Below are positions 1-64,000 of a DNA stretch of 64,000 nt, piece after piece; within the stretch, counting starts at the first letter, position 1; each line of letters begins with the position of its first letter. A program made the translations under genes and the position numbers. Under the pieces are notes generated by a model. It was given only the letters and a program-made list of their open reading frames with translations. It ran no database searches and was not told where the DNA came from. Origin of the DNA: Polaromonas sp. (lineage in GTDB: Bacteria; Pseudomonadota; Gammaproteobacteria; Burkholderiales; Burkholderiaceae_C); contig JAAFJF010000011.1 in the NCBI GenBank assembly GCA_013298815.1, positions 1-64,000 on the forward strand, given 5' to 3'.

Positions 1-2612
1 TGTTACAAGCCTACAGAACCCACGTTGCCGAGCGCGCTGCGCTAGGTATTCCGCCCCTACCACTGTCAGCCAAACAAACGGGCGAGTTGATCGAACTGCT
101 CAAAGTGCCACCTGCTGGCGAAGAGGTAACATTGGTTGAGTTGATCACCCACCGCGTGCCAGCGGGTGTTGATGCTGCTGCAAAAGTCAAAGCTAGCTAT
201 TTAGCCGCTGTGGCTCACGGTACAGAAGTTTGTCCACTCATCAGCCGTGCTCAGGCAACTACTCTTTTGGGTACCATGCTGGGTGGCTACAACATTGGCC
301 CGATGGTGGCTTTGTTAGACGACGCCGCTGTTGCTGCTGAAGCCGCTGCCGGTCTGAAAAAGACCTTGCTGATGTTTGACCAGTTTCATGACGTCAAAGA
401 AAAAGCCGACAAAGGCAATGCTTTTGCCAAGTCTGTGCTGCAAAGCTGGGCTGATGCCGAGTGGTTTACCAGCCGCCCTGAAGTAGCAAAATCTATCACT
501 TTGACCATTTTTAAAGTGGCTGGTGAGATCAATACCGACGACTTGTCGCCAGCGCCTGATGCGTTCAGCCGTCCAGACATCCCAATGCACGCTTTGGCGA
601 TGCACAAGAATTCCCGTCCAGGTGTTGTGCCTGAAGAAGATGGCAAGCGCGGCCCCGTCAAGTTCATCAATGACCTCAAGGCCAAAGGCAATTTGGTCGC
701 CTACGTGGGTGACGTGGTTGGCACCGGCTCTAGCCGTAAATCAGCCACCAACTCAGTACTCTGGTTCACGGGTGAAGACATTCCGTTTGTGCCAAACAAG
801 CGCTTTGGCGGCGTCTGTTTGGGCAATAAAATCGCCCCGATTTTCTACAACACCATGGAAGACTCAGGCGCTTTGCCGATTGAGTTGGACGTGAGCAACA
901 TGAACATGGGCGACGTGGTTGAACTGCGTCCTTATGACGGCCAAGCGCTGAAAGATGGCAAAGTTATTGCCGAATTCAAGCTGAAAAGCGATGTGCTGTT
1001 TGATGAAGTGCGTGCCGGCGGCCGTATTCCGCTCATCATTGGCCGTGGTTTGACTGCTAAAGCGCGTGAAGCACTGGGCTTGCCAGTGTCAACACTGTTC
1101 CGTTTGCCACAAAACCCTGCGGACACCAAAAAGGGCTTCACATTGGCGCAAAAAATGGTCGGCCGTGCTTGCGGTTTGCCAGTTGTCAATGGCAACCAGC
1201 AAGGCGTGCGACCAGGTACATACTGCGAACCAAAAATGACCAGCGTTGGATCGCAAGACACCACCGGCCCAATGACCCGCGACGAGTTGAAAGACTTGGC
1301 TTGCTTGGGCTTCAGCGCTGATTTGGTGATGCAGTCTTTCTGCCACACCGCAGCCTATCCAAAACCAGTCGACGTGAAAATGCACCACGAGCTGCCAGAG
1401 TTCATGACTGATCGTGGTGGTATTCCATTGCGTCCGGGCGACGGCATCATCCACAGCTGGTTGAACCGCATGTTGTTGCCTGATACTGTTGGTACCGGCG
1501 GCGACAGCCACACCCGTTTCCCTATCGGTATCAGCTTCCCAGCAGGTTCTGGTTTGGTTGCGTTTGGTGCTGCTACGGGCGTGATGCCACTCGACATGCC
1601 AGAGAGCGTGTTGGTTCGCTTCAAAGGAAAGATGCAGCCTGGCGTGACCCTGCGCGACTTGGTGAATGCGATTCCGTTGTACGCTATCAAAGCGGGTTTG
1701 TTGACAGTGGCCAAGCAAGGCAAAATCAATATTTTCTCTGGCCGTATTTTGGAAATCGAAGGTCTGCCAGACCTCAAGGTTGAGCAAGCATTTGAGTTGT
1801 CTGATGCGTCTGCCGAACGTTCAGCTGGTGGTTGTACTGTGCATTTGAACAAAGAGCCGATCATTGAGTACATCACCAGCAACATCACCATGTTGAAGTG
1901 GATGATTGCAACCGGTTATAGCGATGTCCGCACCATCAACCGCCGCATTGCTGCGATGGAAGCTTGGTTGGCTAATCCAGAACTACTCAAAGGTGATGCA
2001 GACGCAGAATACGCCGCTGTCATTGAGATTGATTTGGCTGATATCCACGAGCCAATCGTTGCATGCCCAAACGATCCAGATGATGTGAAAACATTGGCTG
2101 ACGTGGCTGGTAGCCCGATTGATGAAGTGTTTATCGGTAGCTGCATGACCAATATTGGCCACTTCCGTGCGGCATCTAAATTGCTTGAAAACAAGCGTGA
2201 CATTCCCGTCAAGCTGTGGGTAGCTCCACCGACCAAGATGGACGCTCACCAGTTGAGCGAAGAAGGCCATTACGGCGTGTTGGGCAGTGCTGGTGCACGT
2301 ATGGAAATGCCAGGCTGTAGCTTGTGCATGGGCAACCAAGCGCAGGTGAAAGAGGGCGCAACTGTGTTTTCCACATCCACCCGTAACTTCCCGAACCGTT
2401 TGGGTAAAAACAGCAATGTTTACCTAGGTTCTGCGGAGTTAGCAGCGATCTGCTCTAAGCTAGGCCGTATCCCTACCAAAGCCGAATACATGGCGGATAT
2501 GGGTGTGTTGACCGCAGCCAGCGACAAGATTTACCAATACATGAATTTTGACAAGATGCCAGACTTCACTGAGGTGACGGACGCTGCAGACAAGGCTGCG
2601 GCAGCTGCTTAA
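1..2612 (+). CDS. acnB: Aconitate hydratase B (start codon cut by one base)
   Basis: AcnB interconverts citrate and isocitrate in the TCA cycle, and the AcnB type usually also acts on 2-methylcitrate-derived intermediates. The reading frame is open from base 3 and reads [20 protein letters not shown], the usual AcnB N-terminus, so the window begins at the second base of the ATG; a later TTG at 87 is not the true start. Full length would be about 870 aa, normal for AcnB. The N-terminal helical and swivel domains come first. The 4Fe-4S ligands are visible near the C-terminus in GSCMTNIGH and [10 protein letters not shown] strong terminator follows directly, so this ends its transcript. Confidence 0.97.
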
Positions 2613-2635
2613 ACCAGTTTTCAACGCTAAATAGC

Positions 2636-2672
2636 AAAAAGCCCTGCAAGTTATGCTTGCAGGGCTTTTTTA
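2636..2672 (+). terminator. Rho-independent terminator after acnB
   Basis: A perfect 10-bp stem (GCCCTGCAAG / CTTGCAGGGC, 2641-2665) with a 5-nt loop is followed by a run of six T and preceded by a run of A, so it could also work on the opposite strand for the convergent dehydratase gene. Confidence 0.93.
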
Positions 2673-2683
2673 TGTCTAAAAAT

Positions 2684-2734
2684 GGCTGTAGCCGGCGTAT
2701 TTGCTGCCTAAGGCGCTATTAATTTCATAGTATT
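2684..2734 (+). repeat. Dispersed palindromic repeat, copy 1 (orientation A)
   Basis: Member of the repeat family described in the findings: GGCTGTAGCC, then GGCGTATTTGCTGCCTAAG, then a GCTAT...ATAGT hairpin. It lies between the convergent acnB and dehydratase genes. Confidence 0.85.
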
Positions 2735-2743
2735 TTATCGATG

Positions 2744-4480
2744 TTAATGGTTGTCACGCGGCACCTGAGAGCCACGTTTGCCGACCAAAAAGTCTAAATC
2801 AACACCTTCATAGGCTTGTAGCACGTGGTCGATGTATAGCTTCCAGTAGCCAGAATCCATGGGTGGTTTAGGAGCTGTCCACAGAGCTAAGCGACGCGCC
2901 AATTCTTCGTCGCTGATATGTAAATGCAGATTGCGCTCTGGCACGTTCAATTCAATCATGTCGCCGTTTTGCACCACGGCCAAAGGCCCACCCGCTGCCG
3001 CTTCAGGCGCAGTGTGCAAAACCACCGTGCCGTAAGCCGTGCCACTCATGCGGGCGTCGCTGATACGCACCATATCAGTGATGCCTTTGCGCAAAATTTT
3101 TGGAGGCAAGGGCATATTGCCCACTTCAGCCATGCCTGGATAACCCTTAGGACCGCAATTTTTAAGCACCATGACGCAAGTTTCGTCAATGTCCAAATCT
3201 TCGTCGTCAATACGTTTGTGAAAGTCTTCGATATTTTCAAAAACCACAGCACGGCCCGTATGCACCAACAATGACGGGGTTGCAGCACTTGGTTTGATCA
3301 CCGCGCCGCGTGGTGATAAATTGCCCTTCAAAATAGCAATGCCCGCTTTTTCTTTGAAAGGGGTAGCCAAAGGTGTAATGACATCGGTGTTGTAGTTTTC
3401 AGCGCTGGCGATGTTTTGCGCAACGGTTTGTCCAGTGACGGTGACGATATCTTGGTGCAGCAGATGCGAGATTTCTTTCATCACTGCTGGCAGACCGCCT
3501 GCGTAGCAAAAATCTTCCATCAGGTACTTACCTGAGGGCTGTAAGTTAACAATGCAGGACAGATTACTGGCTAATTTGTCGAAATCTTCAATGTGCAGAT
3601 CAACGCCAATGCGTCGCGCCATCGCCACCAAGTGGATAACCGCATTGGTCGATCCGCCAATCGCCGCCAGCGTGACAATAGCGTTTTCAAAGGCTTTGCG
3701 CGTCATCACTTTGGATAATCTCATGTCTTCATGCACCATCTCAACTGCGCGACGCCCAGCCATACGCGCCAATACATTCCGGCGACCATCAACGGCTGGG
3801 TAGGCAGCATTGCCAGGCAGGCCAATGCCCAAGGCTTCCACCATGCTGGCCATGGTCGAGGCAGTGCCCATGGTCATGCATGAGCCATGGCTGCGGTGCA
3901 TGCAGCTTTCAGCTTCAAAAAAGTCTTGCAGCTTCAACGTGCCGGCGCGGACTTGCTCGCTCATGCTCCACACGCCTGTACCTGAGCCCAGTTCTTGACC
4001 GCGCCATTTGCCACTGAGCATAGGGCCGCCACTTACGCCAATCGTAGGCAGGTCGACACTGGCCGCGCCCATGACGAGTGATGGGGTGGTTTTGTCGCAG
4101 CCCATCAACAGCACCACACCATCAATCGGGTTGCCGCGAATGCTTTCTTCCACGTCCATACTTGCTAAGTTGCGGTACAGCATGGCGGTAGGTCGCAACA
4201 AGGTTTCGCCCAATGACATCACAGGAAATTCCAGCGGAAATCCACCAGCTTCATAGACTCCAATTTTGACTTGCTCCGCCAGTGTGCGAAAGTGTGAATT
4301 GCAGGGTGTCAATTCGCTAAATGTGTTGCAAATACCAATCACAGGGCGACCATCAAACTGGTCATGCGGTACACCTTTGCCTTTGACCCAACTGCGGTAA
4401 GCAAAGCCATCGCGGTCTTGACGGCCAAACCACTGTTGGCTGCGGAGTTCGTGGGCTGGTTTTTTAGGCGTTTGACTCAT
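2744..4480 (-). CDS. IlvD/Edd-family sugar-acid dehydratase (arabinonate/gluconate dehydratase type)
   Basis: Predicted [2Fe-2S] dehydratase that turns an aldonic acid into its 2-keto-3-deoxy acid. The 578-aa length fits the family. Cys60 (SELTPCN), Cys128 (MGCDKTTPS) and Cys201 (SHGSCMTMG) are spaced as the cluster ligands of characterised L-arabinonate dehydratases, and VMSLGETLLRPTAMLYRNL is typical of the sugar-acid branch rather than of biosynthetic dihydroxy-acid dehydratase. It diverges from the dehydrogenase/GntR/ABC-importer block, with a GGGTATACCC palindrome in the shared upstream region. The neighbouring idnO- and idnD-like genes make gluconate a likely substrate, but arabinonate, fuconate or galactonate cannot be excluded. 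Confidence 0.88.
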   Translation of the reverse strand: MSQTPKKPAHELRSQQWFGRQDRDGFAYRSWVKGKGVPHDQFDGRPVIGICNTFSELTPCNSHFRTLAEQVKIGVYEAGGFPLEFPVMSLGETLLRPTAMLYRNLASMDVEESIRGNPIDGVVLLMGCDKTTPSLVMGAASVDLPTIGVSGGPMLSGKWRGQELGSGTGVWSMSEQVRAGTLKLQDFFEAESCMHRSHGSCMTMGTASTMASMVEALGIGLPGNAAYPAVDGRRNVLARMAGRRAVEMVHEDMRLSKVMTRKAFENAIVTLAAIGGSTNAVIHLVAMARRIGVDLHIEDFDKLASNLSCIVNLQPSGKYLMEDFCYAGGLPAVMKEISHLLHQDIVTVTGQTVAQNIASAENYNTDVITPLATPFKEKAGIAILKGNLSPRGAVIKPSAATPSLLVHTGRAVVFENIEDFHKRIDDEDLDIDETCVMVLKNCGPKGYPGMAEVGNMPLPPKILRKGITDMVRISDARMSGTAYGTVVLHTAPEAAAGGPLAVVQNGDMIELNVPERNLHLHISDEELARRLALWTAPKPPMDSGYWKLYIDHVLQAYEGVDLDFLVGKRGSQVPRDNH

Positions 4481-4517
4481 TTGAAATGTAAATATTGAGG
4501 TTGTAGATAAAAATTTC

Positions 4518-4527
4518 GGGTATACCC
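4518..4527. promoter_or_regulatory. Candidate GntR operator (GGGTATACCC)
   Basis: A perfect 10-bp palindrome, imperfectly extended to TCGGGTATACCCTGA, lies in the 167-bp gap between the divergent dehydratase and 2-hydroxyacid dehydrogenase genes. GTATAC cores are common in FadR-type GntR operators, and a GntR gene sits two genes away. Assignment to that regulator is inference. Confidence 0.5.
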
Positions 4528-4647
4528 TGAGACTTTAATGGTCTTATGGTAATACGATAGAGACATTAACGCAAACCTTGATTTAGTTCAAGTTGCAGAG
4601 TTAAAAAAATAATAGTTTTAAATGTTTTTTGAAATTTTGGAGCTGAT

Positions 4648-5586
4648 TTGTCCAAGCCAGAAATATTAACAGTTGCAAAGCTGTGGCCACCGTATTTAGA
4701 AGAGTTGCAACAGACTTATGTGGTGCATGATCGCACGCATGAATTAGATGTTGCCGCTTTTGCGCAAATCGCACCACGCATCAAAGCCATTGCTGGCGGT
4801 GGCGAGTCGCAGGTGACGCGTGATTTGATGGCGCAGTTGCCAGCGTTAGAGATGATTTCAGTCTTCGGTGTTGGTTATGACCGCTACGATGTGGCTGCAG
4901 CACGAGAGCGCGGTATTCCAATCACTAATACACCTGATGTTTTGACAGATGATGTCGCAGACATGGGCATTTCCCTCATGCTCGCTGTCGCTCGCACTAT
5001 CCCGCAAGCGGATAAATATGTGCGCGAGGGTAAGTGGCCAAGCGGACCCATGCCGCTAGCACGCAAAGTAACGGGTGCTCGTTTAGGTATTGTTGGCTTG
5101 GGACGTATTGGCAGCGCCATTGCCCGCAGAGCTGCAGGCTTTGACATGAGCATTGCTTACACGTCTAGAAATAAAGTGACAGATAGTCCTTACACCTATT
5201 ACCCAACACCGGCAGCACTTGCTGCTGAGGTGGATTTTTTGATGGTTATCACACCTGGTGGTGCTGGCACCAAAGGCTTGATCAACGCTGAGGTGTTGAA
5301 GGCTTTGGGGTCAAACGGCTATTTGATCAATGTGGCGCGCGGCTCTGTTGTTGACGAAACTGCGTTGATTACTGCATTGCAAAGCAACGTCATTGCTGGG
5401 GCGGCTTTGGATGTGTTTGAAAACGAACCCCATGTTCCAGCAGCTTTGTGCGCGATGAGCAATGTCGTACTCGCGCCGCATGTTGCCAGTGCAACTTGGC
5501 AAACGCGCCGTGCTATGGCTGATTTGGCATTTGGCAATTTGCAGGCACACTTTGCAGGTCAGCCGTTGCTCACGCCTGTTCCTTAA
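4648..5586 (+). CDS. D-2-hydroxyacid dehydrogenase (ketogluconate/glyoxylate reductase type)
   Basis: NAD(P)H-dependent D-isomer-specific 2-hydroxyacid dehydrogenase, 312 aa. The Rossmann motif GLGRIG is near residues 150-155. The catalytic Arg (NVARGSVVDE), Glu (DVFENEPH) and His (LAPHVAS) follow in canonical order. The start is TTG, with GGAG seven bases upstream and no better ATG nearby. The gene precedes the GntR regulator by 20 bp and probably shares its transcript. In this setting reduction of 2-ketogluconate or 2,5-diketogluconate is plausible, because such enzymes belong to the GhrB/TkrA branch; hydroxypyruvate or glyoxylate are alternative substrates. Confidence 0.88.
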   Translation: MSKPEILTVAKLWPPYLEELQQTYVVHDRTHELDVAAFAQIAPRIKAIAGGGESQVTRDLMAQLPALEMISVFGVGYDRYDVAAARERGIPITNTPDVLTDDVADMGISLMLAVARTIPQADKYVREGKWPSGPMPLARKVTGARLGIVGLGRIGSAIARRAAGFDMSIAYTSRNKVTDSPYTYYPTPAALAAEVDFLMVITPGGAGTKGLINAEVLKALGSNGYLINVARGSVVDETALITALQSNVIAGAALDVFENEPHVPAALCAMSNVVLAPHVASATWQTRRAMADLAFGNLQAHFAGQPLLTPVP

Positions 5587-5606
5587 ACGTTTAGATAAAA
5601 GTAAGC

Positions 5607-6350
5607 ATGATCAAAAATGTCCACGGCAACACGGTTGACTTCCTCGGCGAAGCGATTGTTGCTGGGCGTTATACAGAGGGTGGTGCCATTCCGCCAGAGC
5701 CTATGTTGTGCGAAGAATTAGGCGTTAGCCGCACAGTTGTCAGAGAGGCGATTAAATCTTTGGTCGCTAAAGGATTGATACATACCGGGCCCAAGGTGGG
5801 AACGCGCGTGTTGTCTGCGGATCAGTGGAATTGGTTTGACGCTGATGTGATTGCTTGGCAAGCCAAAGCAGGTTTGACGGCGGAATTCATCCGCGATTTG
5901 CAAGATTTACGCCGTGTGGTCGAGCCTGCAGCCGTGCGTTTTGCTGCAATGCGCGCTACTGCTGAAGACATAGCCAAGATTGAAGAAGCCTATGCGGGCA
6001 TGAAAAAAGCTGTTTTTGAAGGTGGTGACTACATTACTTTTGATTTGCGTTTTCATCAAGGCTTGCTCGCAGCATCACACAACCGAATGCTTGTGCAAAT
6101 GAGTAAGGCTTTGAGCGCGTTGTTACGAACTAGCTTTGAGTTATCAACGGCCAAAAAAGATGGCCCTTTGAGTTCGTTGCCGCTGCATCGAGCTGTTCTT
6201 GATGCGGTTGCTGCACATAACCCAGTGCAGGCTGAGCAAGCTATTTGTCGCTTGATTGACAGTGCGCATACTGATATTGAAGAAATTTTGACATCACGCA
6301 GACGCTTGCCTCGGGTGAATCGACCCGCCTCAGAGCTGAAAGCTGCATGA
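5607..6350 (+). CDS. GntR-family transcriptional regulator, FCD (FadR) type
   Basis: Protein of 247 aa. The N-terminal winged helix-turn-helix (GGAIPPEPMLCEELGVSRTV region, residues about 25-75) is followed by an all-helical FCD ligand-binding domain. FCD domains usually bind a carboxylate such as a sugar acid and often a metal ion. It lies inside the sugar-acid block, so it is the probable local regulator, and the GGGTATACCC palindrome at 4518 is a candidate operator. The effector cannot be told from sequence. Confidence 0.9.
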   Translation: MIKNVHGNTVDFLGEAIVAGRYTEGGAIPPEPMLCEELGVSRTVVREAIKSLVAKGLIHTGPKVGTRVLSADQWNWFDADVIAWQAKAGLTAEFIRDLQDLRRVVEPAAVRFAAMRATAEDIAKIEEAYAGMKKAVFEGGDYITFDLRFHQGLLAASHNRMLVQMSKALSALLRTSFELSTAKKDGPLSSLPLHRAVLDAVAAHNPVQAEQAICRLIDSAHTDIEEILTSRRRLPRVNRPASELKAA

Positions 6351-6428
6351 AGTTTGCGTAAATATAGGATTTAAATTTTTCGTTGTTTTTTGTTCCCGTA
6401 AGTTAGAAACCACCAAGGAGACTGTCAA

Positions 6429-7802
6429 ATGAAATTTAAACTGATCGCAACTGCAGCTTGCATGACCACGGCGATGCTCGTCGGTGGCCATGCTGCTGCG
6501 CAAGAGAAACTCACCGTATGGTGGGCTAAAGGTTATTACAAGGCTGAAGATGATGCGCTTTTTGCTGCCATCAAAAAATTCGAAGCTAAGACAAAAGTCA
6601 AGGTCGAGTTGTCTCAATATGCGCCTCAGGAAGCTATTCCAAAGTCTGTAGCCGCTATGGATGCCAAAAACCCGCCAGACGTTGCTTATGCTGACGTGTA
6701 TGACTTCCAAGTTGCTGGTAAATGGGCATTTGATGGCAAGCTTGAAGATCTCAGCAGCGTCATTGACCCAATTCGTAGTAAGTTTGCACCAAATACGGCT
6801 GAAACAGCATTTTTGTACAACGATGTAGATAAAAAACGTGCTTACTATGCCTTCCCTATGAAGCAGCAAACGATGCACATACAGTATTGGTCAGATATGT
6901 TGACTGATGCTGGCTTTAAAGAAAGTGATATCCCGACGAGCTGGAAAGAATACTGGTCATTCTGGTGCGATAAGGTGCAAACTGCACACCGTCAAAAATC
7001 TGGAAACCGTACTTTTGGTATTGGCAATCCCATGGGCGTGGATTCTAGTGACTCTTACTATTCTTTCTTGACGTTCATGGATGCATACAACGTTAAATTG
7101 GTTAGCGATAGTGGTAAGGTTCTGGTTGATGATTCGGCTGTGCGTGCTGGCTTAATTTCTGCCTTAAGCGACTACACCAATATTTATGCGCGTGGCTGTA
7201 CTCCGCCTTCATCTACCAACTGGAAAGATCCGGACAACAACGTTGCTTTCCACAATAAAACTACAGTTTTGACACACAACGCAACAATTTCTATTGCAGC
7301 TAAGTGGCTAGATGATTCGAAAAATGAAACGTTAACTGCCGAACAAAGAGCGGCTGCTGGTAAGAACTACAACGAGCTGATTCGTACTGCTGGCTTCCCC
7401 AATAAACCAGATGGGACGAAGTTCAAATACCGTGCTGCTGTAAAAGTAGGTGTGGTGTTTAAAGATGCTAAAAATGTGAAGCGTGCGAAGGAGTTCGCAG
7501 CGTTCATGATGGCTGAAGAAAACTTAGGCCCATACGTTGAAGGTTCGCTTGGTCGTTGGTATCCAGTGATGAAAGCAGGCCAAGCTAGCCCATTTTGGCA
7601 AGGTGACAAACACCGCTTAGCCGTCCATAACCAATTTCAAGCAGGAACTGTCAATTTTGAGTTGACCAAAAACTACAAGTTCACAATCTTGAACAACGAG
7701 AACGTTTGGGCTAAAGCAATGAACCGAGTAGCCAGCGAAAAATGGCCGGTTGATAAGGCTGTCGATGAAATGATTGCTCGTATCAAAACGGTAGCGAACT
7801 AA
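6429..7802 (+). CDS. ABC sugar-type substrate-binding protein
   Basis: Periplasmic solute-binding protein of a CUT1-type importer, 457 aa. A clear Sec signal peptide (MKFKLIATAACMTTAMLVGG, cleavage probably after AAA-Q) precedes a MalE/UgpB-like extracellular domain (EKLTVWWAKGYYKAEDDALF, FEAKTKVKVELSQ). AAGGAG lies 9 bp upstream of the ATG. It is the first of four transporter genes (binding protein, two permeases, ATPase). The substrate is not readable from sequence; the flanking enzymes argue for a sugar acid, ketogluconate or polyol. The protein is on the long side for the family. Confidence 0.9.
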   Translation: MKFKLIATAACMTTAMLVGGHAAAQEKLTVWWAKGYYKAEDDALFAAIKKFEAKTKVKVELSQYAPQEAIPKSVAAMDAKNPPDVAYADVYDFQVAGKWAFDGKLEDLSSVIDPIRSKFAPNTAETAFLYNDVDKKRAYYAFPMKQQTMHIQYWSDMLTDAGFKESDIPTSWKEYWSFWCDKVQTAHRQKSGNRTFGIGNPMGVDSSDSYYSFLTFMDAYNVKLVSDSGKVLVDDSAVRAGLISALSDYTNIYARGCTPPSSTNWKDPDNNVAFHNKTTVLTHNATISIAAKWLDDSKNETLTAEQRAAAGKNYNELIRTAGFPNKPDGTKFKYRAAVKVGVVFKDAKNVKRAKEFAAFMMAEENLGPYVEGSLGRWYPVMKAGQASPFWQGDKHRLAVHNQFQAGTVNFELTKNYKFTILNNENVWAKAMNRVASEKWPVDKAVDEMIARIKTVAN

Positions 7803-7885
7803 TCATATCTTCTAAATTTAAACTGTAGTAATTTTGAAAATGGTTGACCAGCATGGGCTGGCAACCACTTACTGATATTTTTGAC

Positions 7886-8758
7886 ATGACCACATTGACA
7901 CACGCCACAGCAGGGCTGCCAAATCAGCCAATCAAAAAAGGTCTGACTTCTTGGGAGTTTTGGGGCAGGATTTTGCTTATTCCCTATGCCTTGTTGTTTT
8001 TGATTTTTGTTTTATACCCTGTTGGATATGGCTTGTGGCTTGCTAGTAACCCTAGTAGTTACGTTAAACTTTTTGACGATCCTATTTTCTATCGCACAGT
8101 AATAAACACGATCTTCTTTTTAGCGATTGGCATTAATTTAAAAATGCTTTTGGCATTGTTCTTGTCGGGCTTTTTTGTGCATAACCGCACATGGATCAAA
8201 TGGCTTTCTTTGATTTTCATTTTGCCTTGGGCCGTTCCTTCCATCCCCACCATTTTGTCGATGCGGTTCATGTTGAACCCAGAGTGGGGCGTCATCAACA
8301 CCTTGATTTTTAAGTTGACCGGCACAGATGGTCCGAATTGGTTGAATGACCCAACGCTGGCTCTATCATTGTCCATCTTGGCGCATATTTGGAAATCATT
8401 GCCATTTTGGACTTTGATATTAGTGGCTGCACGCTTGGCGATTCCGACTGAGCAATACGAGGCCGCGTCTGTCGATGGCGCGACCAATTGGCAGAAATTT
8501 AAATATATTTCTTGGCCATCGCTAAAAACGGTATACCTCACATCAACCCTGCTTTCGACGATTTGGTCGCTTGGTGACTTCAACAGTGTCTACTTGTTGA
8601 CAGGCGGTGGCCCTGCAGATTTAACGCATGTATTGGCGACGCTTGGTATTCGCTACTTACGCTTAGACCAAATTGATTTGGCGATGGCATCGATCGTGGT
8701 TGCTATGCCGATGGTGCTGCCATTGGTCTATTTTATGATGAAGCGCTTGTCTAAATAA
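7886..8758 (+). CDS. ABC sugar-type permease, MalF-like
   Basis: Inner-membrane subunit of the CUT1 importer with about six hydrophobic segments. The ATPase-contact loop reads EQYEAASVDGATNWQKFKYISWP, an EAA motif matching family members. The ATG at 7886 (MTTLTHATAG) is chosen. The frame is open upstream to a TTG at 7844 and an ATG at 7853, none with a convincing ribosome site, so the exact start is uncertain by up to 14 codons. It follows the binding-protein gene and precedes the second permease gene by 31 bp. Confidence 0.88.
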   Translation: MTTLTHATAGLPNQPIKKGLTSWEFWGRILLIPYALLFLIFVLYPVGYGLWLASNPSSYVKLFDDPIFYRTVINTIFFLAIGINLKMLLALFLSGFFVHNRTWIKWLSLIFILPWAVPSIPTILSMRFMLNPEWGVINTLIFKLTGTDGPNWLNDPTLALSLSILAHIWKSLPFWTLILVAARLAIPTEQYEAASVDGATNWQKFKYISWPSLKTVYLTSTLLSTIWSLGDFNSVYLLTGGGPADLTHVLATLGIRYLRLDQIDLAMASIVVAMPMVLPLVYFMMKRLSK

Positions 8759-8789
8759 GTGCCTAAATTAGGACAACAAAAGAACCACA

Positions 8790-9641
8790 ATGAAGCCCAT
8801 TACTCTAAAAAAAGTTACAACTGAAGCCAAGCTTTTGTTGATTGGTATCCCCGTGTTCCTGTGGACCATGATTCCGGTCTATCACATGATTTTGTTTGCT
8901 ATTTCGCCAAGGGACAAAGCAACATCTGGCCAACTATTCCCAAAGAACCCAACGTTAGATAATTTTGGAGTCGTGTTTGAACAAAAACATATTTATTTGA
9001 CTCACTTTTGGCAGCAGCTTGGCAATTCGTTTGTGATTGCTTTTTCAGTTGCAGCTATTACATTGTTTATAGCTACTACTGCTGCTTTTGCCATTAGCCG
9101 TCTCAAAGTTCGTGGTGGTAGAACAGTGATGAATTTGGCTTTGTGCACCTACTTCATTCCAGCAGCGTTTTTAGCTGTACCCATGTACAAAACCATGAGT
9201 AGCTATGGCTTGCTAAATAACCATTGGTCACTGATCTTGGCGATGGTGACCATTGCTTCGCCGTACTGTATTTGGGTGCTGAAACAAGCGTCAGACAAGT
9301 TGCCCTACGAGCTTGATGAAGCTGCAAAAATGGATGGCGCAACTGCCATGCAATTGTTTCGCTTGGTTTATTTACCTTTGATGGTGCCATCGCTGGTAGC
9401 CGTCGGTACCTATTCACTGTTGTTGGCTTGGAATGAATATTTGTATGCGTTTTTATTGCTTTCAAAAGAAGACACACTCACATTAGGTGTCGCATTAGGT
9501 AATTTTCTAGGGGCAGATGATTCGCCGTGGGAGCTTTTGATGGCGACTGGTTTGCTTTACGCATTACCACCTGCCGCTATCTATTACACCTTCAAGCGTT
9601 ACATGGTTTCTGGCTTAACTGCTGGCGCAGTTAAGAGTTAA
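8790..9641 (+). CDS. ABC sugar-type permease, MalG-like
   Basis: Second membrane subunit of the importer, 283 aa. It has an N-terminal transmembrane anchor, about six hydrophobic segments and the EAA loop (ELDEAAKMDGATAMQLFRLV). The C-terminus ending in a short YMVSGLTAGAVKS tail is typical of MalG-like permeases. It pairs with the preceding permease and with the ATPase that follows after a 76-bp AT-rich gap. Confidence 0.92.
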   Translation: MKPITLKKVTTEAKLLLIGIPVFLWTMIPVYHMILFAISPRDKATSGQLFPKNPTLDNFGVVFEQKHIYLTHFWQQLGNSFVIAFSVAAITLFIATTAAFAISRLKVRGGRTVMNLALCTYFIPAAFLAVPMYKTMSSYGLLNNHWSLILAMVTIASPYCIWVLKQASDKLPYELDEAAKMDGATAMQLFRLVYLPLMVPSLVAVGTYSLLLAWNEYLYAFLLLSKEDTLTLGVALGNFLGADDSPWELLMATGLLYALPPAAIYYTFKRYMVSGLTAGAVKS

Positions 9642-9717
9642 AAGCTAAGACTCACACCAAAACACTTTTTTACATTTTTACATTTTTAGCCACACATTTA
9701 ATTAAGAAGACAGACTT

Positions 9718-10788
9718 ATGGCATCCGTATCATTTAGAAATATTGAAAAATCTTTTGGCAAAACCAAAATCATCCACGGCATCAGCTTTGATATTCAAGA
9801 CGGTGAGTTTGTTGTTTTGGTAGGCCCTTCGGGCTGTGGTAAATCAACTTTACTTCGCATGCTGGCCGGTTTAGAAGAAATTAGTGGCGGCGACATCGCC
9901 GTAGACGACAAGATTGTGAACGATCTCGAATCCAAAGATCGCGATATTGCTATGGTCTTTCAAAGCTACGCTTTATACCCGCACATGACCGTGCGTGACA
10001 ATATGGCGTTTAGTTTGAAACTGCGCAAAGCGGAAGCTGCGATCACGAATGAACGTGTTGCAAAAGCAGCCAAAATTTTAAACTTAGATGTATTGTTAGA
10101 CCGGTTCCCACGCGAGCTTTCAGGCGGCCAACGCCAACGTGTTGCTATGGGTCGGGCAATAGTGCGTGACCCAAAAGTATTTTTGTTTGATGAGCCATTG
10201 TCAAACTTGGACGCAAAATTGCGCGTCTCCATGCGGGCTGAAATCAAAGCGCTGCACCAACGCCTGAAAACAACGACCGTTTACGTGACGCACGATCAAA
10301 TTGAAGCAATGACATTAGCCGACCGCATTGTTGTTATGCATGACGGCATCATTGAGCAAATCGGTACGCCCTTGGAGCTGTTTGATAGACCGGGTAATTT
10401 GTTTGTTGCTCAGTTCATCGGCTCACCATCTATGAATGTCTTTGAGGGAAAACTTCGTACGACAGGCGATAAGCCCGTTGTTGAAGCATTAGGTGTGAAC
10501 TGGCCTGTTGAGCGCGTTACCCAGGGGGTGGACGGACAGGCTGTTAGCTATGGCATACGTCCAGGCGATATCAGCATCATGGAATCTGGCCAAGGAGTTC
10601 CTGCCAAGGTGATTGTCGTTGAGCCCACTGGTGCTGAAACTGAATTACTTCTAGAGGTGGGTGGCACGCGGATTGTGACGGTGATGCATGGCCGTACTGA
10701 CGCCAAGCCTGATAGCATTGTGCAACTGCATATCAATGCCAACAAAGCACACATTTTTGAAGCGCAAACGGGTAGACGCTTAGATTGA
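9718..10788 (+). CDS. ABC importer ATPase, MalK/UgpC-like
   Basis: Cytoplasmic ATPase of the CUT1 importer, 356 aa. Walker A (GPSGCGKST), the Q-loop (VFQSYALYPHMTV), signature LSGGQRQRVAMGRAI, Walker B (FLFDEPLSNLD) and the switch His (VTHDQIEAM) are all intact. A C-terminal TOBE/regulatory region follows (YGIRPGDISIM). Such ATPases sometimes serve several sugar importers. The idnO-like gene begins 32 bp downstream, which supports a shared transcript with the catabolic dehydrogenases. Confidence 0.94.
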   Translation: MASVSFRNIEKSFGKTKIIHGISFDIQDGEFVVLVGPSGCGKSTLLRMLAGLEEISGGDIAVDDKIVNDLESKDRDIAMVFQSYALYPHMTVRDNMAFSLKLRKAEAAITNERVAKAAKILNLDVLLDRFPRELSGGQRQRVAMGRAIVRDPKVFLFDEPLSNLDAKLRVSMRAEIKALHQRLKTTTVYVTHDQIEAMTLADRIVVMHDGIIEQIGTPLELFDRPGNLFVAQFIGSPSMNVFEGKLRTTGDKPVVEALGVNWPVERVTQGVDGQAVSYGIRPGDISIMESGQGVPAKVIVVEPTGAETELLLEVGGTRIVTVMHGRTDAKPDSIVQLHINANKAHIFEAQTGRRLD

Positions 10789-10820
10789 TTTTTGAAATAT
10801 TTTGAGACTTTTTTTGGATA

Positions 10821-11585
10821 ATGAATAATCAATTTAGCCTTGAAGGCCGTCTCGCCCTCATCACCGGTTCGTCAGCAGGTATTGGATTTGGACTGGCGCG
10901 AGGACTTGCGCAAGCTGGGGCAACGGTCGTCCTCAATGCTCGCAATGAGCATAAATTGGTCGCTGCTGCAGACCAACTTCGAAGCGAAGGCTTCAACATT
11001 CATTCGCGCTGTTTTGACGTGACGAATGAACACGACGTACAAACGGCGGTACATGACATCGAAAAACACATAGGCGCGATTGATATTTTGATCAACAACG
11101 CCGGTATGCAGCGCCGCGCACCCTTGGAAGAGTTCAAAACCAGTGACTGGCATGAGCTGATGCGCACCAATGTGGACAGTGTTTTTTTAGTCGGTCAAGC
11201 GGTTGCCAAAGTCATGATTCCCCGCAAACGCGGAAAGATCATCAACATTTGCTCGGTGCAAAGCGAGTTGGGCCGACCCAATATCGCTCCCTACACGGCC
11301 AGTAAAGGTGCTGTCAAAATGCTGACAAAAGGCATGGCAATCGACTGGGGCCCACACGGCATCAATGTCAATGGCATCGGCCCAGGCTATTTCAAAACAG
11401 AATTGAACGAGAAGCTGGTGAATGATCCACAGTTCAGCGATTGGCTCATCAAGCGCACGCCCAACAGACGCTGGGGCAATGTGGAAGAGTTGACTGGTGC
11501 AGCGGTGTTTTTAGCCAGTGATGCATCAAGCTTTGTCAACGGTCACATTCTTTATGTTGATGGCGGCGTCACATCTACGCTGTAA
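10821..11585 (+). CDS. idnO: Short-chain dehydrogenase, gluconate 5-dehydrogenase type
   Basis: NAD(P)-dependent SDR of 254 aa, likely interconverting 5-keto-D-gluconate and D-gluconate. The cofactor motif is TGSSAGIGFGLA, followed by NNAGMQRR and the active-site set with Ser (SVQSELG) and the Tyr-x-x-x-Lys pair (YTASKGAVKML). The sequence closely resembles IdnO, including NGIGPGYFKTELN and the C-terminal VDGGVTSTL. With the next gene it can convert L-idonate to gluconate, and the dehydratase at 2744 could then act on the product. Substrate assignment is family-based. Confidence 0.85.
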   Translation: MNNQFSLEGRLALITGSSAGIGFGLARGLAQAGATVVLNARNEHKLVAAADQLRSEGFNIHSRCFDVTNEHDVQTAVHDIEKHIGAIDILINNAGMQRRAPLEEFKTSDWHELMRTNVDSVFLVGQAVAKVMIPRKRGKIINICSVQSELGRPNIAPYTASKGAVKMLTKGMAIDWGPHGINVNGIGPGYFKTELNEKLVNDPQFSDWLIKRTPNRRWGNVEELTGAAVFLASDASSFVNGHILYVDGGVTSTL

Positions 11586-11648
11586 AAGTAACTTCGCGAC
11601 TTTTGGTAACTTTTTAATTTGTAGTTTAGATTTAGGTTGGAGATTCCT

Positions 11649-12698
11649 ATGCGCGCACTTGTCTGCCACGCCCCCCAAGATTTACGCCTTGAAGAGCAAC
11701 CATCTGAAGTATTAGGCGTACAGCAACTGCGCATTCGGATTGCTTTTGGCGGTATTTGCGGCTCAGATTTGCATTATTTTCAGCACGGTGGTTTTGGCGC
11801 GGTGCGCTTGAAAGAGCCTATGGCCTTGGGACACGAGGTTTCTGGTCGTATTGACGAGATTGGCTCAGGCGTGACAGGTTTTAAATTGGGTCAACGCATC
11901 GCTATTTCGCCTTCTCGTCCATGTGGCGCCTGCCAATACTGCCAAAATGGGCAGCACAACCATTGCTTGAACATGCGTTTTTACGGCAGCGCCATGCCCT
12001 TTCCGCACATCCAAGGTGCTTTTCGCGAATCGCTCATCATCGACGCCAGCCAAGCGCATGCCGTAGCAGACAATTTGCCGCTATCGCAAGCTGCGTTGGC
12101 TGAGCCTTTATCGGTTGGCTTGCACGCCATCACCCGCGCTGGGTCTGTGTTTGGAAAGCGGGTGTTGGTCACTGGCTGCGGGCCGATTGGTGCGTTGCTG
12201 ATTGCTGCCTTGCGCCGTGCAGGCGCAGCGCACATCGTCGCGGCAGATTTGGCGGACTTGCCACTGGCATGCGCCTTGAAAATGGGTGCAAACGAAGTAG
12301 TCAATCTCGTCAAAGAGCCTGGCGGACTGGATAAATATTCAGATAACAAGGGCACATTTGATGTGATGTTTGAAGCCTCAGGCAGCGACAAAGCCCTGCG
12401 CGCTGGCTTGGCCGTCGTCATGCCGCGTGGCGTGATTGTCAGCATCGGCCTGGGCGGCGATGCCCAAATCCCGCTGAACATGCTGGTAGCCAAAGAAATT
12501 GAGCTGCGCGGCACTTTCCGCTTTCATTCCGAATTTGCGGTAGCCGTTGCCTTTTTGAACCAAGGCTTGATTGACGGCCAACCTGTCATCTCCGACATCA
12601 TCGCTTTTGACCAGTCTGAAGAGGCCTTCAAGCTTGCCTGCGACAAAAGCAAATCCATGAAAGTGCAAATCGCCTTTGATAAAGAGCTATCTTTTTGA
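11649..12698 (+). CDS. idnD: Zinc-dependent alcohol dehydrogenase, L-idonate 5-dehydrogenase type
   Basis: Medium-chain dehydrogenase of 349 aa. The catalytic zinc region is GGICGSDLHYFQHGG with GHEVSG. The structural zinc loop is RPCGACQYCQNGQHNHC with four Cys. The Rossmann motif GCGPIG follows. The pattern matches L-idonate 5-dehydrogenases, which oxidise L-idonate to 5-ketogluconate; sorbitol or threonine dehydrogenase activity is the main alternative. The ATG at 11649 has TTGGAG just upstream and is preferred to an in-frame TTG at 11637. It lies 63 bp after the idnO-like gene. Confidence 0.85.
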   Translation: MRALVCHAPQDLRLEEQPSEVLGVQQLRIRIAFGGICGSDLHYFQHGGFGAVRLKEPMALGHEVSGRIDEIGSGVTGFKLGQRIAISPSRPCGACQYCQNGQHNHCLNMRFYGSAMPFPHIQGAFRESLIIDASQAHAVADNLPLSQAALAEPLSVGLHAITRAGSVFGKRVLVTGCGPIGALLIAALRRAGAAHIVAADLADLPLACALKMGANEVVNLVKEPGGLDKYSDNKGTFDVMFEASGSDKALRAGLAVVMPRGVIVSIGLGGDAQIPLNMLVAKEIELRGTFRFHSEFAVAVAFLNQGLIDGQPVISDIIAFDQSEEAFKLACDKSKSMKVQIAFDKELSF

Positions 12699-12701
12699 TT
12701 T

Positions 12702-12750
12702 TTACTATCAATTTAATAGCTGATTAGGCAATAAATACGCCGGCTAGAGG
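12702..12750 (-). repeat. Dispersed palindromic repeat, copy 2 (orientation B)
   Basis: ACTATCAATTTAATAG hairpin, then GATTAGGCAATAAATACG, then CCGGCTAG. It fills the gap between the idnD-like gene and the cupin gene. Confidence 0.88.
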
Positions 12751-12792
12751 TTGATTTTGACGGTAAATTTCATAAATAATCACAAAACCAAT

Positions 12793-13176
12793 ATGTCTAC
12801 ATTCAATCAAGTCATTCTGTTCACTGATACCGATGGCCTCGCCAAATTCCGTGAAGAGGCTTTGCCCATGCCTGAAGGCAATCCGCAAGCGATGTTATCC
12901 AAACTGCAACCATCGGGTGGCTTTCAGGTGCGCCACAGCCCCGTCGGTTTTAAAAGCAGCTTTCATTGCACCACAACGCCTCAATGGGTGTTTATATTGG
13001 GTGGAACCATGGAAATCTTGTTGCAAGACGGCAGTTCGCGTGTTTTTCAACCTGGCGACTCGTTCTACTCGGATGACACCGTGCCAGCTGGTGTGAATTT
13101 TGATGCCGCCATCCATGGTCATTGGAGTCGCCAAGTGGGCGACCAGCCGCTGGTGACGCTATTTGTCCGTACATGA
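12793..13176 (+). CDS. Small cupin-domain protein
   Basis: Protein of 127 aa with a single cupin barrel. Recognisable parts are SSFHCTTTPQWVFILGGTMEI, which carries a strand pair and one candidate metal His, and DGSSRVFQPGDSFYSDD, the PGD turn of motif 2. The usual first-motif HxH is not clear, so metal binding is uncertain. It follows the idonate dehydrogenase and may act as a sugar isomerase, mutarotase or sensor in that pathway. No specific function can be assigned. The ATG at 12793 is taken in preference to an upstream TTG that would run into the repeat. Confidence 0.75.
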   Translation: MSTFNQVILFTDTDGLAKFREEALPMPEGNPQAMLSKLQPSGGFQVRHSPVGFKSSFHCTTTPQWVFILGGTMEILLQDGSSRVFQPGDSFYSDDTVPAGVNFDAAIHGHWSRQVGDQPLVTLFVRT

Positions 13177-13340
13177 ATCTGTAGCTCTTACTGCAGTTGT
13201 TCTGAACTTGATTTCAAAGCCTGAACTGGCCATTTAAGCGCCGATAACTGCGATAATGACGACATGGCGCCTTTGAATTTTGTATTCATTCGTGCTTCTT
13301 TTCGTTAATTTACGCCTTTTTATAGGCACAAAAATCCAAA

Positions 13341-15002
13341 ATGGCTCAATACGTATACACCATGAACAAGGTCGGCAAAATCGTGCCGCCCAAGCGTCAA
13401 ATTCTCAAAGACATTTCGCTCAGCTTCTTCCCAGGCGCCAAGATTGGTGTTTTAGGCACGAACGGCTCTGGCAAATCAAGCTTGCTCAAAATCATGGCTG
13501 GCTTGGACAAAGACATTGAGGGCGAAGCAACCCCGATGCCGGGCTTGCAAATAGGTTACTTGCCGCAAGAGCCACAACTGAACAACGAGCACACGGTGCG
13601 TGAAAGCGTGGAAGCTGGCATGGGCAAAGTGTTTGCGGCTAAAGCGCGCTTAGAAGAAGTTTATATCGCCTACGGCGAGGAAGATGCTGACTTTGACGCC
13701 TTGGCGGCTGAACAAGCTGACTTGGAAGCCATCATCGCCACCGCTGGCACCGACAGTGAGCACCAACTTGAAATTGCTGCTGATGCTCTGCGCCTGCCAC
13801 CCTGGGATGCCAAAATCGGCGTGCTGTCCGGTGGTGAAAAGCGCCGTGTGGCGCTGTGCAGCTTGTTGCTGTCCAAGCCAGAAATGCTGTTGCTCGACGA
13901 GCCAACCAACCATTTGGATGCGGAATCGGTCGATTGGCTGGAGCAATTTTTGCAGCGTTACTCGGGTACCGTGGTTGCCATCACCCATGACCGCTACTTC
14001 TTGGACAACGCGGCAGAGTGGATTTTGGAGATGGACCGCGGCAGCGGCATTCCGTGGAAAGGCAATTACAGTACCTGGCTGGAACAAAAGGGCGAGCGTC
14101 TGGCGCAAGAGCAAAAGGGCGAAGAAGCCCGTGCCAAAGCCCTGAAGAAAGAGCTGGAATGGTCCCGCCAAAATCCCAAAGCACGTCAAGCTAAGAGTAA
14201 ATCACGTCTGGCGCGTTTTGAAGAGTTGTCCGACTTTGAATACCAAGCCCGCAACGAAACACAGGAGATTTTCATCCCTGTAGCCGAGCGCTTGGGTAAC
14301 GAAGTCATCGAATTCACCAACGTCACCAAATCCTTTGGCGACCGCGTGCTGATCGACAACCTGAGCTTCAAAATCCCCGCTGGCGCGATTGTCGGCATCA
14401 TCGGCCCCAACGGTGCCGGTAAATCGACCCTGTTCAAGCTGATTGCGGGCAAAGAATTGCCGGATACCGGCGAAGTCAAAATCGGTAAAACCGTGCAAAT
14501 GGCTTTTGTTGACCAGCACCGCGATGACTTAGAGAACGCCAAAACCGTCTGGGAAGACGTCTCCGGCGGCCTCGACATTCTGACCGTCGGCAAGTTCCAA
14601 ATGCCAAGCCGTGCTTACTGCGGCCGCTTCAACTTCAACGGTGCCGATCAACAAAAACGCGTTGGCACCCTGTCTGGTGGTGAGCGCGGACGTTTGCACC
14701 TCGCCAAAACTTTGATTGCAGGCGGCAACGTCTTGATGCTTGACGAGCCATCGAATGACTTGGACGTGGAAACTTTACGCGCGTTGGAAGACGCGCTGTT
14801 GGAATTCGCAGGCTCCGTCATGGTCATCAGCCATGACCGCTGGTTCTTGGACCGAATCGCTACGCACATCCTCGCCTGCGAAGGTGACAGCCAATGGACT
14901 TTCTACAACGGCAACTACCAAGAGTACGAAGCAGACAAAAAGCGCCGTTTGGGTGAAGAGGGCGCGAAGCCGAAACGCATGCGTTTTAAGGCATTGCATT
15001 AA
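13341..15002 (+). CDS. ettA: ABC-F ATPase EttA (energy-dependent translational throttle)
   Basis: Soluble ABC-F protein of 553 aa that binds the ribosomal E site and senses ATP/ADP in the first elongation steps. Two ABC domains are present: Walker A GTNGSGKSS and signature LSGGEKRRVAL in the first, GPNGAGKST and LSGGERGRLHL in the second, with LLDEPTNHLD and MLDEPSNDLD Walker B segments. The EttA-type arm and the P-tIM linker (WSRQNPKARQAKSKSRLARFEEL) lie between them. It has its own upstream region and a terminator after it, so it is probably monocistronic. Confidence 0.96.
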   Translation: MAQYVYTMNKVGKIVPPKRQILKDISLSFFPGAKIGVLGTNGSGKSSLLKIMAGLDKDIEGEATPMPGLQIGYLPQEPQLNNEHTVRESVEAGMGKVFAAKARLEEVYIAYGEEDADFDALAAEQADLEAIIATAGTDSEHQLEIAADALRLPPWDAKIGVLSGGEKRRVALCSLLLSKPEMLLLDEPTNHLDAESVDWLEQFLQRYSGTVVAITHDRYFLDNAAEWILEMDRGSGIPWKGNYSTWLEQKGERLAQEQKGEEARAKALKKELEWSRQNPKARQAKSKSRLARFEELSDFEYQARNETQEIFIPVAERLGNEVIEFTNVTKSFGDRVLIDNLSFKIPAGAIVGIIGPNGAGKSTLFKLIAGKELPDTGEVKIGKTVQMAFVDQHRDDLENAKTVWEDVSGGLDILTVGKFQMPSRAYCGRFNFNGADQQKRVGTLSGGERGRLHLAKTLIAGGNVLMLDEPSNDLDVETLRALEDALLEFAGSVMVISHDRWFLDRIATHILACEGDSQWTFYNGNYQEYEADKKRRLGEEGAKPKRMRFKALH

Positions 15003-15050
15003 GCAACTCGTCAGAGTCTGTGTAGGTAGGTTTTCATCTGCCAACTTATC

Positions 15051-15087
15051 AAAACCGCAACAGAGCATGCTTTGAGGCGGTTTTTGT
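15051..15087 (+). terminator. Probable terminator after ettA
   Basis: An AAAACCGC / GCGGTTTT stem encloses an 18-nt loop and is followed by T-rich sequence. The loop is larger than ideal. Confidence 0.6.
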
Positions 15088-15105
15088 GTTTTTGGGTGTC
15101 AAATA

Positions 15106-15150
15106 TGGCTGTAGTCGGCGTTTTTATTGCCTAAACATCTATATTATTTG
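15106..15150 (+). repeat. Dispersed palindromic repeat, copy 3 (orientation A)
   Basis: GGCTGTAGTCGGCG, then TTTTTATTGCCTAA. The hairpin arm is degenerate in this copy (ATCTATATTATTTG). It lies between the convergent ettA and the CusF-like gene. Confidence 0.75.
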
Positions 15151-15167
15151 GAGCATCTGTAGCGATA

Positions 15168-15509
15168 TTATTTCGCAATTTCAATACTCATGACCGTAAA
15201 CACACCATTCAGTTTATCAGCGGTGAATTTGACTTTATCGCCCGCTTTGACTTTTTCCAGCATCGCTTCATCCTTGACTTGAAACACCATGGTCATGCCA
15301 GGCATGTCGAGGTTTTTAATCTCGCCATGTTTGAGTGTGACTTTTTTGTTTTCAAGATCGATTTTTCGAATTTCAGCGTCTGCCAAGGGTAAAGTATTTG
15401 CCGCTTTAGCAGCAGACGCTGCTGGCGCAGCAGCATGAGAGCCTGCATAGCTAAAGGCTACGCTGCTTAGCAATGTTGCAGTAATGACGATAAATTTGAT
15501 GTTTTTCAT
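15168..15509 (-). CDS. Periplasmic CusF-like copper-binding protein
   Basis: Protein of 113 aa with a signal peptide (MKNIKFIVITATLLSSVAFS, then AGSHAAAP) and one small beta-barrel copper-binding domain. The metal loop reads LKHGEIKNLDMPGMTMVF: the His and two Met of the CusF site are present, but the Trp that caps Cu(I) in E. coli CusF is replaced by Met. It is the last gene of the minus-strand copper block. The likely role is to bind Cu(I) or Ag(I) in the periplasm and pass it to the oxidase or an efflux pump. No CusA/CusB partner is in the window. Confidence 0.85.
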   Translation of the reverse strand: MKNIKFIVITATLLSSVAFSYAGSHAAAPAASAAKAANTLPLADAEIRKIDLENKKVTLKHGEIKNLDMPGMTMVFQVKDEAMLEKVKAGDKVKFTADKLNGVFTVMSIEIAK

Positions 15510-15548
15510 GGCGTTTCCTTTTGGTTTAAATAGTAAAAATAAATTGGT

Positions 15549-16079
15549 TTAATGGTTGTGGCTACTTGCTTTGGCTGGCATTTTTGCACTTGCAACATTG
15601 ACCAAACCCTTCATTCCCGCATCAAAATGACCTGCCTCTAAGCAAGCAAAATCAATTTTCCCCGCTGCGGTGAACTGCCAAATGATCTCGCCAGTTTTCC
15701 CAGGTGCGAGAGAGGCTGTGTTAGGTTCATCGTGCACCATGCCCGGGTATTTTTTCATCAGTTCGGCATGTTCTTTGAGGTCTTTCATAGATCCCAAAGT
15801 CATTTCGTGTTTGATTTTCCCTGAGTTTTTGACGATGAACTTGATGGTTTCGCCTTGTTTGGCATCGATGCTGGCAGGTATGAAGCGCATGGCGTCAGTC
15901 ATCTCAACGTTGATCGTACGCGTGACATTCGAAGCTTTGCCTGGCTTGCCGATGGCATCAGCCCCTGCGTTATTAATAGCGTGCCCGCCGGCGTGGTTGC
16001 CAGAAGCCATGGCCGCTGTTACGAGGAAAGAAGCAGCGATTGAGGTCGTCATTGCGGCGATAATTTGGTTATATCTCAT
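15549..16079 (-). CDS. Cupredoxin-family periplasmic copper protein
   Basis: Protein of 176 aa: signal peptide (residues about 1-25), a His-containing linker (GNHAGGHAINNAG), then a blue-copper fold. Type-1 copper ligands are visible as His in KIKHEMTLG and as Cys, His and Met in FACLEAGHFDAGM. The Met- and Lys-rich HAELMKKYPGMVHDEPN insert is typical of the CopI-like cupredoxins found beside multicopper oxidases. It sits 39 bp upstream of the CusF-like gene in the same operon. Function in copper tolerance or electron transfer is inferred from family and context. Confidence 0.87.
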   Translation of the reverse strand: MRYNQIIAAMTTSIAASFLVTAAMASGNHAGGHAINNAGADAIGKPGKASNVTRTINVEMTDAMRFIPASIDAKQGETIKFIVKNSGKIKHEMTLGSMKDLKEHAELMKKYPGMVHDEPNTASLAPGKTGEIIWQFTAAGKIDFACLEAGHFDAGMKGLVNVASAKMPAKASSHNH

Positions 16080-16116
16080 AAAAATCCTAGAAAAAAGTAA
16101 AATCTGTTAAAAAATG

Positions 16117-16166
16117 ATGCTAGCCAGCGTATTTATTGCCTAAGCAGCTATAAAAATAATAGTAAA
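16117..16166 (+). repeat. Dispersed palindromic repeat, copy 4 (orientation A)
   Basis: GCTAGCCAGCG, TATTTATTGCCTAAG, then GCTATAAAAATAATAGTAAAT. It lies between the cupredoxin and multicopper-oxidase genes, inside the copper operon, so it is transcribed with them. Confidence 0.88.
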
Positions 16167-16184
16167 TATAATCTGAAAATGAAC

Positions 16185-17624
16185 TCAATGCTTCATGCTT
16201 TCCATCGTCGGTTTGCGAATCTGCACTTCCACCTCAGCTTGTTTCTTTTGTATCAGCGGCATGGCAGATTTACCTTCTGCTTTAAACCGTAACGGGTCAG
16301 CCACTGTCCCGTTAACTTCAAAAGCAACGGTGCCCTCAGGGTGTTTGTACCAGCCAGGGTTACTGTAATCACCCGGTTTTTGGTCTTTACGGACTTTGAC
16401 AATGCTGAACATGCCGCCCATCTCGACCCCGCCAAACGGGCCTTCGCCGGTCATCATAGGCGCTGTGTTATGGGGGATTTCCATCGTCATCTCGCCCATG
16501 TCGGCCATACCGCGTTCCCCCATGACCATATAGTCTGGAATCAAATTGGTGATTTTTTTAACCACGCTTCGGTGATCCACGCCAATCATGGTTGGCACAT
16601 CGTGCCCCATGGCATTCATGGTGTGGTGCGATTTATGGCAGTGGAAAGCCCAGTCGCCTTCTTCATCAGCCAAAAATTCAAACTGCCGCATTTGCCCAAC
16701 CGCCACGTCCGTCGTCACTTCTGGCCAACGAGCACTTTTCGGCACTGGGCCGCCGTCCGTTCCTGTCACTTCAAATTCGTGACCGTGGATATGAATCGGG
16801 TGATTCGTCATCGTCAAGTTTCCCACGCGGATACGCACGTTGTCGTTTTTTCGGACGTTCAGCGAGTCAATACCGGGGAAGATGCGGCTGTTCCAAGTCC
16901 ATAAATTGAAATCAGTCATAGTCATGATTTTGGGTGTGTAGGCACCTGGGTCAATGTCGTAAGAGCTGAGCAGGAAGCAAAAATCTCTGTCTACTTCGCT
17001 GATATTTGGGTGCTTAGTTTTAGGGTGAGTAATCCAAAAACCCATCATTCCCATCGCCATTTGCACCATTTCGTCCGCATGCGGGTGGTACATGAAGGTG
17101 CCAGGGCGGCGCGCTACGAATTCGTAAACAAATGTTTTGCCGGGTTGAATCGATTTTTGCGTGAGTCCAGAAACACCATCCATGCCATTGGGCAAGCGCT
17201 GACCGTGCCAATGCACGCTGGTGTGCTCGGGCAGTTTGTTGGTAACGTAGATGCGTACGCGGTCGCCTTCCACCACCTCAATTGTCGGGCCGGGGGACTG
17301 GCCGTTGTAACCCCACAGATGTGCTTTGAAACCGGGCGCCATTTCACGCACCACGGGTTCAGCAACGAGATGGAACTCTTTAACGCCTTGGTTCATGCGC
17401 CACGGCAGTGTCCAGCCGTTCAGGGTGACCACGGGGTTGTAGGGCCGGCTCGTTTGCGGAACGAGCGGCGGCATGGTGTCTGGCTTGGTCTGCATCATCG
17501 GCTCAGGAATAGCGGCCAGAGCGACTTTGCTGACGGCGGTTGCTGTGACGGCGGCAGCAATCATGCCTGCGCCACCTAAAAAGGTGCGTCGTGACGATTT
17601 ATCTAATTTTGTAAATTGGTTCAT
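16185..17624 (-). CDS. Tat-exported multicopper oxidase (copper-resistance type)
   Basis: Protein of 479 aa, predicted periplasmic oxidase that oxidises Cu(I) or organic substrates with reduction of O2. The N-terminus has a twin-arginine signal (SSRRTFLGGAGMIAAAV). Copper ligands are intact: HWHG, HPHAD, HPIHIHGHEF and HCHKSHHTMNAMG. A Met-rich stretch (MGERGMADMGEMTMEIPHN, then APMMTGEG) follows the last site, as in CopA-like enzymes that bind extra Cu(I). It lies 8 bp downstream of the TolC-like gene. Confidence 0.93.
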   Translation of the reverse strand: MNQFTKLDKSSRRTFLGGAGMIAAAVTATAVSKVALAAIPEPMMQTKPDTMPPLVPQTSRPYNPVVTLNGWTLPWRMNQGVKEFHLVAEPVVREMAPGFKAHLWGYNGQSPGPTIEVVEGDRVRIYVTNKLPEHTSVHWHGQRLPNGMDGVSGLTQKSIQPGKTFVYEFVARRPGTFMYHPHADEMVQMAMGMMGFWITHPKTKHPNISEVDRDFCFLLSSYDIDPGAYTPKIMTMTDFNLWTWNSRIFPGIDSLNVRKNDNVRIRVGNLTMTNHPIHIHGHEFEVTGTDGGPVPKSARWPEVTTDVAVGQMRQFEFLADEEGDWAFHCHKSHHTMNAMGHDVPTMIGVDHRSVVKKITNLIPDYMVMGERGMADMGEMTMEIPHNTAPMMTGEGPFGGVEMGGMFSIVKVRKDQKPGDYSNPGWYKHPEGTVAFEVNGTVADPLRFKAEGKSAMPLIQKKQAEVEVQIRKPTMESMKH

Positions 17625-17632
17625 AGTGTTTT

Positions 17633-18577
17633 TTATTCAACGGGCGGATGTTCAGAAGTGGCATAGAGCTGCGATTGCAAGGTATCTTGAAACCCTGCAT
17701 CGGCGAGCCAAAAAGCTTGCTTTGCGGCTATTGCAGCAATTACCATTTTTGTTTGCTCGCGGTTTTCAGCCAATAGCTCAAACACGCCTATAAACATGCC
17801 GTTGTAGCGTAAAGTGGCTTCCTCAGCGATGATTTTTTGAAGTGGCAAAACTTCATCGCGGTAATGCATGGCTAAGTCATAGGCTATTCGGTAAGCCGCG
17901 TAACTACTGCGCATTTCTGAGGGTGCTTCTGATGCAAACATTTGTGTGTCTGACATCCGAACAACGCGTTGTAGTGCTGTTTCTGCGATGGGCGAAGCAG
18001 GTAATTCTGGCAATCGGTCAGGTAATGCAAGTGCTTTGGCTTTGGCATCATTCAAACCCATGGCGCGAACCAATGCTTCGCGTGCCTCAGCTGCTTCTTG
18101 CGTACTCGTCAACAGCAGGCTCGCAGCTTCGGCATACATGGCATGCTGGTGGGCTTGCTGCAAACGGGTAAAGTTGCCCACGCTGCGCATACGCCTTGCC
18201 AATTCGCTACTGGCTTGGGCCGACGCATGTGATTGCTTGGCATGAAGCAACTGCTCTTGCTTGGCCACGGCTTGCAACCAAGCCATCCGCACAGGCATCG
18301 GCATTTTTGCTATTTTCGCAGCACTAAGAATGTCGGTACTTGCTACATAGGCTGGCAAGACTGTCATGGCGTTCAATTGCGCTTCTTTTGCATAAGCGCG
18401 CCAGCCGCCAATTTCCGCGACTTTGTTATTGGCATCTTTCCACGGCAGCACTTTTTCATCAACAAATTTTTGGTAATCTGCGATGGGAGACGTGTAGCCG
18501 GCGGTTGTTTGCGCGATGGTCATGCTTGAAAGTAGGCAAACGGCCACAGCTGTAGGCAATAAAAATAGAGTTTTCAA
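17633..18577 (-). CDS. TolC-family-like periplasmic/outer-membrane protein, short form
   Basis: Protein of 314 aa with a signal peptide (MKTLFLLPTAVAVCLLSS, then MTIAQ). The C-terminal two-thirds is strongly helical and resembles the TolC coiled-coil region (LPDRLPELPASPIAE, RYNGMFIGVFELLAENREQ). The N-terminal part (DYQKFVDEKVLPWKDANNKV and GGWRAYAKEA) is not a standard TolC start. At 314 aa it is shorter than normal TolC proteins (over 400 aa) and an obvious barrel is lacking. It is directly upstream of the multicopper oxidase, so a copper role is likely. Whether it forms a channel is uncertain. Confidence 0.75.
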   Translation of the reverse strand: MKTLFLLPTAVAVCLLSSMTIAQTTAGYTSPIADYQKFVDEKVLPWKDANNKVAEIGGWRAYAKEAQLNAMTVLPAYVASTDILSAAKIAKMPMPVRMAWLQAVAKQEQLLHAKQSHASAQASSELARRMRSVGNFTRLQQAHQHAMYAEAASLLLTSTQEAAEAREALVRAMGLNDAKAKALALPDRLPELPASPIAETALQRVVRMSDTQMFASEAPSEMRSSYAAYRIAYDLAMHYRDEVLPLQKIIAEEATLRYNGMFIGVFELLAENREQTKMVIAAIAAKQAFWLADAGFQDTLQSQLYATSEHPPVE

Positions 18578-18716
18578 ACGATTTCTCCAAGAAATTTAGA
18601 CGTTTGGACAGACATTTAAGCAGCTTAAGTCCGGCCAAAAAATTACTTACCCCAAGACTCCGCCAAGCTATCAACTCAAAGCGAGTCAAAGTACAGACGG
18701 AGTTTGGGCAGGGAGA

Positions 18717-19082
18717 CTACAGAATCGGTGGTTTTTGGCTGTGCGCGATGCTTGCGCTGGCATATCTGCTAGCTGGAGCCAATGGTTGTGCGTAGTGCAC
18801 TTGATCGAAACTGGTAATTTGCACAGTGCTGACCAAGCCGGTGGCATGGCAAGCTTGGCAATGGGTGCAGGCAGGTTTTGCTGTCTTACTATCCGTTGTT
18901 TTATTTTTGTGCATATCGCAATCGGACATGCTTTTTTCAGTGGGTAAATCGATATTAGTCGGCGTATTCATTGCTTGAGTAGCTATCAAATTAATAGCAG
19001 CCATTTCAGTCGCCATCGCCTCGCCCATCCAACCACGCAGTGGCAGCAGGGCTATCATGAATATGAATATAAAGCGACGCAT
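18717..19082 (-). CDS. Small exported Cys-containing protein of the metal block, carrying a repeat-derived segment
   Basis: Hypothetical protein of 121 aa. It starts with a hydrophobic signal-like stretch (MRRFIFIFMIALLPLRGW). A CTHCQACH cluster near residues 80-90 could bind a metal ion or heme-like ligand. Residues about 27-43 (AAINLIATQAMNTPTNI) are encoded by an in-frame copy of the dispersed repeat. The ATG at 19082 is preferred to a TTG at 19100. The gene lies 14 bp after the CDF transporter gene, in the same operon. Similar small proteins often accompany metal-efflux genes, but I do not recognise a named family. Confidence 0.68.
   Translation of the reverse strand: MRRFIFIFMIALLPLRGWMGEAMATEMAAINLIATQAMNTPTNIDLPTEKSMSDCDMHKNKTTDSKTAKPACTHCQACHATGLVSTVQITSFDQVHYAQPLAPASRYASASIAHSQKPPIL
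18954..19003 (+). repeat. Dispersed palindromic repeat, copy 5, inside a coding region
   Basis: TTAGTCGGCG, TATTCATTGCTTGAG, then TAGCTATCAAATTAATAG. It aligns to the intergenic copies over its full length and is read in frame by the minus-strand gene 18717-19082. Confidence 0.85.
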
Positions 19083-19096
19083 GTAGTTATGATAAA

Positions 19097-19747
19097 TCAA
19101 TCGCGGGAAAGTTCAACAGTCTTCAGTTCAAACCTCGCGTGTTGAATAACTGACCAACCGCCCCAAATCGCCAAAGCAGCCATTCCTAAGGCGACAGCCA
19201 AATCAGGCCACGCCGAGCCTGTGCCAAACACCCCCACAGCGGCCAGCATGACGGCAATGTTGCCAAAAGCATCGTTGCGCGAGCACAGCCAGACGCTGCG
19301 CATATTGGCATCCCCCGTACGGTAGCGGTACAACATCAACGCAACCACGACATTGGCTACCAAGGCTAGAAAACCGATACTTCCCATGGTGGCGGCTTCA
19401 GGCATATCGCCTGTTTTGGCTGCCCACACCGCTTTGCCTAAAACAAAGAATCCAAAGCCCAGCATGCAAGTGCCTTTGAGTAGGGCGGCTTTTGAGCGCC
19501 AAGCCATTGCCATTGTGAGCACCGCTAAAGAGACGCCGTAGTTGGCTGCATCACCCAAAAAATCAATCGCATCGGCGAGCAACGACACGGAGCCTGAGCT
19601 AAAGCCGGCACCTAACTCGATGGCAAACATCACCGCGTTCACAGCCAGTGCAAACCACAAAATATTGCGATATTTAGGGTCTCTCGCAGCTTCTGGGCTG
19701 CTGTGATCGTGGTTATGACCGTCAGTGTGGTCGTGATGGGCTGACAT
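19097..19747 (-). CDS. Short cation-diffusion-facilitator-type transporter
   Basis: Inner-membrane cation transporter of 216 aa. A His/Asp-rich N-terminus (HHDHTDGHNHDHSS) precedes about six transmembrane segments. The metal site pair (LLADAIDFLGDAANYG) and its partner (CSRNDAFGNIAVMLAA) are where CDF proteins keep Asp/His/Asn ligands. It lacks the C-terminal cytoplasmic domain of typical CDF proteins of about 300 aa, but short forms are known. Its start overlaps the stop of the DsbA-like gene by one base, suggesting translational coupling. Probable substrates are Zn, Co, Cd or Ni. Confidence 0.85.
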   Translation of the reverse strand: MSAHHDHTDGHNHDHSSPEAARDPKYRNILWFALAVNAVMFAIELGAGFSSGSVSLLADAIDFLGDAANYGVSLAVLTMAMAWRSKAALLKGTCMLGFGFFVLGKAVWAAKTGDMPEAATMGSIGFLALVANVVVALMLYRYRTGDANMRSVWLCSRNDAFGNIAVMLAAVGVFGTGSAWPDLAVALGMAALAIWGGWSVIQHARFELKTVELSRD

Positions 19748-20415
19748 TAGTTTTCAGCCGAAGCAAATACTTGTTGTACCCGCTGTAGCATCTCGTCCGC
19801 TTCCATATAGCCATTCGCTACCAGTTGCGCTTCGCCATTCACCACAGCAATAAGTGCCGGAAAGCCACGAATGCCCCATTGCTGCACCATGGCAAAGTCG
19901 TTGTGAGTCTGCGTTTTGATGCTGTCGCTTTCAAAAGCTTCAACAAAATCACTTCTCGAAAAATCAACATCACCTAGTATGTTTGAATCAAGCAATTCTT
20001 CTTTAACTTCTTGCCAAATGTCTGCCAATACAGATGTTTGTGTGATGTCACGACCCAACGCGTAAAAAGCATGTTGAATGGCATGGTACATCGCCAGCGT
20101 GTGCTGAGCTGCATGAGTGCGTATGGTGACGACAGCACGGCAAGCGGGCTCGGTGTCGTAAATATAGCCTTCACTGTCAAACTGGCCTGTGCCAAACGGT
20201 TTGCCCGAGCGTTTGGTCACTTCTTCCCAGTGGTGGTGCAACGTTGATTTCAGTGTATCGGGCATAACCTCATTGTTATAAGCACGCAGGCCTCCAAGTA
20301 CCATAGCAAGTGGCACACCGGGTAATTGTTCTAGCAACTGCTGCAAAGGCACGCCGAAGCCGTAGCACCAAGAGCACATGGGGTCGCCGACGTAGACGAG
20401 AGAGTTTTCAGTCAT
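19747..20415 (-). CDS. DsbA-family thiol oxidoreductase (FrnE/2-hydroxychromene isomerase-like fold)
   Basis: Protein of 222 aa with a thioredoxin fold and DsbA helical insertion. The redox motif CSWC is in YVGDPMCSWCYGFG near the N-terminus, and the cis-Pro loop is RGFPALIAV. No signal peptide is visible, so it is probably cytoplasmic. It is the first gene of the minus-strand metal block and its stop overlaps the CDF transporter start. Thiol-stress protection during metal exposure is a reasonable inference, but its partner is unknown. Confidence 0.85.
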   Translation of the reverse strand: MTENSLVYVGDPMCSWCYGFGVPLQQLLEQLPGVPLAMVLGGLRAYNNEVMPDTLKSTLHHHWEEVTKRSGKPFGTGQFDSEGYIYDTEPACRAVVTIRTHAAQHTLAMYHAIQHAFYALGRDITQTSVLADIWQEVKEELLDSNILGDVDFSRSDFVEAFESDSIKTQTHNDFAMVQQWGIRGFPALIAVVNGEAQLVANGYMEADEMLQRVQQVFASAEN

Positions 20416-20461
20416 AGCAATATTGCTGTCAAATATAAGATAAACAACATTATAAAAATAC

Positions 20462-21433
20462 TTAATCTAGCTTGGCACCAGATGCCAAAACAGCCTTAGC
20501 CCAGAGCGGTGTTTGCAAAGCTAAAAACTGTCCAAATTCATCGCTGCCTAAAAATGCTGGGTCTGTACCTTGTGTCACCATTCGGCTGCGTACATCGGGG
20601 TTGTTCATGATTTGTTTGAAAGCATCACTCAGCTTGGCAACCACATCTTTGGGTGTGCCAGCAGGCGCTAAAAAGCCGTAAAAACCGACAACATCAAACC
20701 CTTTGATGCCAGATTCAATCACGGTTGGAATATCGGGTAGAGCAGGGTTACGCTCTTTGCTGGTGACAGCCAATGCACGCACTTTGCCTTGCTTATGATA
20801 GTTGGCCGCTTGGGGAATAGATTCCGCCATAAATTGCACCTGGCCACCCATCAAGTCCGTAAAGGCTGGTGCGCTACCACGATAGGGAATGTGAACCATG
20901 AACAAGCCAGTCGCGGTTTTGAACATTTCGGGCACGATGTGCGAGATACCACCATTGCCAGCTGAGCCATAGTTGATCTTGCCTGGGTTTTTACGTGTAT
21001 AGGCAATGAATTCAGGCAGTGTTTTAGCAGGAACAGCGTTGTTGACTAGTAATGCCAAGGGTTGCTGAGCTGTGCGAGCAATCGGCACAAAATCACGCAA
21101 GGTGTTGTACGGCAATTTGCTATAAAGCGCACCGTTGATGACGCTAACGCCAGTATTCGCCAACATCAGTGTGTAACCGTCTGCGGGCGATTTAGCCACG
21201 CTTTCTGCGCCTACGCTGCCGCCTGCACCGGGTTTGTAGTCCACCAAAACGGGCTGGCCTAAGATCGTCTGAAGTTTATCAACTAGCAGTCGTGCATGCT
21301 GGTCTAGTGGCCCGCCCGCTGGAAAGCCGATCACGATTTTGATAGGTTTATCAGGATACGCCGTCGCACTATTTGCCTGAAATGCTATGAATATAGTAGC
21401 TAAAAAAGAGATTATTTTTTTTGAAAATAGCAT
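20462..21433 (-). CDS. Tripartite tricarboxylate (TctC/Bug) substrate-binding protein
   Basis: Periplasmic receptor of 323 aa from the large Bug family of betaproteobacteria. The mature protein begins YPDKPIKIVIGFPAGGPLD, the classic TctC opening, and VDYKPGAGG follows. The signal peptide (residues 1-25) is largely encoded by a sequence resembling the dispersed repeat. The ATG at 21433 is used; a longer TTG-started frame would overlap the upstream gene. No TctA/TctB membrane genes are nearby, which is usual for orphan Bug proteins. The ligand is probably a carboxylate, not assignable. Confidence 0.9.
   Translation of the reverse strand: MLFSKKIISFLATIFIAFQANSATAYPDKPIKIVIGFPAGGPLDQHARLLVDKLQTILGQPVLVDYKPGAGGSVGAESVAKSPADGYTLMLANTGVSVINGALYSKLPYNTLRDFVPIARTAQQPLALLVNNAVPAKTLPEFIAYTRKNPGKINYGSAGNGGISHIVPEMFKTATGLFMVHIPYRGSAPAFTDLMGGQVQFMAESIPQAANYHKQGKVRALAVTSKERNPALPDIPTVIESGIKGFDVVGFYGFLAPAGTPKDVVAKLSDAFKQIMNNPDVRSRMVTQGTDPAFLGSDEFGQFLALQTPLWAKAVLASGAKLD
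21356..21402 (+). repeat. Possible repeat copy 6, inside the tctC signal-peptide coding region
   Basis: ACGCCGTCGCACTATTTGCC, then TGAAATGCTATGAATATAGTAG: the order of core, GCTAT and ATAGTAG matches the family, but with more mismatches than the clear copies. Confidence 0.5.
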
Positions 21434-21443
21434 TTTCTGTCTT

Positions 21444-23123
21444 TCATTCGTTATTACATTTTGTAGGCTCAGTGGCAACCAGTAAATTGCTTTGCCGCAA
21501 ACGCGTGGGGCTGAGCGCTCCTGCGGAGTCTAAAATCGGGTAAGCAATAGAGCAAATGTGCGAATTGATGCGTTTCAGCTCGCTGATCAAGTCTAAATGC
21601 AAGCTGCTGGTTTCTATGCTCAAGGTGCTGTTGTCTGTTAAGCGGTCTAAATGTGTACTTGAGTACGCGCGTTCAAGATCACGAAAGCGAGCTTTCTCCT
21701 CAAGCAGTCGCTGTGCATCACGCACATCACCGTTGAGGAAGACGCTCATGCTTAATCGCAAGTTGTCTACCAAGCGTGCATGCAACTCGCAAATTTCGGC
21801 CATGCCAGCATCTGAAAAATTGCGTCCGCGTTTGATTTTTTTATCTTCTACATCCAAAAGAACACGCTCAATGATGTCGCCAATCTGCTCCATGTTGATG
21901 GTGAAGCTGATGATATCTGTCCAACGTCGGCTCTCGTTTTCAGCCAAGGCTTCGCGAGATATTTTGGTGAGGTAGTATTTGATAGCGGAATACAGCTCGT
22001 CAACCGTGTCGTCCAAACCGCGCAAGTTTTCTGCTAATTCAATGTCGTTGCTTTTGATGACGGTAAGCGTGCCCCGCAGCATAGTTTCCACCACATCGGC
22101 TTGGTGTAAGGCCTCACGTGCTGCGCACGAAATAGCTAATGATGGCGTTGACAAAGCCGAAGGGTCTAAATGGCGCGGGCGTGACAAGGCGTTGTCCACA
22201 TTGGGCGGTAAGAGTTTTTCAACCCTGCGCGCTATCACACCTGTAAAACCAATGAAGACCAAAGCTACCAATACATTGAATGCCAAATGAAAAACGACCA
22301 CTTGCGTCGCAGCGCCCGTTATAACCGCGCTGGTGTATTTAAGCCATAAGCCAGTGAAGGGCGCTACAGCTAAAATCCCCCCAATTTTGAACAGTAAATT
22401 TCCCAGCGGCACTTGCCGCACGGTGACTGCCGCGTTGAGGGTGGTAAGCACCGCCAGCAAACCGCTGCCCAAATTCGCACCCAAAACCAGGCCTAGCGCT
22501 ACTTCCATGGGTATCACTTGCGAAGCAGCTAAAGTCGCTACCAACAAAACGGTAGCCAAGCTAGAGTAGGCAAGGCAGGCGATAAGCGCGCCTACAGCGA
22601 CTTCTAAAAGCAAGTCGCTGCTCAAAGATTTCAAAACCAGTTGCACAACTTCAGATTGTGTGAGAACGCGGGTGGATGCGCTGATCAAGCTCAACGCCAG
22701 CAACATCAAACCCAGCCCAATCAAGATGCGGCCCACGCGCCCAACAGTCGTATTTTGCCTGGCAATAAATAGCAACACACCTATAAAAATCAGCAGAGGT
22801 GAGAGCCAAGTCAAATCGAAATGAAACACAACTGCCATCAAGCTCGTACCGACATCTGCGCCCAGCATGACGGCAAGCGCCGCAGCTAGCGTCACCATGC
22901 CTTGCCCCACAAACGCGGAAACGATCAGCGCGGTTGCCGTGCTGGACTGCACTACAGCTGTCACACCCACGCCAGCCATAGCAGCAGTCGCCCGGTTACC
23001 CGTAGCCTGCGCCAAGATGTGCCTGAGGTTTGCACCAAATACACGCAAAATACCCGTACGCACCAAATGCGTGCCCCAAACCAGTAGCGCAATAGCGGCT
23101 AGTAAATTTAACAAATGTTTCAT
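21444..23123 (-). CDS. Na/Pi cotransporter family protein with PhoU-like C-terminal domain
   Basis: Inner-membrane sodium:phosphate symporter of 559 aa. The N-terminal half holds two inverted Na/Pi repeats with the characteristic QSSTATALIVSAFVGQGMV motif and about 8-9 membrane segments. The C-terminal region (from about residue 330) is a PhoU-like helical bundle (AREALHQADVVETMLRGTL; ESRRWTDIISFTINMEQIGD). It is YjbB/NptA-like. The tctC start lies 10 bp downstream, so the two may be cotranscribed although functionally unrelated. Confidence 0.92.
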   Translation of the reverse strand: MKHLLNLLAAIALLVWGTHLVRTGILRVFGANLRHILAQATGNRATAAMAGVGVTAVVQSSTATALIVSAFVGQGMVTLAAALAVMLGADVGTSLMAVVFHFDLTWLSPLLIFIGVLLFIARQNTTVGRVGRILIGLGLMLLALSLISASTRVLTQSEVVQLVLKSLSSDLLLEVAVGALIACLAYSSLATVLLVATLAASQVIPMEVALGLVLGANLGSGLLAVLTTLNAAVTVRQVPLGNLLFKIGGILAVAPFTGLWLKYTSAVITGAATQVVVFHLAFNVLVALVFIGFTGVIARRVEKLLPPNVDNALSRPRHLDPSALSTPSLAISCAAREALHQADVVETMLRGTLTVIKSNDIELAENLRGLDDTVDELYSAIKYYLTKISREALAENESRRWTDIISFTINMEQIGDIIERVLLDVEDKKIKRGRNFSDAGMAEICELHARLVDNLRLSMSVFLNGDVRDAQRLLEEKARFRDLERAYSSTHLDRLTDNSTLSIETSSLHLDLISELKRINSHICSIAYPILDSAGALSPTRLRQSNLLVATEPTKCNNE

Positions 23124-23322
23124 CGAACTCCAAATCTAATCAACATCATAACGAAGTGACATAGCCTTTTCTCCTGCTTCTAAGCACTTTGTGTGTACGT
23201 CGCCTAAGTGACGGCATTTACTTGAAATAATACTAACTCTGTAGAGGCGCTGCTTTAAAGCGTTTATGCTGTGTGCAAAGTTTTATAAAAGTGCGTTAAC
23301 CCCAAAAAGTAACGGAGACACC

Positions 23323-25008
23323 ATGCTGACAAAAAACAAGTTTTGGCCCAAACGCGTACCTCGTACGATCACCCCATCTCAAACACCACTGTGGGATAAC
23401 TTAGCCATCAGCGCCAAACGATATCCCGACAAGGCTGCCGTGGTATTTTTTGGAAGCGTTCTTACTTACGCACAATTGCTGCAAAAAGCAGAGCACTTGG
23501 CTGCTTATTTATACCGGCTAGGCGTCAAAAAAGGTGACAGGGTGGTTTTGAATATGCAAAACTGCCCACAACTTATCGTGGCGCATTGGGCGATTTTGCG
23601 AGCCAATGCGGTGGTGGTACCGGTGAACCCTATGAACCGCGCTGAAGAATTGAAGCATTACATCACCGACCCAGATGCCAAAGTTGCCATCACGACAGGT
23701 GATTTAGCAGCTGAATTGGCGCTGGCAAACGATGCGTTAGAGCCGAGCTTGCGCTTGAATCACCTTATCGTGACTCAATTTACTGATGCATTTGATGCTA
23801 ATGTTAATGGTGAAGATGCCTTACCAGTCGCTTGGCATGATTGGTTGTTGACGCGACATACTTTGCCCATCATGCAAGGCGCTGTTGTTCATAATTGGGT
23901 TGATGCACTGGCCTGTCAAGACGTGCCACCCCTACTGACTGTTAAACCCGCTGATTTAGCCATCTTGCCCTACACCAGCGGTACGACGGGTTTACCTAAA
24001 GGCTGCATGCACACGCAAGCCAGCATCATGCATAACGCAGTCTCTAGTAATCTTTGGTTGGGTGGGTCCTCAGAAGGCGTGACCTTGGCTGTTGTGCCCA
24101 TGTTTCACATCACCGGCATGGTTAGCGTGATGCACGCCAGCATTTACAGTGGCGCTACTTTGGTGTTGATGCCGCGTTGGGATAGAGAATTAGCAGGGCG
24201 TTTGATTTCGCGTTATCAAGTGACGCATTGGACAAATATCCCCACCATGGTGATTGATTTGATGGGAAGTCCAAATTTTGAACAATATGATTTGACCAGC
24301 CTTATCAATATCGGCGGCGGTGGCGCGGCTATGCCGCAGGCCGTAGCGCAGCGCTTGTTTGAGCAGTTTGGTTTGCGCTATGTTGAGGGCTATGGCTTGA
24401 CTGAGACCGCTGCACCATCACACACGAATCCTCCTGATGCCCCGAAGCAGCAATGTTTGGGTATTCCCGTGATTGGCACTGATTCACGTGTGATTGATCC
24501 TGAAACTCTTGCAGAAATGCCGCAAGGCGAGCAGGGCGAAATCATCATGAACGGGCCACAAATATTCTCTGGCTATTGGAAACGTGCAGACGCTACAAAA
24601 GCGGTCTTTATTGAGATTGACGGCAAAAGCTTTTTCCGCTCCGGCGATTTGGGCCATATAGACGAAGATGGCTACTTTTTCATCACCGACCGCTTGAAAC
24701 GCATGATCAACGCCAGCGGCTTCAAGGTGTGGCCAGCCGAGGTGGAGGCTTTGATGTTTCGCCACCCCGCCATTCAAGAGGCCTGCATCATCAGTACGCA
24801 AGATGCCTACCGTGGTGAGTCGGTCAAAGCTGTTGTCGTATTACGCACAACACACAAACAGACTACGGAGCAAGACATCATTGACTGGTGCCGTGACAAC
24901 ATGGCAGTTTACAAAATGCCGCGTACAGTGCAGTTTGTCGATGCGCTGCCTAAAAGCGGCAGCGGCAAGGTGATGTGGCGGACTTTGCAAGACGCAGAAA
25001 AGGTTTAA
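23323..25008 (+). CDS. AMP-dependent (long-chain) acyl-CoA synthetase
   Basis: Adenylate-forming enzyme of 561 aa that activates a carboxylic acid through acyl-AMP to acyl-CoA. The ATP loop is PYTSGTTGLPKG, the A5 motif is EGYGLTETAAP, the hinge region is RSGDLGHIDEDGYFFITDRL, and the catalytic Lys is in LPKSGSGKVMWR. No transmembrane segment is seen. The ATG at 23323 has ACGGAG upstream and is preferred to an ATG at 23266. Chain length is not predictable; medium- or long-chain fatty acid is likely. It stands alone, convergent with dadA. Confidence 0.9.
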   Translation: MLTKNKFWPKRVPRTITPSQTPLWDNLAISAKRYPDKAAVVFFGSVLTYAQLLQKAEHLAAYLYRLGVKKGDRVVLNMQNCPQLIVAHWAILRANAVVVPVNPMNRAEELKHYITDPDAKVAITTGDLAAELALANDALEPSLRLNHLIVTQFTDAFDANVNGEDALPVAWHDWLLTRHTLPIMQGAVVHNWVDALACQDVPPLLTVKPADLAILPYTSGTTGLPKGCMHTQASIMHNAVSSNLWLGGSSEGVTLAVVPMFHITGMVSVMHASIYSGATLVLMPRWDRELAGRLISRYQVTHWTNIPTMVIDLMGSPNFEQYDLTSLINIGGGGAAMPQAVAQRLFEQFGLRYVEGYGLTETAAPSHTNPPDAPKQQCLGIPVIGTDSRVIDPETLAEMPQGEQGEIIMNGPQIFSGYWKRADATKAVFIEIDGKSFFRSGDLGHIDEDGYFFITDRLKRMINASGFKVWPAEVEALMFRHPAIQEACIISTQDAYRGESVKAVVVLRTTHKQTTEQDIIDWCRDNMAVYKMPRTVQFVDALPKSGSGKVMWRTLQDAEKV

Positions 25009-25021
25009 TCAGACTATCCGT

Positions 25022-25068
25022 GCACCCTGAGCTTGTCGAAAGGCTTCGACAAGCTCAACCACAACGGT
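25022..25068. repeat. Palindrome of the CTGAGCTTGTCGAA type, probable bidirectional terminator
   Basis: A perfect 13-bp inverted repeat (TGAGCTTGTCGAA / TTCGACAAGCTCA, 25028-25057) with a 4-nt loop lies between the convergent acyl-CoA synthetase and dadA genes. This sequence type is a common dispersed palindrome in proteobacteria and often sits between convergent genes. It is unrelated to the other repeat family here. Confidence 0.8.
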
Positions 25069-25082
25069 TATTTAACGAACGT

Positions 25083-26348
25083 TTACTTCTGAAACGCAAA
25101 ATCAACTTCGGGTGCTAAGCCACTGATGATACGGGCGATTGACTTACCCGAACCGCAGGCATGTGTCCAACCTAACGTGCCATGGCCGGTGTTGAGGAAA
25201 AAGTTATTGAACTTCGTTTTGCCAATCAAGGGCACGTTTGACGGTGTCGCTGGCCGCAAACCCGTCCAAAACTGCGCCTGAGAGGCATCACCTGCACCTG
25301 GGAACAACTGCTCAACACGTTTAACAATCGCCTCGCAGCGCACACGGTTCAAATCGCGGTCGTAGCCATTGAGCTCTGCCGTACCTGCAATCCGCATGCG
25401 GTCACCCGTTTCTGTGGTGTAACGAGAGAACACCAGCTTGTACTCGTCGTCGGTTAACGACACTTGATAAGCTTTAGATGCATCAACCACAGGCATGGTG
25501 ACAGAGTAGCCTTTGGCAGGGTAGATCGGTAAATTGATGCCCAGTGGTGAGGCGTAGATCGGGCTGAGCGATCCCATCGCCATCACGTAAGCATCTGCCC
25601 TCACGCGTTGGAAACGACCTTCGTTGTCAGTGGCTTCCACATGGTCAATAGCACCACCAGATTCGCGCAAGGCCGTCACGGTATGGCTCATCAAAAACTT
25701 CACGCCAGCATCTTTGCACAGTTTGACCAATTCACGTGCAAACAAATTGGCGTCGCCAGACTCGTCTTCCGCCGTGTAGGTCGCGCCCGCAAGTTGTGGG
25801 CGAATGTGCTTGAGAGCGGGTTCAAGGCGAAGAGCCTCGTCGGCAGAGATGACTTGGCGCTCACATCCTAACGCCCGCATTTGTTCAGCAGGCTTGAGCG
25901 CTCCGTCAAATTCTTTTTGTGTGGTGTAAAAATGTAAAATCCCTTGTGTGCGCTGGGCGTAGCTCAAGCCTGTATCGCGGCGTAATGCCTGCAAAGTATC
26001 ACGGCTGTACGTGCCTAAACGTACGATTTGCTCGATGTTGTGGCGAGTCCGCGCGGGTGTGCACTCGCGCAAAAACTGCAAACCCCACAGCCACTGGCGC
26101 ATATCGGCACGAATGCGAAACAGCAAGGGCGCATCCTCTTTGCCCAGCCATTGCAGCACCTTGAGGGGCGCGCTGGGATTGGCCCAAGGTTCGGCATGGC
26201 TGACAGAAATTTGCCCTCCGTTAGCAAAGCTGGTCTCAGCCGCAGGTGTGGCCTGACGGTCTAGCACCGTGACTTCATGACCGAGTTGAGAAAGATAGTA
26301 AGCAGAGCTAACACCAAGCAAGCCGCTGCCGAGAACGAGTACACGCAT
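25083..26348 (-). CDS. dadA: D-amino acid dehydrogenase small subunit-type flavoprotein
   Basis: FAD-dependent amine dehydrogenase of 421 aa, membrane-associated. The dinucleotide motif is VLGSGLLGVSSAYYLSQLG at the N-terminus, followed by the FAD ribose Asp in TVLDRQ. PATPSNVPLIG and NTGHGTLGWTHACGSGK are typical of DadA near the C-terminus. It deaminates D-amino acids (classically D-alanine) to 2-oxo acids and passes electrons to the respiratory chain. The tandem glycine riboswitch upstream suggests that glycine, or an amino acid linked to glycine, is a physiological substrate or signal here. Confidence 0.93.
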   Translation of the reverse strand: MRVLVLGSGLLGVSSAYYLSQLGHEVTVLDRQATPAAETSFANGGQISVSHAEPWANPSAPLKVLQWLGKEDAPLLFRIRADMRQWLWGLQFLRECTPARTRHNIEQIVRLGTYSRDTLQALRRDTGLSYAQRTQGILHFYTTQKEFDGALKPAEQMRALGCERQVISADEALRLEPALKHIRPQLAGATYTAEDESGDANLFARELVKLCKDAGVKFLMSHTVTALRESGGAIDHVEATDNEGRFQRVRADAYVMAMGSLSPIYASPLGINLPIYPAKGYSVTMPVVDASKAYQVSLTDDEYKLVFSRYTTETGDRMRIAGTAELNGYDRDLNRVRCEAIVKRVEQLFPGAGDASQAQFWTGLRPATPSNVPLIGKTKFNNFFLNTGHGTLGWTHACGSGKSIARIISGLAPEVDFAFQK

Positions 26349-26367
26349 TTTTGAGCCTTTTAAGCAT

Positions 26368-26415
26368 TTAGCCGCCGATTTTGTTGCCTAAGATGCTATG
26401 GAAAATATAGCAAAT
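26368..26415 (+). repeat. Dispersed palindromic repeat, copy 7, in the dadA leader
   Basis: Read on the minus strand: a GCTATATTTTCCATAGC hairpin, then ATCTTAGGCAACAAAATCGG and CGGCTAAAT. It lies between the second glycine aptamer and the dadA start, in the region where the expression platform would be. Confidence 0.83.
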
Positions 26416-26454
26416 CAAAAAAGGCACATCAATCGAGGCTGGTTTGCCGCTCCC

Positions 26455-26725
26455 CCTGTCCTTGGTACCTGAGAGATTCACAGCACGCCACATCGGCATG
26501 TTGTTTGCTCCTTCGGTGCAAGGTATCGGAATTACATTTGCTGTAATGCGACACCCTAGCTCTCCAGACGGCGTATAAAAGGTTGCAGTACATCACCAAA
26601 AGGTGGCTAAAAGATCAAATTGATCGATTTGAAGCCAACTTGTATATGGATACCTGAGCGTTCATGGGAGTTTGCGCCTTCGGTGGAATAGACGTGCTAT
26701 TCACTCTCCTGCAACACGGATTGTA
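26455..26725 (-). promoter_or_regulatory. Tandem glycine riboswitch upstream of dadA
   Basis: Read on the minus strand, two glycine-aptamer signatures occur in order. Aptamer 1 (about 26712-26645) has GGAGAGTGAATAGCA, CCACCGAAGGCGCAAAC and CGCTCAGGTATCC. Aptamer 2 (about 26570-26458) has CTGGAGAGCTAGGGTG, CACCGAAGGAGCAAAC and AATCTCTCAGGTACCAAGGA. These blocks (GGAGAG, CCGAAGG.GCAA, CTCAGG) are the conserved core of the class. The linker of about 70 nt is long compared with usual tandem forms. This accounts for most of the gene-free stretch 26349-26832; the rest holds the repeat and the promoters of the two divergent genes. Confidence 0.92.
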
Positions 26726-26832
26726 ATGCAATAAGGTAACTTTAGGATGAATAACAATCTTGCAAAGATCGCTTGTAAGATACTTTGTAGGACAATTTGT
26801 TGAAAAATTCACCCAATTACTAGGATACGTTT

Positions 26833-27990
26833 ATGCATGTAGATCGTAAAGCGCGACTGATTTCCACCCTGCAATCTGAAATTGACAGCGGCCGCCTGCC
26901 AGGCGCAGTAGTGATGCTCTCGCGCCACGGCAAAGTGGAGCTCTTTGAGCGTTTGGGGCAACAAAACCCTGAAGATGCAACGCCTATGGCTTTGAATTCC
27001 ATTTTCAGAATCTACTCCATGACCAAACCCATCGTATCCGTGGCTGTGATGATGCTGATGGAGCAGGGCAAGCTGCTGCTGAGCGACCCTGTTGGCAAGT
27101 ATTTGCCCGAATATGCGAAACAACAACTTGCCGTGGAATCAGACGGACAAGTCAGTTATACGGCGGCAAAGCCAGCTACGGTGCAAGATTTACTGCGCCA
27201 CACCGCTGGGCTGACTTATGAGTTCTTGGGCAACTCTGCCGTGCAAAAAGCCTACCGCAGCGCCAAAATTGGCATGGCTTTGCGTGATGCCAGCAATGCC
27301 GAATTCTCTAAAGTACTATCTGCGCAGCCCTTGCAGTTTGAACCCAGCACGATGTGGGAATACAGCCGCGCTACAGACGTGCTGGGCGCTTTGGTAGAAG
27401 CCATCAGCGGCCAAACGCTTGGAAATTTCCTGCAGGAGCAGATTTTTAAGCCACTAAAGATGCTGGAAACAGGTTTTAGCGTGCCCGCAGACCAACACCA
27501 CCGCATTGCCGAACCGTTCAAGAAAGACCCCGATGGCGGCATTCAGCTGAAACTGATCAATATTCAAGACCATCCGAGCTTTGAATCTGGTGGTGGCGGA
27601 TTGGTCTCTACCGCGCAAGATTACGCGCGGTTTTTACAATTCATGCTCAACAAAGGTGAGCTTGACGGCGTGCGCTTGCTCAGCAGCCACACCGTCGATT
27701 TCATGACGGCAGACCACTTGGGCAATATCCCCATCAGCGTCGCCAGCGCTGGCACGCTGCTGCCACCCGGCCACGGATTTGGCTTGGGTTTTGCTGTGCG
27801 CAAAGAAGTTGGCATCAGCACCGTACCAGGTTCAGCCGGCGTGTATTACTGGGGTGGCATCGCAGGAACGAGCTTTTTTGTCGACCCTAAACTCGACATG
27901 TTCGCTATATTGATGATCCAAGCCCCCAACCAGCGAGATTATTACCGTCCGCTGTTTAGAAGCTTGGTTTACGCGGCGTTAGAGGCTTGA
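26833..27990 (+). CDS. Beta-lactamase-fold serine hydrolase (class C/EstB-like)
   Basis: Protein of 385 aa in the penicillin-binding-protein/class C beta-lactamase superfamily. The catalytic Ser-x-x-Lys is in IYSMTKPIV near residue 60, and the second-motif Tyr is probably in MWEYSRATD, where the Asn of the classic YxN is missing. A GIAGTSFFVD segment takes the place of the KTG motif. Lack of a signal peptide and the altered motifs favour an esterase or amide hydrolase over an antibiotic-degrading enzyme. It is transcribed divergently from the riboswitch/dadA unit. Confidence 0.85.
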   Translation: MHVDRKARLISTLQSEIDSGRLPGAVVMLSRHGKVELFERLGQQNPEDATPMALNSIFRIYSMTKPIVSVAVMMLMEQGKLLLSDPVGKYLPEYAKQQLAVESDGQVSYTAAKPATVQDLLRHTAGLTYEFLGNSAVQKAYRSAKIGMALRDASNAEFSKVLSAQPLQFEPSTMWEYSRATDVLGALVEAISGQTLGNFLQEQIFKPLKMLETGFSVPADQHHRIAEPFKKDPDGGIQLKLINIQDHPSFESGGGGLVSTAQDYARFLQFMLNKGELDGVRLLSSHTVDFMTADHLGNIPISVASAGTLLPPGHGFGLGFAVRKEVGISTVPGSAGVYYWGGIAGTSFFVDPKLDMFAILMIQAPNQRDYYRPLFRSLVYAALEA

Positions 27991-28020
27991 AAATGGCCTA
28001 AATATGGCCAAATTTGGCAA

Positions 28021-28070
28021 GTAGCCAGCGTATTTATTGCCTAAGCAGCTATTAAATTTATAGTAAATTA
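28021..28070 (+). repeat. Dispersed palindromic repeat, copy 8 (orientation A), near-consensus
   Basis: GTAGCCAGCG, TATTTATTGCCTAAG, then GCTATTAAATTTATAGTAAA. One of the cleanest copies, between the convergent hydrolase and MDR oxidoreductase genes. Its hairpin could act as a bidirectional transcription barrier. Confidence 0.9.
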
Positions 28071-28094
28071 ATGGTTGCCTAGGCGTAAGAATGA

Positions 28095-29138
28095 TTACTC
28101 TTTCGCTACTTGCAACACCAGCTTACCAAAGTTACTGCCGTTGAAGAGGTTAATCAACGTCTCTGGGAAGGTGTTCAGCCCAACGACCACGTCTTCTTTG
28201 CTTTTCATACGGCCATCTTTCAGGTAGCCTGCCATCTCTGCAACGGCCAGGTGGTAGCGCGGTGCGTAGTCAAACACCACAATGCCTTCCATGCGTGCGC
28301 GGTTGACCAGCAGGCTGAGGTAGTTTTTCGGGCCTTGGACGGCGGTTGTGTTGTTGTACTGGCTGATCGCGCCGCAAATGATGATGCGGGCTGATCTGTT
28401 AATGCGGGTCAACACGGTGTCCAAAATCTCGCCGCCTACATTGTCAAAATACACATCCACGCCTTTGGGGCAATGTTCTTTGAGGCCGTCTTTGACGGCG
28501 CTAGGACCGGCTTTGTAGTCGATGCAGGCGTCAAACCCCAGCTCTTTCACCACCCATTCGCATTTGGCAGGCCCACCGGCGATGCCCACCACGCGGCAGC
28601 CTTTGATTTTGGCCATTTGACCGACAGTTTGTCCGACCGCACCAGCTGCGCCTGAAACGACGACAGTCTCTCCGGCTTTGGGTTGCCCAACATCCATCAA
28701 GCCAAAATAACCCGTCATACCCGGCATGCCCAGCACGTTGAGCCATTGGTTGACCGTGCCGATAGACAAGTCGATTTTGACCAAGCCGCTACGTTTGATT
28801 TGGTCGGCAGGCACTTGCAAATACTCTTGCACGCCCAAGCCGCCAGAAACGAAGTCGCCCACAGCAAAGTCTTTGTTTTTAGAAGCAATAATCTTACCCA
28901 CACCACCAGCCCGCATCACTTCGCCAATGCCCACCGGCGGGATGTAGCTCTTGCCTTCGTTCATCCAGCCGCGCATGGCGGGGTCTAGTGACAGGGACAA
29001 GGTTTTGACGACAACGCCACCGTCTTGAGGTTCTGTAATGGGCTCTTCGGTGAAGCTCCAGCCGTCGCGGGTGGGCAAACCCACGGGGCGGGCGGCGAGG
29101 CGGATTTGGTGGTTAACTAAGGTGGCGAGTGTTGACAT
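28095..29138 (-). CDS. MDR-superfamily NADP-dependent oxidoreductase (CurA/prostaglandin reductase-like)
   Basis: Zinc-free medium-chain reductase of 347 aa. The cofactor motif is VSGAAGAVGQTVGQMAKIKG. WMNEGKSYIPPVGIGEVMR and VYFDNVGGEILDTVL are hallmarks of the leukotriene/prostaglandin reductase and YncB/CurA group, which reduces carbon-carbon double bonds of enals and enones. The ATG at 29138 (MSTLATLVNHQ) is chosen over an upstream extension. Its role here is probably detoxification of reactive alkenals; the true substrate is unknown. Confidence 0.9.
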   Translation of the reverse strand: MSTLATLVNHQIRLAARPVGLPTRDGWSFTEEPITEPQDGGVVVKTLSLSLDPAMRGWMNEGKSYIPPVGIGEVMRAGGVGKIIASKNKDFAVGDFVSGGLGVQEYLQVPADQIKRSGLVKIDLSIGTVNQWLNVLGMPGMTGYFGLMDVGQPKAGETVVVSGAAGAVGQTVGQMAKIKGCRVVGIAGGPAKCEWVVKELGFDACIDYKAGPSAVKDGLKEHCPKGVDVYFDNVGGEILDTVLTRINRSARIIICGAISQYNNTTAVQGPKNYLSLLVNRARMEGIVVFDYAPRYHLAVAEMAGYLKDGRMKSKEDVVVGLNTFPETLINLFNGSNFGKLVLQVAKE

Positions 29139-29248
29139 AGGGCGCTTTCTGCAGTGAGATGACAAACAAGCGCCTATGATAAGTTTCAGTCAGCACCCTT
29201 TGAGTACCCAACGTGACAGCGAATTAGACGATTCACTCAAATAACGAG

Positions 29249-30169
29249 TCAAGCAAGTTTGCCTAACAGCAAATATTCCATTAGGGCTTTTTGTACGTGC
29301 ATGCGGTTCTCCGCCTCTTCCCACACCACAGACTGCGGCCCGTCGATGACTTCAGCTTCCACCTCTTCGCCGCGGTGCGCTGGCAGGCAATGCATGAACA
29401 AGGCATCTGGCTTGGCGGCACGCATCATGTCTTCATCCACGCACCAATCTGCAAAGGCCGTTTTACGTGCTTCATTCTCAGCCTCGTAGCCCATGCTGGT
29501 CCATACATCGGTCGTTACCAGATCTGCTCCTGCGCAGGCTTGCATGGGGTCTTTGAAGACTTTGTAGCTGTCTGACGAACGCAACCCAGCGATGTCTTGA
29601 TCCACTTCGTACCCACTCGGTGTGCTGACATGCACGGTGAATCCCAAAATCTCGCTCGCTTGCAACCAAGTGTTGGCCATGTTGTTGCCATCTCCCACCC
29701 ACGCGACCGTTTTGCCGGAGATGGAGCCACGGTGTTCGATGTAGGTAAAGATGTCCGCCAAAATCTGGCAGGGGTGAAATTCGTTGGTCAAGCCGTTGAT
29801 GACGGGCACGCGGGAATGCTCGGCAAAGCGCTCGATTTTGGTTTGCTCATAAGTGCGAATCATCACCAAATCAACCATGCGGCTGATGACTTTGGCGCTG
29901 TCTTCAATCGGCTCGGCTCGGCCCAACTGGCTGCCGTCAGTTGTCAGATGAACAACCGAACCACCCATTTGGTACATGCCGGCTTCAAAACTCACGCGGG
30001 TACGGGTGGAAGCTTTTTCAAAAATCATAGCCAAGGTACGGTCAGCTAGTGGCTGGTGCTTATCGTAGGCTTTAAATTTTTTCTTGATGAGGGCTGCGCG
30101 CTCGAAAATATAGGCGTATTCAGCGGCTGTCAGATCGCTGAATTGCAGGTAATGTTTGATGGCTGTCAT
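29249..30169 (-). CDS. argF: Ornithine carbamoyltransferase
   Basis: Protein of 306 aa making citrulline from ornithine and carbamoyl phosphate in arginine biosynthesis; cytoplasmic trimer. The carbamoyl-phosphate loop is STRTRVSFE, HPCQILAD follows in the middle, and the ornithine-binding region (DVWTSMG) and HCLPAHRGEE are intact. It follows argD by 19 bp on the same strand, so the two form an operon. Confidence 0.97.
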   Translation of the reverse strand: MTAIKHYLQFSDLTAAEYAYIFERAALIKKKFKAYDKHQPLADRTLAMIFEKASTRTRVSFEAGMYQMGGSVVHLTTDGSQLGRAEPIEDSAKVISRMVDLVMIRTYEQTKIERFAEHSRVPVINGLTNEFHPCQILADIFTYIEHRGSISGKTVAWVGDGNNMANTWLQASEILGFTVHVSTPSGYEVDQDIAGLRSSDSYKVFKDPMQACAGADLVTTDVWTSMGYEAENEARKTAFADWCVDEDMMRAAKPDALFMHCLPAHRGEEVEAEVIDGPQSVVWEEAENRMHVQKALMEYLLLGKLA

Positions 30170-30188
30170 ATGAAATGTATGCTTTTAT

Positions 30189-31403
30189 CTATGCTTTTTC
30201 AGTGAGTAATTGAATCACCAGTGGAATCAAGATAGCGACAATCTCGTCAATCTCAGCCGCTGTGATGATGAGCGGTGGCACCATCCGGATAACGGTATCT
30301 GCCGTGACGCTGATGAGCAAACCTTTTTCAGCGCAGCGTGCTGTTAGCTCGCCGCAAGGTTTCGTCAACTCCATGCCAATCATGAGGCCCTGACCACGAA
30401 TTTCTTTCAAGCCCGCTTTGCCGATGGCGCTGTCGTTCATTGCTTTGCTTAACGCAGCTCTGAAATAATCGCCCATTTTTGCAGCATGCGCCAGCAGGCC
30501 TTCTTCTTCCATGATGCGAATAGTTTCAATGCCTGCGCGCATCGCCAGTGGGTTACCGCCAAAGGTCGTACCATGGTTGCCAGGCTGGAAAATGCTGGCG
30601 GCTTTGGGGCCAGCAACGACTGCACCAATCGGGATGCCGCTACCCAAACCCTTAGCCAAGGGCATCACGTCCGGCACAATGCCCGCCCATTGGTGAGCAA
30701 ACCACTTGCCGGTGCGACCCATGCCGCACTGCACTTCGTCGATCATCAGCAACCAATCGTTTTCATCGCACAATTGACGGACTTGCTGCAAATATTCAAT
30801 CCGCATCGGGTTGACGCCGCCTTCGCCCTGGATGGTTTCAAAAAACACAGCCGTGATATTTTTGTTGCCAGCTGTCGCTTTTTTGAGGGCTTCAATATCG
30901 TTTTGAGGTACACGGATAAAACCCTCAACCAGTGGACCAAAGCCTGCTTGCACTTTGGTGTTGCCCGTAGCACTTAATGTGGCAATGCTGCGACCATGAA
31001 AGGCTTTTTCATAAACGACGATTTCGGGGCGGTCAATGCCTTTGTCATGGCCATATTTACGCGCCAACTTCAAAGCCGCTTCGTTTGCTTCCAAACCAGT
31101 GCAGCAGAAAAACACATTGGTCATGCCCGACAGTTCAACCAGTTTCGCTGCTAACAGTTCTTGACCAGGCACATGGTAGTAGTTGCAGCTGTGAATAATT
31201 TTGCTCAGCTGGTCTTGCAATGCGGGTACTAATTTAGGGTGGTTGTGCCCTAAGGTGTTTACCGCAATACCGCCCAAGGCGTCGATATAGCTTTTGCCGT
31301 TAATGTCCCAAACTCGGCAACCTTGACCGTGCGACAAGGCCATGGGCACACGGCCATAGGTGTTCATCACATGAGGGGAGGCGGCTTCAATGAATGTGGG
31401 CAT
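30189..31403 (-). CDS. argD: Acetylornithine aminotransferase
   Basis: PLP-dependent class III aminotransferase of 404 aa that makes N-acetylornithine (and often succinyldiaminopimelate). The N-terminal GRVPMALSHGQGCRVWD, the cofactor Asp in LLMIDEVQCGMGRTG and the Schiff-base Lys in MPLAKGLGSGIPIG are all present. It heads the argD-argF operon and is divergent from the DUF3579 gene, an arrangement common in Burkholderiales. Confidence 0.96.
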   Translation of the reverse strand: MPTFIEAASPHVMNTYGRVPMALSHGQGCRVWDINGKSYIDALGGIAVNTLGHNHPKLVPALQDQLSKIIHSCNYYHVPGQELLAAKLVELSGMTNVFFCCTGLEANEAALKLARKYGHDKGIDRPEIVVYEKAFHGRSIATLSATGNTKVQAGFGPLVEGFIRVPQNDIEALKKATAGNKNITAVFFETIQGEGGVNPMRIEYLQQVRQLCDENDWLLMIDEVQCGMGRTGKWFAHQWAGIVPDVMPLAKGLGSGIPIGAVVAGPKAASIFQPGNHGTTFGGNPLAMRAGIETIRIMEEEGLLAHAAKMGDYFRAALSKAMNDSAIGKAGLKEIRGQGLMIGMELTKPCGELTARCAEKGLLISVTADTVIRMVPPLIITAAEIDEIVAILIPLVIQLLTEKA

Positions 31404-31620
31404 ACAGGTTTCTCGTAAAAGCGTAAAAGGTAGATTTTAGTTGCAAGGCAATATGGGTTTCATGAAAGTTGTTTTGGGTATTGAGTCTGAGCTAGCATCA
31501 ATGAAAGCTTCCACTAAAAGCGCGCACTAAAAACGCAATTCAGTCTTATATAAGATAGAATACTTGTGCAGTGCAACAAACCATGTCCGCACTCGTTTTT
31601 CAACTTCAAAGTCTCGTAAC

Positions 31621-31935
31621 ATGACGACTCATTCGGCTAAAGAATTATTCATACAAGGCGTCACCCACGACGGAAAAATCTTTAGACCCAGCGATTGGGC
31701 AGAGCGTCTGGCCGGAGTTATGAGTCAGTTTCGTCCTGGCGGCCCTAAACCTGGCAGCCATTTGAGTTACTCACCTTGGTGCTTCCCTACTTCTATCTCA
31801 ACTACTTACGGTGAGGTTAAATGCGTTGTGATTAACCGCGACTTGCGCGTCGCTGAGCCGATGGCATGGGATTTTGTGACCAATTTCGCTAAAGACAATA
31901 ATTTACAAGTTGTGGAAGCTTGCTCGCTCCCCTAA
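31621..31935 (+). CDS. DUF3579 protein
   Basis: Conserved betaproteobacterial protein of 104 aa with no established function. Typical features are the opening ELFIQGVTHDGKIFRPSDWA, the central SYSPWCFPT and IPA-like turn, and the C-terminal LRVAEPMAWDFVTNFAKDNN. No signal peptide or membrane segment is present. The ATG at 31621 is used; an upstream TTG at 31564 would add a non-conserved extension. It is divergent from argD, as in related genomes, but a link to arginine metabolism is unproven. Confidence 0.85.
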   Translation: MTTHSAKELFIQGVTHDGKIFRPSDWAERLAGVMSQFRPGGPKPGSHLSYSPWCFPTSISTTYGEVKCVVINRDLRVAEPMAWDFVTNFAKDNNLQVVEACSLP

Positions 31936-31962
31936 TTTGGCTAATTAATCAGCTATTTACAC

Positions 31963-31988
31963 AAAAAAGCACGGTCGTACTATTTTTT
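31963..31988 (+). terminator. Candidate terminator after DUF3579
   Basis: An A-run, an imperfect short stem (AGCACG / CGTACT) and a T-run (TATTTTTT) lie 28 bp after the stop codon. The stem has a mismatch. Confidence 0.5.
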
Positions 31989-32027
31989 ATGCATAATGCA
32001 GCCTACAATGAATTTATTTTCTAACTG

Positions 32028-32043
32028 ACGTTTACGTAAACGT
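32028..32043. promoter_or_regulatory. Perfect 16-bp palindrome upstream of etfBA, probable operator
   Basis: ACGTTTACGTAAACGT is its own reverse complement and continues as AAATC, giving overlapping TTTACGTAAA and related half-sites; AAACGTCAA recurs 16 bp further on. It lies 70 bp upstream of the etfB ATG. The sequence resembles sites reported for MerR-type regulators of acyl-CoA and branched-chain amino-acid catabolism (LiuR). That identity is inference. Confidence 0.65.
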
Positions 32044-32112
32044 AAATCAAAAAAAGCAGTAAACGTCAACCAGGTAAGTCTTATTTTTTTGAAATCTCAA
32101 GGAGCAGAAACA

Positions 32113-32862
32113 ATGAAAGTCTTGGTCGCAGTCAAACGCGTTGTTGATTACAACGTCAAAGTTCGTGTTAAATCGGACAACACCGGTGTTGATATTGCCA
32201 ACGTCAAAATGAGTATGAACCCCTTTGATGAAATCGCTGTTGAAGAAGCCGTGCGCTTGAAAGAAAAGGGTGTAGTGACTGAGATCATCGCCGTTTCTTG
32301 TGGTGTGACGCAATGCTCTGAAACCCTGCGCACTGCCATGGCCATTGGTGCAGACCGTGCCATTTTGGTGGAAACTGCTGAAGAACTGCAACCGCTCGCT
32401 GTCGCTAAATTGCTCAAAGCGCTGGTCGACAAAGAGCTGCCTGGCCTGATCATCTTGGGCAAGCAAGCGATTGACGACGACTGCAACCAAACTGGACAAA
32501 TGCTGGCCGCCTTGGGCGACATGCCGCAAGCCACCTTTGCTTCTAAAGTTGAAATTGCCGATGGTAAAGCAACTGTCTCCCGTGAAGTCGACGGCGGCAT
32601 GGAAACCCTGTCCATCAGCCTGCCAGCCGTCATCACGACCGATCTGCGCTTGAACGAGCCGCGTTACGTGACTTTGCCTAACATCATGAAGGCCAAGAAA
32701 AAGCAGCTCGACATCTTCAAACCCGAAGACTTGGGTGTTGATGTCAGCCCCCGCCTCAAAACCCTCAAAGTGTCTGAGCCACCAAAGCGCAGTGCTGGTA
32801 TCAAAGTGCCCGATGTGGCCACACTCGTCGCTAAATTGAAAACCGAAGCCAAGGTTTTGTAA
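32113..32862 (+). CDS. etfB: Electron transfer flavoprotein, beta subunit
   Basis: Protein of 249 aa binding AMP, half of the ETF heterodimer that takes electrons from acyl-CoA dehydrogenases and passes them to ETF:quinone oxidoreductase. It opens with [20 protein letters not shown] and has [20 protein letters not shown] and [16 protein letters not shown], which are family signatures. AAGGAG lies upstream of the ATG at 32113. The etfA gene begins 49 bp later and an acyl-CoA dehydrogenase gene follows. Confidence 0.96.
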
Positions 32863-32911
32863 AGATATTGATAGCAATATTTACTTTTAACGATATTTGA
32901 GAGAAATCATC

Positions 32912-33844
32912 ATGACATCATTAGTAATCGCAGAACACGACAACGCATCCATCAAACCCGCCACCCTCAACACCGTCACCGCAGCTTTGCAGTGTGGTGG
33001 TGACGTGCATGTGCTGGTCGCTGGTTCAAACGCTGGTGCAGCCGCTGCTGCCGCAGCACAAATTGCTGGCGTCACCAAGGTTTTGCATGCAGACGACGCA
33101 GGTTTGGCCCACGGTTTGGCAGAAAATGTAGCTGCTCAAGTTTTGGCTATTGCCAGCAACTACAGCCACATCTTATTCCCAGCAACAGCGAGCGGCAAAA
33201 ACGTCGCTCCTCGCGTTGCCGCAAAATTGGATGTGGGGCAAATCTCTGACATCACCAAAGTTGACAGCCCAGACACCTTTGAACGCCCGATCTACGCAGG
33301 CAACGCGATTGCCACTGTGCAAAGTTTGGATGCTACAAAGGTCATGACTGTGCGTACCACTGGATTCGATGCAGCCGGCGTAAATGCTGCCTCAGTAGCT
33401 ATTGAAACAGTAGCAAATATTGCTGCCAACGCCAAGTCAACATTCATGGGCAGCGAAATCGCTAAGAACGACCGCCCAGAGCTGACAGCCGCCAAAATCA
33501 TCGTCAGCGGTGGACGTGCTTTGGGAAGTAGCGAGAAGTTTACGGAAGTGATGACGCCTTTGGCAGACAAGCTGGGTGCAGCCATGGGTGCATCACGCGC
33601 CGCGGTGGACGCGGGCTACGCGCCAAACGATTGGCAAGTCGGTCAAACCGGCAAAATCGTCGCGCCACAGCTTTACATTGCAGCGGGTATCAGCGGTGCG
33701 ATTCAGCATTTGGCGGGTATGAAAGACAGCAAAGTCATCGTTGCTATCAACAAAGACGAAGAAGCGCCGATTTTCTCGGTAGCGGACTACGGCTTGGTGG
33801 CTGACTTATTTACGGCCGTGCCTGAGTTAGTCGCTGCGCTGTAA
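32912..33844 (+). CDS. etfA: Electron transfer flavoprotein, alpha subunit, with a repeat-derived linker
   Basis: Protein of 310 aa binding the FAD of ETF. The C-terminal FAD domain is highly conserved: SGGRALGSSEKF, GASRAAVDAGYAPNDWQVGQ, SGAIQHLAGMKDSK and NKDEEAPIF. Residues about 154-169 (AAGVNAASVAIETVAN) fall in the variable linker between the two domains and are encoded by a sequence closely matching the dispersed palindromic repeat, in frame. The domain cores are intact, so the protein should be functional. Confidence 0.95.
   Translation: MTSLVIAEHDNASIKPATLNTVTAALQCGGDVHVLVAGSNAGAAAAAAAQIAGVTKVLHADDAGLAHGLAENVAAQVLAIASNYSHILFPATASGKNVAPRVAAKLDVGQISDITKVDSPDTFERPIYAGNAIATVQSLDATKVMTVRTTGFDAAGVNAASVAIETVANIAANAKSTFMGSEIAKNDRPELTAAKIIVSGGRALGSSEKFTEVMTPLADKLGAAMGASRAAVDAGYAPNDWQVGQTGKIVAPQLYIAAGISGAIQHLAGMKDSKVIVAINKDEEAPIFSVADYGLVADLFTAVPELVAAL
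33373..33418 (+). repeat. Dispersed palindromic repeat, copy 9, inside etfA
   Basis: AGCCGGCGTAAATGCTGCC, then TCAGTAGCTATTGAAACAGT, then AGCAAAT. It aligns especially well with copy 1 (AGCCGGCGTA..TGCTGCCT.AG..GCTATT) and is read in frame without a stop. Confidence 0.75.
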
Positions 33845-33907
33845 CTTCATAAATCACTGTTTATTTCTTACTCCATATCGTTAATCTCTTAACCTAGGCA
33901 ACCCGTC

Positions 33908-35701
33908 ATGACTTACCGCGCCCCTGTGAAAGATATGTTGTTTGACATGCAACATTTGGCAAATATTGAACAAGTGGCGCAGTTGCCAGGTTTTGAAGAT
34001 GCGGGTTTCGACACCGCGCAAGCTGTGTTGGAAGAGTGCGCTAAATTCAGCGAAGGCGTGCTTAGCCCGCTAAACTGGGAGGGCGATAAAAACCCCTCTA
34101 GCTGGAAAGACGGCGTAGTCACAGCTACGCCCGGTTTTAAAGAGGCATACAAACAGTTTGCCGAAGGTGGTTGGCAAGGTTTGCAGCATCCGCAAGATTT
34201 TGGCGGTCAAGGCCTGCCTAAAACCATTGGCTCTGCTTGTGGCGAAATGTTGAATAGCGCCAATATGAGCTTTGCGCTTTGTCCCTTGCTGAGCGATGGC
34301 GCGATTGAGGCTTTGCTGACGGCGGGCTCTGATGACTTGAAAGCCATTTACCTAGAAAATTTGGTCAGCGGCAAATGGACTGGCACGATGAACCTGACCG
34401 AGCCGCAAGCTGGCAGCGATCTAGCAGCAGTGCGCACACGCGCAGAGCCGCAAGCTGACGGCAGCTACAAGGTATTCGGCACAAAAATTTATATCACCTG
34501 GGGTGAGCACGACATGGCTGAGAACATCATCCATTTGGTGTTAGCACGCGTGGCCGGTGCACCTGAGGGGGTGAAGGGCATCAGCCTCTTTGTAGTGCCT
34601 AAATTCATGGTGAATAAAGACGGTACACTGGGCGCGCGCAACGATGTGCATTGTGTCAGCATTGAACACAAAATGGGCATCAAAGCCAGCCCGACTGCTG
34701 TACTTCAGTATGGCGACCATGGTGGCGCGGTTGGCTACCTAGTCGGTCAAGAAAACCGTGGCTTGGAGTACATGTTCATCATGATGAACGCAGCACGCTT
34801 CGGCGTGGGCGTGCAGGGTATTGCGATTGCCGAACGCGCCTACCAAAAAGCCGTGCAATTCGCTAAAGACCGTGTGCAAAGCCGGCCGGTAGATGGCTCC
34901 ATCGCCGCCAGCGCACCCATCATCCATCACCCCGATGTGAAACGGATGTTGATGACGATGCGCGCCTACACCGAAGGCTGCCGCGCGATGGCTATCAGCT
35001 CCGCTGCCGCCTATGACGCTTCGCACCATCACCCAGATGCCGATGTACGCAAACAGAACTTGGCGTTTTACGAATTCATGGTGCCGCTCATCAAAGGCTA
35101 CAGCACAGAGATGAGCTTGGAAGTGACCAGCTTGGGCGTACAGGTGCACGGCGGTATGGGGTTTATTGAAGAAACGGGTGCAGCGCAGTATTACCGCGAT
35201 GCGAAGATTTTGACGATTTACGAAGGTACAACCGCCATCCAAGCCAACGATTTGGTGGGTCGCAAAACCGCGCGTGATGGTGGTCAAACTGGCAAAGGCA
35301 TTGCCACACAAATTGAAGTCACCGAAGCTGAGTTACTGAAGAGCGGCAGCGCAGCAGCTAAAGCTGTGTTGAAACACCTCACAGCAGCGCGTTTGGCGTA
35401 CATTGATGTCATTAATTTTGTAGCTGGAAATACCAAAGCTTCGCCAAACGCTGTGTTCTCTGGCAGCGTGCCTTATTTGATGTTGGCAGGTAACTTGATG
35501 GCTGGCTGGCAAATGGCACGCAGTTTGTTGATCGCCGAAAGTCAAATTGCATCTGGCAGTGATGACGCTGTTTTTATGAACGCCAAAATTATCACAGCTC
35601 AGTTTTATGCTGAACACTTGCTGTGCAAAGCCCCAGGCATGCGGGGCAGCATTGTGGACGGTGCTGCGTCCGTGACAGCACTCGCGCTTGAGTCGTTTTA
35701 A
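33908..35701 (+). CDS. Acyl-CoA dehydrogenase (long form with extra C-terminal domain)
   Basis: FAD-dependent acyl-CoA dehydrogenase of 597 aa. The flavin/substrate region MNLTEPQAGSDLAAVRT is followed by GIKASPTAVL. MNAARFGVGVQGIAIAERAYQKA and the catalytic-base segment ILTIYEGTTAIQANDLVGRK come next. A C-terminal helical extension of about 120 aa puts it in the subgroup that includes methylmercaptopropionyl-CoA dehydrogenase (DmdC). It is encoded 63 bp after etfA, its presumed electron acceptor. The acyl substrate cannot be inferred; medium-chain or methylthio-acyl-CoA are possible. Confidence 0.92.
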   Translation: MTYRAPVKDMLFDMQHLANIEQVAQLPGFEDAGFDTAQAVLEECAKFSEGVLSPLNWEGDKNPSSWKDGVVTATPGFKEAYKQFAEGGWQGLQHPQDFGGQGLPKTIGSACGEMLNSANMSFALCPLLSDGAIEALLTAGSDDLKAIYLENLVSGKWTGTMNLTEPQAGSDLAAVRTRAEPQADGSYKVFGTKIYITWGEHDMAENIIHLVLARVAGAPEGVKGISLFVVPKFMVNKDGTLGARNDVHCVSIEHKMGIKASPTAVLQYGDHGGAVGYLVGQENRGLEYMFIMMNAARFGVGVQGIAIAERAYQKAVQFAKDRVQSRPVDGSIAASAPIIHHPDVKRMLMTMRAYTEGCRAMAISSAAAYDASHHHPDADVRKQNLAFYEFMVPLIKGYSTEMSLEVTSLGVQVHGGMGFIEETGAAQYYRDAKILTIYEGTTAIQANDLVGRKTARDGGQTGKGIATQIEVTEAELLKSGSAAAKAVLKHLTAARLAYIDVINFVAGNTKASPNAVFSGSVPYLMLAGNLMAGWQMARSLLIAESQIASGSDDAVFMNAKIITAQFYAEHLLCKAPGMRGSIVDGAASVTALALESF

Positions 35702-35730
35702 AATTTCGAGTTAGTATTTAAAATATTAAA

Positions 35731-35778
35731 TTGCTATATTAATGATAGCAATATAGGTATAAAATACGCTGGCTATAG
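35731..35778 (-). repeat. Dispersed palindromic repeat, copy 10 (orientation B)
   Basis: TTGCTATATTAATGATAGCA hairpin, then ATATAGGTATAAAATACG and CTGGCTATAGG. It lies between the acyl-CoA dehydrogenase and nitronate monooxygenase genes. Confidence 0.8.
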
Positions 35779-35825
35779 GTAAATGTACCCCTTTTTTTAG
35801 TGTGAATCTACTTTTGGAGACTAGA

Positions 35826-36776
35826 ATGTCAAGATTGCCTGGAGCCCTGAACAACTTACCACTGCCTATCATCGGCTCACCGCTGTTCATTATCAGCAAC
35901 CCCAAACTGGTCATCGCCCAGTGTATTGCTGGCGTGGTCGGTTCTATGCCGGCACTCAACGCGCGTCCCGCCGAGCAATTGGAAGAGTGGCTGATTGAAA
36001 TCACCGAAACCTTAGCCGCTTACAACAAGGCCAATCCAGACAAGCCAGCGGCACCTTTTGCTATCAACCAAATCGTGCACAAGTCCAACGACCGCCTTGA
36101 GCACGACATGCAAATGTGCGTCAAATACAAAGTACCTATCATCATCACAAGCCTTGGTGCGCGTGAAGATATCAATGCTGCGGCCCACAGCTACGGCGGT
36201 GTGGTGCTGCACGACATCATTAACAACAAACATGCCCGCAAAGCGATTGAAAAAGGCGCAGATGGCTTGATCGCCGTTGCTGCAGGCGCTGGCGGTCATG
36301 CTGGTGTGAAGAGCCCGTTCGCCCTGATTCAAGAAATCCGACAATGGTTTGATGGCCCGGTCGCGTTGAGTGGTTCAATTTCTACAGGTTCTGCGGTTTT
36401 GGCTGCTCAGGCCATGGGTGCAGACTTTGCCTACATCGGCTCCGCCTTTATCGCCACGGAAGAAGCTCGCGCTGCCGATGCCTACAAGCAATCGATTGTG
36501 GACAGCAATTCCGACGATATCGTCTACAGCAACCTGTTCACAGGCGTGCATGGCAATTACCTCGCGCCATCGATTCGCAACGCAGGCATGGATCCAGATA
36601 ACTTGGAAGTCAGCGACCCAAGCAAAATGAACTTTGGTGGTGACAAGTCCAAAGCCTGGAAAGACATTTGGGGATGTGGTCAAGGCATCGGCGCGATCAC
36701 CAAAGTGCAAAGTACTGCTGAATATGTCGCCCAGTTGAAGCGCGAGTACGCCGAAGCAAAAGCTAAAATACTATAA
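35826..36776 (+). CDS. NAD(P)H-dependent flavin oxidoreductase / nitronate monooxygenase family
   Basis: FMN-binding TIM barrel of 316 aa. It opens with LPLPIIGSPLFIISNPKLVI and has GADGLIAVAAGAGGHAGVKS and LSGSISTGSAVLAAQAMGAD, typical FMN-binding segments of the 2-nitropropane dioxygenase family. Oxidation of nitronates is known for some members; others are enoyl reductase-like. It closes the etfBA/acyl-CoA dehydrogenase run. The last codons and the stop (KIL, TAA at 36774) lie in the left arm of a dispersed repeat. The ATG at 35826 follows TTGGAG. Confidence 0.88.
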   Translation: MSRLPGALNNLPLPIIGSPLFIISNPKLVIAQCIAGVVGSMPALNARPAEQLEEWLIEITETLAAYNKANPDKPAAPFAINQIVHKSNDRLEHDMQMCVKYKVPIIITSLGAREDINAAAHSYGGVVLHDIINNKHARKAIEKGADGLIAVAAGAGGHAGVKSPFALIQEIRQWFDGPVALSGSISTGSAVLAAQAMGADFAYIGSAFIATEEARAADAYKQSIVDSNSDDIVYSNLFTGVHGNYLAPSIRNAGMDPDNLEVSDPSKMNFGGDKSKAWKDIWGCGQGIGAITKVQSTAEYVAQLKREYAEAKAKIL

Positions 36777-36815
36777 ATTTAATAGCTACTTAGGCAATAA
36801 ATACGAAGGCTGTTA
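36767..36815 (-). repeat. Dispersed palindromic repeat, copy 11 (orientation B), overlapping a stop codon
   Basis: ATACTATAAATTTAATAG, then CTACTTAGGCAATAAATACG, then AAGGCTGTTAGC. The TAA stop of the nitronate monooxygenase gene lies in its first arm. Confidence 0.88.
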
Positions 36816-36833
36816 GCTATTTTATTTCTTTAT

Positions 36834-37835
36834 TTAATAAGTCAGCGCCCTCGCCTTGCCCCAAAACACACGGTACATAAAGATCGTGTAGCCAATGATG
36901 GCAGGCAGGGTGATTGCTACCCCTACAAACAAAATCGTCAGTGATTCAGTGGCACTGGCCGCTTGCCAGACGGACATGCGGTCAATCACGATATACGGAA
37001 ACAAGCTGTAGGCGAGTCCGAAAAACGCCATGATGAAGATCAGCACGGTGGAAGCGAAGACAATCCAACCGTAACCTGCCTGCATGACTTTAGGACTTGC
37101 CAAGACGTGACGGATGGCTAAGAAAGCGGCTACGCAGATCAGCGGGATCGGCAACAGCGCAAACAATTCAGGGAACGAAAACCACTTGGCAAACACCGTG
37201 GCACTGACCAACGGCGTTGCCAGTGAAATCCCGGCCAATGCCACACCCATCGGCCACAGGACTTGTTGCCCCCATATCGCAGCCTTGGTTTGCAAACCGT
37301 CGCTGGTTTTCATGATCAACCAGCCTGCGCCCAGCATAGCGTAGGCGGCGGGAAGTGTCAGGGCGATACCTGCGCTGAACACCAGTGGCCAGAGTGTGTC
37401 GCCAAAGCCGGTGATGTAGCTGCCCAGCATCCAGCCCTGTGACGCCGCCATCACATATGAGCCTAAGGCGAAGATGCGGTTCCAAAACGGTTTGTGGTTG
37501 ATGTGTGCTTTGACCCGAAAGTCAAACGCTACGCCGCGTAAGATCAGCCCGATAAGCATGATAGCGACGGGCAGGTATAAGGCAGTGAGCACCACGCCGT
37601 GCGCCAACGGAAAGGCGGTCAGCAGCACGCCCACGCCCAGCACCAGCCAGGTTTCGTTGGCATCCCAGAAGGGGCCGATGCTGGAGATCATCACGTCTTT
37701 GTCATCGTCATTAGCAAAAGGCAGCAAAATGCCCACGCCTATGTCGTAGCCGTCCAGCACCACGTAAATCAACAGCGCCAAACCCATCACGGCCATGAAA
37801 ATCAGGGGGGCGAGGTAGCTCCAGGTCAGTTCCAC
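36834..37835 (-). CDS. cioB: Cytochrome bd-type quinol oxidase subunit II (CIO type)
   Basis: Inner-membrane subunit of 333 aa with about eight transmembrane helices, supporting the heme-bearing subunit I. Characteristic parts are VVLDGYDIGVGILLPF, WDANETWLVLGVGVLLTAFP near the N-terminus and SESLTILFVG toward the end. The 1-bp gap to cioA indicates tight coupling. The partner has a short Q-loop, so both are called as cyanide-insensitive (CioAB) rather than E. coli CydAB type. Confidence 0.93.
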   Translation of the reverse strand: MELTWSYLAPLIFMAVMGLALLIYVVLDGYDIGVGILLPFANDDDKDVMISSIGPFWDANETWLVLGVGVLLTAFPLAHGVVLTALYLPVAIMLIGLILRGVAFDFRVKAHINHKPFWNRIFALGSYVMAASQGWMLGSYITGFGDTLWPLVFSAGIALTLPAAYAMLGAGWLIMKTSDGLQTKAAIWGQQVLWPMGVALAGISLATPLVSATVFAKWFSFPELFALLPIPLICVAAFLAIRHVLASPKVMQAGYGWIVFASTVLIFIMAFFGLAYSLFPYIVIDRMSVWQAASATESLTILFVGVAITLPAIIGYTIFMYRVFWGKARALTY

Positions 37836-37836
37836 G

Positions 37837-39213
37837 TTAAGCTCCTTGAAGGTGTATTGAGGGTGGCAATGAGATCATGTTTGCATCCGGCAACTTGGGT
37901 GGATGCTCCGCCATGTACTTCAGCACCCCGATGTAAGCTGCCAGCAGCATCAGGTAAACCGCTAGATAGGTCACAAACGTCACCATCACCATGGGCGAGG
38001 AATGTTGAGTGACGACATCAGCCGTTTTTAGTAACCCGTACACAATATAGGGTTGGCGGCCAATCTCCGTCACATACCAACCCGCCAGCGTGGCCACCCA
38101 GCCGGAGAAGGTCATGGCCGCCAAAAGGTAAAGTTGCGATTTGGCTAAGATTTTTTTATTGCGTAACAAAGTCCAAGCGCTACTCCAGGCCACGGCCAAC
38201 ATTAAAAAACCCAAGCCCACCATGATGCGGAAAGCCCAAAAAACTGGTGCTACAGGCGGGTGTTTGCCTTCAAACTCGTTGAGGCCTTTGATTTCACCCT
38301 CAGCGTCGTGCAACAAAATCAGGCTGGCAGCTTTAGGGATTTCAATGGCGTAAAGGGTTTTCTTTTCTTTTTCGCTTGGGAACCCGAACAGCGTCAACGG
38401 TGCGCCTTTTTCTGTGTGCCAAATGCCTTCAATTGCAGCAATTTTGGCGGGCTGATGTTTCAGGGTGTTGAGGCCGTGCGCATCGCCCATCAAAATCTGC
38501 AGCGGAATGGCGATGCTGGCGGCGATGATGGCTGTATGCAGCGCCTTGCGTGTACCTGCAGTAGCGGTGCCTTTGATGATCTGCCAAGCGCTCAAACCCG
38601 CCATTAAAAATGAGGCTGTTAGTAAGGATGCCAGCAGCATGTGTCCAAAACGGTAGGGGAAAGACGGGTTGAAAACCACGGCAAACCAGTCTGTGGCAAA
38701 AAACTTGCCATCAATGATTTCATAGCCGGCTGGGGTTTGCATCCAAGAATCCAGACTCAAGATCCAAAACGCTGACATCGTGGTACCCACAGCGACCATC
38801 ACCGTTGCGAGCAAGTGAACACGCGGTGAAACGCGGTTGCGTCCAAACAGCATGATACCTAAAAAAGTCGCCTCCAAAAAGAAAGCAGTTAGTACCTCAT
38901 AACCTAACAGTGGCCCAGAAATATTGCCCGTTTTTTCCATGAAACCAGGCCAGTTGGTACCAAACTGAAAGCTCATGGTGATGCCTGAAACAACGCCCAG
39001 GGCAAAGGTCAAGGCAAATACTTTGGTCCAAAAATAGTATGCTTCTTCCCAGGCGTCCGATGCGGCGGTTGTCAGTCCGTCACTTTTAGTCGCCATCACA
39101 CGAATGCGAAAAAACAGGAGTAGCCAGCACATCGCAATCGTGATGGTGGGAAACAGGATGTGAAAGCTCATGTTTGCTGCAAATTGCAGTCTAGACAAAA
39201 TCAGGGTGTCCAT
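37837..39213 (-). CDS. cioA: Cytochrome bd-type quinol oxidase subunit I (CIO type)
   Basis: Quinol-oxidising heme subunit of 458 aa. RLQFAANMSFHILFP holds the axial His of the family and FGTNWPGFMEKTG a conserved loop. The C-terminal GWYVTEIGRQPYIVYGLLKT is diagnostic. It is shorter than E. coli CydA (about 520 aa) because the quinol loop is reduced, which is the mark of the CIO branch. It makes a high-affinity O2 reductase that does not pump protons. A GbsR/MarR-type regulator gene lies just upstream on the same strand. Confidence 0.93.
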   Translation of the reverse strand: MDTLILSRLQFAANMSFHILFPTITIAMCWLLLFFRIRVMATKSDGLTTAASDAWEEAYYFWTKVFALTFALGVVSGITMSFQFGTNWPGFMEKTGNISGPLLGYEVLTAFFLEATFLGIMLFGRNRVSPRVHLLATVMVAVGTTMSAFWILSLDSWMQTPAGYEIIDGKFFATDWFAVVFNPSFPYRFGHMLLASLLTASFLMAGLSAWQIIKGTATAGTRKALHTAIIAASIAIPLQILMGDAHGLNTLKHQPAKIAAIEGIWHTEKGAPLTLFGFPSEKEKKTLYAIEIPKAASLILLHDAEGEIKGLNEFEGKHPPVAPVFWAFRIMVGLGFLMLAVAWSSAWTLLRNKKILAKSQLYLLAAMTFSGWVATLAGWYVTEIGRQPYIVYGLLKTADVVTQHSSPMVMVTFVTYLAVYLMLLAAYIGVLKYMAEHPPKLPDANMISLPPSIHLQGA

Positions 39214-39257
39214 AACGTGTCCTTTTAAATCTTGTATTGCTTAATTTGCCGATTTGT

Positions 39258-39836
39258 TCAATTTTCCGATCTGCGCCCAGCGCCCGTGAGGCGGTCTTTG
39301 AACTCCAGCACTTTCGTCACCGTTGAGCCCATGCCCATCAGCTGTTTGGCGGTTTCGGGCGCGAGTTTTTGGACATCGTCAAACCAGGTCATCAGTTTGT
39401 CGATCAAGTCGTGCATCTCGCGCATGCGGGCCTGGGCATGCTGCTCATCGCTGCTCACAGGTTCCTCCAGCAGCGCCATACGTAGCATGGACAGCGTCGG
39501 CTCAATCTCGCGGCGACGGCGCTCTTCGGCCAATGCTCTGAAAATTTCCCACACGTCGGCTGGCGCTTCAAAGTATTCACGTCGATCCCCGGTTTGGTGG
39601 CTGAGTTTGGCAAGCCGCCATGACTGCAGCTCTTTCAGCCCCATGCTGACGTTCGAGCGCGAAAATGCCAAGGTTTCAGCAATTTCATCCGCATTCAGTG
39701 CCCTCTTGGAGATAAAAATCAGCGCATAAATTTGCCCCACTGTGCGATTGATACCCCATTTGCTACCCATTTCACCAAAATGGGCAACGAATTGGCGGTT
39801 GAGCGGCGGGAGTGTAGAGGCAGAGAAATCAGACAT
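39258..39836 (-). CDS. GbsR/MarR-type transcriptional regulator
   Basis: Winged-helix regulator of 192 aa. The DNA-binding part is GINRTVGQIYALIFISKRAL through DEIAETLAFSRSNVSMGLKEL (residues about 28-75), typical of the GbsR subgroup. A helical dimerisation tail follows. It lies 44 bp upstream of cioA on the same strand, so it probably controls the oxidase operon and itself. A cluster of CTGAA/TTCAG palindromes directly upstream of its start is the likely operator. The signal sensed is unknown. Confidence 0.88.
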   Translation of the reverse strand: MSDFSASTLPPLNRQFVAHFGEMGSKWGINRTVGQIYALIFISKRALNADEIAETLAFSRSNVSMGLKELQSWRLAKLSHQTGDRREYFEAPADVWEIFRALAEERRRREIEPTLSMLRMALLEEPVSSDEQHAQARMREMHDLIDKLMTWFDDVQKLAPETAKQLMGMGSTVTKVLEFKDRLTGAGRRSEN

Positions 39837-39848
39837 GTGCTTATTATC

Positions 39849-39890
39849 CAGTAATTTCTGAATTTTCAGTAATTTCTGAAAATTCAGTAG
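39849..39890. promoter_or_regulatory. Overlapping CTGAA/TTCAG palindromes, candidate operator of the cio regulator
   Basis: CAGTAATTTCTGAA occurs twice in 30 bp, and TTTTCAGTAATTTCTGAAAA is a near-perfect 20-bp palindrome. CTGAATTTTCAG and CTGAAAATTCAG are further overlapping palindromes. The array starts 13 bp upstream of the regulator ATG. Confidence 0.65.
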
Positions 39891-39947
39891 ACTAGTTTTA
39901 TAGGGTATTCCCTATATTGCCACATATTCACTGTACCTTTGAGTTTA

Positions 39948-39967
39948 TACTGTATATATAATCAGTA
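39948..39967. promoter_or_regulatory. LexA (SOS) box upstream of the Y-family polymerase
   Basis: TACTGTATATATAATCAGTA matches the E. coli-type LexA consensus at 18 of 20 positions by hand comparison. It lies 104 bp upstream of the polymerase ATG, in the divergent region shared with the GbsR/MarR gene. Confidence 0.72.
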
Positions 39968-39990
39968 TTACAGAGACTTTTTAAATCCAG

Positions 39991-40037
39991 TTTACTATAA
40001 ATTTAATAGCAGTTAATGCAGTAAATACCCTGGGCAT
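39991..40037 (-). repeat. Dispersed palindromic repeat, copy 12 (orientation B)
   Basis: TTTACTATAAATTTAATAG, then CAGTTAATGCAGTAAATACC and CTGGGCATAT. It lies between the LexA-type box and the polymerase start, so it would be in the mRNA leader. Confidence 0.82.
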
Positions 40038-40071
40038 ATCTTATTTTTATCATTTTTACGGCATATCAAAC

Positions 40072-41331
40072 ATGTTGCGCACGCTTTTTGTTGATTTCAA
40101 CTCTTATTTTGCCTCGGTTGAGCAGCAAATCAATCCTGCTTTGCGTGGTCGGCCCGTAGGTGTAGTGCCAGTGATGGCTGAAACATCTAGCTGTATTGCG
40201 GCTAGTTATGAGGCCAAGGCCTTCGGAGTTAAAACGGGCACGGGCGTGGCGGAGGCGCGTCGGTTGTGCCCAGAGATTGTTCTGATTGAGGGAAAGCACG
40301 AAGTGTACGTGGATTTTCACCAAAGGGCAGTGGCGGCTGTGGAGCGCATTGCACCGGTACGCCAAGTCTTGAGTATCGACGAGATGGAGTGTGAGTTGAC
40401 AGGCAGTTGGTGCGAACGGACGAAAGCAGTCAAGATTGCGGAGCACATCAAAACCGAGATTTATCGCAGCATTGGTGAGACCATGCGCACCTCCATTGGT
40501 ATCGCACCTAACACTTTGTTGGGAAAACTGGCTTCTGATATGCATAAGCCTAATGGTCTGACGGTACTGGAACAGACAGACATTCCATCCAAGCTACTGC
40601 ACCTCAAGCCTTCTGCTATCACTGGTGTGGGACCGCGAATGGTGCAACGCTTGGAAAAGGCGAAAATTGTGACCATGGCCGATTTATACGCCGCACCGCG
40701 CGATGTGCTGCACACCGTCTGGGGTGGAGTAGGTGGCACCGAGATGTATGACAAACTGCGTGGCCAGTGGTATGGGCCCCGGGTGACGGTGCCGCGTACT
40801 TTAGGGCATTCTCATGTGCTGCCACCCGACATGCGCCATGCTGAAGGTGCATGGAATGTCTTGAACCGTCTTACTCAGAAAGCAGCGATGCGGTTGCGAA
40901 AGCAAGGTTTCTATGCCATGGGCATGTCTGTGCATGTGCAGGGCAGGCGAGTGGCAGGTTATAAAGCAGGGGGACAGCAGGAGGCTAGCTTTTGCGAAAC
41001 CCAAGACACCACTTTCTTATTGCGTGTGTTGGCACGATTGTGGAGTCGTGGTTTGGCGTTGTTTCCTGCGCCTGCCGCAGTGGGCATGACCTTGTTTGGT
41101 TTGGTACCCGCGTCGCAGCACACACCGACGTTGTTTGAAGAAGCAGAGACTGCTTCAAAGCATGATCAAAAACACCTCGACAACCGTAACCGTCTATCTG
41201 CCACCATGGACCATATCAATCGTTTATACGGTAAAAACGCTTTGTACTTTGCCAGCGCTCATCAAGCGCTAGACCATGCGCCCATGCGAATTGCATTTAA
41301 TCGAATTCCTGACATAGAAACGGAACGCTAA
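40072..41331 (+). CDS. Y-family DNA polymerase (DinB/UmuC type)
   Basis: Translesion polymerase of 419 aa. The first catalytic Asp is in FVDFNSYFASVEQ and the second acidic pair in LSIDEMECELTG. GVGPRMVQRLEKAKI is the helix-hairpin-helix of the thumb, and the little-finger domain follows. The shared-aromatic steric-gate position in DFNSYFASV fits the family. The UmuC/DinB split cannot be decided by eye; there is no umuD gene adjacent. The upstream LexA-type box suggests SOS induction. Confidence 0.92.
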   Translation: MLRTLFVDFNSYFASVEQQINPALRGRPVGVVPVMAETSSCIAASYEAKAFGVKTGTGVAEARRLCPEIVLIEGKHEVYVDFHQRAVAAVERIAPVRQVLSIDEMECELTGSWCERTKAVKIAEHIKTEIYRSIGETMRTSIGIAPNTLLGKLASDMHKPNGLTVLEQTDIPSKLLHLKPSAITGVGPRMVQRLEKAKIVTMADLYAAPRDVLHTVWGGVGGTEMYDKLRGQWYGPRVTVPRTLGHSHVLPPDMRHAEGAWNVLNRLTQKAAMRLRKQGFYAMGMSVHVQGRRVAGYKAGGQQEASFCETQDTTFLLRVLARLWSRGLALFPAPAAVGMTLFGLVPASQHTPTLFEEAETASKHDQKHLDNRNRLSATMDHINRLYGKNALYFASAHQALDHAPMRIAFNRIPDIETER

Positions 41332-41375
41332 GGCATTCAAAATCGAGGGAAAACACTGAGTTAGAAGAGGATAAC

Positions 41376-41383
41376 TGTATACA
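41376..41383. promoter_or_regulatory. TGTATACA site upstream of the amino-acid-type ABC importer
   Basis: AACTGTATACA lies 130 bp before the binding-protein ATG and matches the three sites in the purine cluster. A related TGCATACAA is at 41474. Confidence 0.6.
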
Positions 41384-41512
41384 AAAAATAATCAAATCAC
41401 CGCATAATAAAAAAGCTGCTTGCTTAGTTTTTTGCTGATCCAGTACTAAAAAGCCTAAAGTTGGCACTTATATTGCATACAAAAAATCCTTTTACACATC
41501 AGGAGCGTTGAC

Positions 41513-42322
41513 ATGACACCTTTTAAAAGAACTTATCTGAAACACACCTTGGTTTCGACCGCCGTGGGCTTGTCTGCCGTATTTAGCATGGGTGTAGCCA
41601 GTGCGCAAAGTGCTTTGGATGATGTGATGAAGGCCAAAGAAATAAAAATTGGTATCCCAACCGATTTTCCGCCCTACGGTTTTGTGGGGACAGACCTCAA
41701 ACCACAAGGTCTGGATATTGATATGGGTTTGTACATCGGCCAAAAGCTGGGCGTGAAGGTGGAGTTGGTTCCCGTGAGCAGTGCCAACCGCATCGCCTAT
41801 CTGCAAACTAAAAAAGCCGATCTGGTGATTTCTACCCTCGGTAAAAACCCAGAACGTGAACGCGTGATCGACTTTACCGCCGCTTACTCACCGTTTTTCC
41901 AAGCAGTGTTTGCAGCCAAATCCGTCAATATCAAAAGCTTTGCCGATTTGGCAGGCAAAAGCATTGGCGTGACGCGCGGAGCGATTGAAGACCAAGAGTT
42001 GACCAAGCTCGCCCCCAGCAGCGCGGACGTGAAGCGTTATGAAGACAACAACGCCACGGTGTCCTCTTTCGTTGCGGGTCAAGTTCAGGCCCTTGCCACT
42101 GGCGCATCAGTGGCGGGCAATATGATGGCTAAAAACCCGCAACTAGCGACAGAGTACAAACTGTTGTTGAAGGATTCCCCAAACTTCATTGGCGTGGGCA
42201 AGGGTGAGGACAAGCTGCGTTTGAAGGTCAACGAGATCATTGCTGAAGCGAAAAAGTCAGGCGATCTCGACAAAATGGCTAGCAAATGGCTGGGTCGTCC
42301 AGCGGGTGATTTGCCGCAATAA
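41513..42322 (+). CDS. Amino-acid-type ABC substrate-binding protein
   Basis: Periplasmic binding protein of 269 aa in the HisJ/GlnH (bacterial extracellular solute-binding family 3) fold. The signal peptide runs through LVSTAVGLSAVFSMGVASAQ. The mature domain shows IKIGIPTDFPPYGFV, DIDMGLYIGQKLG, ADLVISTLGKNPERE and IGVTRGAIEDQEL. It is first in a four-gene importer. Such proteins usually bind amino acids. The shared TGTATACA site and the neighbouring purine and ureide genes suggest a purine-derived or related nitrogen compound. Confidence 0.92.
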   Translation: MTPFKRTYLKHTLVSTAVGLSAVFSMGVASAQSALDDVMKAKEIKIGIPTDFPPYGFVGTDLKPQGLDIDMGLYIGQKLGVKVELVPVSSANRIAYLQTKKADLVISTLGKNPERERVIDFTAAYSPFFQAVFAAKSVNIKSFADLAGKSIGVTRGAIEDQELTKLAPSSADVKRYEDNNATVSSFVAGQVQALATGASVAGNMMAKNPQLATEYKLLLKDSPNFIGVGKGEDKLRLKVNEIIAEAKKSGDLDKMASKWLGRPAGDLPQ

Positions 42323-42367
42323 GTTGGTTTGTTTCCTACCGATTTTCTAGCTTTTTAGCTGATTGAC

Positions 42368-43030
42368 ATGCAGATCGATCTCGACTTTTTGGCCATTTTG
42401 AGCCAATGGCCGCTATTACTTAAAGGCGTCGCTTGGACGTTGGCCTTGACCACTATCTCGGCCATCGTTGGCGTGGTGGTGGGTGTGGCATGTGCATGGT
42501 CTCGTGCCCATGGTCCGATCTGGTTGAAGTGGGTGGTGGGCACCTATGTGGAGTTGATCCGCAACACGCCCTTCATCGTGCAGTTGTTTTTTATCTATTT
42601 TGGCTTGCCAGCGGCGGGCGTGAAGCTATCTGCTGAAACGGCTTCGGTGATCGCCATGGTGGTGAATCTGGGTGCGTATGCGACCGAGATTATCCGTGCA
42701 GGCATTGAAGCCACCCCCAAAGGGCAGATTGAGGCGGCGATGAGTTTGGCGCTCAACCGCATGCAAACTTTCACCCGAGTGGTGCTGCCGCCGGCGCTTA
42801 AAAAGGTCTGGCCGGCGTTGGTGAGCCAAATCATCATTGTGATGTTGGGCTCGGCGGTGTGCGGGCAAATCTCCACAGAAGAACTCAGCTACGCCGCGAA
42901 CTTGATACAAAGCCGTAACTTCCGCGCATTTGAGGCTTTCATCATCGCCACGCTGATTTATCTGGTCTTGTCCATGGCGGTGCGCAAGTTGCTCAATTGG
43001 CTGGGCCCGCGTTTCTTGTGGGGACGCTGA
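42368..43030 (+). CDS. Amino-acid-type ABC permease 1
   Basis: Inner-membrane subunit of 220 aa in the HisM/GlnP family. TYVELIRNTPFIVQLFFIYFG is the hallmark segment. The EAA loop GQIEAAMSLALNRMQTFTRV contacts the ATPase. About five membrane segments are present. It lies 22 bp before the second permease gene; together they form the heterodimeric channel. Confidence 0.94.
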   Translation: MQIDLDFLAILSQWPLLLKGVAWTLALTTISAIVGVVVGVACAWSRAHGPIWLKWVVGTYVELIRNTPFIVQLFFIYFGLPAAGVKLSAETASVIAMVVNLGAYATEIIRAGIEATPKGQIEAAMSLALNRMQTFTRVVLPPALKKVWPALVSQIIIVMLGSAVCGQISTEELSYAANLIQSRNFRAFEAFIIATLIYLVLSMAVRKLLNWLGPRFLWGR

Positions 43031-43052
43031 AAGCGTATCAAGGCAAACAAAG

Positions 43053-43700
43053 ATGGTCGATTTTTCAATCTGGGATATTTTTCGCAATCTACTGCTGGCA
43101 GGTCGCTGGACCGTGGCTTTGTCTCTGATCGCATTCATTGGCGGCGGGTTGGTCGGTTTGGCCTTGTTGGTGCTGCGTCTGACCAAGCTGCCGATGGCCG
43201 ACAAACTGGTGGGTGGCTACGTTCAGCTGTTCCAAGGTACGCCTTTGCTGATGCAGCTCTTTTTATCGTATTTCGGAATTGCCCTGTTTGGCATCAACAC
43301 TTCTGCGTGGGTGGCGGCTGCGGTGGCGTTGACGCTCTACACCAGCGCCTTTTTGACTGAAATTTGGCGAGGGTGTGTCAATGCCATTCCGAAAGGGCAG
43401 TGGGAAGCCGCCGAGAGTTTGGCGCTTAATTTTGGTGAGCAACTGCGTTACGTAGTGCTGCCGCAGGCCGTCAAAATTGCTATCCCTCCTACGGTCGGTT
43501 TTCTGGTGCAGGTCATTAAGGGAACGGCCTTGGCGTCAGTGATTGGTTTTGTGGAGTTGACCAAGGCCGGCACCATGATCACCAATGCCACCTTCAAACC
43601 CTTCTTGGTTTATAGCTGTTTGGCGCTCATGTATTTTGCGCTGTGTTTCCCTGTGTCGCTGCTGGCGCACAGGCTTGAGAGGAAGTTAAATCGTGGCTAA
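43053..43700 (+). CDS. Amino-acid-type ABC permease 2
   Basis: Second channel subunit, 215 aa, HisQ/GlnP family. GYVQLFQGTPLLMQLFLSYFG corresponds to the family signature and GQWEAAESLALNFGEQLRYV to the EAA loop. VIKGTALASVIGFVELTKAG is conserved near the C-terminus. Its 3' end overlaps the ATPase gene by 8 bp, a sign of translational coupling. Confidence 0.94.
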   Translation: MVDFSIWDIFRNLLLAGRWTVALSLIAFIGGGLVGLALLVLRLTKLPMADKLVGGYVQLFQGTPLLMQLFLSYFGIALFGINTSAWVAAAVALTLYTSAFLTEIWRGCVNAIPKGQWEAAESLALNFGEQLRYVVLPQAVKIAIPPTVGFLVQVIKGTALASVIGFVELTKAGTMITNATFKPFLVYSCLALMYFALCFPVSLLAHRLERKLNRG

Positions 43701-44454
43701 ACATATCACTGATGGTTCAAAGAATCTGATTGAAATCAACCAACTGCGTAAAAGTTTTGGCGCGAATGAGGTGCTGAAAGGCATCGACCTGCAAGTGCAA
43801 GCCGGTGAGGTGATCGCGATCATCGGCAAAAGCGGCTCGGGTAAAAGTACGCTCTTGCGCTGTATCAATGGTTTGGAGGTGTTTCAAAGCGGTCACCTCA
43901 CAGTAGACGGCAAACCTTTGCTGCATGACAACGCCCAAGCCATGCGCGAATTGCGCCAGCGCGTTGGCATGATTTTTCAGAGCTTTAACCTGTTCCCACA
44001 TCTCGCCGTGGGCAAAAACGTGATGCTGGCCCCTAAGCTGGTGAAGCAGACCGACGCTGCAGCCGGTGAGGCGCAAGCGCGCAAGTTGTTGGAGCGTGTG
44101 GGTTTGGCGGAGAAGTACGACGCCTATCCCGACCAACTCTCAGGCGGGCAACAGCAGCGAGTTGCTATAGCCCGCGCTTTGGCCATGGAGCCGGCGGTTT
44201 TGTTGTGTGACGAGATCACTTCCGCCCTAGACCCTGAGCTGGTGGGCGAGGTGCTGCGCGTGGTTGAAAGCCTGGCCGACGAGGGCATGACCCTGCTGAT
44301 GGTGACTCATGAGATGAGCTTCGCCCGTAAAGTCAGCGATCGTGTCATTTTCATGCACCAAGGCTGCGTACACGAGATGGGGCCACCGCAAGAGCTGTTT
44401 GCAAATCCTAAAACGCCTGAATTGCAGCAATTTCTGGCGACTTTGAACGACTAA
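43693..44454 (+). CDS. Amino-acid-type ABC ATPase (GlnQ/HisP-like)
   Basis: Cytoplasmic ATPase of 253 aa. Walker A is GKSGSGKSTLLR, the Q-loop MIFQSFNLFPHL, the signature LSGGQQQRVAIARAL, Walker B LLCDEITSALDPELV and the switch MVTHEMSFA. These are the typical polar-amino-acid-importer variants. It is the last of four genes, ending inside a long palindrome that separates it from the convergent M20 hydrolase gene. Confidence 0.95.
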   Translation: MAKHITDGSKNLIEINQLRKSFGANEVLKGIDLQVQAGEVIAIIGKSGSGKSTLLRCINGLEVFQSGHLTVDGKPLLHDNAQAMRELRQRVGMIFQSFNLFPHLAVGKNVMLAPKLVKQTDAAAGEAQARKLLERVGLAEKYDAYPDQLSGGQQQRVAIARALAMEPAVLLCDEITSALDPELVGEVLRVVESLADEGMTLLMVTHEMSFARKVSDRVIFMHQGCVHEMGPPQELFANPKTPELQQFLATLND

Positions 44455-44481
44455 TAAATCGATTAAAAATCGATTTATTAG
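44451..44481. terminator. Long palindrome between convergent genes
   Basis: A 13-bp perfect AT-rich stem (CTAATAAATCGAT / ATCGATTTATTAG) with a 5-nt loop lies between the importer ATPase gene (whose TAA is in its left arm) and the M20 hydrolase gene. It is probably a bidirectional terminator, though no distinct T-run follows. Confidence 0.65.
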
Positions 44482-44502
44482 TGCAGTTGGTTCACTAGCT
44501 CA

Positions 44503-45726
44503 TTAGCGTAACAAGTCGCTCAGGCTGCGTGCAATCACCTTGGTGGCTCGGCGCAGGTCTTCTAGGTTCAGGTGTTCGTCCGCACGTTTGGCGTTCGATT
44601 CCAACACCGTACGAGGTCCTGCTCCGTAGATGACACCTGGAATACCTGCTTCGCAAAACAGACGTACATCGGTGTACAGCGGTGTACCCAAGGCAGGAAT
44701 GGTTTCACCAAAAACGGTGTGACCATGTTTTTGAATCGCCTCCACCAAAGGTTTGTTACCAGCTAATGGTTTCATTGCATTGCATAACAGTATGCGTTTG
44801 ATGTCAACAGTGATGCCATGTTGCAAGGCTGCAGTAGCTTCAATGAGTTGACGTAGTGAGGCTTCAACTTCAGCTGGGTTCTCTTCAGGAATCATGCGCC
44901 GGTCAAGCTTGAAACTGACGCGCCCAGGGATAACGTTGGTATTGGTGCCGCCTTCAATCAAGCCCACATTGAGGTAGGGGTGGGTGATGCCTTCAACATT
45001 GGAAGTTATCTTTTTGTACAAAGCGTTTTGTTCGTACAAAGCGCTCAAGATGCGCACGGCAGCCTGCATGGCATCGACGCCCGAATCTGGAATGGCTGCA
45101 TGCGCCATCTTGCCGTGTACCGTCACCTCCATCTGCAGGCAGCCATTGTGCGCGGTGATGACCTGGTAGCTAAAACCAGCGGCAATCATCAAATCGGGGT
45201 GGATGATTTTGTGTTTGAGCAACCAGGCCGGCCCGACTTCGCCACCAAATTCTTCGTCATAGGTGAACAGTAATTCAACGTTGCCAGTAGTTGGCTTGGC
45301 TACAGCTTCCAAGGCGCGAACTGCGAAGGCGTAGGTCGAAAAGTCACATTTGCTGACAGCTGCTGCTCGGCCGTAAATCTTGCCGTTTTCAATCTCGCCG
45401 CCATACGGGTCATGCGTCCAGCCTTCGCCGGGCGGCACCACATCGCCATGCGCGTTTAAGAGCACTGTTTTACCTGCACCATATTTGCGTCGCACGATCA
45501 AATTGGTGATGGACTGCAAGCCTGCGGCTTGAACTTCTGCTGCTGGCACAGCATGTTTCTCGGCTTCAAAACCAAATCCTTGCAGCAACTCAGCGGTGCG
45601 CTCGGCATGCGGTGCGTTATTACCGGGCGGGGTGTCTGTCGGTACTTGAATCAAGGCTTGTAAAAAACGGACTTGCTCGTCAAAGTGAGCGTCAATCCAT
45701 GCGTCTAGATGGTCGTAGGTAGTCAT
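44503..45726 (-). CDS. M20-family metallohydrolase (ArgE/DapE-like) of the purine operon
   Basis: Zinc-type amidohydrolase or deacylase of 407 aa. The first metal motif VLLNAHGDVVP, the catalytic Glu pair in FTYDEEFGGEVGP and the lid domain with HNGCLQMEVTVHGKMAHAA are present. The segment usually GRGxxDMKxG reads GRAAAVSKCDF, so the bridging-Asp position appears as Val with an Asp four residues later. It is transcribed after puuE and uraD-allC, so a ureide or carbamoylated compound is a plausible substrate. The ATG at 45726 is chosen because the longer frame is not conserved-looking. Confidence 0.87.
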   Translation of the reverse strand: MTTYDHLDAWIDAHFDEQVRFLQALIQVPTDTPPGNNAPHAERTAELLQGFGFEAEKHAVPAAEVQAAGLQSITNLIVRRKYGAGKTVLLNAHGDVVPPGEGWTHDPYGGEIENGKIYGRAAAVSKCDFSTYAFAVRALEAVAKPTTGNVELLFTYDEEFGGEVGPAWLLKHKIIHPDLMIAAGFSYQVITAHNGCLQMEVTVHGKMAHAAIPDSGVDAMQAAVRILSALYEQNALYKKITSNVEGITHPYLNVGLIEGGTNTNVIPGRVSFKLDRRMIPEENPAEVEASLRQLIEATAALQHGITVDIKRILLCNAMKPLAGNKPLVEAIQKHGHTVFGETIPALGTPLYTDVRLFCEAGIPGVIYGAGPRTVLESNAKRADEHLNLEDLRRATKVIARSLSDLLR

Positions 45727-45748
45727 AAGAAAAAAAGGCTGGTAAATA

Positions 45749-47521
45749 TCAAAATTCGGTGGATAACTGGTTGAGTAATTGGGCGAACGCGTCGACTGCG
45801 AGTTGCATGTCGTCGTTGGTGCTTGATTCCAAAGGGTTGTGACTGATACCCGAGTTTTCGCCGCGCACAAATAGCATGGCTTGGGGCATGACTTCGTGGA
45901 GTTTCATGGCATCATGGCCGGCGCCGCTGGGCATGCGGTGTAGAGCCACCCCCAAACTATCGACGGCTTGTTCCCAGCGCTTCTGCCATGCAGGTGCGCT
46001 GGGTGCAGCCGCAGCGCGCATGGTTTCTTCTAAGGTGCATCGGACTTGGCGGCGCTCGCAAATAGCTTTTAATTCGTGCAAGATGTCGTTGACCATGGCA
46101 TCACGCTGCGCATTGCTTGGTGCGCGCATATCCAACGTGAATTGGCAGCGCCCGGGTACAACATTGGTCGAGCCGTTCGGCACCATAAGCTGTCCAACCG
46201 TGGCAACCGAGCCACAGTCTTGCATTGCACGCTGCTCTGCAAACAAGATAAGCTCAGCTACAGCGGCTGCTGCGTCCGAGCGCCTGTTCATGGGCGTAGT
46301 GCCTGCATGGCAGGCGGTGCCAATCACCTCGCAGGCGTAGCGCACACTGCCGTTGATGGAGGTGACAATGCCTAAAGGGATGTTAAGTTCATTCAGCACA
46401 GGCCCTTGCTCTATGTGAACCTCAACAAAACCTAAGTAGTCTTCAACCTGCCGTTTGATTTTGGGAATGTCATCCACATGTAAGCCCGCGTGCTGCATAG
46501 CTTGTCTCATGGTGATGCCATCCGCATCCTGCTGTTCTAGCCAAGCTGGGTCAAATTGACCAATCAATGCGCCTGAACCCAAAAACGTCGCCTTGTAGCG
46601 CTGACCTTCTTCTTCTGAAAAACCTACCACTTCAATGTGAAATGGCAATCGTTTGTTCTGTTTTTTCAGCTCACGCACGCAAGCCATGGGTACAAAAATT
46701 CCCAAACGTCCATCGTATTTGCCGCCGTTGCGTACCGTGTCGTAGTGGCTGCCGGTGAGTAACGTTTTGGCATCGGGTGATGCAGCATGGTAGCGTCCGA
46801 CGACATTGCCAACAGCATCTATGCTGATCTCGTCGAACCCGCAATCGTGCATCCAATGAGAAATGCGTTGTGCGCAAGCACGATGCGCGTCGGTTAGGTA
46901 GGTCACGGTCAATTGACCCAATTCGGCATAACCGGGGTCGGTATGAGTACTTAGCTTTTCTTGCCAATCCCATACGTCATTGCCCAAGTTGGGCGTTACA
47001 CCGAACTTGTCGTTTAGTCGAATTTCTGCAATGCGGTGAATCTGGCGCAAGCACTCCTCGAGTTCAAACTGGGGGTGGTTGTGCGAACGGCGCGCAAAGG
47101 TTTGCAGGATGACGGATTTGGGCAAACCTGTCCCGCGCGCGCCCCGCACGGCCAATATGAAAGGGAAACCAAATTTACTTTGATATGCAGCATTGAGCTC
47201 AGCAATCTTGGCCAGTTCGTCAGGGGTGCATTGGGTTAATCCAGCTTTGGATTGCTCGTTGGTCGATTCCGCCGTGAGCGTCTGACTTTGCATGGCTTTG
47301 CCCGCCAACTCAGGATGCGCGCGTATCAAGCCCTTTTGAGCATCCTGACCCGCTGCTTCCAGTACTTGAACCAAACTGTATTTCAGATGCGCCAGAGAGC
47401 GAAAAGGCCGTTGTGATAACGCTTGCTCCCCTATCCACGGCGAGTGTTCGTAAACGCCATCCAGCATGTGCGTGGCTTCTGCAAGCGTTGCATTGTTGAG
47501 TGTTTGGATTGTCAAAGTCAT
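45749..47521 (-). CDS. Bifunctional OHCU decarboxylase / allantoate amidohydrolase
   Basis: Fusion of 590 aa. Residues 1 to about 172 are UraD (converts OHCU to S-allantoin): RAHPELAGKA holds the catalytic His69 and STNEQSKAGL the Glu89. The rest is AllC, an M20 peptidase-fold enzyme that hydrolyses allantoate: GSHYDTVRNGGKYDGRLGI, GFSEEEGQRY, HIEQGPVLNE and AGHDAMKLHEVMP. The ATG at 47521 fits the UraD start and leaves 32 bp after puuE; an open frame continues upstream into puuE and is not used. Fusing two non-consecutive steps is efficient only together with puuE, the step between them. Confidence 0.93.
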   Translation of the reverse strand: MTLTIQTLNNATLAEATHMLDGVYEHSPWIGEQALSQRPFRSLAHLKYSLVQVLEAAGQDAQKGLIRAHPELAGKAMQSQTLTAESTNEQSKAGLTQCTPDELAKIAELNAAYQSKFGFPFILAVRGARGTGLPKSVILQTFARRSHNHPQFELEECLRQIHRIAEIRLNDKFGVTPNLGNDVWDWQEKLSTHTDPGYAELGQLTVTYLTDAHRACAQRISHWMHDCGFDEISIDAVGNVVGRYHAASPDAKTLLTGSHYDTVRNGGKYDGRLGIFVPMACVRELKKQNKRLPFHIEVVGFSEEEGQRYKATFLGSGALIGQFDPAWLEQQDADGITMRQAMQHAGLHVDDIPKIKRQVEDYLGFVEVHIEQGPVLNELNIPLGIVTSINGSVRYACEVIGTACHAGTTPMNRRSDAAAAVAELILFAEQRAMQDCGSVATVGQLMVPNGSTNVVPGRCQFTLDMRAPSNAQRDAMVNDILHELKAICERRQVRCTLEETMRAAAAPSAPAWQKRWEQAVDSLGVALHRMPSGAGHDAMKLHEVMPQAMLFVRGENSGISHNPLESSTNDDMQLAVDAFAQLLNQLSTEF

Positions 47522-47553
47522 GGTTGATTGTTCAAGTAGAGTGCCAAGCGGCG

Positions 47554-48504
47554 TCATGTGGCTTTGAATGGATGAGTTTGTTGCCAATGCTTCGCAATAT
47601 CCAATCGTCGGCAAATCCAGACATGGTTGTGCGCTTGCACGTAATCCAAAAACTTCTGCAAAGATTTCATACGCCCTGGTCGACCTAGCAAGCGGCAATG
47701 CATACCAATGCTCAGCATTTTGGGTGCGTTCAAACCCTGTGGGTCGCCTTCGCTGTATAGCACATCAAAACTGTCTTTGAGGTAGGTGAAAAAGTCATCG
47801 CCTTGCGCAAACCCTTGCGCTGACGCAAACCGCATGTCGTTGGTGTCTAGCGTATAGGGCACGATGAGTTGTGGCACCACTTGTCCATCAGTCTTTTTAA
47901 CCTGCATCCAAAACGGCAAATCGTCACCGTAATAATCGCTGTCGTAAGCAAAGCCACCATAGTCGGCCACCAGACGACGCGTGTTTGGGCTGTCACGACC
48001 GGTGTACCAGCCCAGTGGGCGTTCACCAGTCATCTGGCTGATGATGTCCATGCCAATGCGCATGTGCTCGCGTTCTGTAGCCTCATCGAGGTTTTGGTAG
48101 CTGATCCAGCGCCAGCCGTGGCAGGCAATTTCGTGCCCCAGTTCTTTGAATGCAGACGTTAACTCAGGATGGCGCTGCAGGGCCATGCTGACGCCAAATA
48201 CAGTTAATGGCAGTCCACGCGCTTCGAACTCGCGCAAAATCCGCCAAACGCCGGCGCGTGAGCCGTACTCATAAATGCTTTCCATGCTTTGATGACGTGC
48301 CGTAAAAGCGCTTGCATTGAACATTTCAGACAAAAATTGTTCAGACGCGGCATCACCATGCAAAACAGAATTCTCGCCACCTTCTTCGTAATTGAGAACG
48401 AATTGCACTGCGATACGTGCCGAGTTCGGCCAAGCTGCGTGTGGCGCCGTTTGGCCGTAACCAATCAAATCTCGCGGGTAGGTTTGTGTGCTGTCATAAA
48501 TCAT
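47554..48504 (-). CDS. puuE: Allantoinase, PuuE (polysaccharide-deacetylase fold)
   Basis: Protein of 316 aa, hydrolysing allantoin to allantoate without the metal-dependent amidohydrolase fold of AllB. Signature parts are the opening YPRDLIGYGQTAPHAAWPNS, VLNYEEGGENSVLHGDAASE, EYGSRAGVWRILREFEARGL and GHEIACHGWRWISYQ. It is second in the minus-strand operon, 9 bp after the GntR gene, and supplies allantoate for the AllC half of the next product. Confidence 0.95.
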   Translation of the reverse strand: MIYDSTQTYPRDLIGYGQTAPHAAWPNSARIAVQFVLNYEEGGENSVLHGDAASEQFLSEMFNASAFTARHQSMESIYEYGSRAGVWRILREFEARGLPLTVFGVSMALQRHPELTSAFKELGHEIACHGWRWISYQNLDEATEREHMRIGMDIISQMTGERPLGWYTGRDSPNTRRLVADYGGFAYDSDYYGDDLPFWMQVKKTDGQVVPQLIVPYTLDTNDMRFASAQGFAQGDDFFTYLKDSFDVLYSEGDPQGLNAPKMLSIGMHCRLLGRPGRMKSLQKFLDYVQAHNHVWICRRLDIAKHWQQTHPFKAT

Positions 48505-48513
48505 ATGGGCACC

Positions 48514-49203
48514 TCAGTCCTTCAAATCCAAACCCGCCAGCACACTTTGCAAGTGAGCTTGCATGAGCTGTTTTGCCAATATCGTGTTTTGATCTGCTAT
48601 TGCTTGCAAAATATCGACATGTTCGTTGTGCGAATGTCCTGCGGCATGCTCAGATTGGTACAACAGCGTGATCAGTGAACAACGTGAGATTAAATCTTGC
48701 AACGATTGCGCCAACACATCGTTGTCCAGCAGCTCCGCCATCAGCACGTGAAAGTCGCCTAGCAGTTCGGTTCGGTTTGCAGTGTCAGTGCCGTGTACAG
48801 CCGCTGCCTCAACTTTGATATGAGCCCGCAGAACTTTAATTTTTTGAGGCGTAATGCCTGCAATTAAAGATTCCAACATGGCTGACTCTAATATCATGCG
48901 AACGGCAAAGACTTCTCGCGCCTCTTTGCTGGATGGCGCAGCAACGAATGCGCCGCGTGCTTGCTCAATGCGAATCAAATGCTTTTGCGACAATTGATAA
49001 AGTGCTTGACGCACCAGTGTGCGTGACACCCCGAATTGGTCAGCAATATGCTGCTCTTTCAACTTTTCACCAGGTTGTAAGCGATGCTCAATAATGGCTT
49101 TGGTCAATGCATGAACAATATGGTCCGTGCTGGATACGCCCTTGTCCGATGATGTGGCATTTGTTTGTTCTTGAGGAAAAATTAGCAATTTAGCAGAAGT
49201 CAT
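48514..49203 (-). CDS. GntR-family regulator, FCD type, of the purine catabolic genes
   Basis: Protein of 229 aa: winged helix-turn-helix at residues about 25-95 (LQPGEKLKEQHIADQFGVSR region), then an all-helical FCD effector domain. It heads the operon with puuE, uraD-allC and the M20 hydrolase. TGTATACA lies 9 bp upstream of its ATG, between it and the divergent uraH gene, and again before the permease, puuD and the ABC importer. This is the likely regulator of all of them. The effector (perhaps urate, allantoin or a later ureide) is unknown. Confidence 0.9.
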   Translation of the reverse strand: MTSAKLLIFPQEQTNATSSDKGVSSTDHIVHALTKAIIEHRLQPGEKLKEQHIADQFGVSRTLVRQALYQLSQKHLIRIEQARGAFVAAPSSKEAREVFAVRMILESAMLESLIAGITPQKIKVLRAHIKVEAAAVHGTDTANRTELLGDFHVLMAELLDNDVLAQSLQDLISRCSLITLLYQSEHAAGHSHNEHVDILQAIADQNTILAKQLMQAHLQSVLAGLDLKD

Positions 49204-49211
49204 GGCAAAAT

Positions 49212-49219
49212 TGTATACA
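49212..49219. promoter_or_regulatory. TGTATACA site between GntR and uraH
   Basis: TTGTATACAC in the 41-bp region shared by the divergent GntR and uraH genes, so repression of both and autoregulation are expected. Confidence 0.7.
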
Positions 49220-49244
49220 CTTTTTTGTTAATTTAGGAAAATAA

Positions 49245-49604
49245 ATGGGACTTTCAACACACGTACTTGACACCATGCATGGTTGCCCAGCAGCAGGCAT
49301 GTCCGTTAAACTGTACACGACAACACTGGATGGGTCACAAGCCACGCTGGTCAAAGCCATGATCTTGAATGCGGATGGCCGCAACCCCGACGGCCTCTTG
49401 TATGACCACGACAGCCTGAAGGTGGGCACCTACCGGTTGGTTTTTGATGTAGCCGCTTATTTCAGATCGCTTGGCGTGTCCTTGCCTGAGCCCAATTTTT
49501 TAAACCTAGTAAGTCTTGATTTTGGTATTGCCCATGCCGACGAGCACTATCACGTGCCTTTGTTGGTGAGTCCTTGGAGTTATTCAACCTACAGAGGCTC
49601 GTAA
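49245..49604 (+). CDS. uraH: 5-hydroxyisourate hydrolase (transthyretin-like)
   Basis: Protein of 119 aa that converts 5-hydroxyisourate to OHCU, the second step after urate oxidation. LSTHVLDTMHGCPAAGMSVK at the start and the C-terminal YSTYRGS tetrapeptide region, which is diagnostic of the family, are intact. HYHVPLLVSPWSYSTYRGS carries the catalytic His and Arg. It is separated from the rest of the pathway operon and read divergently, sharing the TGTATACA site. Confidence 0.96.
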   Translation: MGLSTHVLDTMHGCPAAGMSVKLYTTTLDGSQATLVKAMILNADGRNPDGLLYDHDSLKVGTYRLVFDVAAYFRSLGVSLPEPNFLNLVSLDFGIAHADEHYHVPLLVSPWSYSTYRGS

Positions 49605-49674
49605 ATCAGGTGCGATAAAACACCCATCAGCCTTTCTTTTGACTTGATAGATGTTTGGTATTCATATTCCGTAC

Positions 49675-51162
49675 TTAGTGCGAATCGCTCTGTTTAGCCG
49701 CTTGGATGCTGGCTTGTGCATCGCCCTTAGCCCCATTGAAGAACAGGTTCAGCAAAACAGCGCTCAATGAGGCCAGCAGAATACCCGATTCAATCAAAGG
49801 GTGGATGTTGTGCGGCATCCACTGTTTAAAGTTGGGAGCGATGAGTGGAATCATGCCGATGCCGATGGAAATGGCAACGACAAACAGATTGTGACGGTTA
49901 TTTTTGAAATCCACATTCGCCAAAATGCGAATACCCGTGGCAACCACCATGCCAAACATGACCAAGCCCGCGCCGCCCAGAACAAAAGTCGGTAATGACT
50001 CAACCAGTGCAGCCATTTTCGGTAGTAAACCCAGCACGATCAAAATCAAACCGCCTGCGACACAGACAAATCGGCTCTTGACGCCCGTGATGCCCACCAA
50101 GCCCACGTTTTGAGAAAAGCTGGTGTAGGGGAAGGTATTGAAAATACCACCAATCAAGGTGCCCAAACCGTCGGTACGCAAACCGGCGCTCAGTGCTTTT
50201 TGGTCAATCTTGCGGTCGGTCATCTCGCCCAGAGCCAAAAACATACCGGTTGATTCGATCATCACCACAATCATCACCAGCGTCATGGTCAGGATCAAAA
50301 TGGGGTCAAAAATGGGTGTGCCGAACTGGAATGGCATCACAAAATCAAACCAAGCCGCCTTGCCCACCTTTTCGAATGTCATCATGCCTAGCGCAGTAGC
50401 GGCCAAACCACCGATGATTATTCCAAGCAAAACGGAAATATTGCTGATAAAACCCTTGAAGTATTTAGAAATCAACAAGATCGAAACTAAAACCAGGGCT
50501 GCGATGCCGATGTTCGCCAGCGGCGCATATTTAGGGTTGGGTACACTGCCGACAATGGCCAGTCCCTTCGGCACTGCAGGCACGGTTGCGTTAGCCGTAT
50601 TAGCCATGGCCGTGATATCGGCCAACCACTTTGCATGCTCAGGGTTGACGATAGTTGGGGCTGTAGGGCCAAATGGATTTCCAAAAATCCAATTGATGCC
50701 GATGCGCATCAAACTGATGCCGATTACCGCGATGATGGTGCCAGTCACCACGGGTGGGAAAAAACGCAGCATGCGACTGACGACTGGTGCCAAAATTATG
50801 GATAGCACACCTGCGCCGATAATGGCACCAAATATCATTTGTGCGCCCAGGGCCCCGGGCGTTGCATTCGCCATGGCTACCATGGGTGCGACGGATGCAA
50901 AGGTGACACCCATCATCACAGGTAGTCGGATGCCAAACCACTGTGTCGTTCCCAAAGATTGGATCAGCGTGACCAAGCCGCAGCAAAACAGATCGGCCGA
51001 TATCAGCATTGCAACTTGCTCTGGACTGAGCTTGAGAGCCCTGCCTACGATAAGTGGCACAGCAATTGCTCCTGCATACATCACCAGCACGTGTTGTAAT
51101 CCCAGAACGCCTAGTTTTCCTGTTGGTAGGCGCTCATCCACTGGATGAATTAGTTGGGTCAT
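49675..51162 (-). CDS. NCS2-family nucleobase (urate/xanthine) permease
   Basis: Proton-coupled purine importer of 495 aa with about 14 membrane segments. The family motif QNVGLVGITGVKSR and the substrate-contact segment MIESTGMFLALGEMTDRK are clear. It is nearest to the bacterial urate/xanthine (UacT-, XanQ-like) branch by these motifs. It is transcribed away from puuD, with a TGTATACA site 33 bp before its start. Whether urate, xanthine or both are carried is not decidable by eye. Confidence 0.93.
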   Translation of the reverse strand: MTQLIHPVDERLPTGKLGVLGLQHVLVMYAGAIAVPLIVGRALKLSPEQVAMLISADLFCCGLVTLIQSLGTTQWFGIRLPVMMGVTFASVAPMVAMANATPGALGAQMIFGAIIGAGVLSIILAPVVSRMLRFFPPVVTGTIIAVIGISLMRIGINWIFGNPFGPTAPTIVNPEHAKWLADITAMANTANATVPAVPKGLAIVGSVPNPKYAPLANIGIAALVLVSILLISKYFKGFISNISVLLGIIIGGLAATALGMMTFEKVGKAAWFDFVMPFQFGTPIFDPILILTMTLVMIVVMIESTGMFLALGEMTDRKIDQKALSAGLRTDGLGTLIGGIFNTFPYTSFSQNVGLVGITGVKSRFVCVAGGLILIVLGLLPKMAALVESLPTFVLGGAGLVMFGMVVATGIRILANVDFKNNRHNLFVVAISIGIGMIPLIAPNFKQWMPHNIHPLIESGILLASLSAVLLNLFFNGAKGDAQASIQAAKQSDSH

Positions 51163-51194
51163 ATGTGTCTCCTATGAATTAAAAGTGGTTGAAC

Positions 51195-51202
51195 TGTATA
51201 CA
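51195..51202. promoter_or_regulatory. TGTATACA site upstream of the NCS2 permease
   Basis: AACTGTATACACTTTTA, 33 bp upstream of the permease start, in the region shared with the divergent puuD gene. Confidence 0.7.
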
Positions 51203-51291
51203 CTTTTATTTCTGAAAAGATTGGTACTTTCCCTTAAAAATTGAATTTTTAGTCAAAAATAGCAAATTTAGATCCATTTATTTTTTAAAAC

Positions 51292-51299
51292 TGTATACA
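51292..51299. promoter_or_regulatory. TGTATACA site upstream of puuD
   Basis: AACTGTATACACTTGAG, ending 9 bp before the puuD ATG. The context AACTGTATACACTT is identical to that at the permease site 97 bp away. Confidence 0.7.
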
Positions 51300-51308
51300 C
51301 TTGAGTTT

Positions 51309-52553
51309 ATGGAATCATATTTATTAGATTGGGCCAACCTGCTGTTACGCTGGGTGCATGTCATCACGGCCATAGCGTGGGTGGGGTCGTCGTTTTACTT
51401 TGTATTTTTAGACAACAATTTGTTGCGTCCGAAATCGCCCGACTTGTTAGAAAAAGGCGTGGATGGTGCGATGTGGGCTGTCCATGGCGGCGGTTTTTAC
51501 AACCCGCAAAAGTACATGATTGCACCCAAAGTCATCCATAGCAAGTTACATTGGTTTTACTGGGAGAGCTATAGCACTTGGCTGTCTGGTTTTGCGCTTT
51601 TTACTGTGCTGTATCTGTACAACGCCTCAACCTATTTGGTTGATAAATCCCTGATGAACTGGTCGCCAGGCGCAGCGGTTGCTGTTGCTTTGTCGTTTTT
51701 GGTGGTTTTTTGGATGGTTTATGACGCTATTTGTCAGCTGTTTGGATTCCGTAAAAACGGTGAACTGATTGTGGGTGCGCTTATGTTAGGCGTAGTGACG
51801 TTTGCCTCATGGCTGGCTTGCCATTGGTTTGCTGGTCGCGCAGCCTTTTTGCTGGTGGGGGCGATGATCGCTACCGCCATGAGCGCCAATGTCTTTTTTT
51901 GGATCATCCCCGGCCAGCGCAAAGTCGTCGCCGCTATGACCAGCGACAAACCCTATGACGCTAAAGCTATGGCCATCCACGGCAAGCGCGGCAAACAGCG
52001 CAGCGTGCACAATACTTATTTCACCTTGCCCGTTTTGTTTGCCATGCTCAGCAACCACTACAGCTTTACCTATACCCATCCGCAAAACTGGGTGATTTTG
52101 GTGCTGATGATGTTTGCCGGTGCTGCCATTCGCCAGTATTTTGTGATGCGCCACGGCTACAAACATGGTCGTAGTGGTAATCCATGGCCTTACGCCGCTG
52201 TTGGTGTTGCTGTCATTGCGTTTGTGATTGTTTGGTTAGGGCCGAATACCGCCTCCAAGCTAACAACACCCACAGTATCTTCAGCTACCACTGCCCCACC
52301 AACAACAAGCGCTGCCGCAGCGGCCGATACAGTGCCAGCAGCTATTACAAAAATCATCGAACAGCGCTGCGTGATGTGTCATGGCGCGCAGGTACAGATG
52401 AAAAATGTGCGGTTAGATTCTGTTGAAAACTTGCTGAAAAACAAGGCCATGGTCTACCAACAAGTGGTGGTTACCAAGCAAATGCCTATGAACAACTCGA
52501 CAGGCATCACTCCAGAAGAGCGCCAACTGATTGCCGAATGGGCAAAACCCTAG
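51309..52553 (+). CDS. puuD: Membrane-bound urate hydroxylase with C-terminal cytochrome c domain
   Basis: Protein of 414 aa that oxidises urate to 5-hydroxyisourate and passes electrons through a cytochrome c domain instead of using soluble uricase. The membrane part with about 8-9 helices opens LLDWANLLLRWVHVITAIAW and keeps GGGFYNPQKYM. After a Thr/Ala-rich linker, heme binding is shown by QRCVMCHGAQ and the axial Met by VTKQMPMNN. It heads the plus-strand genes; xdhABC begin 100 bp later, so xanthine is taken to urate and on. Confidence 0.95.
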   Translation: MESYLLDWANLLLRWVHVITAIAWVGSSFYFVFLDNNLLRPKSPDLLEKGVDGAMWAVHGGGFYNPQKYMIAPKVIHSKLHWFYWESYSTWLSGFALFTVLYLYNASTYLVDKSLMNWSPGAAVAVALSFLVVFWMVYDAICQLFGFRKNGELIVGALMLGVVTFASWLACHWFAGRAAFLLVGAMIATAMSANVFFWIIPGQRKVVAAMTSDKPYDAKAMAIHGKRGKQRSVHNTYFTLPVLFAMLSNHYSFTYTHPQNWVILVLMMFAGAAIRQYFVMRHGYKHGRSGNPWPYAAVGVAVIAFVIVWLGPNTASKLTTPTVSSATTAPPTTSAAAAADTVPAAITKIIEQRCVMCHGAQVQMKNVRLDSVENLLKNKAMVYQQVVVTKQMPMNNSTGITPEERQLIAEWAKP

Positions 52554-52653
52554 CTTGATCGCTTTTGTGCCACAAACTGGTCTAAATGCGCATTTTTGAG
52601 CTAGGTTGGCTAAAATGTAGATTAGCCATTTTTTGACATATTTAAAGGTTTCC

Positions 52654-54141
52654 ATGAGCCAAGTCACCAACACCGTCCGCTTCGTGCTCGACGGCAAAAT
52701 TGTAGAAGCCCAAGGCGCTAGACGCACCACCACCGTTTTAGACTATTTACGCGAGCAATTGCACCGCACAGGCACCAAAGAGGGTTGTGCTGAGGGGGAT
52801 TGTGGCGCTTGTGTCGTCTTGGTGGGTGAATTAAACGCTGCAGGAACAGGTGTGAACTATGTGCCCTCCAACAGCTGCATGCAGCTGCTGCCCTCTCTGG
52901 ACGGCAAATCCATCAAAACCGTAGAAAGTCTAAAACGCGCAGATGGCACTTTGCACCCGATTCAAGAATCCATGGCAACGTGTTTTGGCTCGCAATGCGG
53001 CTTTTGCACACCAGGCATTGTGATGAGTTTGACCGGTTTGGTGCAAACCAATACTTGCCCAAGCCGTACAGACATCAACGACTCCCTCAGCGGTAACCTC
53101 TGCCGCTGCACGGGCTACAAGCCCATCATCGACGCGACCTTGCAAGCCTGCACAGCCGCTCCCGAGCGTCTGAAAATTGAAGACAGCGCTGACATCGCTT
53201 TACTCAAAGACATCCGCCGCGCTGATGTGCCCATCTACAACTTGGACGGTGACATCGTTGTGCAACCCGTGGTGCGCACCCGCAAAGGTAACGAATTTGT
53301 CGCCCCCGCCACGGTGGCGGAAGTGGCTGACTATTTAGTTAGACACCCAAATTCAACACTGTTAGCCGGCAGCACTGAAATCGGACTACAGGTCAACAAG
53401 CAGTTCACCCGCCCGGAAAACATCGTCTATTTGGGCAACGTTGCCGAGCTGAAAACCATTACCTCCAAAGCTGGCATGTGGCACATTGGCGCAGCCGTTT
53501 CTTTGACAGAAGTGCAAAACTTGATCGGTGACGCTTACCCGGACTTCGCGGAAGTCTTGCGCCGCTTCGGTTCGCCACCGATACGTTCCACCGCCACGCT
53601 GGCTGGCAACATCGCCAACGGCTCGCCGATTGGTGACTCCATGCCGTGTTTACTGGCTCTGGGCGCAACGCTGACCTTGCGCCTTGGCGACAAAACCCGT
53701 CAAGTCGCTTTGGAAAACTTTTACACCGGCATGAAGAAAAACGTGCTGCAGGCCGGTGAATTCATCGAAGCCGTGCTGTTGCCGCAGCCCAAAGCGGGCA
53801 GCACTTTCCGCGCCCACAAAATCAGTAAGCGTTTTGACCAAGACATTTCAGCCACTGTTTGCGCATTGAGCTATGAGCTTGTTGGCGGTAAGTTCGCTAA
53901 CGTCAAATTAGCCTTCAACGGACTTGCGCCGTACCCATGCCGCGCTCCTAAATTAGAAGCAGTTTTGGCAGGAAATACGCCGGCTAGCGTCGAAAATGAG
54001 GTTCTGGATGCGGCTATTGCTGCCAGCTTCCCCGCCCGCGATGGTTTGCGCGCCACTTGGGCCTACCGCTCACTGGTTGCCCGCAATCTGGTCATGCAGT
54101 TTGTCGAAGAATCCACCGATCTGGTGAAGGAGGCTGTCTAA
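52654..54141 (+). CDS. xdhA: Xanthine dehydrogenase small subunit (2Fe-2S and FAD)
   Basis: Protein of 495 aa. The first [2Fe-2S] cluster has Cys45, 50, 53 and 75 (GCAEGDCGACVV, SNSCMQLLP). The second has Cys115, 118, 150 and 152 (CGFCTPGIVMS, NLCRCTGYKP). The FAD domain follows (LLAGSTEIGLQVNKQFTRP, FGSPPIRSTATLAGNIAN). It passes electrons from the Mo site to NAD. The ATG at 52654 has AAAGG upstream. Its stop overlaps the xdhB start by one base. Residues about 432-445 coincide with a possible repeat copy. Confidence 0.96.
   Translation: MSQVTNTVRFVLDGKIVEAQGARRTTTVLDYLREQLHRTGTKEGCAEGDCGACVVLVGELNAAGTGVNYVPSNSCMQLLPSLDGKSIKTVESLKRADGTLHPIQESMATCFGSQCGFCTPGIVMSLTGLVQTNTCPSRTDINDSLSGNLCRCTGYKPIIDATLQACTAAPERLKIEDSADIALLKDIRRADVPIYNLDGDIVVQPVVRTRKGNEFVAPATVAEVADYLVRHPNSTLLAGSTEIGLQVNKQFTRPENIVYLGNVAELKTITSKAGMWHIGAAVSLTEVQNLIGDAYPDFAEVLRRFGSPPIRSTATLAGNIANGSPIGDSMPCLLALGATLTLRLGDKTRQVALENFYTGMKKNVLQAGEFIEAVLLPQPKAGSTFRAHKISKRFDQDISATVCALSYELVGGKFANVKLAFNGLAPYPCRAPKLEAVLAGNTPASVENEVLDAAIAASFPARDGLRATWAYRSLVARNLVMQFVEESTDLVKEAV
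53948..53988 (-). repeat. Possible repeat copy 13, inside xdhA
   Basis: CTAAATTAGAAGCAGTTTTG, then GCAGGAAATACGCCGGCTAG. By hand it matches about 30 of 38 positions of the orientation-B consensus, including AAATACGCCGGCTAG exactly as in copy 2. The encoded LEAVLAGNTPAS is close to normal family sequence, so chance or conversion is possible. Confidence 0.45.
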
Positions 54142-56549
54142 TGAATGCACCTACAACCCTCAAAGAATTGATGCCCAACTTGGCTGATTCTGCAGCCCAA
54201 GGTACAGACGTCATCCACGAGTCCGCCCGTTTGCACGTTACCGGTGAAGCGGTTTACACCGACGACATCCCCGAGCTGCGTGGCACGCTGTACGCCGCGC
54301 TGATTTTGTCCCCCGTCGCCCATGGCGAGTTGATTGGCGAAGGCATTGACCGCGCCGCTATTTTGGCCGAGCACGGTGTGGTGGCCGTCTATACAGCCAG
54401 CGATATCCCCGGCGAAAACAACTGCGGTCCTATCATCCATGATGACCCGTTTTTAGCCACCGGCAAGGTTGAGTTTTTGGGCCAAGCCGTTGCCGTGGTC
54501 GTAGCGCGGGACATGCTCTACGCCCGTGAAGCGGCCAAAAAAGCAGTGGTCAATGTGAAAGAACTCCCTGCGATTTTGACGATTGACGAGGCCATGGCTG
54601 CCAAAAGCTTCGTCATGCCCCCCAAAGGCATCACACGCGGTACGCCGGCTGAGGCTATCAAAAACGCCCCGCACAACATCAAAGGCCAAACCACCTGCGG
54701 CCAGCAGGAACAGTTTTACCTGGAAGGGCAGATCACCTATGCCGTGCCGCGTGAAGATGGTCAGTTGACACTTTACGTATCAACCCAGCACCCAGACGGC
54801 AACCAGCGCGAGGCTGCGGCCGCGTTGAACCTGACCACCAACGACGTGGAAGTGATCTGCCGGCGCATGGGCGGCGGCTTTGGCGGCAAAGAGGGCAATG
54901 CCAGCATCTTCTCGCAAAGTGCAGCATTGGCGGCCTTCAAGCTGCAAAAGCCGGTCAAACTGCGCGTCAACCGGGATGACGACATGATGATCACCGGCAA
55001 ACGGCACGATTTCCGTATCGACTACGAAGCCGGTTTTGACGACGAAGGACGCATTTTGGGCATCGACGTCACGCTGGCATCCCGCTGCGGTTATAGCACC
55101 GATTATTCCGGCCCCGTCAACGACCGCGCCGTGCTGCACATCGACAACTGCTACTACCTGCCTAACCTGTCCATCATCAGCCACCGTTGCAAAACCAATA
55201 TGCAAAGCGCGACAGCGTTTCGCGGCTTTGGCGGCCCGCAGGGCATGTTTGGCATTGAGACAGTCATCGAGCAGATTGCCCGAAAAATAGGCAAAGACCC
55301 ACTTGAAGTCCGCAAAGTCAATTTGTACCAAGAGCCAGCCGTTTCTGGCAATCCAGCCACACTGACGACCCAATACGGCCAAGACATTGAAGACTGGATT
55401 GGCGACAAGGTGATGGCGCAGGTGGAGGCTGAATCTGACTACAGCCAGCGCAGAATAAGTGTTGATAGCTACAATAAAACGAGCAAATACAAGAAAAAAG
55501 GCATCGCCTTGGTGCCGCTCAAATTCGGCATCAGCTTCACCGCCACCATGTTGAACCAGGGCGGCGCGCTGCTCAATATCTATATGGATGGCTCGGTCAG
55601 CGTCAACCACGGCGGCATTGAAATGGGGCAGGGCCTGAACACCAAAATCGCGCAAATCGCGGCAGATGGTTTGGGCATTCCCGTCAACTTCATCCGCGTG
55701 ACTGGCACCGACACCCAAAAAGTGCCGAACGCCTCGGCCACAGCCGCCTCCAGCGGTGCGGACATCAATGGCGCTGCGGTCAACAACGCCTGCGACCAGA
55801 TGCGGGTGCGCTTGGCTGCGGTCGCCGCGCGTATGCTGAACTGTACGCCGGAAACTATTAAATTTGTAGCTGGTCAGGCAGTAAACACGCTGGCTACAGC
55901 TCAAAATAGCACTAAAAACAGTGTTTCATGGCAAGAAGTCGTCAAACAAGCCTGGCTGGACCGCGTCGGCCTGTCGGTGACCGGTTTTTACATGACACCA
56001 GACATCAAATACGACTTCATGACCCTGCAGGGCAAGGCGTTTTACTACTTCTGCTACGGCGCAGCGGTGACGGAAGTCGAAATCGACACCCGCACGGGAG
56101 AGTGGTGGCTGCAAAAGGTCGACATCGTGCATGACGCTGGCAAATCCATCAACCCTGCGATTGATTTAGGGCAGATTGAGGGCGCGTACGTGCAGGGCAT
56201 GGGTTGGCTGACGATGGAAGAGTGCATCTGGGACATGAAAACCAAGGCCAACGGTATGCGCAGCGGTAAGCTGCTGACCCACGGACCAAGCACCTACAAA
56301 ATCCCGGTGGCCAGCGACGTGCCTGAGCACTTCAAGGTTAGCCTGTTTGATGGCCAAAACATCAAACCCACGCCCTTCAAGAGCAAAGCTGTAGGCGAGC
56401 CGCCGTTGATGTTGGCTTTGAGCGCGTATTTTGCGATTCGTGATGCTGTGAGCGCCTCGGCAGGCCACAAAGTGCCAGTTTTCATGGACGCACCCGCCAC
56501 GCCAGAGCGAATTTTGATGGCTTGTGAAGCGTTAAAAAAAGCTAAATAA
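54141..56549 (+). CDS. xdhB: Xanthine dehydrogenase molybdenum-binding subunit, with a repeat-derived segment
   Basis: Protein of 802 aa holding the molybdopterin cofactor and hydroxylating hypoxanthine and xanthine. MGGGFGGKEGN, TAFRGFGGPQGMFGIE and the C-terminal Glu in KAVGEPPLMLAL are the canonical active-site elements. Residues about 571-588 (TIKFVAGQAVNTLATAQN) are encoded by an in-frame copy of the dispersed repeat and are followed by the normal VSWQEVVKQAWLDRVGLS. The start overlaps the xdhA stop (TAATG). The rest aligns with intact XdhB proteins, so the segment appears tolerated. Confidence 0.96.
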   Translation: MNAPTTLKELMPNLADSAAQGTDVIHESARLHVTGEAVYTDDIPELRGTLYAALILSPVAHGELIGEGIDRAAILAEHGVVAVYTASDIPGENNCGPIIHDDPFLATGKVEFLGQAVAVVVARDMLYAREAAKKAVVNVKELPAILTIDEAMAAKSFVMPPKGITRGTPAEAIKNAPHNIKGQTTCGQQEQFYLEGQITYAVPREDGQLTLYVSTQHPDGNQREAAAALNLTTNDVEVICRRMGGGFGGKEGNASIFSQSAALAAFKLQKPVKLRVNRDDDMMITGKRHDFRIDYEAGFDDEGRILGIDVTLASRCGYSTDYSGPVNDRAVLHIDNCYYLPNLSIISHRCKTNMQSATAFRGFGGPQGMFGIETVIEQIARKIGKDPLEVRKVNLYQEPAVSGNPATLTTQYGQDIEDWIGDKVMAQVEAESDYSQRRISVDSYNKTSKYKKKGIALVPLKFGISFTATMLNQGGALLNIYMDGSVSVNHGGIEMGQGLNTKIAQIAADGLGIPVNFIRVTGTDTQKVPNASATAASSGADINGAAVNNACDQMRVRLAAVAARMLNCTPETIKFVAGQAVNTLATAQNSTKNSVSWQEVVKQAWLDRVGLSVTGFYMTPDIKYDFMTLQGKAFYYFCYGAAVTEVEIDTRTGEWWLQKVDIVHDAGKSINPAIDLGQIEGAYVQGMGWLTMEECIWDMKTKANGMRSGKLLTHGPSTYKIPVASDVPEHFKVSLFDGQNIKPTPFKSKAVGEPPLMLALSAYFAIRDAVSASAGHKVPVFMDAPATPERILMACEALKKAK
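55853..55905 (-). repeat. Dispersed palindromic repeat, copy 14, inside xdhB
   Basis: ACTATTAAATTTGTAGCTGG, then TCAGGCAGTAAACACG, then CTGGCTACAGCTCAAAAT. It is read in frame. The TAG that would interrupt this frame in the intergenic form is CAG here. Confidence 0.87.
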
Positions 56550-56569
56550 ACAGGTTAAGTCGATATTCT

Positions 56570-57433
56570 GTGGATTTCACGGCTGAATTTCAGCAACTTT
56601 TAGCCCATGAAGACGCGGTAGTCGTCAGCATCGCTTCCACCCAAGGCTCCGTCCCACGCGAGGCGGGGACGTGGATAGCGGTGTTTGCCACAAAACAAGT
56701 CGGCACGATAGGCGGCGGGCATGTCGAATTTGAAGCCATCACCGAAGCTAGAGCGCTTTTAAAAGCTAAAGAATCAGTCAAACCGACGACAAAACGCTAC
56801 GTTTTAGGCCCCAGCCTAGGACAATGCTGTGGCGGTGTGATGACTTTGCACTATGAAAAATATAGCTGCTCAGGCAGTAAAAACGCTGGCTACAGCTCTA
56901 AAATTCCCTTAAATTCGGCATTTGATGCAATTTTGGCGATCAAACCACAATTTCAGCGCCAAAACGTCGCCCTGTTCGGCGGCGGCCACGTCGGTAAAGC
57001 CATCGTCCACATCCTAAGCACCCTGCCCATGCAGGTGATGTGGATAGATAGCCGCGATGAAATCTTCCCAGAGGAGCTGGCGAGTAACGTCATTTGCGAA
57101 CATTCCGATCCCGTTCAGGCAGCAGTGAATGACTTGGCGGCAAACAGCCACGTCCTCATCATGAGCTTCAGCCACGCCGAAGACCTGGACATCGTCGCCG
57201 CCTGCCTGCTGCGGCAGCGCGAGAGGGGGGATTTACCGTTTATCGGCCTCATTGGCAGCAAAACCAAGTGGGCGACATTTAGGCATCGGCTGGAAGACCG
57301 TGGATTTTCAGAGGCTGAACTGGCGCACGTCACCTGCCCGATTGGGGTGGATGGCGTTGTAGGCAAAGAGCCGCAGGCAATTGCGGTCGGGGTGGCGGCG
57401 CAGTTGTTACAGTTACGTCGAACTACGCCTTAA
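56570..57433 (+). CDS. xdhC: XdhC-type accessory protein for molybdenum cofactor insertion
   Basis: Protein of 287 aa that binds sulfurated molybdenum cofactor and helps insert it in XdhB. The N-terminal domain has the family motif TQGSVPREAGTWIAV and GTIGGGHVEFEA, then LGQCCGGVM with paired Cys. The Rossmann-like C-terminal domain opens VALFGGGHVGKAIVHIL. Residues about 95-110 between the domains (YEKYSCSGSKNAGYSS) come from an in-frame repeat copy. The GTG start at 56570 is used; it has a weak ribosome site and no closer ATG. Confidence 0.93.
   Translation: MDFTAEFQQLLAHEDAVVVSIASTQGSVPREAGTWIAVFATKQVGTIGGGHVEFEAITEARALLKAKESVKPTTKRYVLGPSLGQCCGGVMTLHYEKYSCSGSKNAGYSSKIPLNSAFDAILAIKPQFQRQNVALFGGGHVGKAIVHILSTLPMQVMWIDSRDEIFPEELASNVICEHSDPVQAAVNDLAANSHVLIMSFSHAEDLDIVAACLLRQRERGDLPFIGLIGSKTKWATFRHRLEDRGFSEAELAHVTCPIGVDGVVGKEPQAIAVGVAAQLLQLRRTTP
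56852..56900 (-). repeat. Dispersed palindromic repeat, copy 15, inside xdhC
   Basis: CTATGAAAAATATAG hairpin, then CTGCTCAGGCAGTAAAAACG, then CTGGCTACAGCTCTAAAA. It is in frame, in a different frame from the xdhB copy, and shares CTGGCTACAGCTC with it. Confidence 0.9.
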
Positions 57434-57469
57434 ATTGATCAATTTACGCAAATTTCAATCATAAATACA

Positions 57470-57517
57470 CCGATAGCCGTTGCTTTTACTGCCTGATAAG
57501 CTACTATTTTTGTAGCA
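57470..57517 (+). repeat. Dispersed palindromic repeat, copy 16, forming the end of proQ
   Basis: ATAGCCGTTGCTTTTACTGC, CTGATAAGCTACTATTTTTG, TAGCA. The hairpin arm encodes the last codons and the TAG stop of the minus-strand ProQ-like gene (57504-57506), and the stem followed by T-rich sequence may also terminate transcription. Confidence 0.8.
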
Positions 57518-58232
57518 TTTTTTCAACATCAGCCAGATCCAAACCGTACATTTCTGCAAATTCAGCTGTCTTTTTGCCGCTGCCTTCAAACGCACGTTTC
57601 AGGGCGGTCTGTTTGGCTTGTTTAGCGTCGTGCTCGGCTAGGGCTTCCTCTAAAAGCGCCGTGGCTTCGGCATCGGCGTTTTGCACACGCAGTTGGTAGT
57701 CTTGGCGGCTCAGGCCTGATGCGACGAAGGCGGCGATGAGCTGTTTACGAAAAATCGGGCGTAGGTTCAGCTTGGTGCGGGCTTTGGCATTGCTGATGAC
57801 GCGGCGGCGGAAGAGTTCCAAAAGGGCTAGGTACACGTGCTCTGGGGAGACGTCCTCAACCGCGTTGCCCTGCAAATCATGGCGTTTGTTGCCGTCGGCC
57901 ACGCATTGCAGGTAACGGGTGGAGCGTGCGTGGAAGCCTAGCGCAGCTTTGAGGCTGTCTTTTTTGAAGTCCTCTGGGTGCGCGGCCATCAAATCTTGAT
58001 AGGTACCCAGTTTGAGTGGCAAAAACGAGCTGCCGAACAGGTGCGGATAGAGCTCAAACAGTTTTTGTAGGACCGGTTGAACGTCGATTTTCGGCTTTTC
58101 TGATTTAACCGGTTTTTGCTTGTCAGCTGGATGAATCAATTCAGTCGACTCTGCCTTCACGACTGTTTCGTTAGAAATAGTCTCTGCGGATTCATTAGTT
58201 TCAACGATATCAGTGATTTCATTAGTAGTCAT
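57504..58232 (-). CDS. proQ: ProQ/FinO-domain RNA-binding protein
   Basis: RNA chaperone of 242 aa. An acidic/Thr-rich N-terminal tail of about 50 aa precedes the FinO fold: VLQKLFELYPHLFGSSFLPL, LKLGTYQDLMAAH, LGFHARSTRYLQCVADGNKR and VYLALLELFRRR. The C-terminal part is helical. FinO-domain proteins bind structured RNA and sRNA 3' ends. The gene is flanked by two repeat copies in opposite orientations, one giving its stop codon and one 21 bp upstream of its start. It stands between xdhC (convergent) and hemL (same strand). Confidence 0.93.
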   Translation of the reverse strand: MTTNEITDIVETNESAETISNETVVKAESTELIHPADKQKPVKSEKPKIDVQPVLQKLFELYPHLFGSSFLPLKLGTYQDLMAAHPEDFKKDSLKAALGFHARSTRYLQCVADGNKRHDLQGNAVEDVSPEHVYLALLELFRRRVISNAKARTKLNLRPIFRKQLIAAFVASGLSRQDYQLRVQNADAEATALLEEALAEHDAKQAKQTALKRAFEGSGKKTAEFAEMYGLDLADVEKMLQK

Positions 58233-58252
58233 AAAAGTGTGCAGCAGTAATT

Positions 58253-58300
58253 TGCTATAAAAAGAATAGCTATTCAGGCAGTAAATACGCTGGCTAAAGG
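58253..58300 (-). repeat. Dispersed palindromic repeat, copy 17 (orientation B), in the proQ leader
   Basis: GCTATAAAAAGAATAGCTAT, then TCAGGCAGTAAATACG and CTGGCTAAAGG. It lies in the region between hemL and proQ, just before the proQ start. Confidence 0.88.
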
Positions 58301-58354
58301 CATATTTACTATGTAAAAGTGAGTGAAAATGGGGAAATAAGACTTTTTTAGCTT

Positions 58355-59665
58355 TTACAGAGATGCAAACACCTCTTTGGCTGCTTCAATTGTTTGAGCA
58401 ATGTCATTATCGCTGTGCGCGGCACTGACGAAGCCCGCTTCGTACAACGCGGGTGCAATGTATACCCCGCGGTCTAGCAAGCCGTGAAAGAGCTTGTTGA
58501 AGCGTGGGCTGTCGGTGGTCATCACTTTGGCGTAGTTTTGCGGTAGCTCGTTCATCAAGAAAAAGCCAAACATGCCGCCTTGGCTGTCGCCGCAGAAGGG
58601 CACGCCAGCGGATTGCGCCGCTTGGGTCAGGCCTGTGACTAAATGTTGTGTTTTTCGACCGAGTTCTTCAAAGAAGCCGGGTTTTTGAATCTCTCTCAAT
58701 GTCGCCAAGCCACACGCAGTGGCCACAGGGTTACCAGACAACGTACCAGCCTGATAAACCCCGCCCAACGGCGCTAGGTGCTCCATGATGGCGCGAGAAG
58801 CGCCAAACGCCGCCAGCGGCATGCCGCCACCGATGACTTTGCCCATCACGGTGATGTCGGGCTTGATACCCAAAACCGCCTGAGCGCTGCCCAAGGCGAC
58901 GCGAAAGCCGGACATGACCTCGTCAAACACCAGCAAAGCACCATGTTCCGTGCAAAGTTCGCGGCAACGGGTCGCAAAAGCGTGGCTGGCGCGGACAAAG
59001 TTCATGTTGCCGGCGATTGGTTCTATCATCACACAGGCCAGTTCTTTGCCGTGCAGGGCAAAGGCTTCTTCCAGCTGGGGGATGTTGTTGAACTCTAAAA
59101 CGAGGGTGTCTTTGACTACGTCAGCCGGCACGCCCGAGCTGGTGGGGTGGCCAAAGGTGGCGAGACCTGAGCCGGCTTTGACCAAGAGCGCGTCGGCGTG
59201 ACCGTGGTAACAGCCTTCAAATTTGATGAATTTGACGCGTCCAGTCGCACCGCGCGCCAATCGAATCGCACTCATTGCAGCTTCAGTGCCTGAGCTCACG
59301 AGGCGCACCATTTCGACGGAGGGTACGATTTTAATAATTTCTTCAGCTAATTCAACCTCTCGTTCCGTGGGTGCACCAAAAGAAAATCCATCCAAAGCGG
59401 CTTTTTGGACTGCTTCTAGTACAGCAGGGTGGCCGTGCCCTAAAATCATGGGCCCCCAAGAACCGATGTAATCAAGGTACTGCCTGCCGTTAGCGTCCCA
59501 AAAATAGGCACCTTGGGCACGTTGCACAAAGCGCGGCGTGCCTCCAACGGCCTTGAATGCACGAACAGGGGAGTTCACGCCGCCGGGGATGCTTCGCTTG
59601 GCACGCTCAAACAAGGCGAGGTTCTTATCCTGCTCAGGATTTTGTAAGTTAAAAGTTATATTCAT
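58355..59665 (-). CDS. hemL: Glutamate-1-semialdehyde 2,1-aminomutase
   Basis: PLP enzyme of 436 aa making 5-aminolevulinate in the C5 heme pathway. It opens with [60 protein letters not shown] and the Schiff-base Lys segment [16 protein letters not shown] are all present. It is transcribed away from the rubredoxin and pil genes, as in other betaproteobacteria. Confidence 0.97.
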
Positions 59666-59851
59666 AAAAAGAAACCAAGGTCAAAGAGTTGAATACGCAT
59701 GTACTAATACTGGAATACCCGTAAACCTGAGGCTAATAAGTGTGTTTCAGTCGAAAATATGTCGGATTAACCCGACAGGCAAATGTTAGAAAGTGTAATT
59801 CGGGGGATTGCTGTCCTACAATGGTTCAATTCTAATCTTTGTAAGAAGGCG

Positions 59852-60034
59852 ATGTTGGCGGTGACTGATTCTAAAACTTGGCTGTGTTTAATCTGTGGTT
59901 GGTTGTATGAAGAGAAGCTAGGCCTGCCAGACGAAGGCATCCCCGCTGGTACACCTTGGGCTCAAGTGCCTATGAATTGGACTTGCCCTGAGTGCGGCGC
60001 ACGCAAGGAAGACTTTGAAATGGTTGAAATTTAA
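59852..60034 (+). CDS. Rubredoxin
   Basis: Small electron carrier of 60 aa with one Fe(Cys)4 site. The two Cys pairs are LCLICGWLYEE and WTCPECGARKEDFE, with the conserved aromatic residues in GLPDEGIPAGTPW. The ATG at 59852 is chosen over an upstream TTG whose extension is not rubredoxin-like. It lies between hemL and pilG, 19 bp before pilG, a common betaproteobacterial arrangement whose functional reason is not established. Confidence 0.95.
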   Translation: MLAVTDSKTWLCLICGWLYEEKLGLPDEGIPAGTPWAQVPMNWTCPECGARKEDFEMVEI

Positions 60035-60053
60035 GCGAATCTTGGAGAAAACT

Positions 60054-60446
60054 ATGGCTACAGCGGGTTCTGCATTGAAAATTTTAGTGATTGACGACAG
60101 CAATACGGTGCGTCAAAGCGCTGAAATGTTCTTGCGCCAAGGCGGTCACGAAGTGTTTTTGGCTGAGGATGGCTTTGATGCATTGTCAAAAGTTAACGAT
60201 CATCAACCTGATATGATTTTCTGTGACATTTTGATGCCTCGCCTCGACGGCTATCAAACTTGCGCGATTATCAAACGAAATCCTAATTTTGAGAGCATTC
60301 CAATTGTGATGCTGTCTTCTAAAGATGGTGTTTTCGACAAAGCACGTGGCCGAATGGTTGGTGCGCAACAATACCTTACTAAGCCTTTTGTCAAAGACGC
60401 TCTGTTGCAATCTGTGCAACATTTTGCAGGCTTAAAAGCTGTTTGA
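60054..60446 (+). CDS. pilG: Twitching-motility response regulator PilG
   Basis: Single-domain CheY-like receiver of 130 aa. The acidic pocket IDDSN, phospho-acceptor Asp58 (FCDILMPRLDG), SSKDGVF and the conserved Lys in YLTKPF are intact. It has no output domain, so it acts by protein contact on type IV pilus extension. The ATG at 60054 follows GGAG; an earlier in-frame ATG at 60015 would overlap rubredoxin. Confidence 0.94.
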   Translation: MATAGSALKILVIDDSNTVRQSAEMFLRQGGHEVFLAEDGFDALSKVNDHQPDMIFCDILMPRLDGYQTCAIIKRNPNFESIPIVMLSSKDGVFDKARGRMVGAQQYLTKPFVKDALLQSVQHFAGLKAV

Positions 60447-60508
60447 GCCTGGTTTTGTCAGTGTCATGACAAGTTGCTGTTAACTTTTAAAAATTAAAGA
60501 GAATTAAA

Positions 60509-60874
60509 ATGGCTATTCATAAAGTCCTCGTGGTTGATGATTCCAAAACAGAATTGATGTTCATTTCTGATTTGCTGCAAAAAAATGGTTTCGAAGTTGC
60601 AACGGCAGATGGCGGTGACCAAGCCATGCAATGTCTGGCTGCGCAAGTACCGGATTTGATTTTGATGGATGTTGTCATGCCTGGAAAAAACGGTTTCCAG
60701 CTGGCCCGATCTATCAATCGTGACCCTTTGTATGCCAATGTGCCAATTATCTTTTGCAGCAGCAAAGACCAAGAAACAGATAAATTGTGGGGTATGCGTC
60801 AAGGCGCGAAAGACTATATTACTAAGCCATTTGATTCTGATGAACTGATTGCAAAAATCAGAGCGCAAGGATAA
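60509..60874 (+). CDS. pilH: Twitching-motility response regulator PilH
   Basis: CheY-like receiver of 121 aa, second in the cluster. VVDDSKTE, Asp54 in LMDVVMPGKNG, CSSKDQETD and ITKPFD are the receiver landmarks. In Pseudomonas PilG and PilH act on pilus extension and retraction respectively. It is encoded 62 bp after pilG and 13 bp before pilI. Confidence 0.94.
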   Translation: MAIHKVLVVDDSKTELMFISDLLQKNGFEVATADGGDQAMQCLAAQVPDLILMDVVMPGKNGFQLARSINRDPLYANVPIIFCSSKDQETDKLWGMRQGAKDYITKPFDSDELIAKIRAQG

Positions 60875-60887
60875 ATGACTTTTAACT

Positions 60888-61424
60888 ATGGACAAGAAGC
60901 AAAAACTACGCGAACTGCAAACTCGGCTAGCTGAAAAGCTGCAGGCTGTCCGCTCGGGTGACGTGGCATCAGCCGCGGCTTGGTTGGCGGTTGACTCTGG
61001 TGGGCGCAAATATTTGTTTCCCTTGAGCCAGTCAGGTGAGATTTTTCCGTGGACAGCTATACAAAAAGTAGCTCACACACAAGACTGGTATTTGGGTGTC
61101 GCCAACATGCGTGGAACGCTTTTTGGGGTGGTGGATTTTTCCAACTTCGTTCAGGGTGAAAAAAGCGCAGTGAGCAATGAATTAGCGCGTTCTGACTCTA
61201 GGTTTGTCACTTTAAACAGCAGTATTGAAGTTAACTGCGCGCTGTATGTGGATCGTATTGAGGGTTTGCGCAGTACGGAATCATTCAGCGAGTCGCAAGA
61301 TGCCGCTTCAGGTTCGCCCGAATTTTATGGGCATATCTACGTAGATACAAATGGCTTGCAGTGGCAAGAGATTAATCTACAAGTCTTAGCTCAACAAGCC
61401 AGTTTTTTAAATATCAACGCATAA
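60888..61424 (+). CDS. pilI: Chemotaxis coupling protein PilI (CheW-like)
   Basis: Protein of 178 aa with a CheW domain joining the receptor PilJ to the histidine kinase. FPLSQSGEIFPWTAIQKVAH, YLGVANMRGTLFGVVDFSNF and a loop with CALYVDRIEGLRS fit the fold. It follows pilH closely and precedes pilJ by 21 bp. CheW motifs are recognisable but divergent, as usual for PilI. Confidence 0.92.
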   Translation: MDKKQKLRELQTRLAEKLQAVRSGDVASAAAWLAVDSGGRKYLFPLSQSGEIFPWTAIQKVAHTQDWYLGVANMRGTLFGVVDFSNFVQGEKSAVSNELARSDSRFVTLNSSIEVNCALYVDRIEGLRSTESFSESQDAASGSPEFYGHIYVDTNGLQWQEINLQVLAQQASFLNINA

Positions 61425-61445
61425 AGATTTCTTAAAGGCCGACAT

Positions 61446-63761
61446 ATGTCAGAACTCAACCTATTCCAAAAGCTTTTCAAACGTAAATCTGTCGCCACAA
61501 CCGAAGATGCGGCTTTGATGCCTAACTTCGAATCTACCAAAACAGCAGCAAGCAGTCTATTTCAGGAGAGTTCCACGCCCGCGGCTGCTTCGTTGACAGC
61601 GGCAGCAGCACAAAGTCAAGCGTTGGATGAGGATGTTGCCGCAAGGGTTGATTCGTCAGCCAATGGTGAGGACGAAAACGCAGTGTCTGCGGCTGGGGTA
61701 ATTACGATTCCTGTGTTAGGGACACGAACGGTTGTTGCACATCAGCGGATTTTGGCTGCTTTGCTCGCTCTAGCTTTGATTGTTCTTGCATTGGTTACCT
61801 TCCTTGCATTGACTCAGGCTGACAAGGTCACGCAACAGTTATCAGCTACAGGTCAAGCTTTGATGCAGTCACAGCGTCTTGCAAAGTCAGTATCGCAAGC
61901 GATTGTGGGTACGCCACAAGCTTTCCCTGACGTTAAAGAAAGCTCTGACGTGCTGGCGCGTTCCGTGCGCGCTTTGAAGGCTGGCGATGAGCAAATGCGT
62001 ATTGATGCTGTGCCCGTTGATGCACAAGTCAGCGTTGATATTATTTCGCCTTTGATGGAGCGTGCTGAGAAAAATGCTAAAACCGTTATCGGGCAGCAAA
62101 AGATTTTGACCCAAGTGGGTACTGCTTTGCGCACGATCAATAGGCAATCGTCTGATTTGCTAGAAATCGCTGAGACAGTGTCTTCGTTAAAGCTACAACA
62201 AAACGCTGCGCCTACTGAAATTTCAGCAGCAGGTCAGCTGGTGATGTTGACGCAGCGTATCGGTAAATCAGCCAACGAGTTTTTGACGATGGAAGGCGTT
62301 AATCCTGAGGCGGTATTCCTGCTCGGCAAGGATTTAAATTCATTCAAAGAGATCACCCAAGGTTTGCAGTCAGGAAGTGCAGAGCTTCGCTTGTCTGGCA
62401 CCAAGGATACGCAAACCTTAGAGCGTTTAGATGCTTTAACAAAACTTTACGAACAAACGCGCATTCAAGCGGGTGCAATTTTGGGTAATTTACAGGGCAT
62501 CGTCTCTGCTCGTGAAGCACAAGTTTCGATTTTGGCTGACAGTGAGCCTTTGCGTCGAAATCTTGAAGATTTGCAGGGTAAGTTGTCTACCAATTCAGGC
62601 TTGAGTGCGGCGTCAATCGCAGCTTTAGTCGCATCAACACTTTTTGCATTGTTATGTGCTGCTGGTTTGGCTTATGTGCAGTTGCAAGACAGCAAGCGTC
62701 AGCAAAGTCTTGCACAAGCGCAGCGATTAACAGCTGAGAGCCAAGAGTTGCAGGCTAAGCGCGTGAACGATGGTAATCAAGCTGCTATTTTGCGATTGAT
62801 GAACGAGCTGCAAGCCGTCGCTGAAGGCGATTTGACGCAAGAGACAACTGTGACTGAGGACATTACAGGCGCGATTGCAGACTCTGTTAACTACACCGTT
62901 GAAGAACTACGTTTGCTTGTAGGCAACGTACAAAACACGGCTAGTCGAGTGGCACAGACCACGGCGCAAGTGGAAAACACTTCTACTGAGCTCTTGGCAG
63001 CTTCTACAGAGCAGTTGCGAGAAATTCGTGAAACTGGTCAATCTGTTCTGGATATGGCAGGAAGAATCAACAAGGTTTCCGTTCAAGCGCAAGACTCTGC
63101 TTTGGTTGCTCGACAATCTTTGGTTGCTGCTGAGTCGGGTTTATCCGCTGTGCAAAATGCGATCGGTGGTATGAATTCCATTCGAGACCAAATTCAAGAA
63201 ACGTCTAAGCGTATCAAGCGATTAGGTGAGTCTTCGCAAGAGATTGGCGAGATTACCGAATTGATCTCAGATATTACCGAACAAACTAACGTTTTGGCTT
63301 TGAATGCAACCATTCAAGCGGCTTCAGCTGGTGAGGCTGGTCGAGGCTTCTCAGTGGTTGCGGAAGAGGTTCAACGTCTAGCGGAGCGTTCTGCCGATGC
63401 TACGCGCCAGATTTCGTCATTGGTTAAAGCCATTCAAACAGATACCCAAGATGCTGTTGCCGCGATGGAGCGCTCTACACATGGTGTAGTTGAGGGGGCA
63501 AAATTGTCAGATACCGCAGGTACCGCTTTGACAGAGATTGATAAGGTTTCTCGTCGTTTAGCTGATTTGATTGAACAGATTTCAACAGCTACGTCTGCCG
63601 AAGCGACTTCTGCAAGTGCTGTTGCCAATAATATTCAACATATTTTCGCAGTGACAGAGCAAACAGGTGAAGGTACTCGTGCCACGGCTCAGCAGGTGCG
63701 TGAGCTCTCTTTGATGGCAAATGAATTACGTGAGTCGGTTTCTCGATTCAAGATTGCTTGA
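61446..63761 (+). CDS. pilJ: Methyl-accepting chemotaxis protein PilJ
   Basis: Transmembrane receptor of the type IV pilus chemosensory system, 771 aa. The cytoplasmic N-terminal Ala-rich region is followed by TM1 (LALALIVLALVTFLAL, near residues 110-130), a periplasmic PilJ-type sensor with two repeats (MQSQRLAKSVSQAIVG; MLTQRIGKSANEFLT) and TM2 (SIAALVASTLFALLCAAGLA, near 395). HAMP-like and signalling domains follow, with the hairpin tip region EITELISDITEQTNVLALNA. It precedes chpA by 61 bp. Confidence 0.95.
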   Translation: MSELNLFQKLFKRKSVATTEDAALMPNFESTKTAASSLFQESSTPAAASLTAAAAQSQALDEDVAARVDSSANGEDENAVSAAGVITIPVLGTRTVVAHQRILAALLALALIVLALVTFLALTQADKVTQQLSATGQALMQSQRLAKSVSQAIVGTPQAFPDVKESSDVLARSVRALKAGDEQMRIDAVPVDAQVSVDIISPLMERAEKNAKTVIGQQKILTQVGTALRTINRQSSDLLEIAETVSSLKLQQNAAPTEISAAGQLVMLTQRIGKSANEFLTMEGVNPEAVFLLGKDLNSFKEITQGLQSGSAELRLSGTKDTQTLERLDALTKLYEQTRIQAGAILGNLQGIVSAREAQVSILADSEPLRRNLEDLQGKLSTNSGLSAASIAALVASTLFALLCAAGLAYVQLQDSKRQQSLAQAQRLTAESQELQAKRVNDGNQAAILRLMNELQAVAEGDLTQETTVTEDITGAIADSVNYTVEELRLLVGNVQNTASRVAQTTAQVENTSTELLAASTEQLREIRETGQSVLDMAGRINKVSVQAQDSALVARQSLVAAESGLSAVQNAIGGMNSIRDQIQETSKRIKRLGESSQEIGEITELISDITEQTNVLALNATIQAASAGEAGRGFSVVAEEVQRLAERSADATRQISSLVKAIQTDTQDAVAAMERSTHGVVEGAKLSDTAGTALTEIDKVSRRLADLIEQISTATSAEATSASAVANNIQHIFAVTEQTGEGTRATAQQVRELSLMANELRESVSRFKIA

Positions 63762-63822
63762 AAATATAAGTACTCAAGAAGATTCTATTGCTGGCCCTTA
63801 TATCATTTAACGATCAAAACTT

Positions 63823-64000
63823 ATGCGACTTGTAGATATACAAACTACGTCAGACCAAGATTCAGTATTGAAGGATCTTGGCCCGCTATCATGGGTTATT
63901 GAGGAGTTACGCAAGTCCTTTGATGCCTCCATTAAGGGACTCAAAAGATTTGTTCAGGAGGCTAGTTCAACGCGTTCTGACTTGGCAGTTGTTGATACCA
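63823..64000 (+). CDS. chpA: ChpA/PilL hybrid histidine kinase, 5' end only
   Basis: Open from the ATG at 63823 to the window edge (59 codons). The sequence MRLVDIQTTSDQDSVLKDLG, then PLSWVIEELRKSFDASI, then KGLKRFVQEASSTRS resembles the N-terminus of the large CheA-type kinase that follows pilJ in betaproteobacteria. Position and order support the call. The Hpt, kinase and receiver domains are outside the window. Confidence 0.85.
   Translation, partial: MRLVDIQTTSDQDSVLKDLGPLSWVIEELRKSFDASIKGLKRFVQEASSTRSDLAVVDT

Follow-up and report, generated by a model that had tools for sequence, protein, structure and literature searches.

We consider it very likely, with a probability of roughly 0.86, that a segment of 16 codons within the xdhC gene of Polaromonas sp. 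is an old in-frame insertion of a dispersed repeat, which is present in several hundred copies per genome and is tolerated here in the hinge of the protein. The window, i.e. the whole stretch of 64,000 nucleotides that was analysed, is contig C3 of the source assembly (G000; 3.33 Mb in 90 contigs), and the genus comparison set (g1) consists of this genome and its congeners G001, G002 and G003. The xdhC gene starts with GTG and occupies 56570..57433 (+). Its 287-codon reading frame is open and both Pfam domains, XdhC_CoxI and XdhC_C, were found, in agreement with the earlier note, in which the frame and the motifs of XdhC had been judged intact. The repeat copy lies in frame at 56846..56899 (+) according to the profile bounds, with the left arm CTATGAAAAATATAG at 56851-56865 and the right arm GGCTACAGC at 56888-56896. 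As had been proposed from the letters alone, the arms and the element between them are translated as YEKYSCSGSKNAGYSS, through the codons 56852..56899 (+), and the segment proved to be a copy of a dispersed repeat.

Its membership in the repeat family is established by the scores. With a profile built from 50 intergenic copies only, the xdhC copy reached 40.6 bits, whereas the maximum of this profile on codon-shuffled versions of the called genes (ten versions, 3.8 Mb) was 11.2 bits and 500 synonymous DNA versions of the xdhC peptide gave no more than 29.7 bits. The similarity is therefore one at the level of DNA.

It is clear that the copy lengthens the protein. The linker between the QCCGG and FGGGH motifs has 46 residues in G000 and G001, 42 in G002 and 34 in G003. 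Among 95 non-congeneric loci with both motifs (from two collections, in which the same species may occur twice) it has 30–37 residues in every case and exactly 30 in 79; eight of 110 loci had been dropped from this count as one of the two motifs was missing. The gain over the commonest linker is 16 residues or 48 nt, which equals the length of the element, although in G003 it is only 4 residues. The tolerated in-frame insertion proposed in the earlier note is supported by the shorter linker of all 95 loci (30–37 against 46). The positions of YEKY are not new, since relatives commonly have F/Y-E-R/K-V there (FERV, FEKV or YEKV), and the left arm overlaps native codons in part. Conservation of the same residues in repeat-less XdhC proteins, which had been named as a point against an insertion, therefore applies to the first three or four residues and not to the remainder.

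In an AlphaFold model of XdhC (mean pLDDT 86), YEKY lies on the strand 90–98 and residues 103–127 have a pLDDT below 50; in the model, therefore, a native strand is followed by a disordered hinge that comes from the element. The common ancestor of the four genomes would have acquired a repeat copy in xdhC, immediately behind the final strand of the N-terminal domain; about 48 nt would thereby have been added in frame, and the disordered hinge that separates the cysteine domain from the Rossmann domain would have become longer. Of 52 intergenic copies, 17 already have the reading frame used in xdhC open, and the insert would survive because the hinge tolerates length. No clean empty site with intact flanks was found. 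The insert is common to all four genus genomes, with the shared private bases CTATGAAAAATA, which are unlike the consensus of the repeat family, and outside the element the four xdhC genes differ from each other by 0.36–0.84 synonymous changes per site. The insertion is therefore older than the visible splits, and the description of it as recent in the earlier note is unsupported.

The repeat is about 46–52 nt long, AT-rich, non-autonomous and dispersed. In the survey with an iterated profile, which covered 456,718 bases (the window, nine further stretches of G000 and parts of the three congeners), 97 copies were found, and from the density in 244 kb of G000 we extrapolated to about 765 copies per genome. 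The controls of the iterated profile gave at most 18.3 bits in 628 kb of other comamonads and 11.0 bits in our own sequence reversed. When the 97 copies were scored with the clean profile, 86 had at least 25 bits, eight were between 20 and 25 and three were below 20. A profile made from 14 window copies found 16 stretches of the window at E < 1e-5, the 14 included, and in a scan of the whole G000 genome all of the 150 candidates that were scored, from a total of 2252, matched. In Rfam the repeat had no match at the gathering score.

The earlier note had described a hairpin or palindromic element, which is true only in a weak sense. The CTAT/ATAG pair is conserved, 94.6% of the cells being paired, but without covariation; the RNA fold of the xdhC copy has z = -1.1, five folded copies range from -1.9 to 0.05, and the consensus fold of 14 copies has -1.2 kcal/mol. 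With no covariation, near-random z values and such a consensus energy, the hairpin model was rejected as weak.

Copies called intergenic were located by the profile at 2687..2732 (-), 12703..12748 (+), 15110..15155 (-), 16120..16163 (-), 35732..35776 (+) and 39994..40033 (+). Others called intergenic lie at 18956..18999 (-), where G002 has a decayed copy of similar length, at 26369..26412 (-), at 28021..28065 (-), which ranked second among the 150 scored candidates of G000, and at 58253..58296 (+), found at the same place in all four genomes. The copy at 36770..36811 (+) overlaps the 3' end of the gene 35802-36776 and that at 57474..57517 (-) the 3' end of the gene 57504-58232; a weak copy (15.7 bits with the clean profile) lies near the N-terminus of a TctC-family gene at 21360..21400 (-). 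The only window copies undetected in both aligned congeners, G002 and G003, were 36770 and a weak one at 53944, and neither is a clean empty site: the flanks of the former were not cleanly aligned and the latter showed no length difference. No pair of strains shows current movement. We also noticed that tandem glycine riboswitch aptamers (Rfam RF00504) at 26446-26577 and 26636-26721 (-) adjoin the copy at 26369-26412.

A related repeat occurs elsewhere in the family. Of 60 genomes, 11 contain the 14-mer ATAGCTGCTTGCGC, with 2 to 151 occurrences each; they represent 11 other genera of the same family, and the four g1 genomes have none. Read backward, as a control, the 14-mer gave two matches in total, in two genomes of other families. 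Most of the 30 copies that we read have a CTAT/CTAC/CTCN-like start and a stretch rich in A/T before the 14-mer. The left half CTAT-N-ATAGCTGCTT is common to the window's repeat and the Comamonadaceae ATAGCTGCTTGCGC repeat, and at the trpF site described below the two are in register. The repeat of the window has the appearance of a branch derived from the family-wide one. In the R1 search (E up to 1e-5) there were at least 91 matches in each of G000–G003 (91 of 91 scored); with strict filters and up to 91 candidates scored per genome, G005 had at least 4 and G012 at least 16, and the other 54 genomes had none.

The closest known kind is that of the protein-coding REP and RPE repeats. According to the published descriptions, the Rickettsia palindromic elements (RPE) of PMC2229807 are 105–146 bp with long stem-loops, while RPE-4 and RPE-6 of R. 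conorii are short CGTC-tagged repeats (PMC3733652). The likeness consists in short dispersed repeats of which some copies lie in frame in genes of conserved proteins and are tolerated there (PMC2229807, PMC3733652). In our material such proteins are XdhC, XdhB, YidC, KdsB, TrpF, AnmK and others, and a net insertion is seen in XdhC (+16), KdsB (+23 to +31) and XdhB (+8) but not in trpF, etfA and anmK of G000. A long palindrome or stable stem-loop is lacking; the repeat has 46–52 nt, is AT-rich and untagged, and is barely palindromic. The similarity to Rickettsia palindromic elements put forward in the earlier note thus holds in kind and not in sequence, the two having been likened by their descriptions.

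GTAG/CGTC-tagged REP elements are described in PMC3733652 as mostly intergenic, with intragenic copies and REP-decorated proteins; related recB genes carry different REPs in nearly the same position, and DNA polymerase I is among the targets. The window's repeat resembles them in its intragenic copies, its mostly intergenic location and a hit in DNA polymerase I (here polA of G001), but it has no conserved terminal GTAG or CGTC, the column after GGCTA being C, G, A or T in 14 copies, and no stable stem. For the related organism P. naphthalenivorans, PMC5217627 gives the motif ATAGCT(N)22CAAAAG in 125 copies, 101 intergenic and 18 in genes. It shares the ATAGCT core with our repeat and is known from that text as a motif pair only; its spacing to CAAAAG misfits the copies here, so identity is unproven. 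BRE (Beta-proteobacterial repeat elements), as described in PMC3110155, are short repeats of Comamonadaceae and Bordetella, some wholly within coding sequences; those of Bordetella are about 90 bp, 69% G+C and sometimes tandem, and they are set apart from the 46–52 nt AT-rich repeat by this description only. Literature searches with the letters of the repeat, HPELVEG, REP and Comamonadaceae, coding palindromes, RAYT and short-patch recombination returned, among the papers listed, no description of the window's repeat. The present case adds Rickettsia- and REP-like protein-coding repeats in a comamonad genus, at an estimated 765 copies per genome, some of them in proteins such as YidC, KdsB and TrpF.

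Copies are depleted in genes but not excluded from them: 32 of the 97 lie in called genes against 84% coding sequence (p = 4e-29, with orthologous copies that are not independent and at least one, in xdhA, misfiled). The genes had been called with a simple script based on codon usage; it overlooked xdhA at least, whose copy at 53944 was thereby filed as intergenic, and copies near N-termini, such as that in a GntR-type gene (L182), may fall outside the true coding sequence. Hosts named by NCBIfam or Pfam are YidC, LipB, Lnt, AnmK, a NodT-type outer-membrane protein, an MFS transporter, a DNA methylase and a second XdhC-like maturation factor, as well as KdsB, TrpF and DNA polymerase I (polA) of G001; some intragenic scores are low, e.g. 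24.8 bits for LipB. Comparisons with the PDB were pairwise phmmer alignments and served solely for choosing genes.

With the orthologous XdhC and XdhB copies merged, 23 intragenic hits were reduced to 19 independent sites of at least 25 bits, and the mapping of phase to frame was derived here. Nine sites use a same-strand frame giving IAxQAxNTxA-like peptides, three use the xdhC frame and six a reverse frame giving VFxAxxAIxxIA-like peptides, i.e. the intragenic copies are read in frames that give Ala-rich or similar peptides. The reverse frame that is open in more intergenic copies than any other frame (30 of 52) is used at only one of the 19 sites (p = 7e-4, post hoc). This bias suggests selection on the intragenic copies at the protein level. 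The predicted DNA methylase gene, L183:951-2765 (+), holds two in-frame copies in two different frames.

Additional length was also seen in other proteins. The neighbouring xdhB gene (molybdopterin-binding subunit) was called at 54057..56549 (+), although its true start may be downstream, and carries a second in-frame copy at 55854..55901 (+), common to G003, with a net gain of 8 residues; the loop has 68 residues in G000 and G003 against mostly 60 elsewhere, G001 being absent from the alignment. In kdsB the added element is present in all three g1 genomes where the gene was found, with 59–67 residues in the alignment window against 36–40 elsewhere (+23 to +31). The yidC gene carries a copy in all four g1 genomes, in a linker of such variable length that a gain is not measurable. 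In the second XdhC-like protein, copies of 45.2, 44.0 and 27.1 bits were found in the three g1 genomes having the protein; its linker (alignment window) has 81–101 residues against 72 in G005, but 90 in G015. The second XdhC-family gene L190:15280-16383 (-) of the window's genome has the repeat between its two domains in the opposite orientation.

Two candidates in the window were rejected as insertions. A weaker repeat-like stretch at 53944..53986 (+) in xdhA (52633-54141) shows no indel in 17 of the 18 alignment rows covering the site (two genomes occur twice), though its score exceeds the nulls, and it is native sequence or a conversion tract. Similarly, a stretch of 26 bits at 33371..33420 (-) in etfA (32897-33844 +) shows no indel against nearly all orthologues: 26 of 30 rows (one of them G000) have equal length, two lack one residue and the remaining two do not reach the site.

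As for the way in which the copies spread, we infer a mobilising step, and the likeliest routes would be single-strand transposition by a RAYT-like Y1 transposase or recombination and gene conversion from other copies. The first, RAYT-driven transposition as proposed for REP elements, seems to us to have slightly less than an even chance. Each of the four genus genomes has one Y1_Tnp (RAYT-like) gene. Copies lie in both gaps beside this gene in G000 and G002, in one of them in G003 and in neither in G001. These are five of eight gaps, whereas the background, counted over intergenic gaps no shorter than 55 bp, is 55 of 172 with a copy (32%); the link to RAYT is therefore suggestive at most, and the flanking copies, taken as proof of mobilisation, were downgraded against a background occupancy of 0.32. 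No target duplication is visible around the repeat, and this absence is expected for the single-strand chemistry of the RAYT type. The repeat has no conserved GTAG tag and no stable hairpin, which speaks against this route, as does the lack of a flanking copy in G001. The Y1_Tnp gene is kept in relatives whose locus shows no clear match to either repeat profile. Its product has about 235 aa and is found once per genome in most of the family members searched (L111:651-1355 and L145-L168), with or without nearby repeats.

The other route, in which gene conversion or short-patch illegitimate recombination, and not transposition, brought the copy into xdhC with native TATGAAA-like codons as microhomology, appears somewhat less probable. 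It agrees with the match of the left arm to native codons in xdhC and xdhB, and it is favoured for copies in three genes where native codons carry the repeat with little or no change in length, namely trpF (four g1 genomes), etfA (G000 and G003) and anmK (G000). When the peptides of trpF, etfA and anmK were recoded, none of 1000 recodings each reached the observed score, the best for anmK being 33.4 against 34.0. In trpF, FVN is likewise separated from QFHGDE or QLHGDE by 18 residues in the outgroups checked by eye. The anmK gene of G000 is as long at this place as most of its orthologues; a difference of one or two residues occurs in a few, and G015 has 8 more. We also noticed that the anmK genes of G015 (L252) and G000 (L247) each have their own version of the repeat at the same site, the left half being shared; in seven other relatives scored there was no match at that site.

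The versions of the repeat in trpF (L173:4513-5220 and L221-L235) differ between lineages. In the four g1 genomes it is the g1 version, with 34.9–51.6 bits for the g1 profile, whereas the same codons in G005, G007, G013 and G015 carry the family version TGCTTGCGC, with 26.0–27.9 bits for the family-version profile. G006 was ambiguous (10.8 bits), the trpF genes of G004, G008, G009, G010, G014, G037, G040 and G042 had no match above 6 bits, and in the locus of G012 matches occurred only elsewhere. That these codons hold, in register, the genus version in g1 but that of the family in four further genera hints at gene conversion. The simplest reading is that an ancestral element was replaced by the current version of each lineage, i.e. 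conversion from dispersed copies; the alternative is repeated replacement at one site.

It is more doubtful whether protein-coding copies have also been overwritten in place, as TrpF, EtfA and AnmK with their little or no length change would suggest. Such overwriting, together with the trpF versions, would imply continuing gene conversion between the dispersed repeats and genes and, if true, would mean that selfish DNA edits proteins by substitution rather than insertion. Against conversion stand xdhC and kdsB, which show addition and not replacement. A general homogenisation of copies is also unsupported in the window, where the two members of 18 of 23 orthologous copy pairs have a higher mutual identity than the average with copies of the partner genome, and those of nine of 23 a higher one than with any of its other copies (identities 0.59–0.93). 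The lineage-specific versions and the coding sites shared across genera offer a natural test between transposition and gene conversion as the way in which REP-like repeats spread, an old question reportedly treated by Higgins in 1988.

For the insertion in xdhC itself, it is improbable that the segment is a functional module, either as a longer hinge that helps XdhC or as DNA with a regulatory or terminator signal. The insert has been kept in all four genomes, as a module would be, but the linker is shorter in G003 (34) and G002 (42), the fold is near random and the peptide drifts: over the 17 codons of the element, pN is 0.12–0.27 and pS 0.14–0.45 among the four genomes. This pN exceeds that of the C-terminal domain in five of six pairs and is close to that of the N-terminal domain, with counts too small for a claim on dN/dS. 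There was no indication of a positive function of the insert. Least probable is that native XdhC coding sequence resembles the repeat by chance or codon bias, since in spite of the native YEK and the repeat-like stretches without indel in xdhA and etfA, this is contradicted by a linker longer than in all 95 non-congeneric loci, with 16 residues over the commonest one, and by a score far above the codon-shuffled and synonymous nulls.

The loops of XdhB and XdhC accept repeats of several kinds. In G002 the same xdhB loop (L175, near base 16468 of contig C9) holds a different repeat, which is read as VHPELVEG. In the xdhC gene of G003 (L180:14301-15185), a loop of the N-terminal domain holds CGTC-ATTCCCGC-GAAG-GCGGGAAT, read in frame as SFPRRRES, and this repeat fits the published layout of CGTC family 1, with an 8-bp stem and a 4-base loop.
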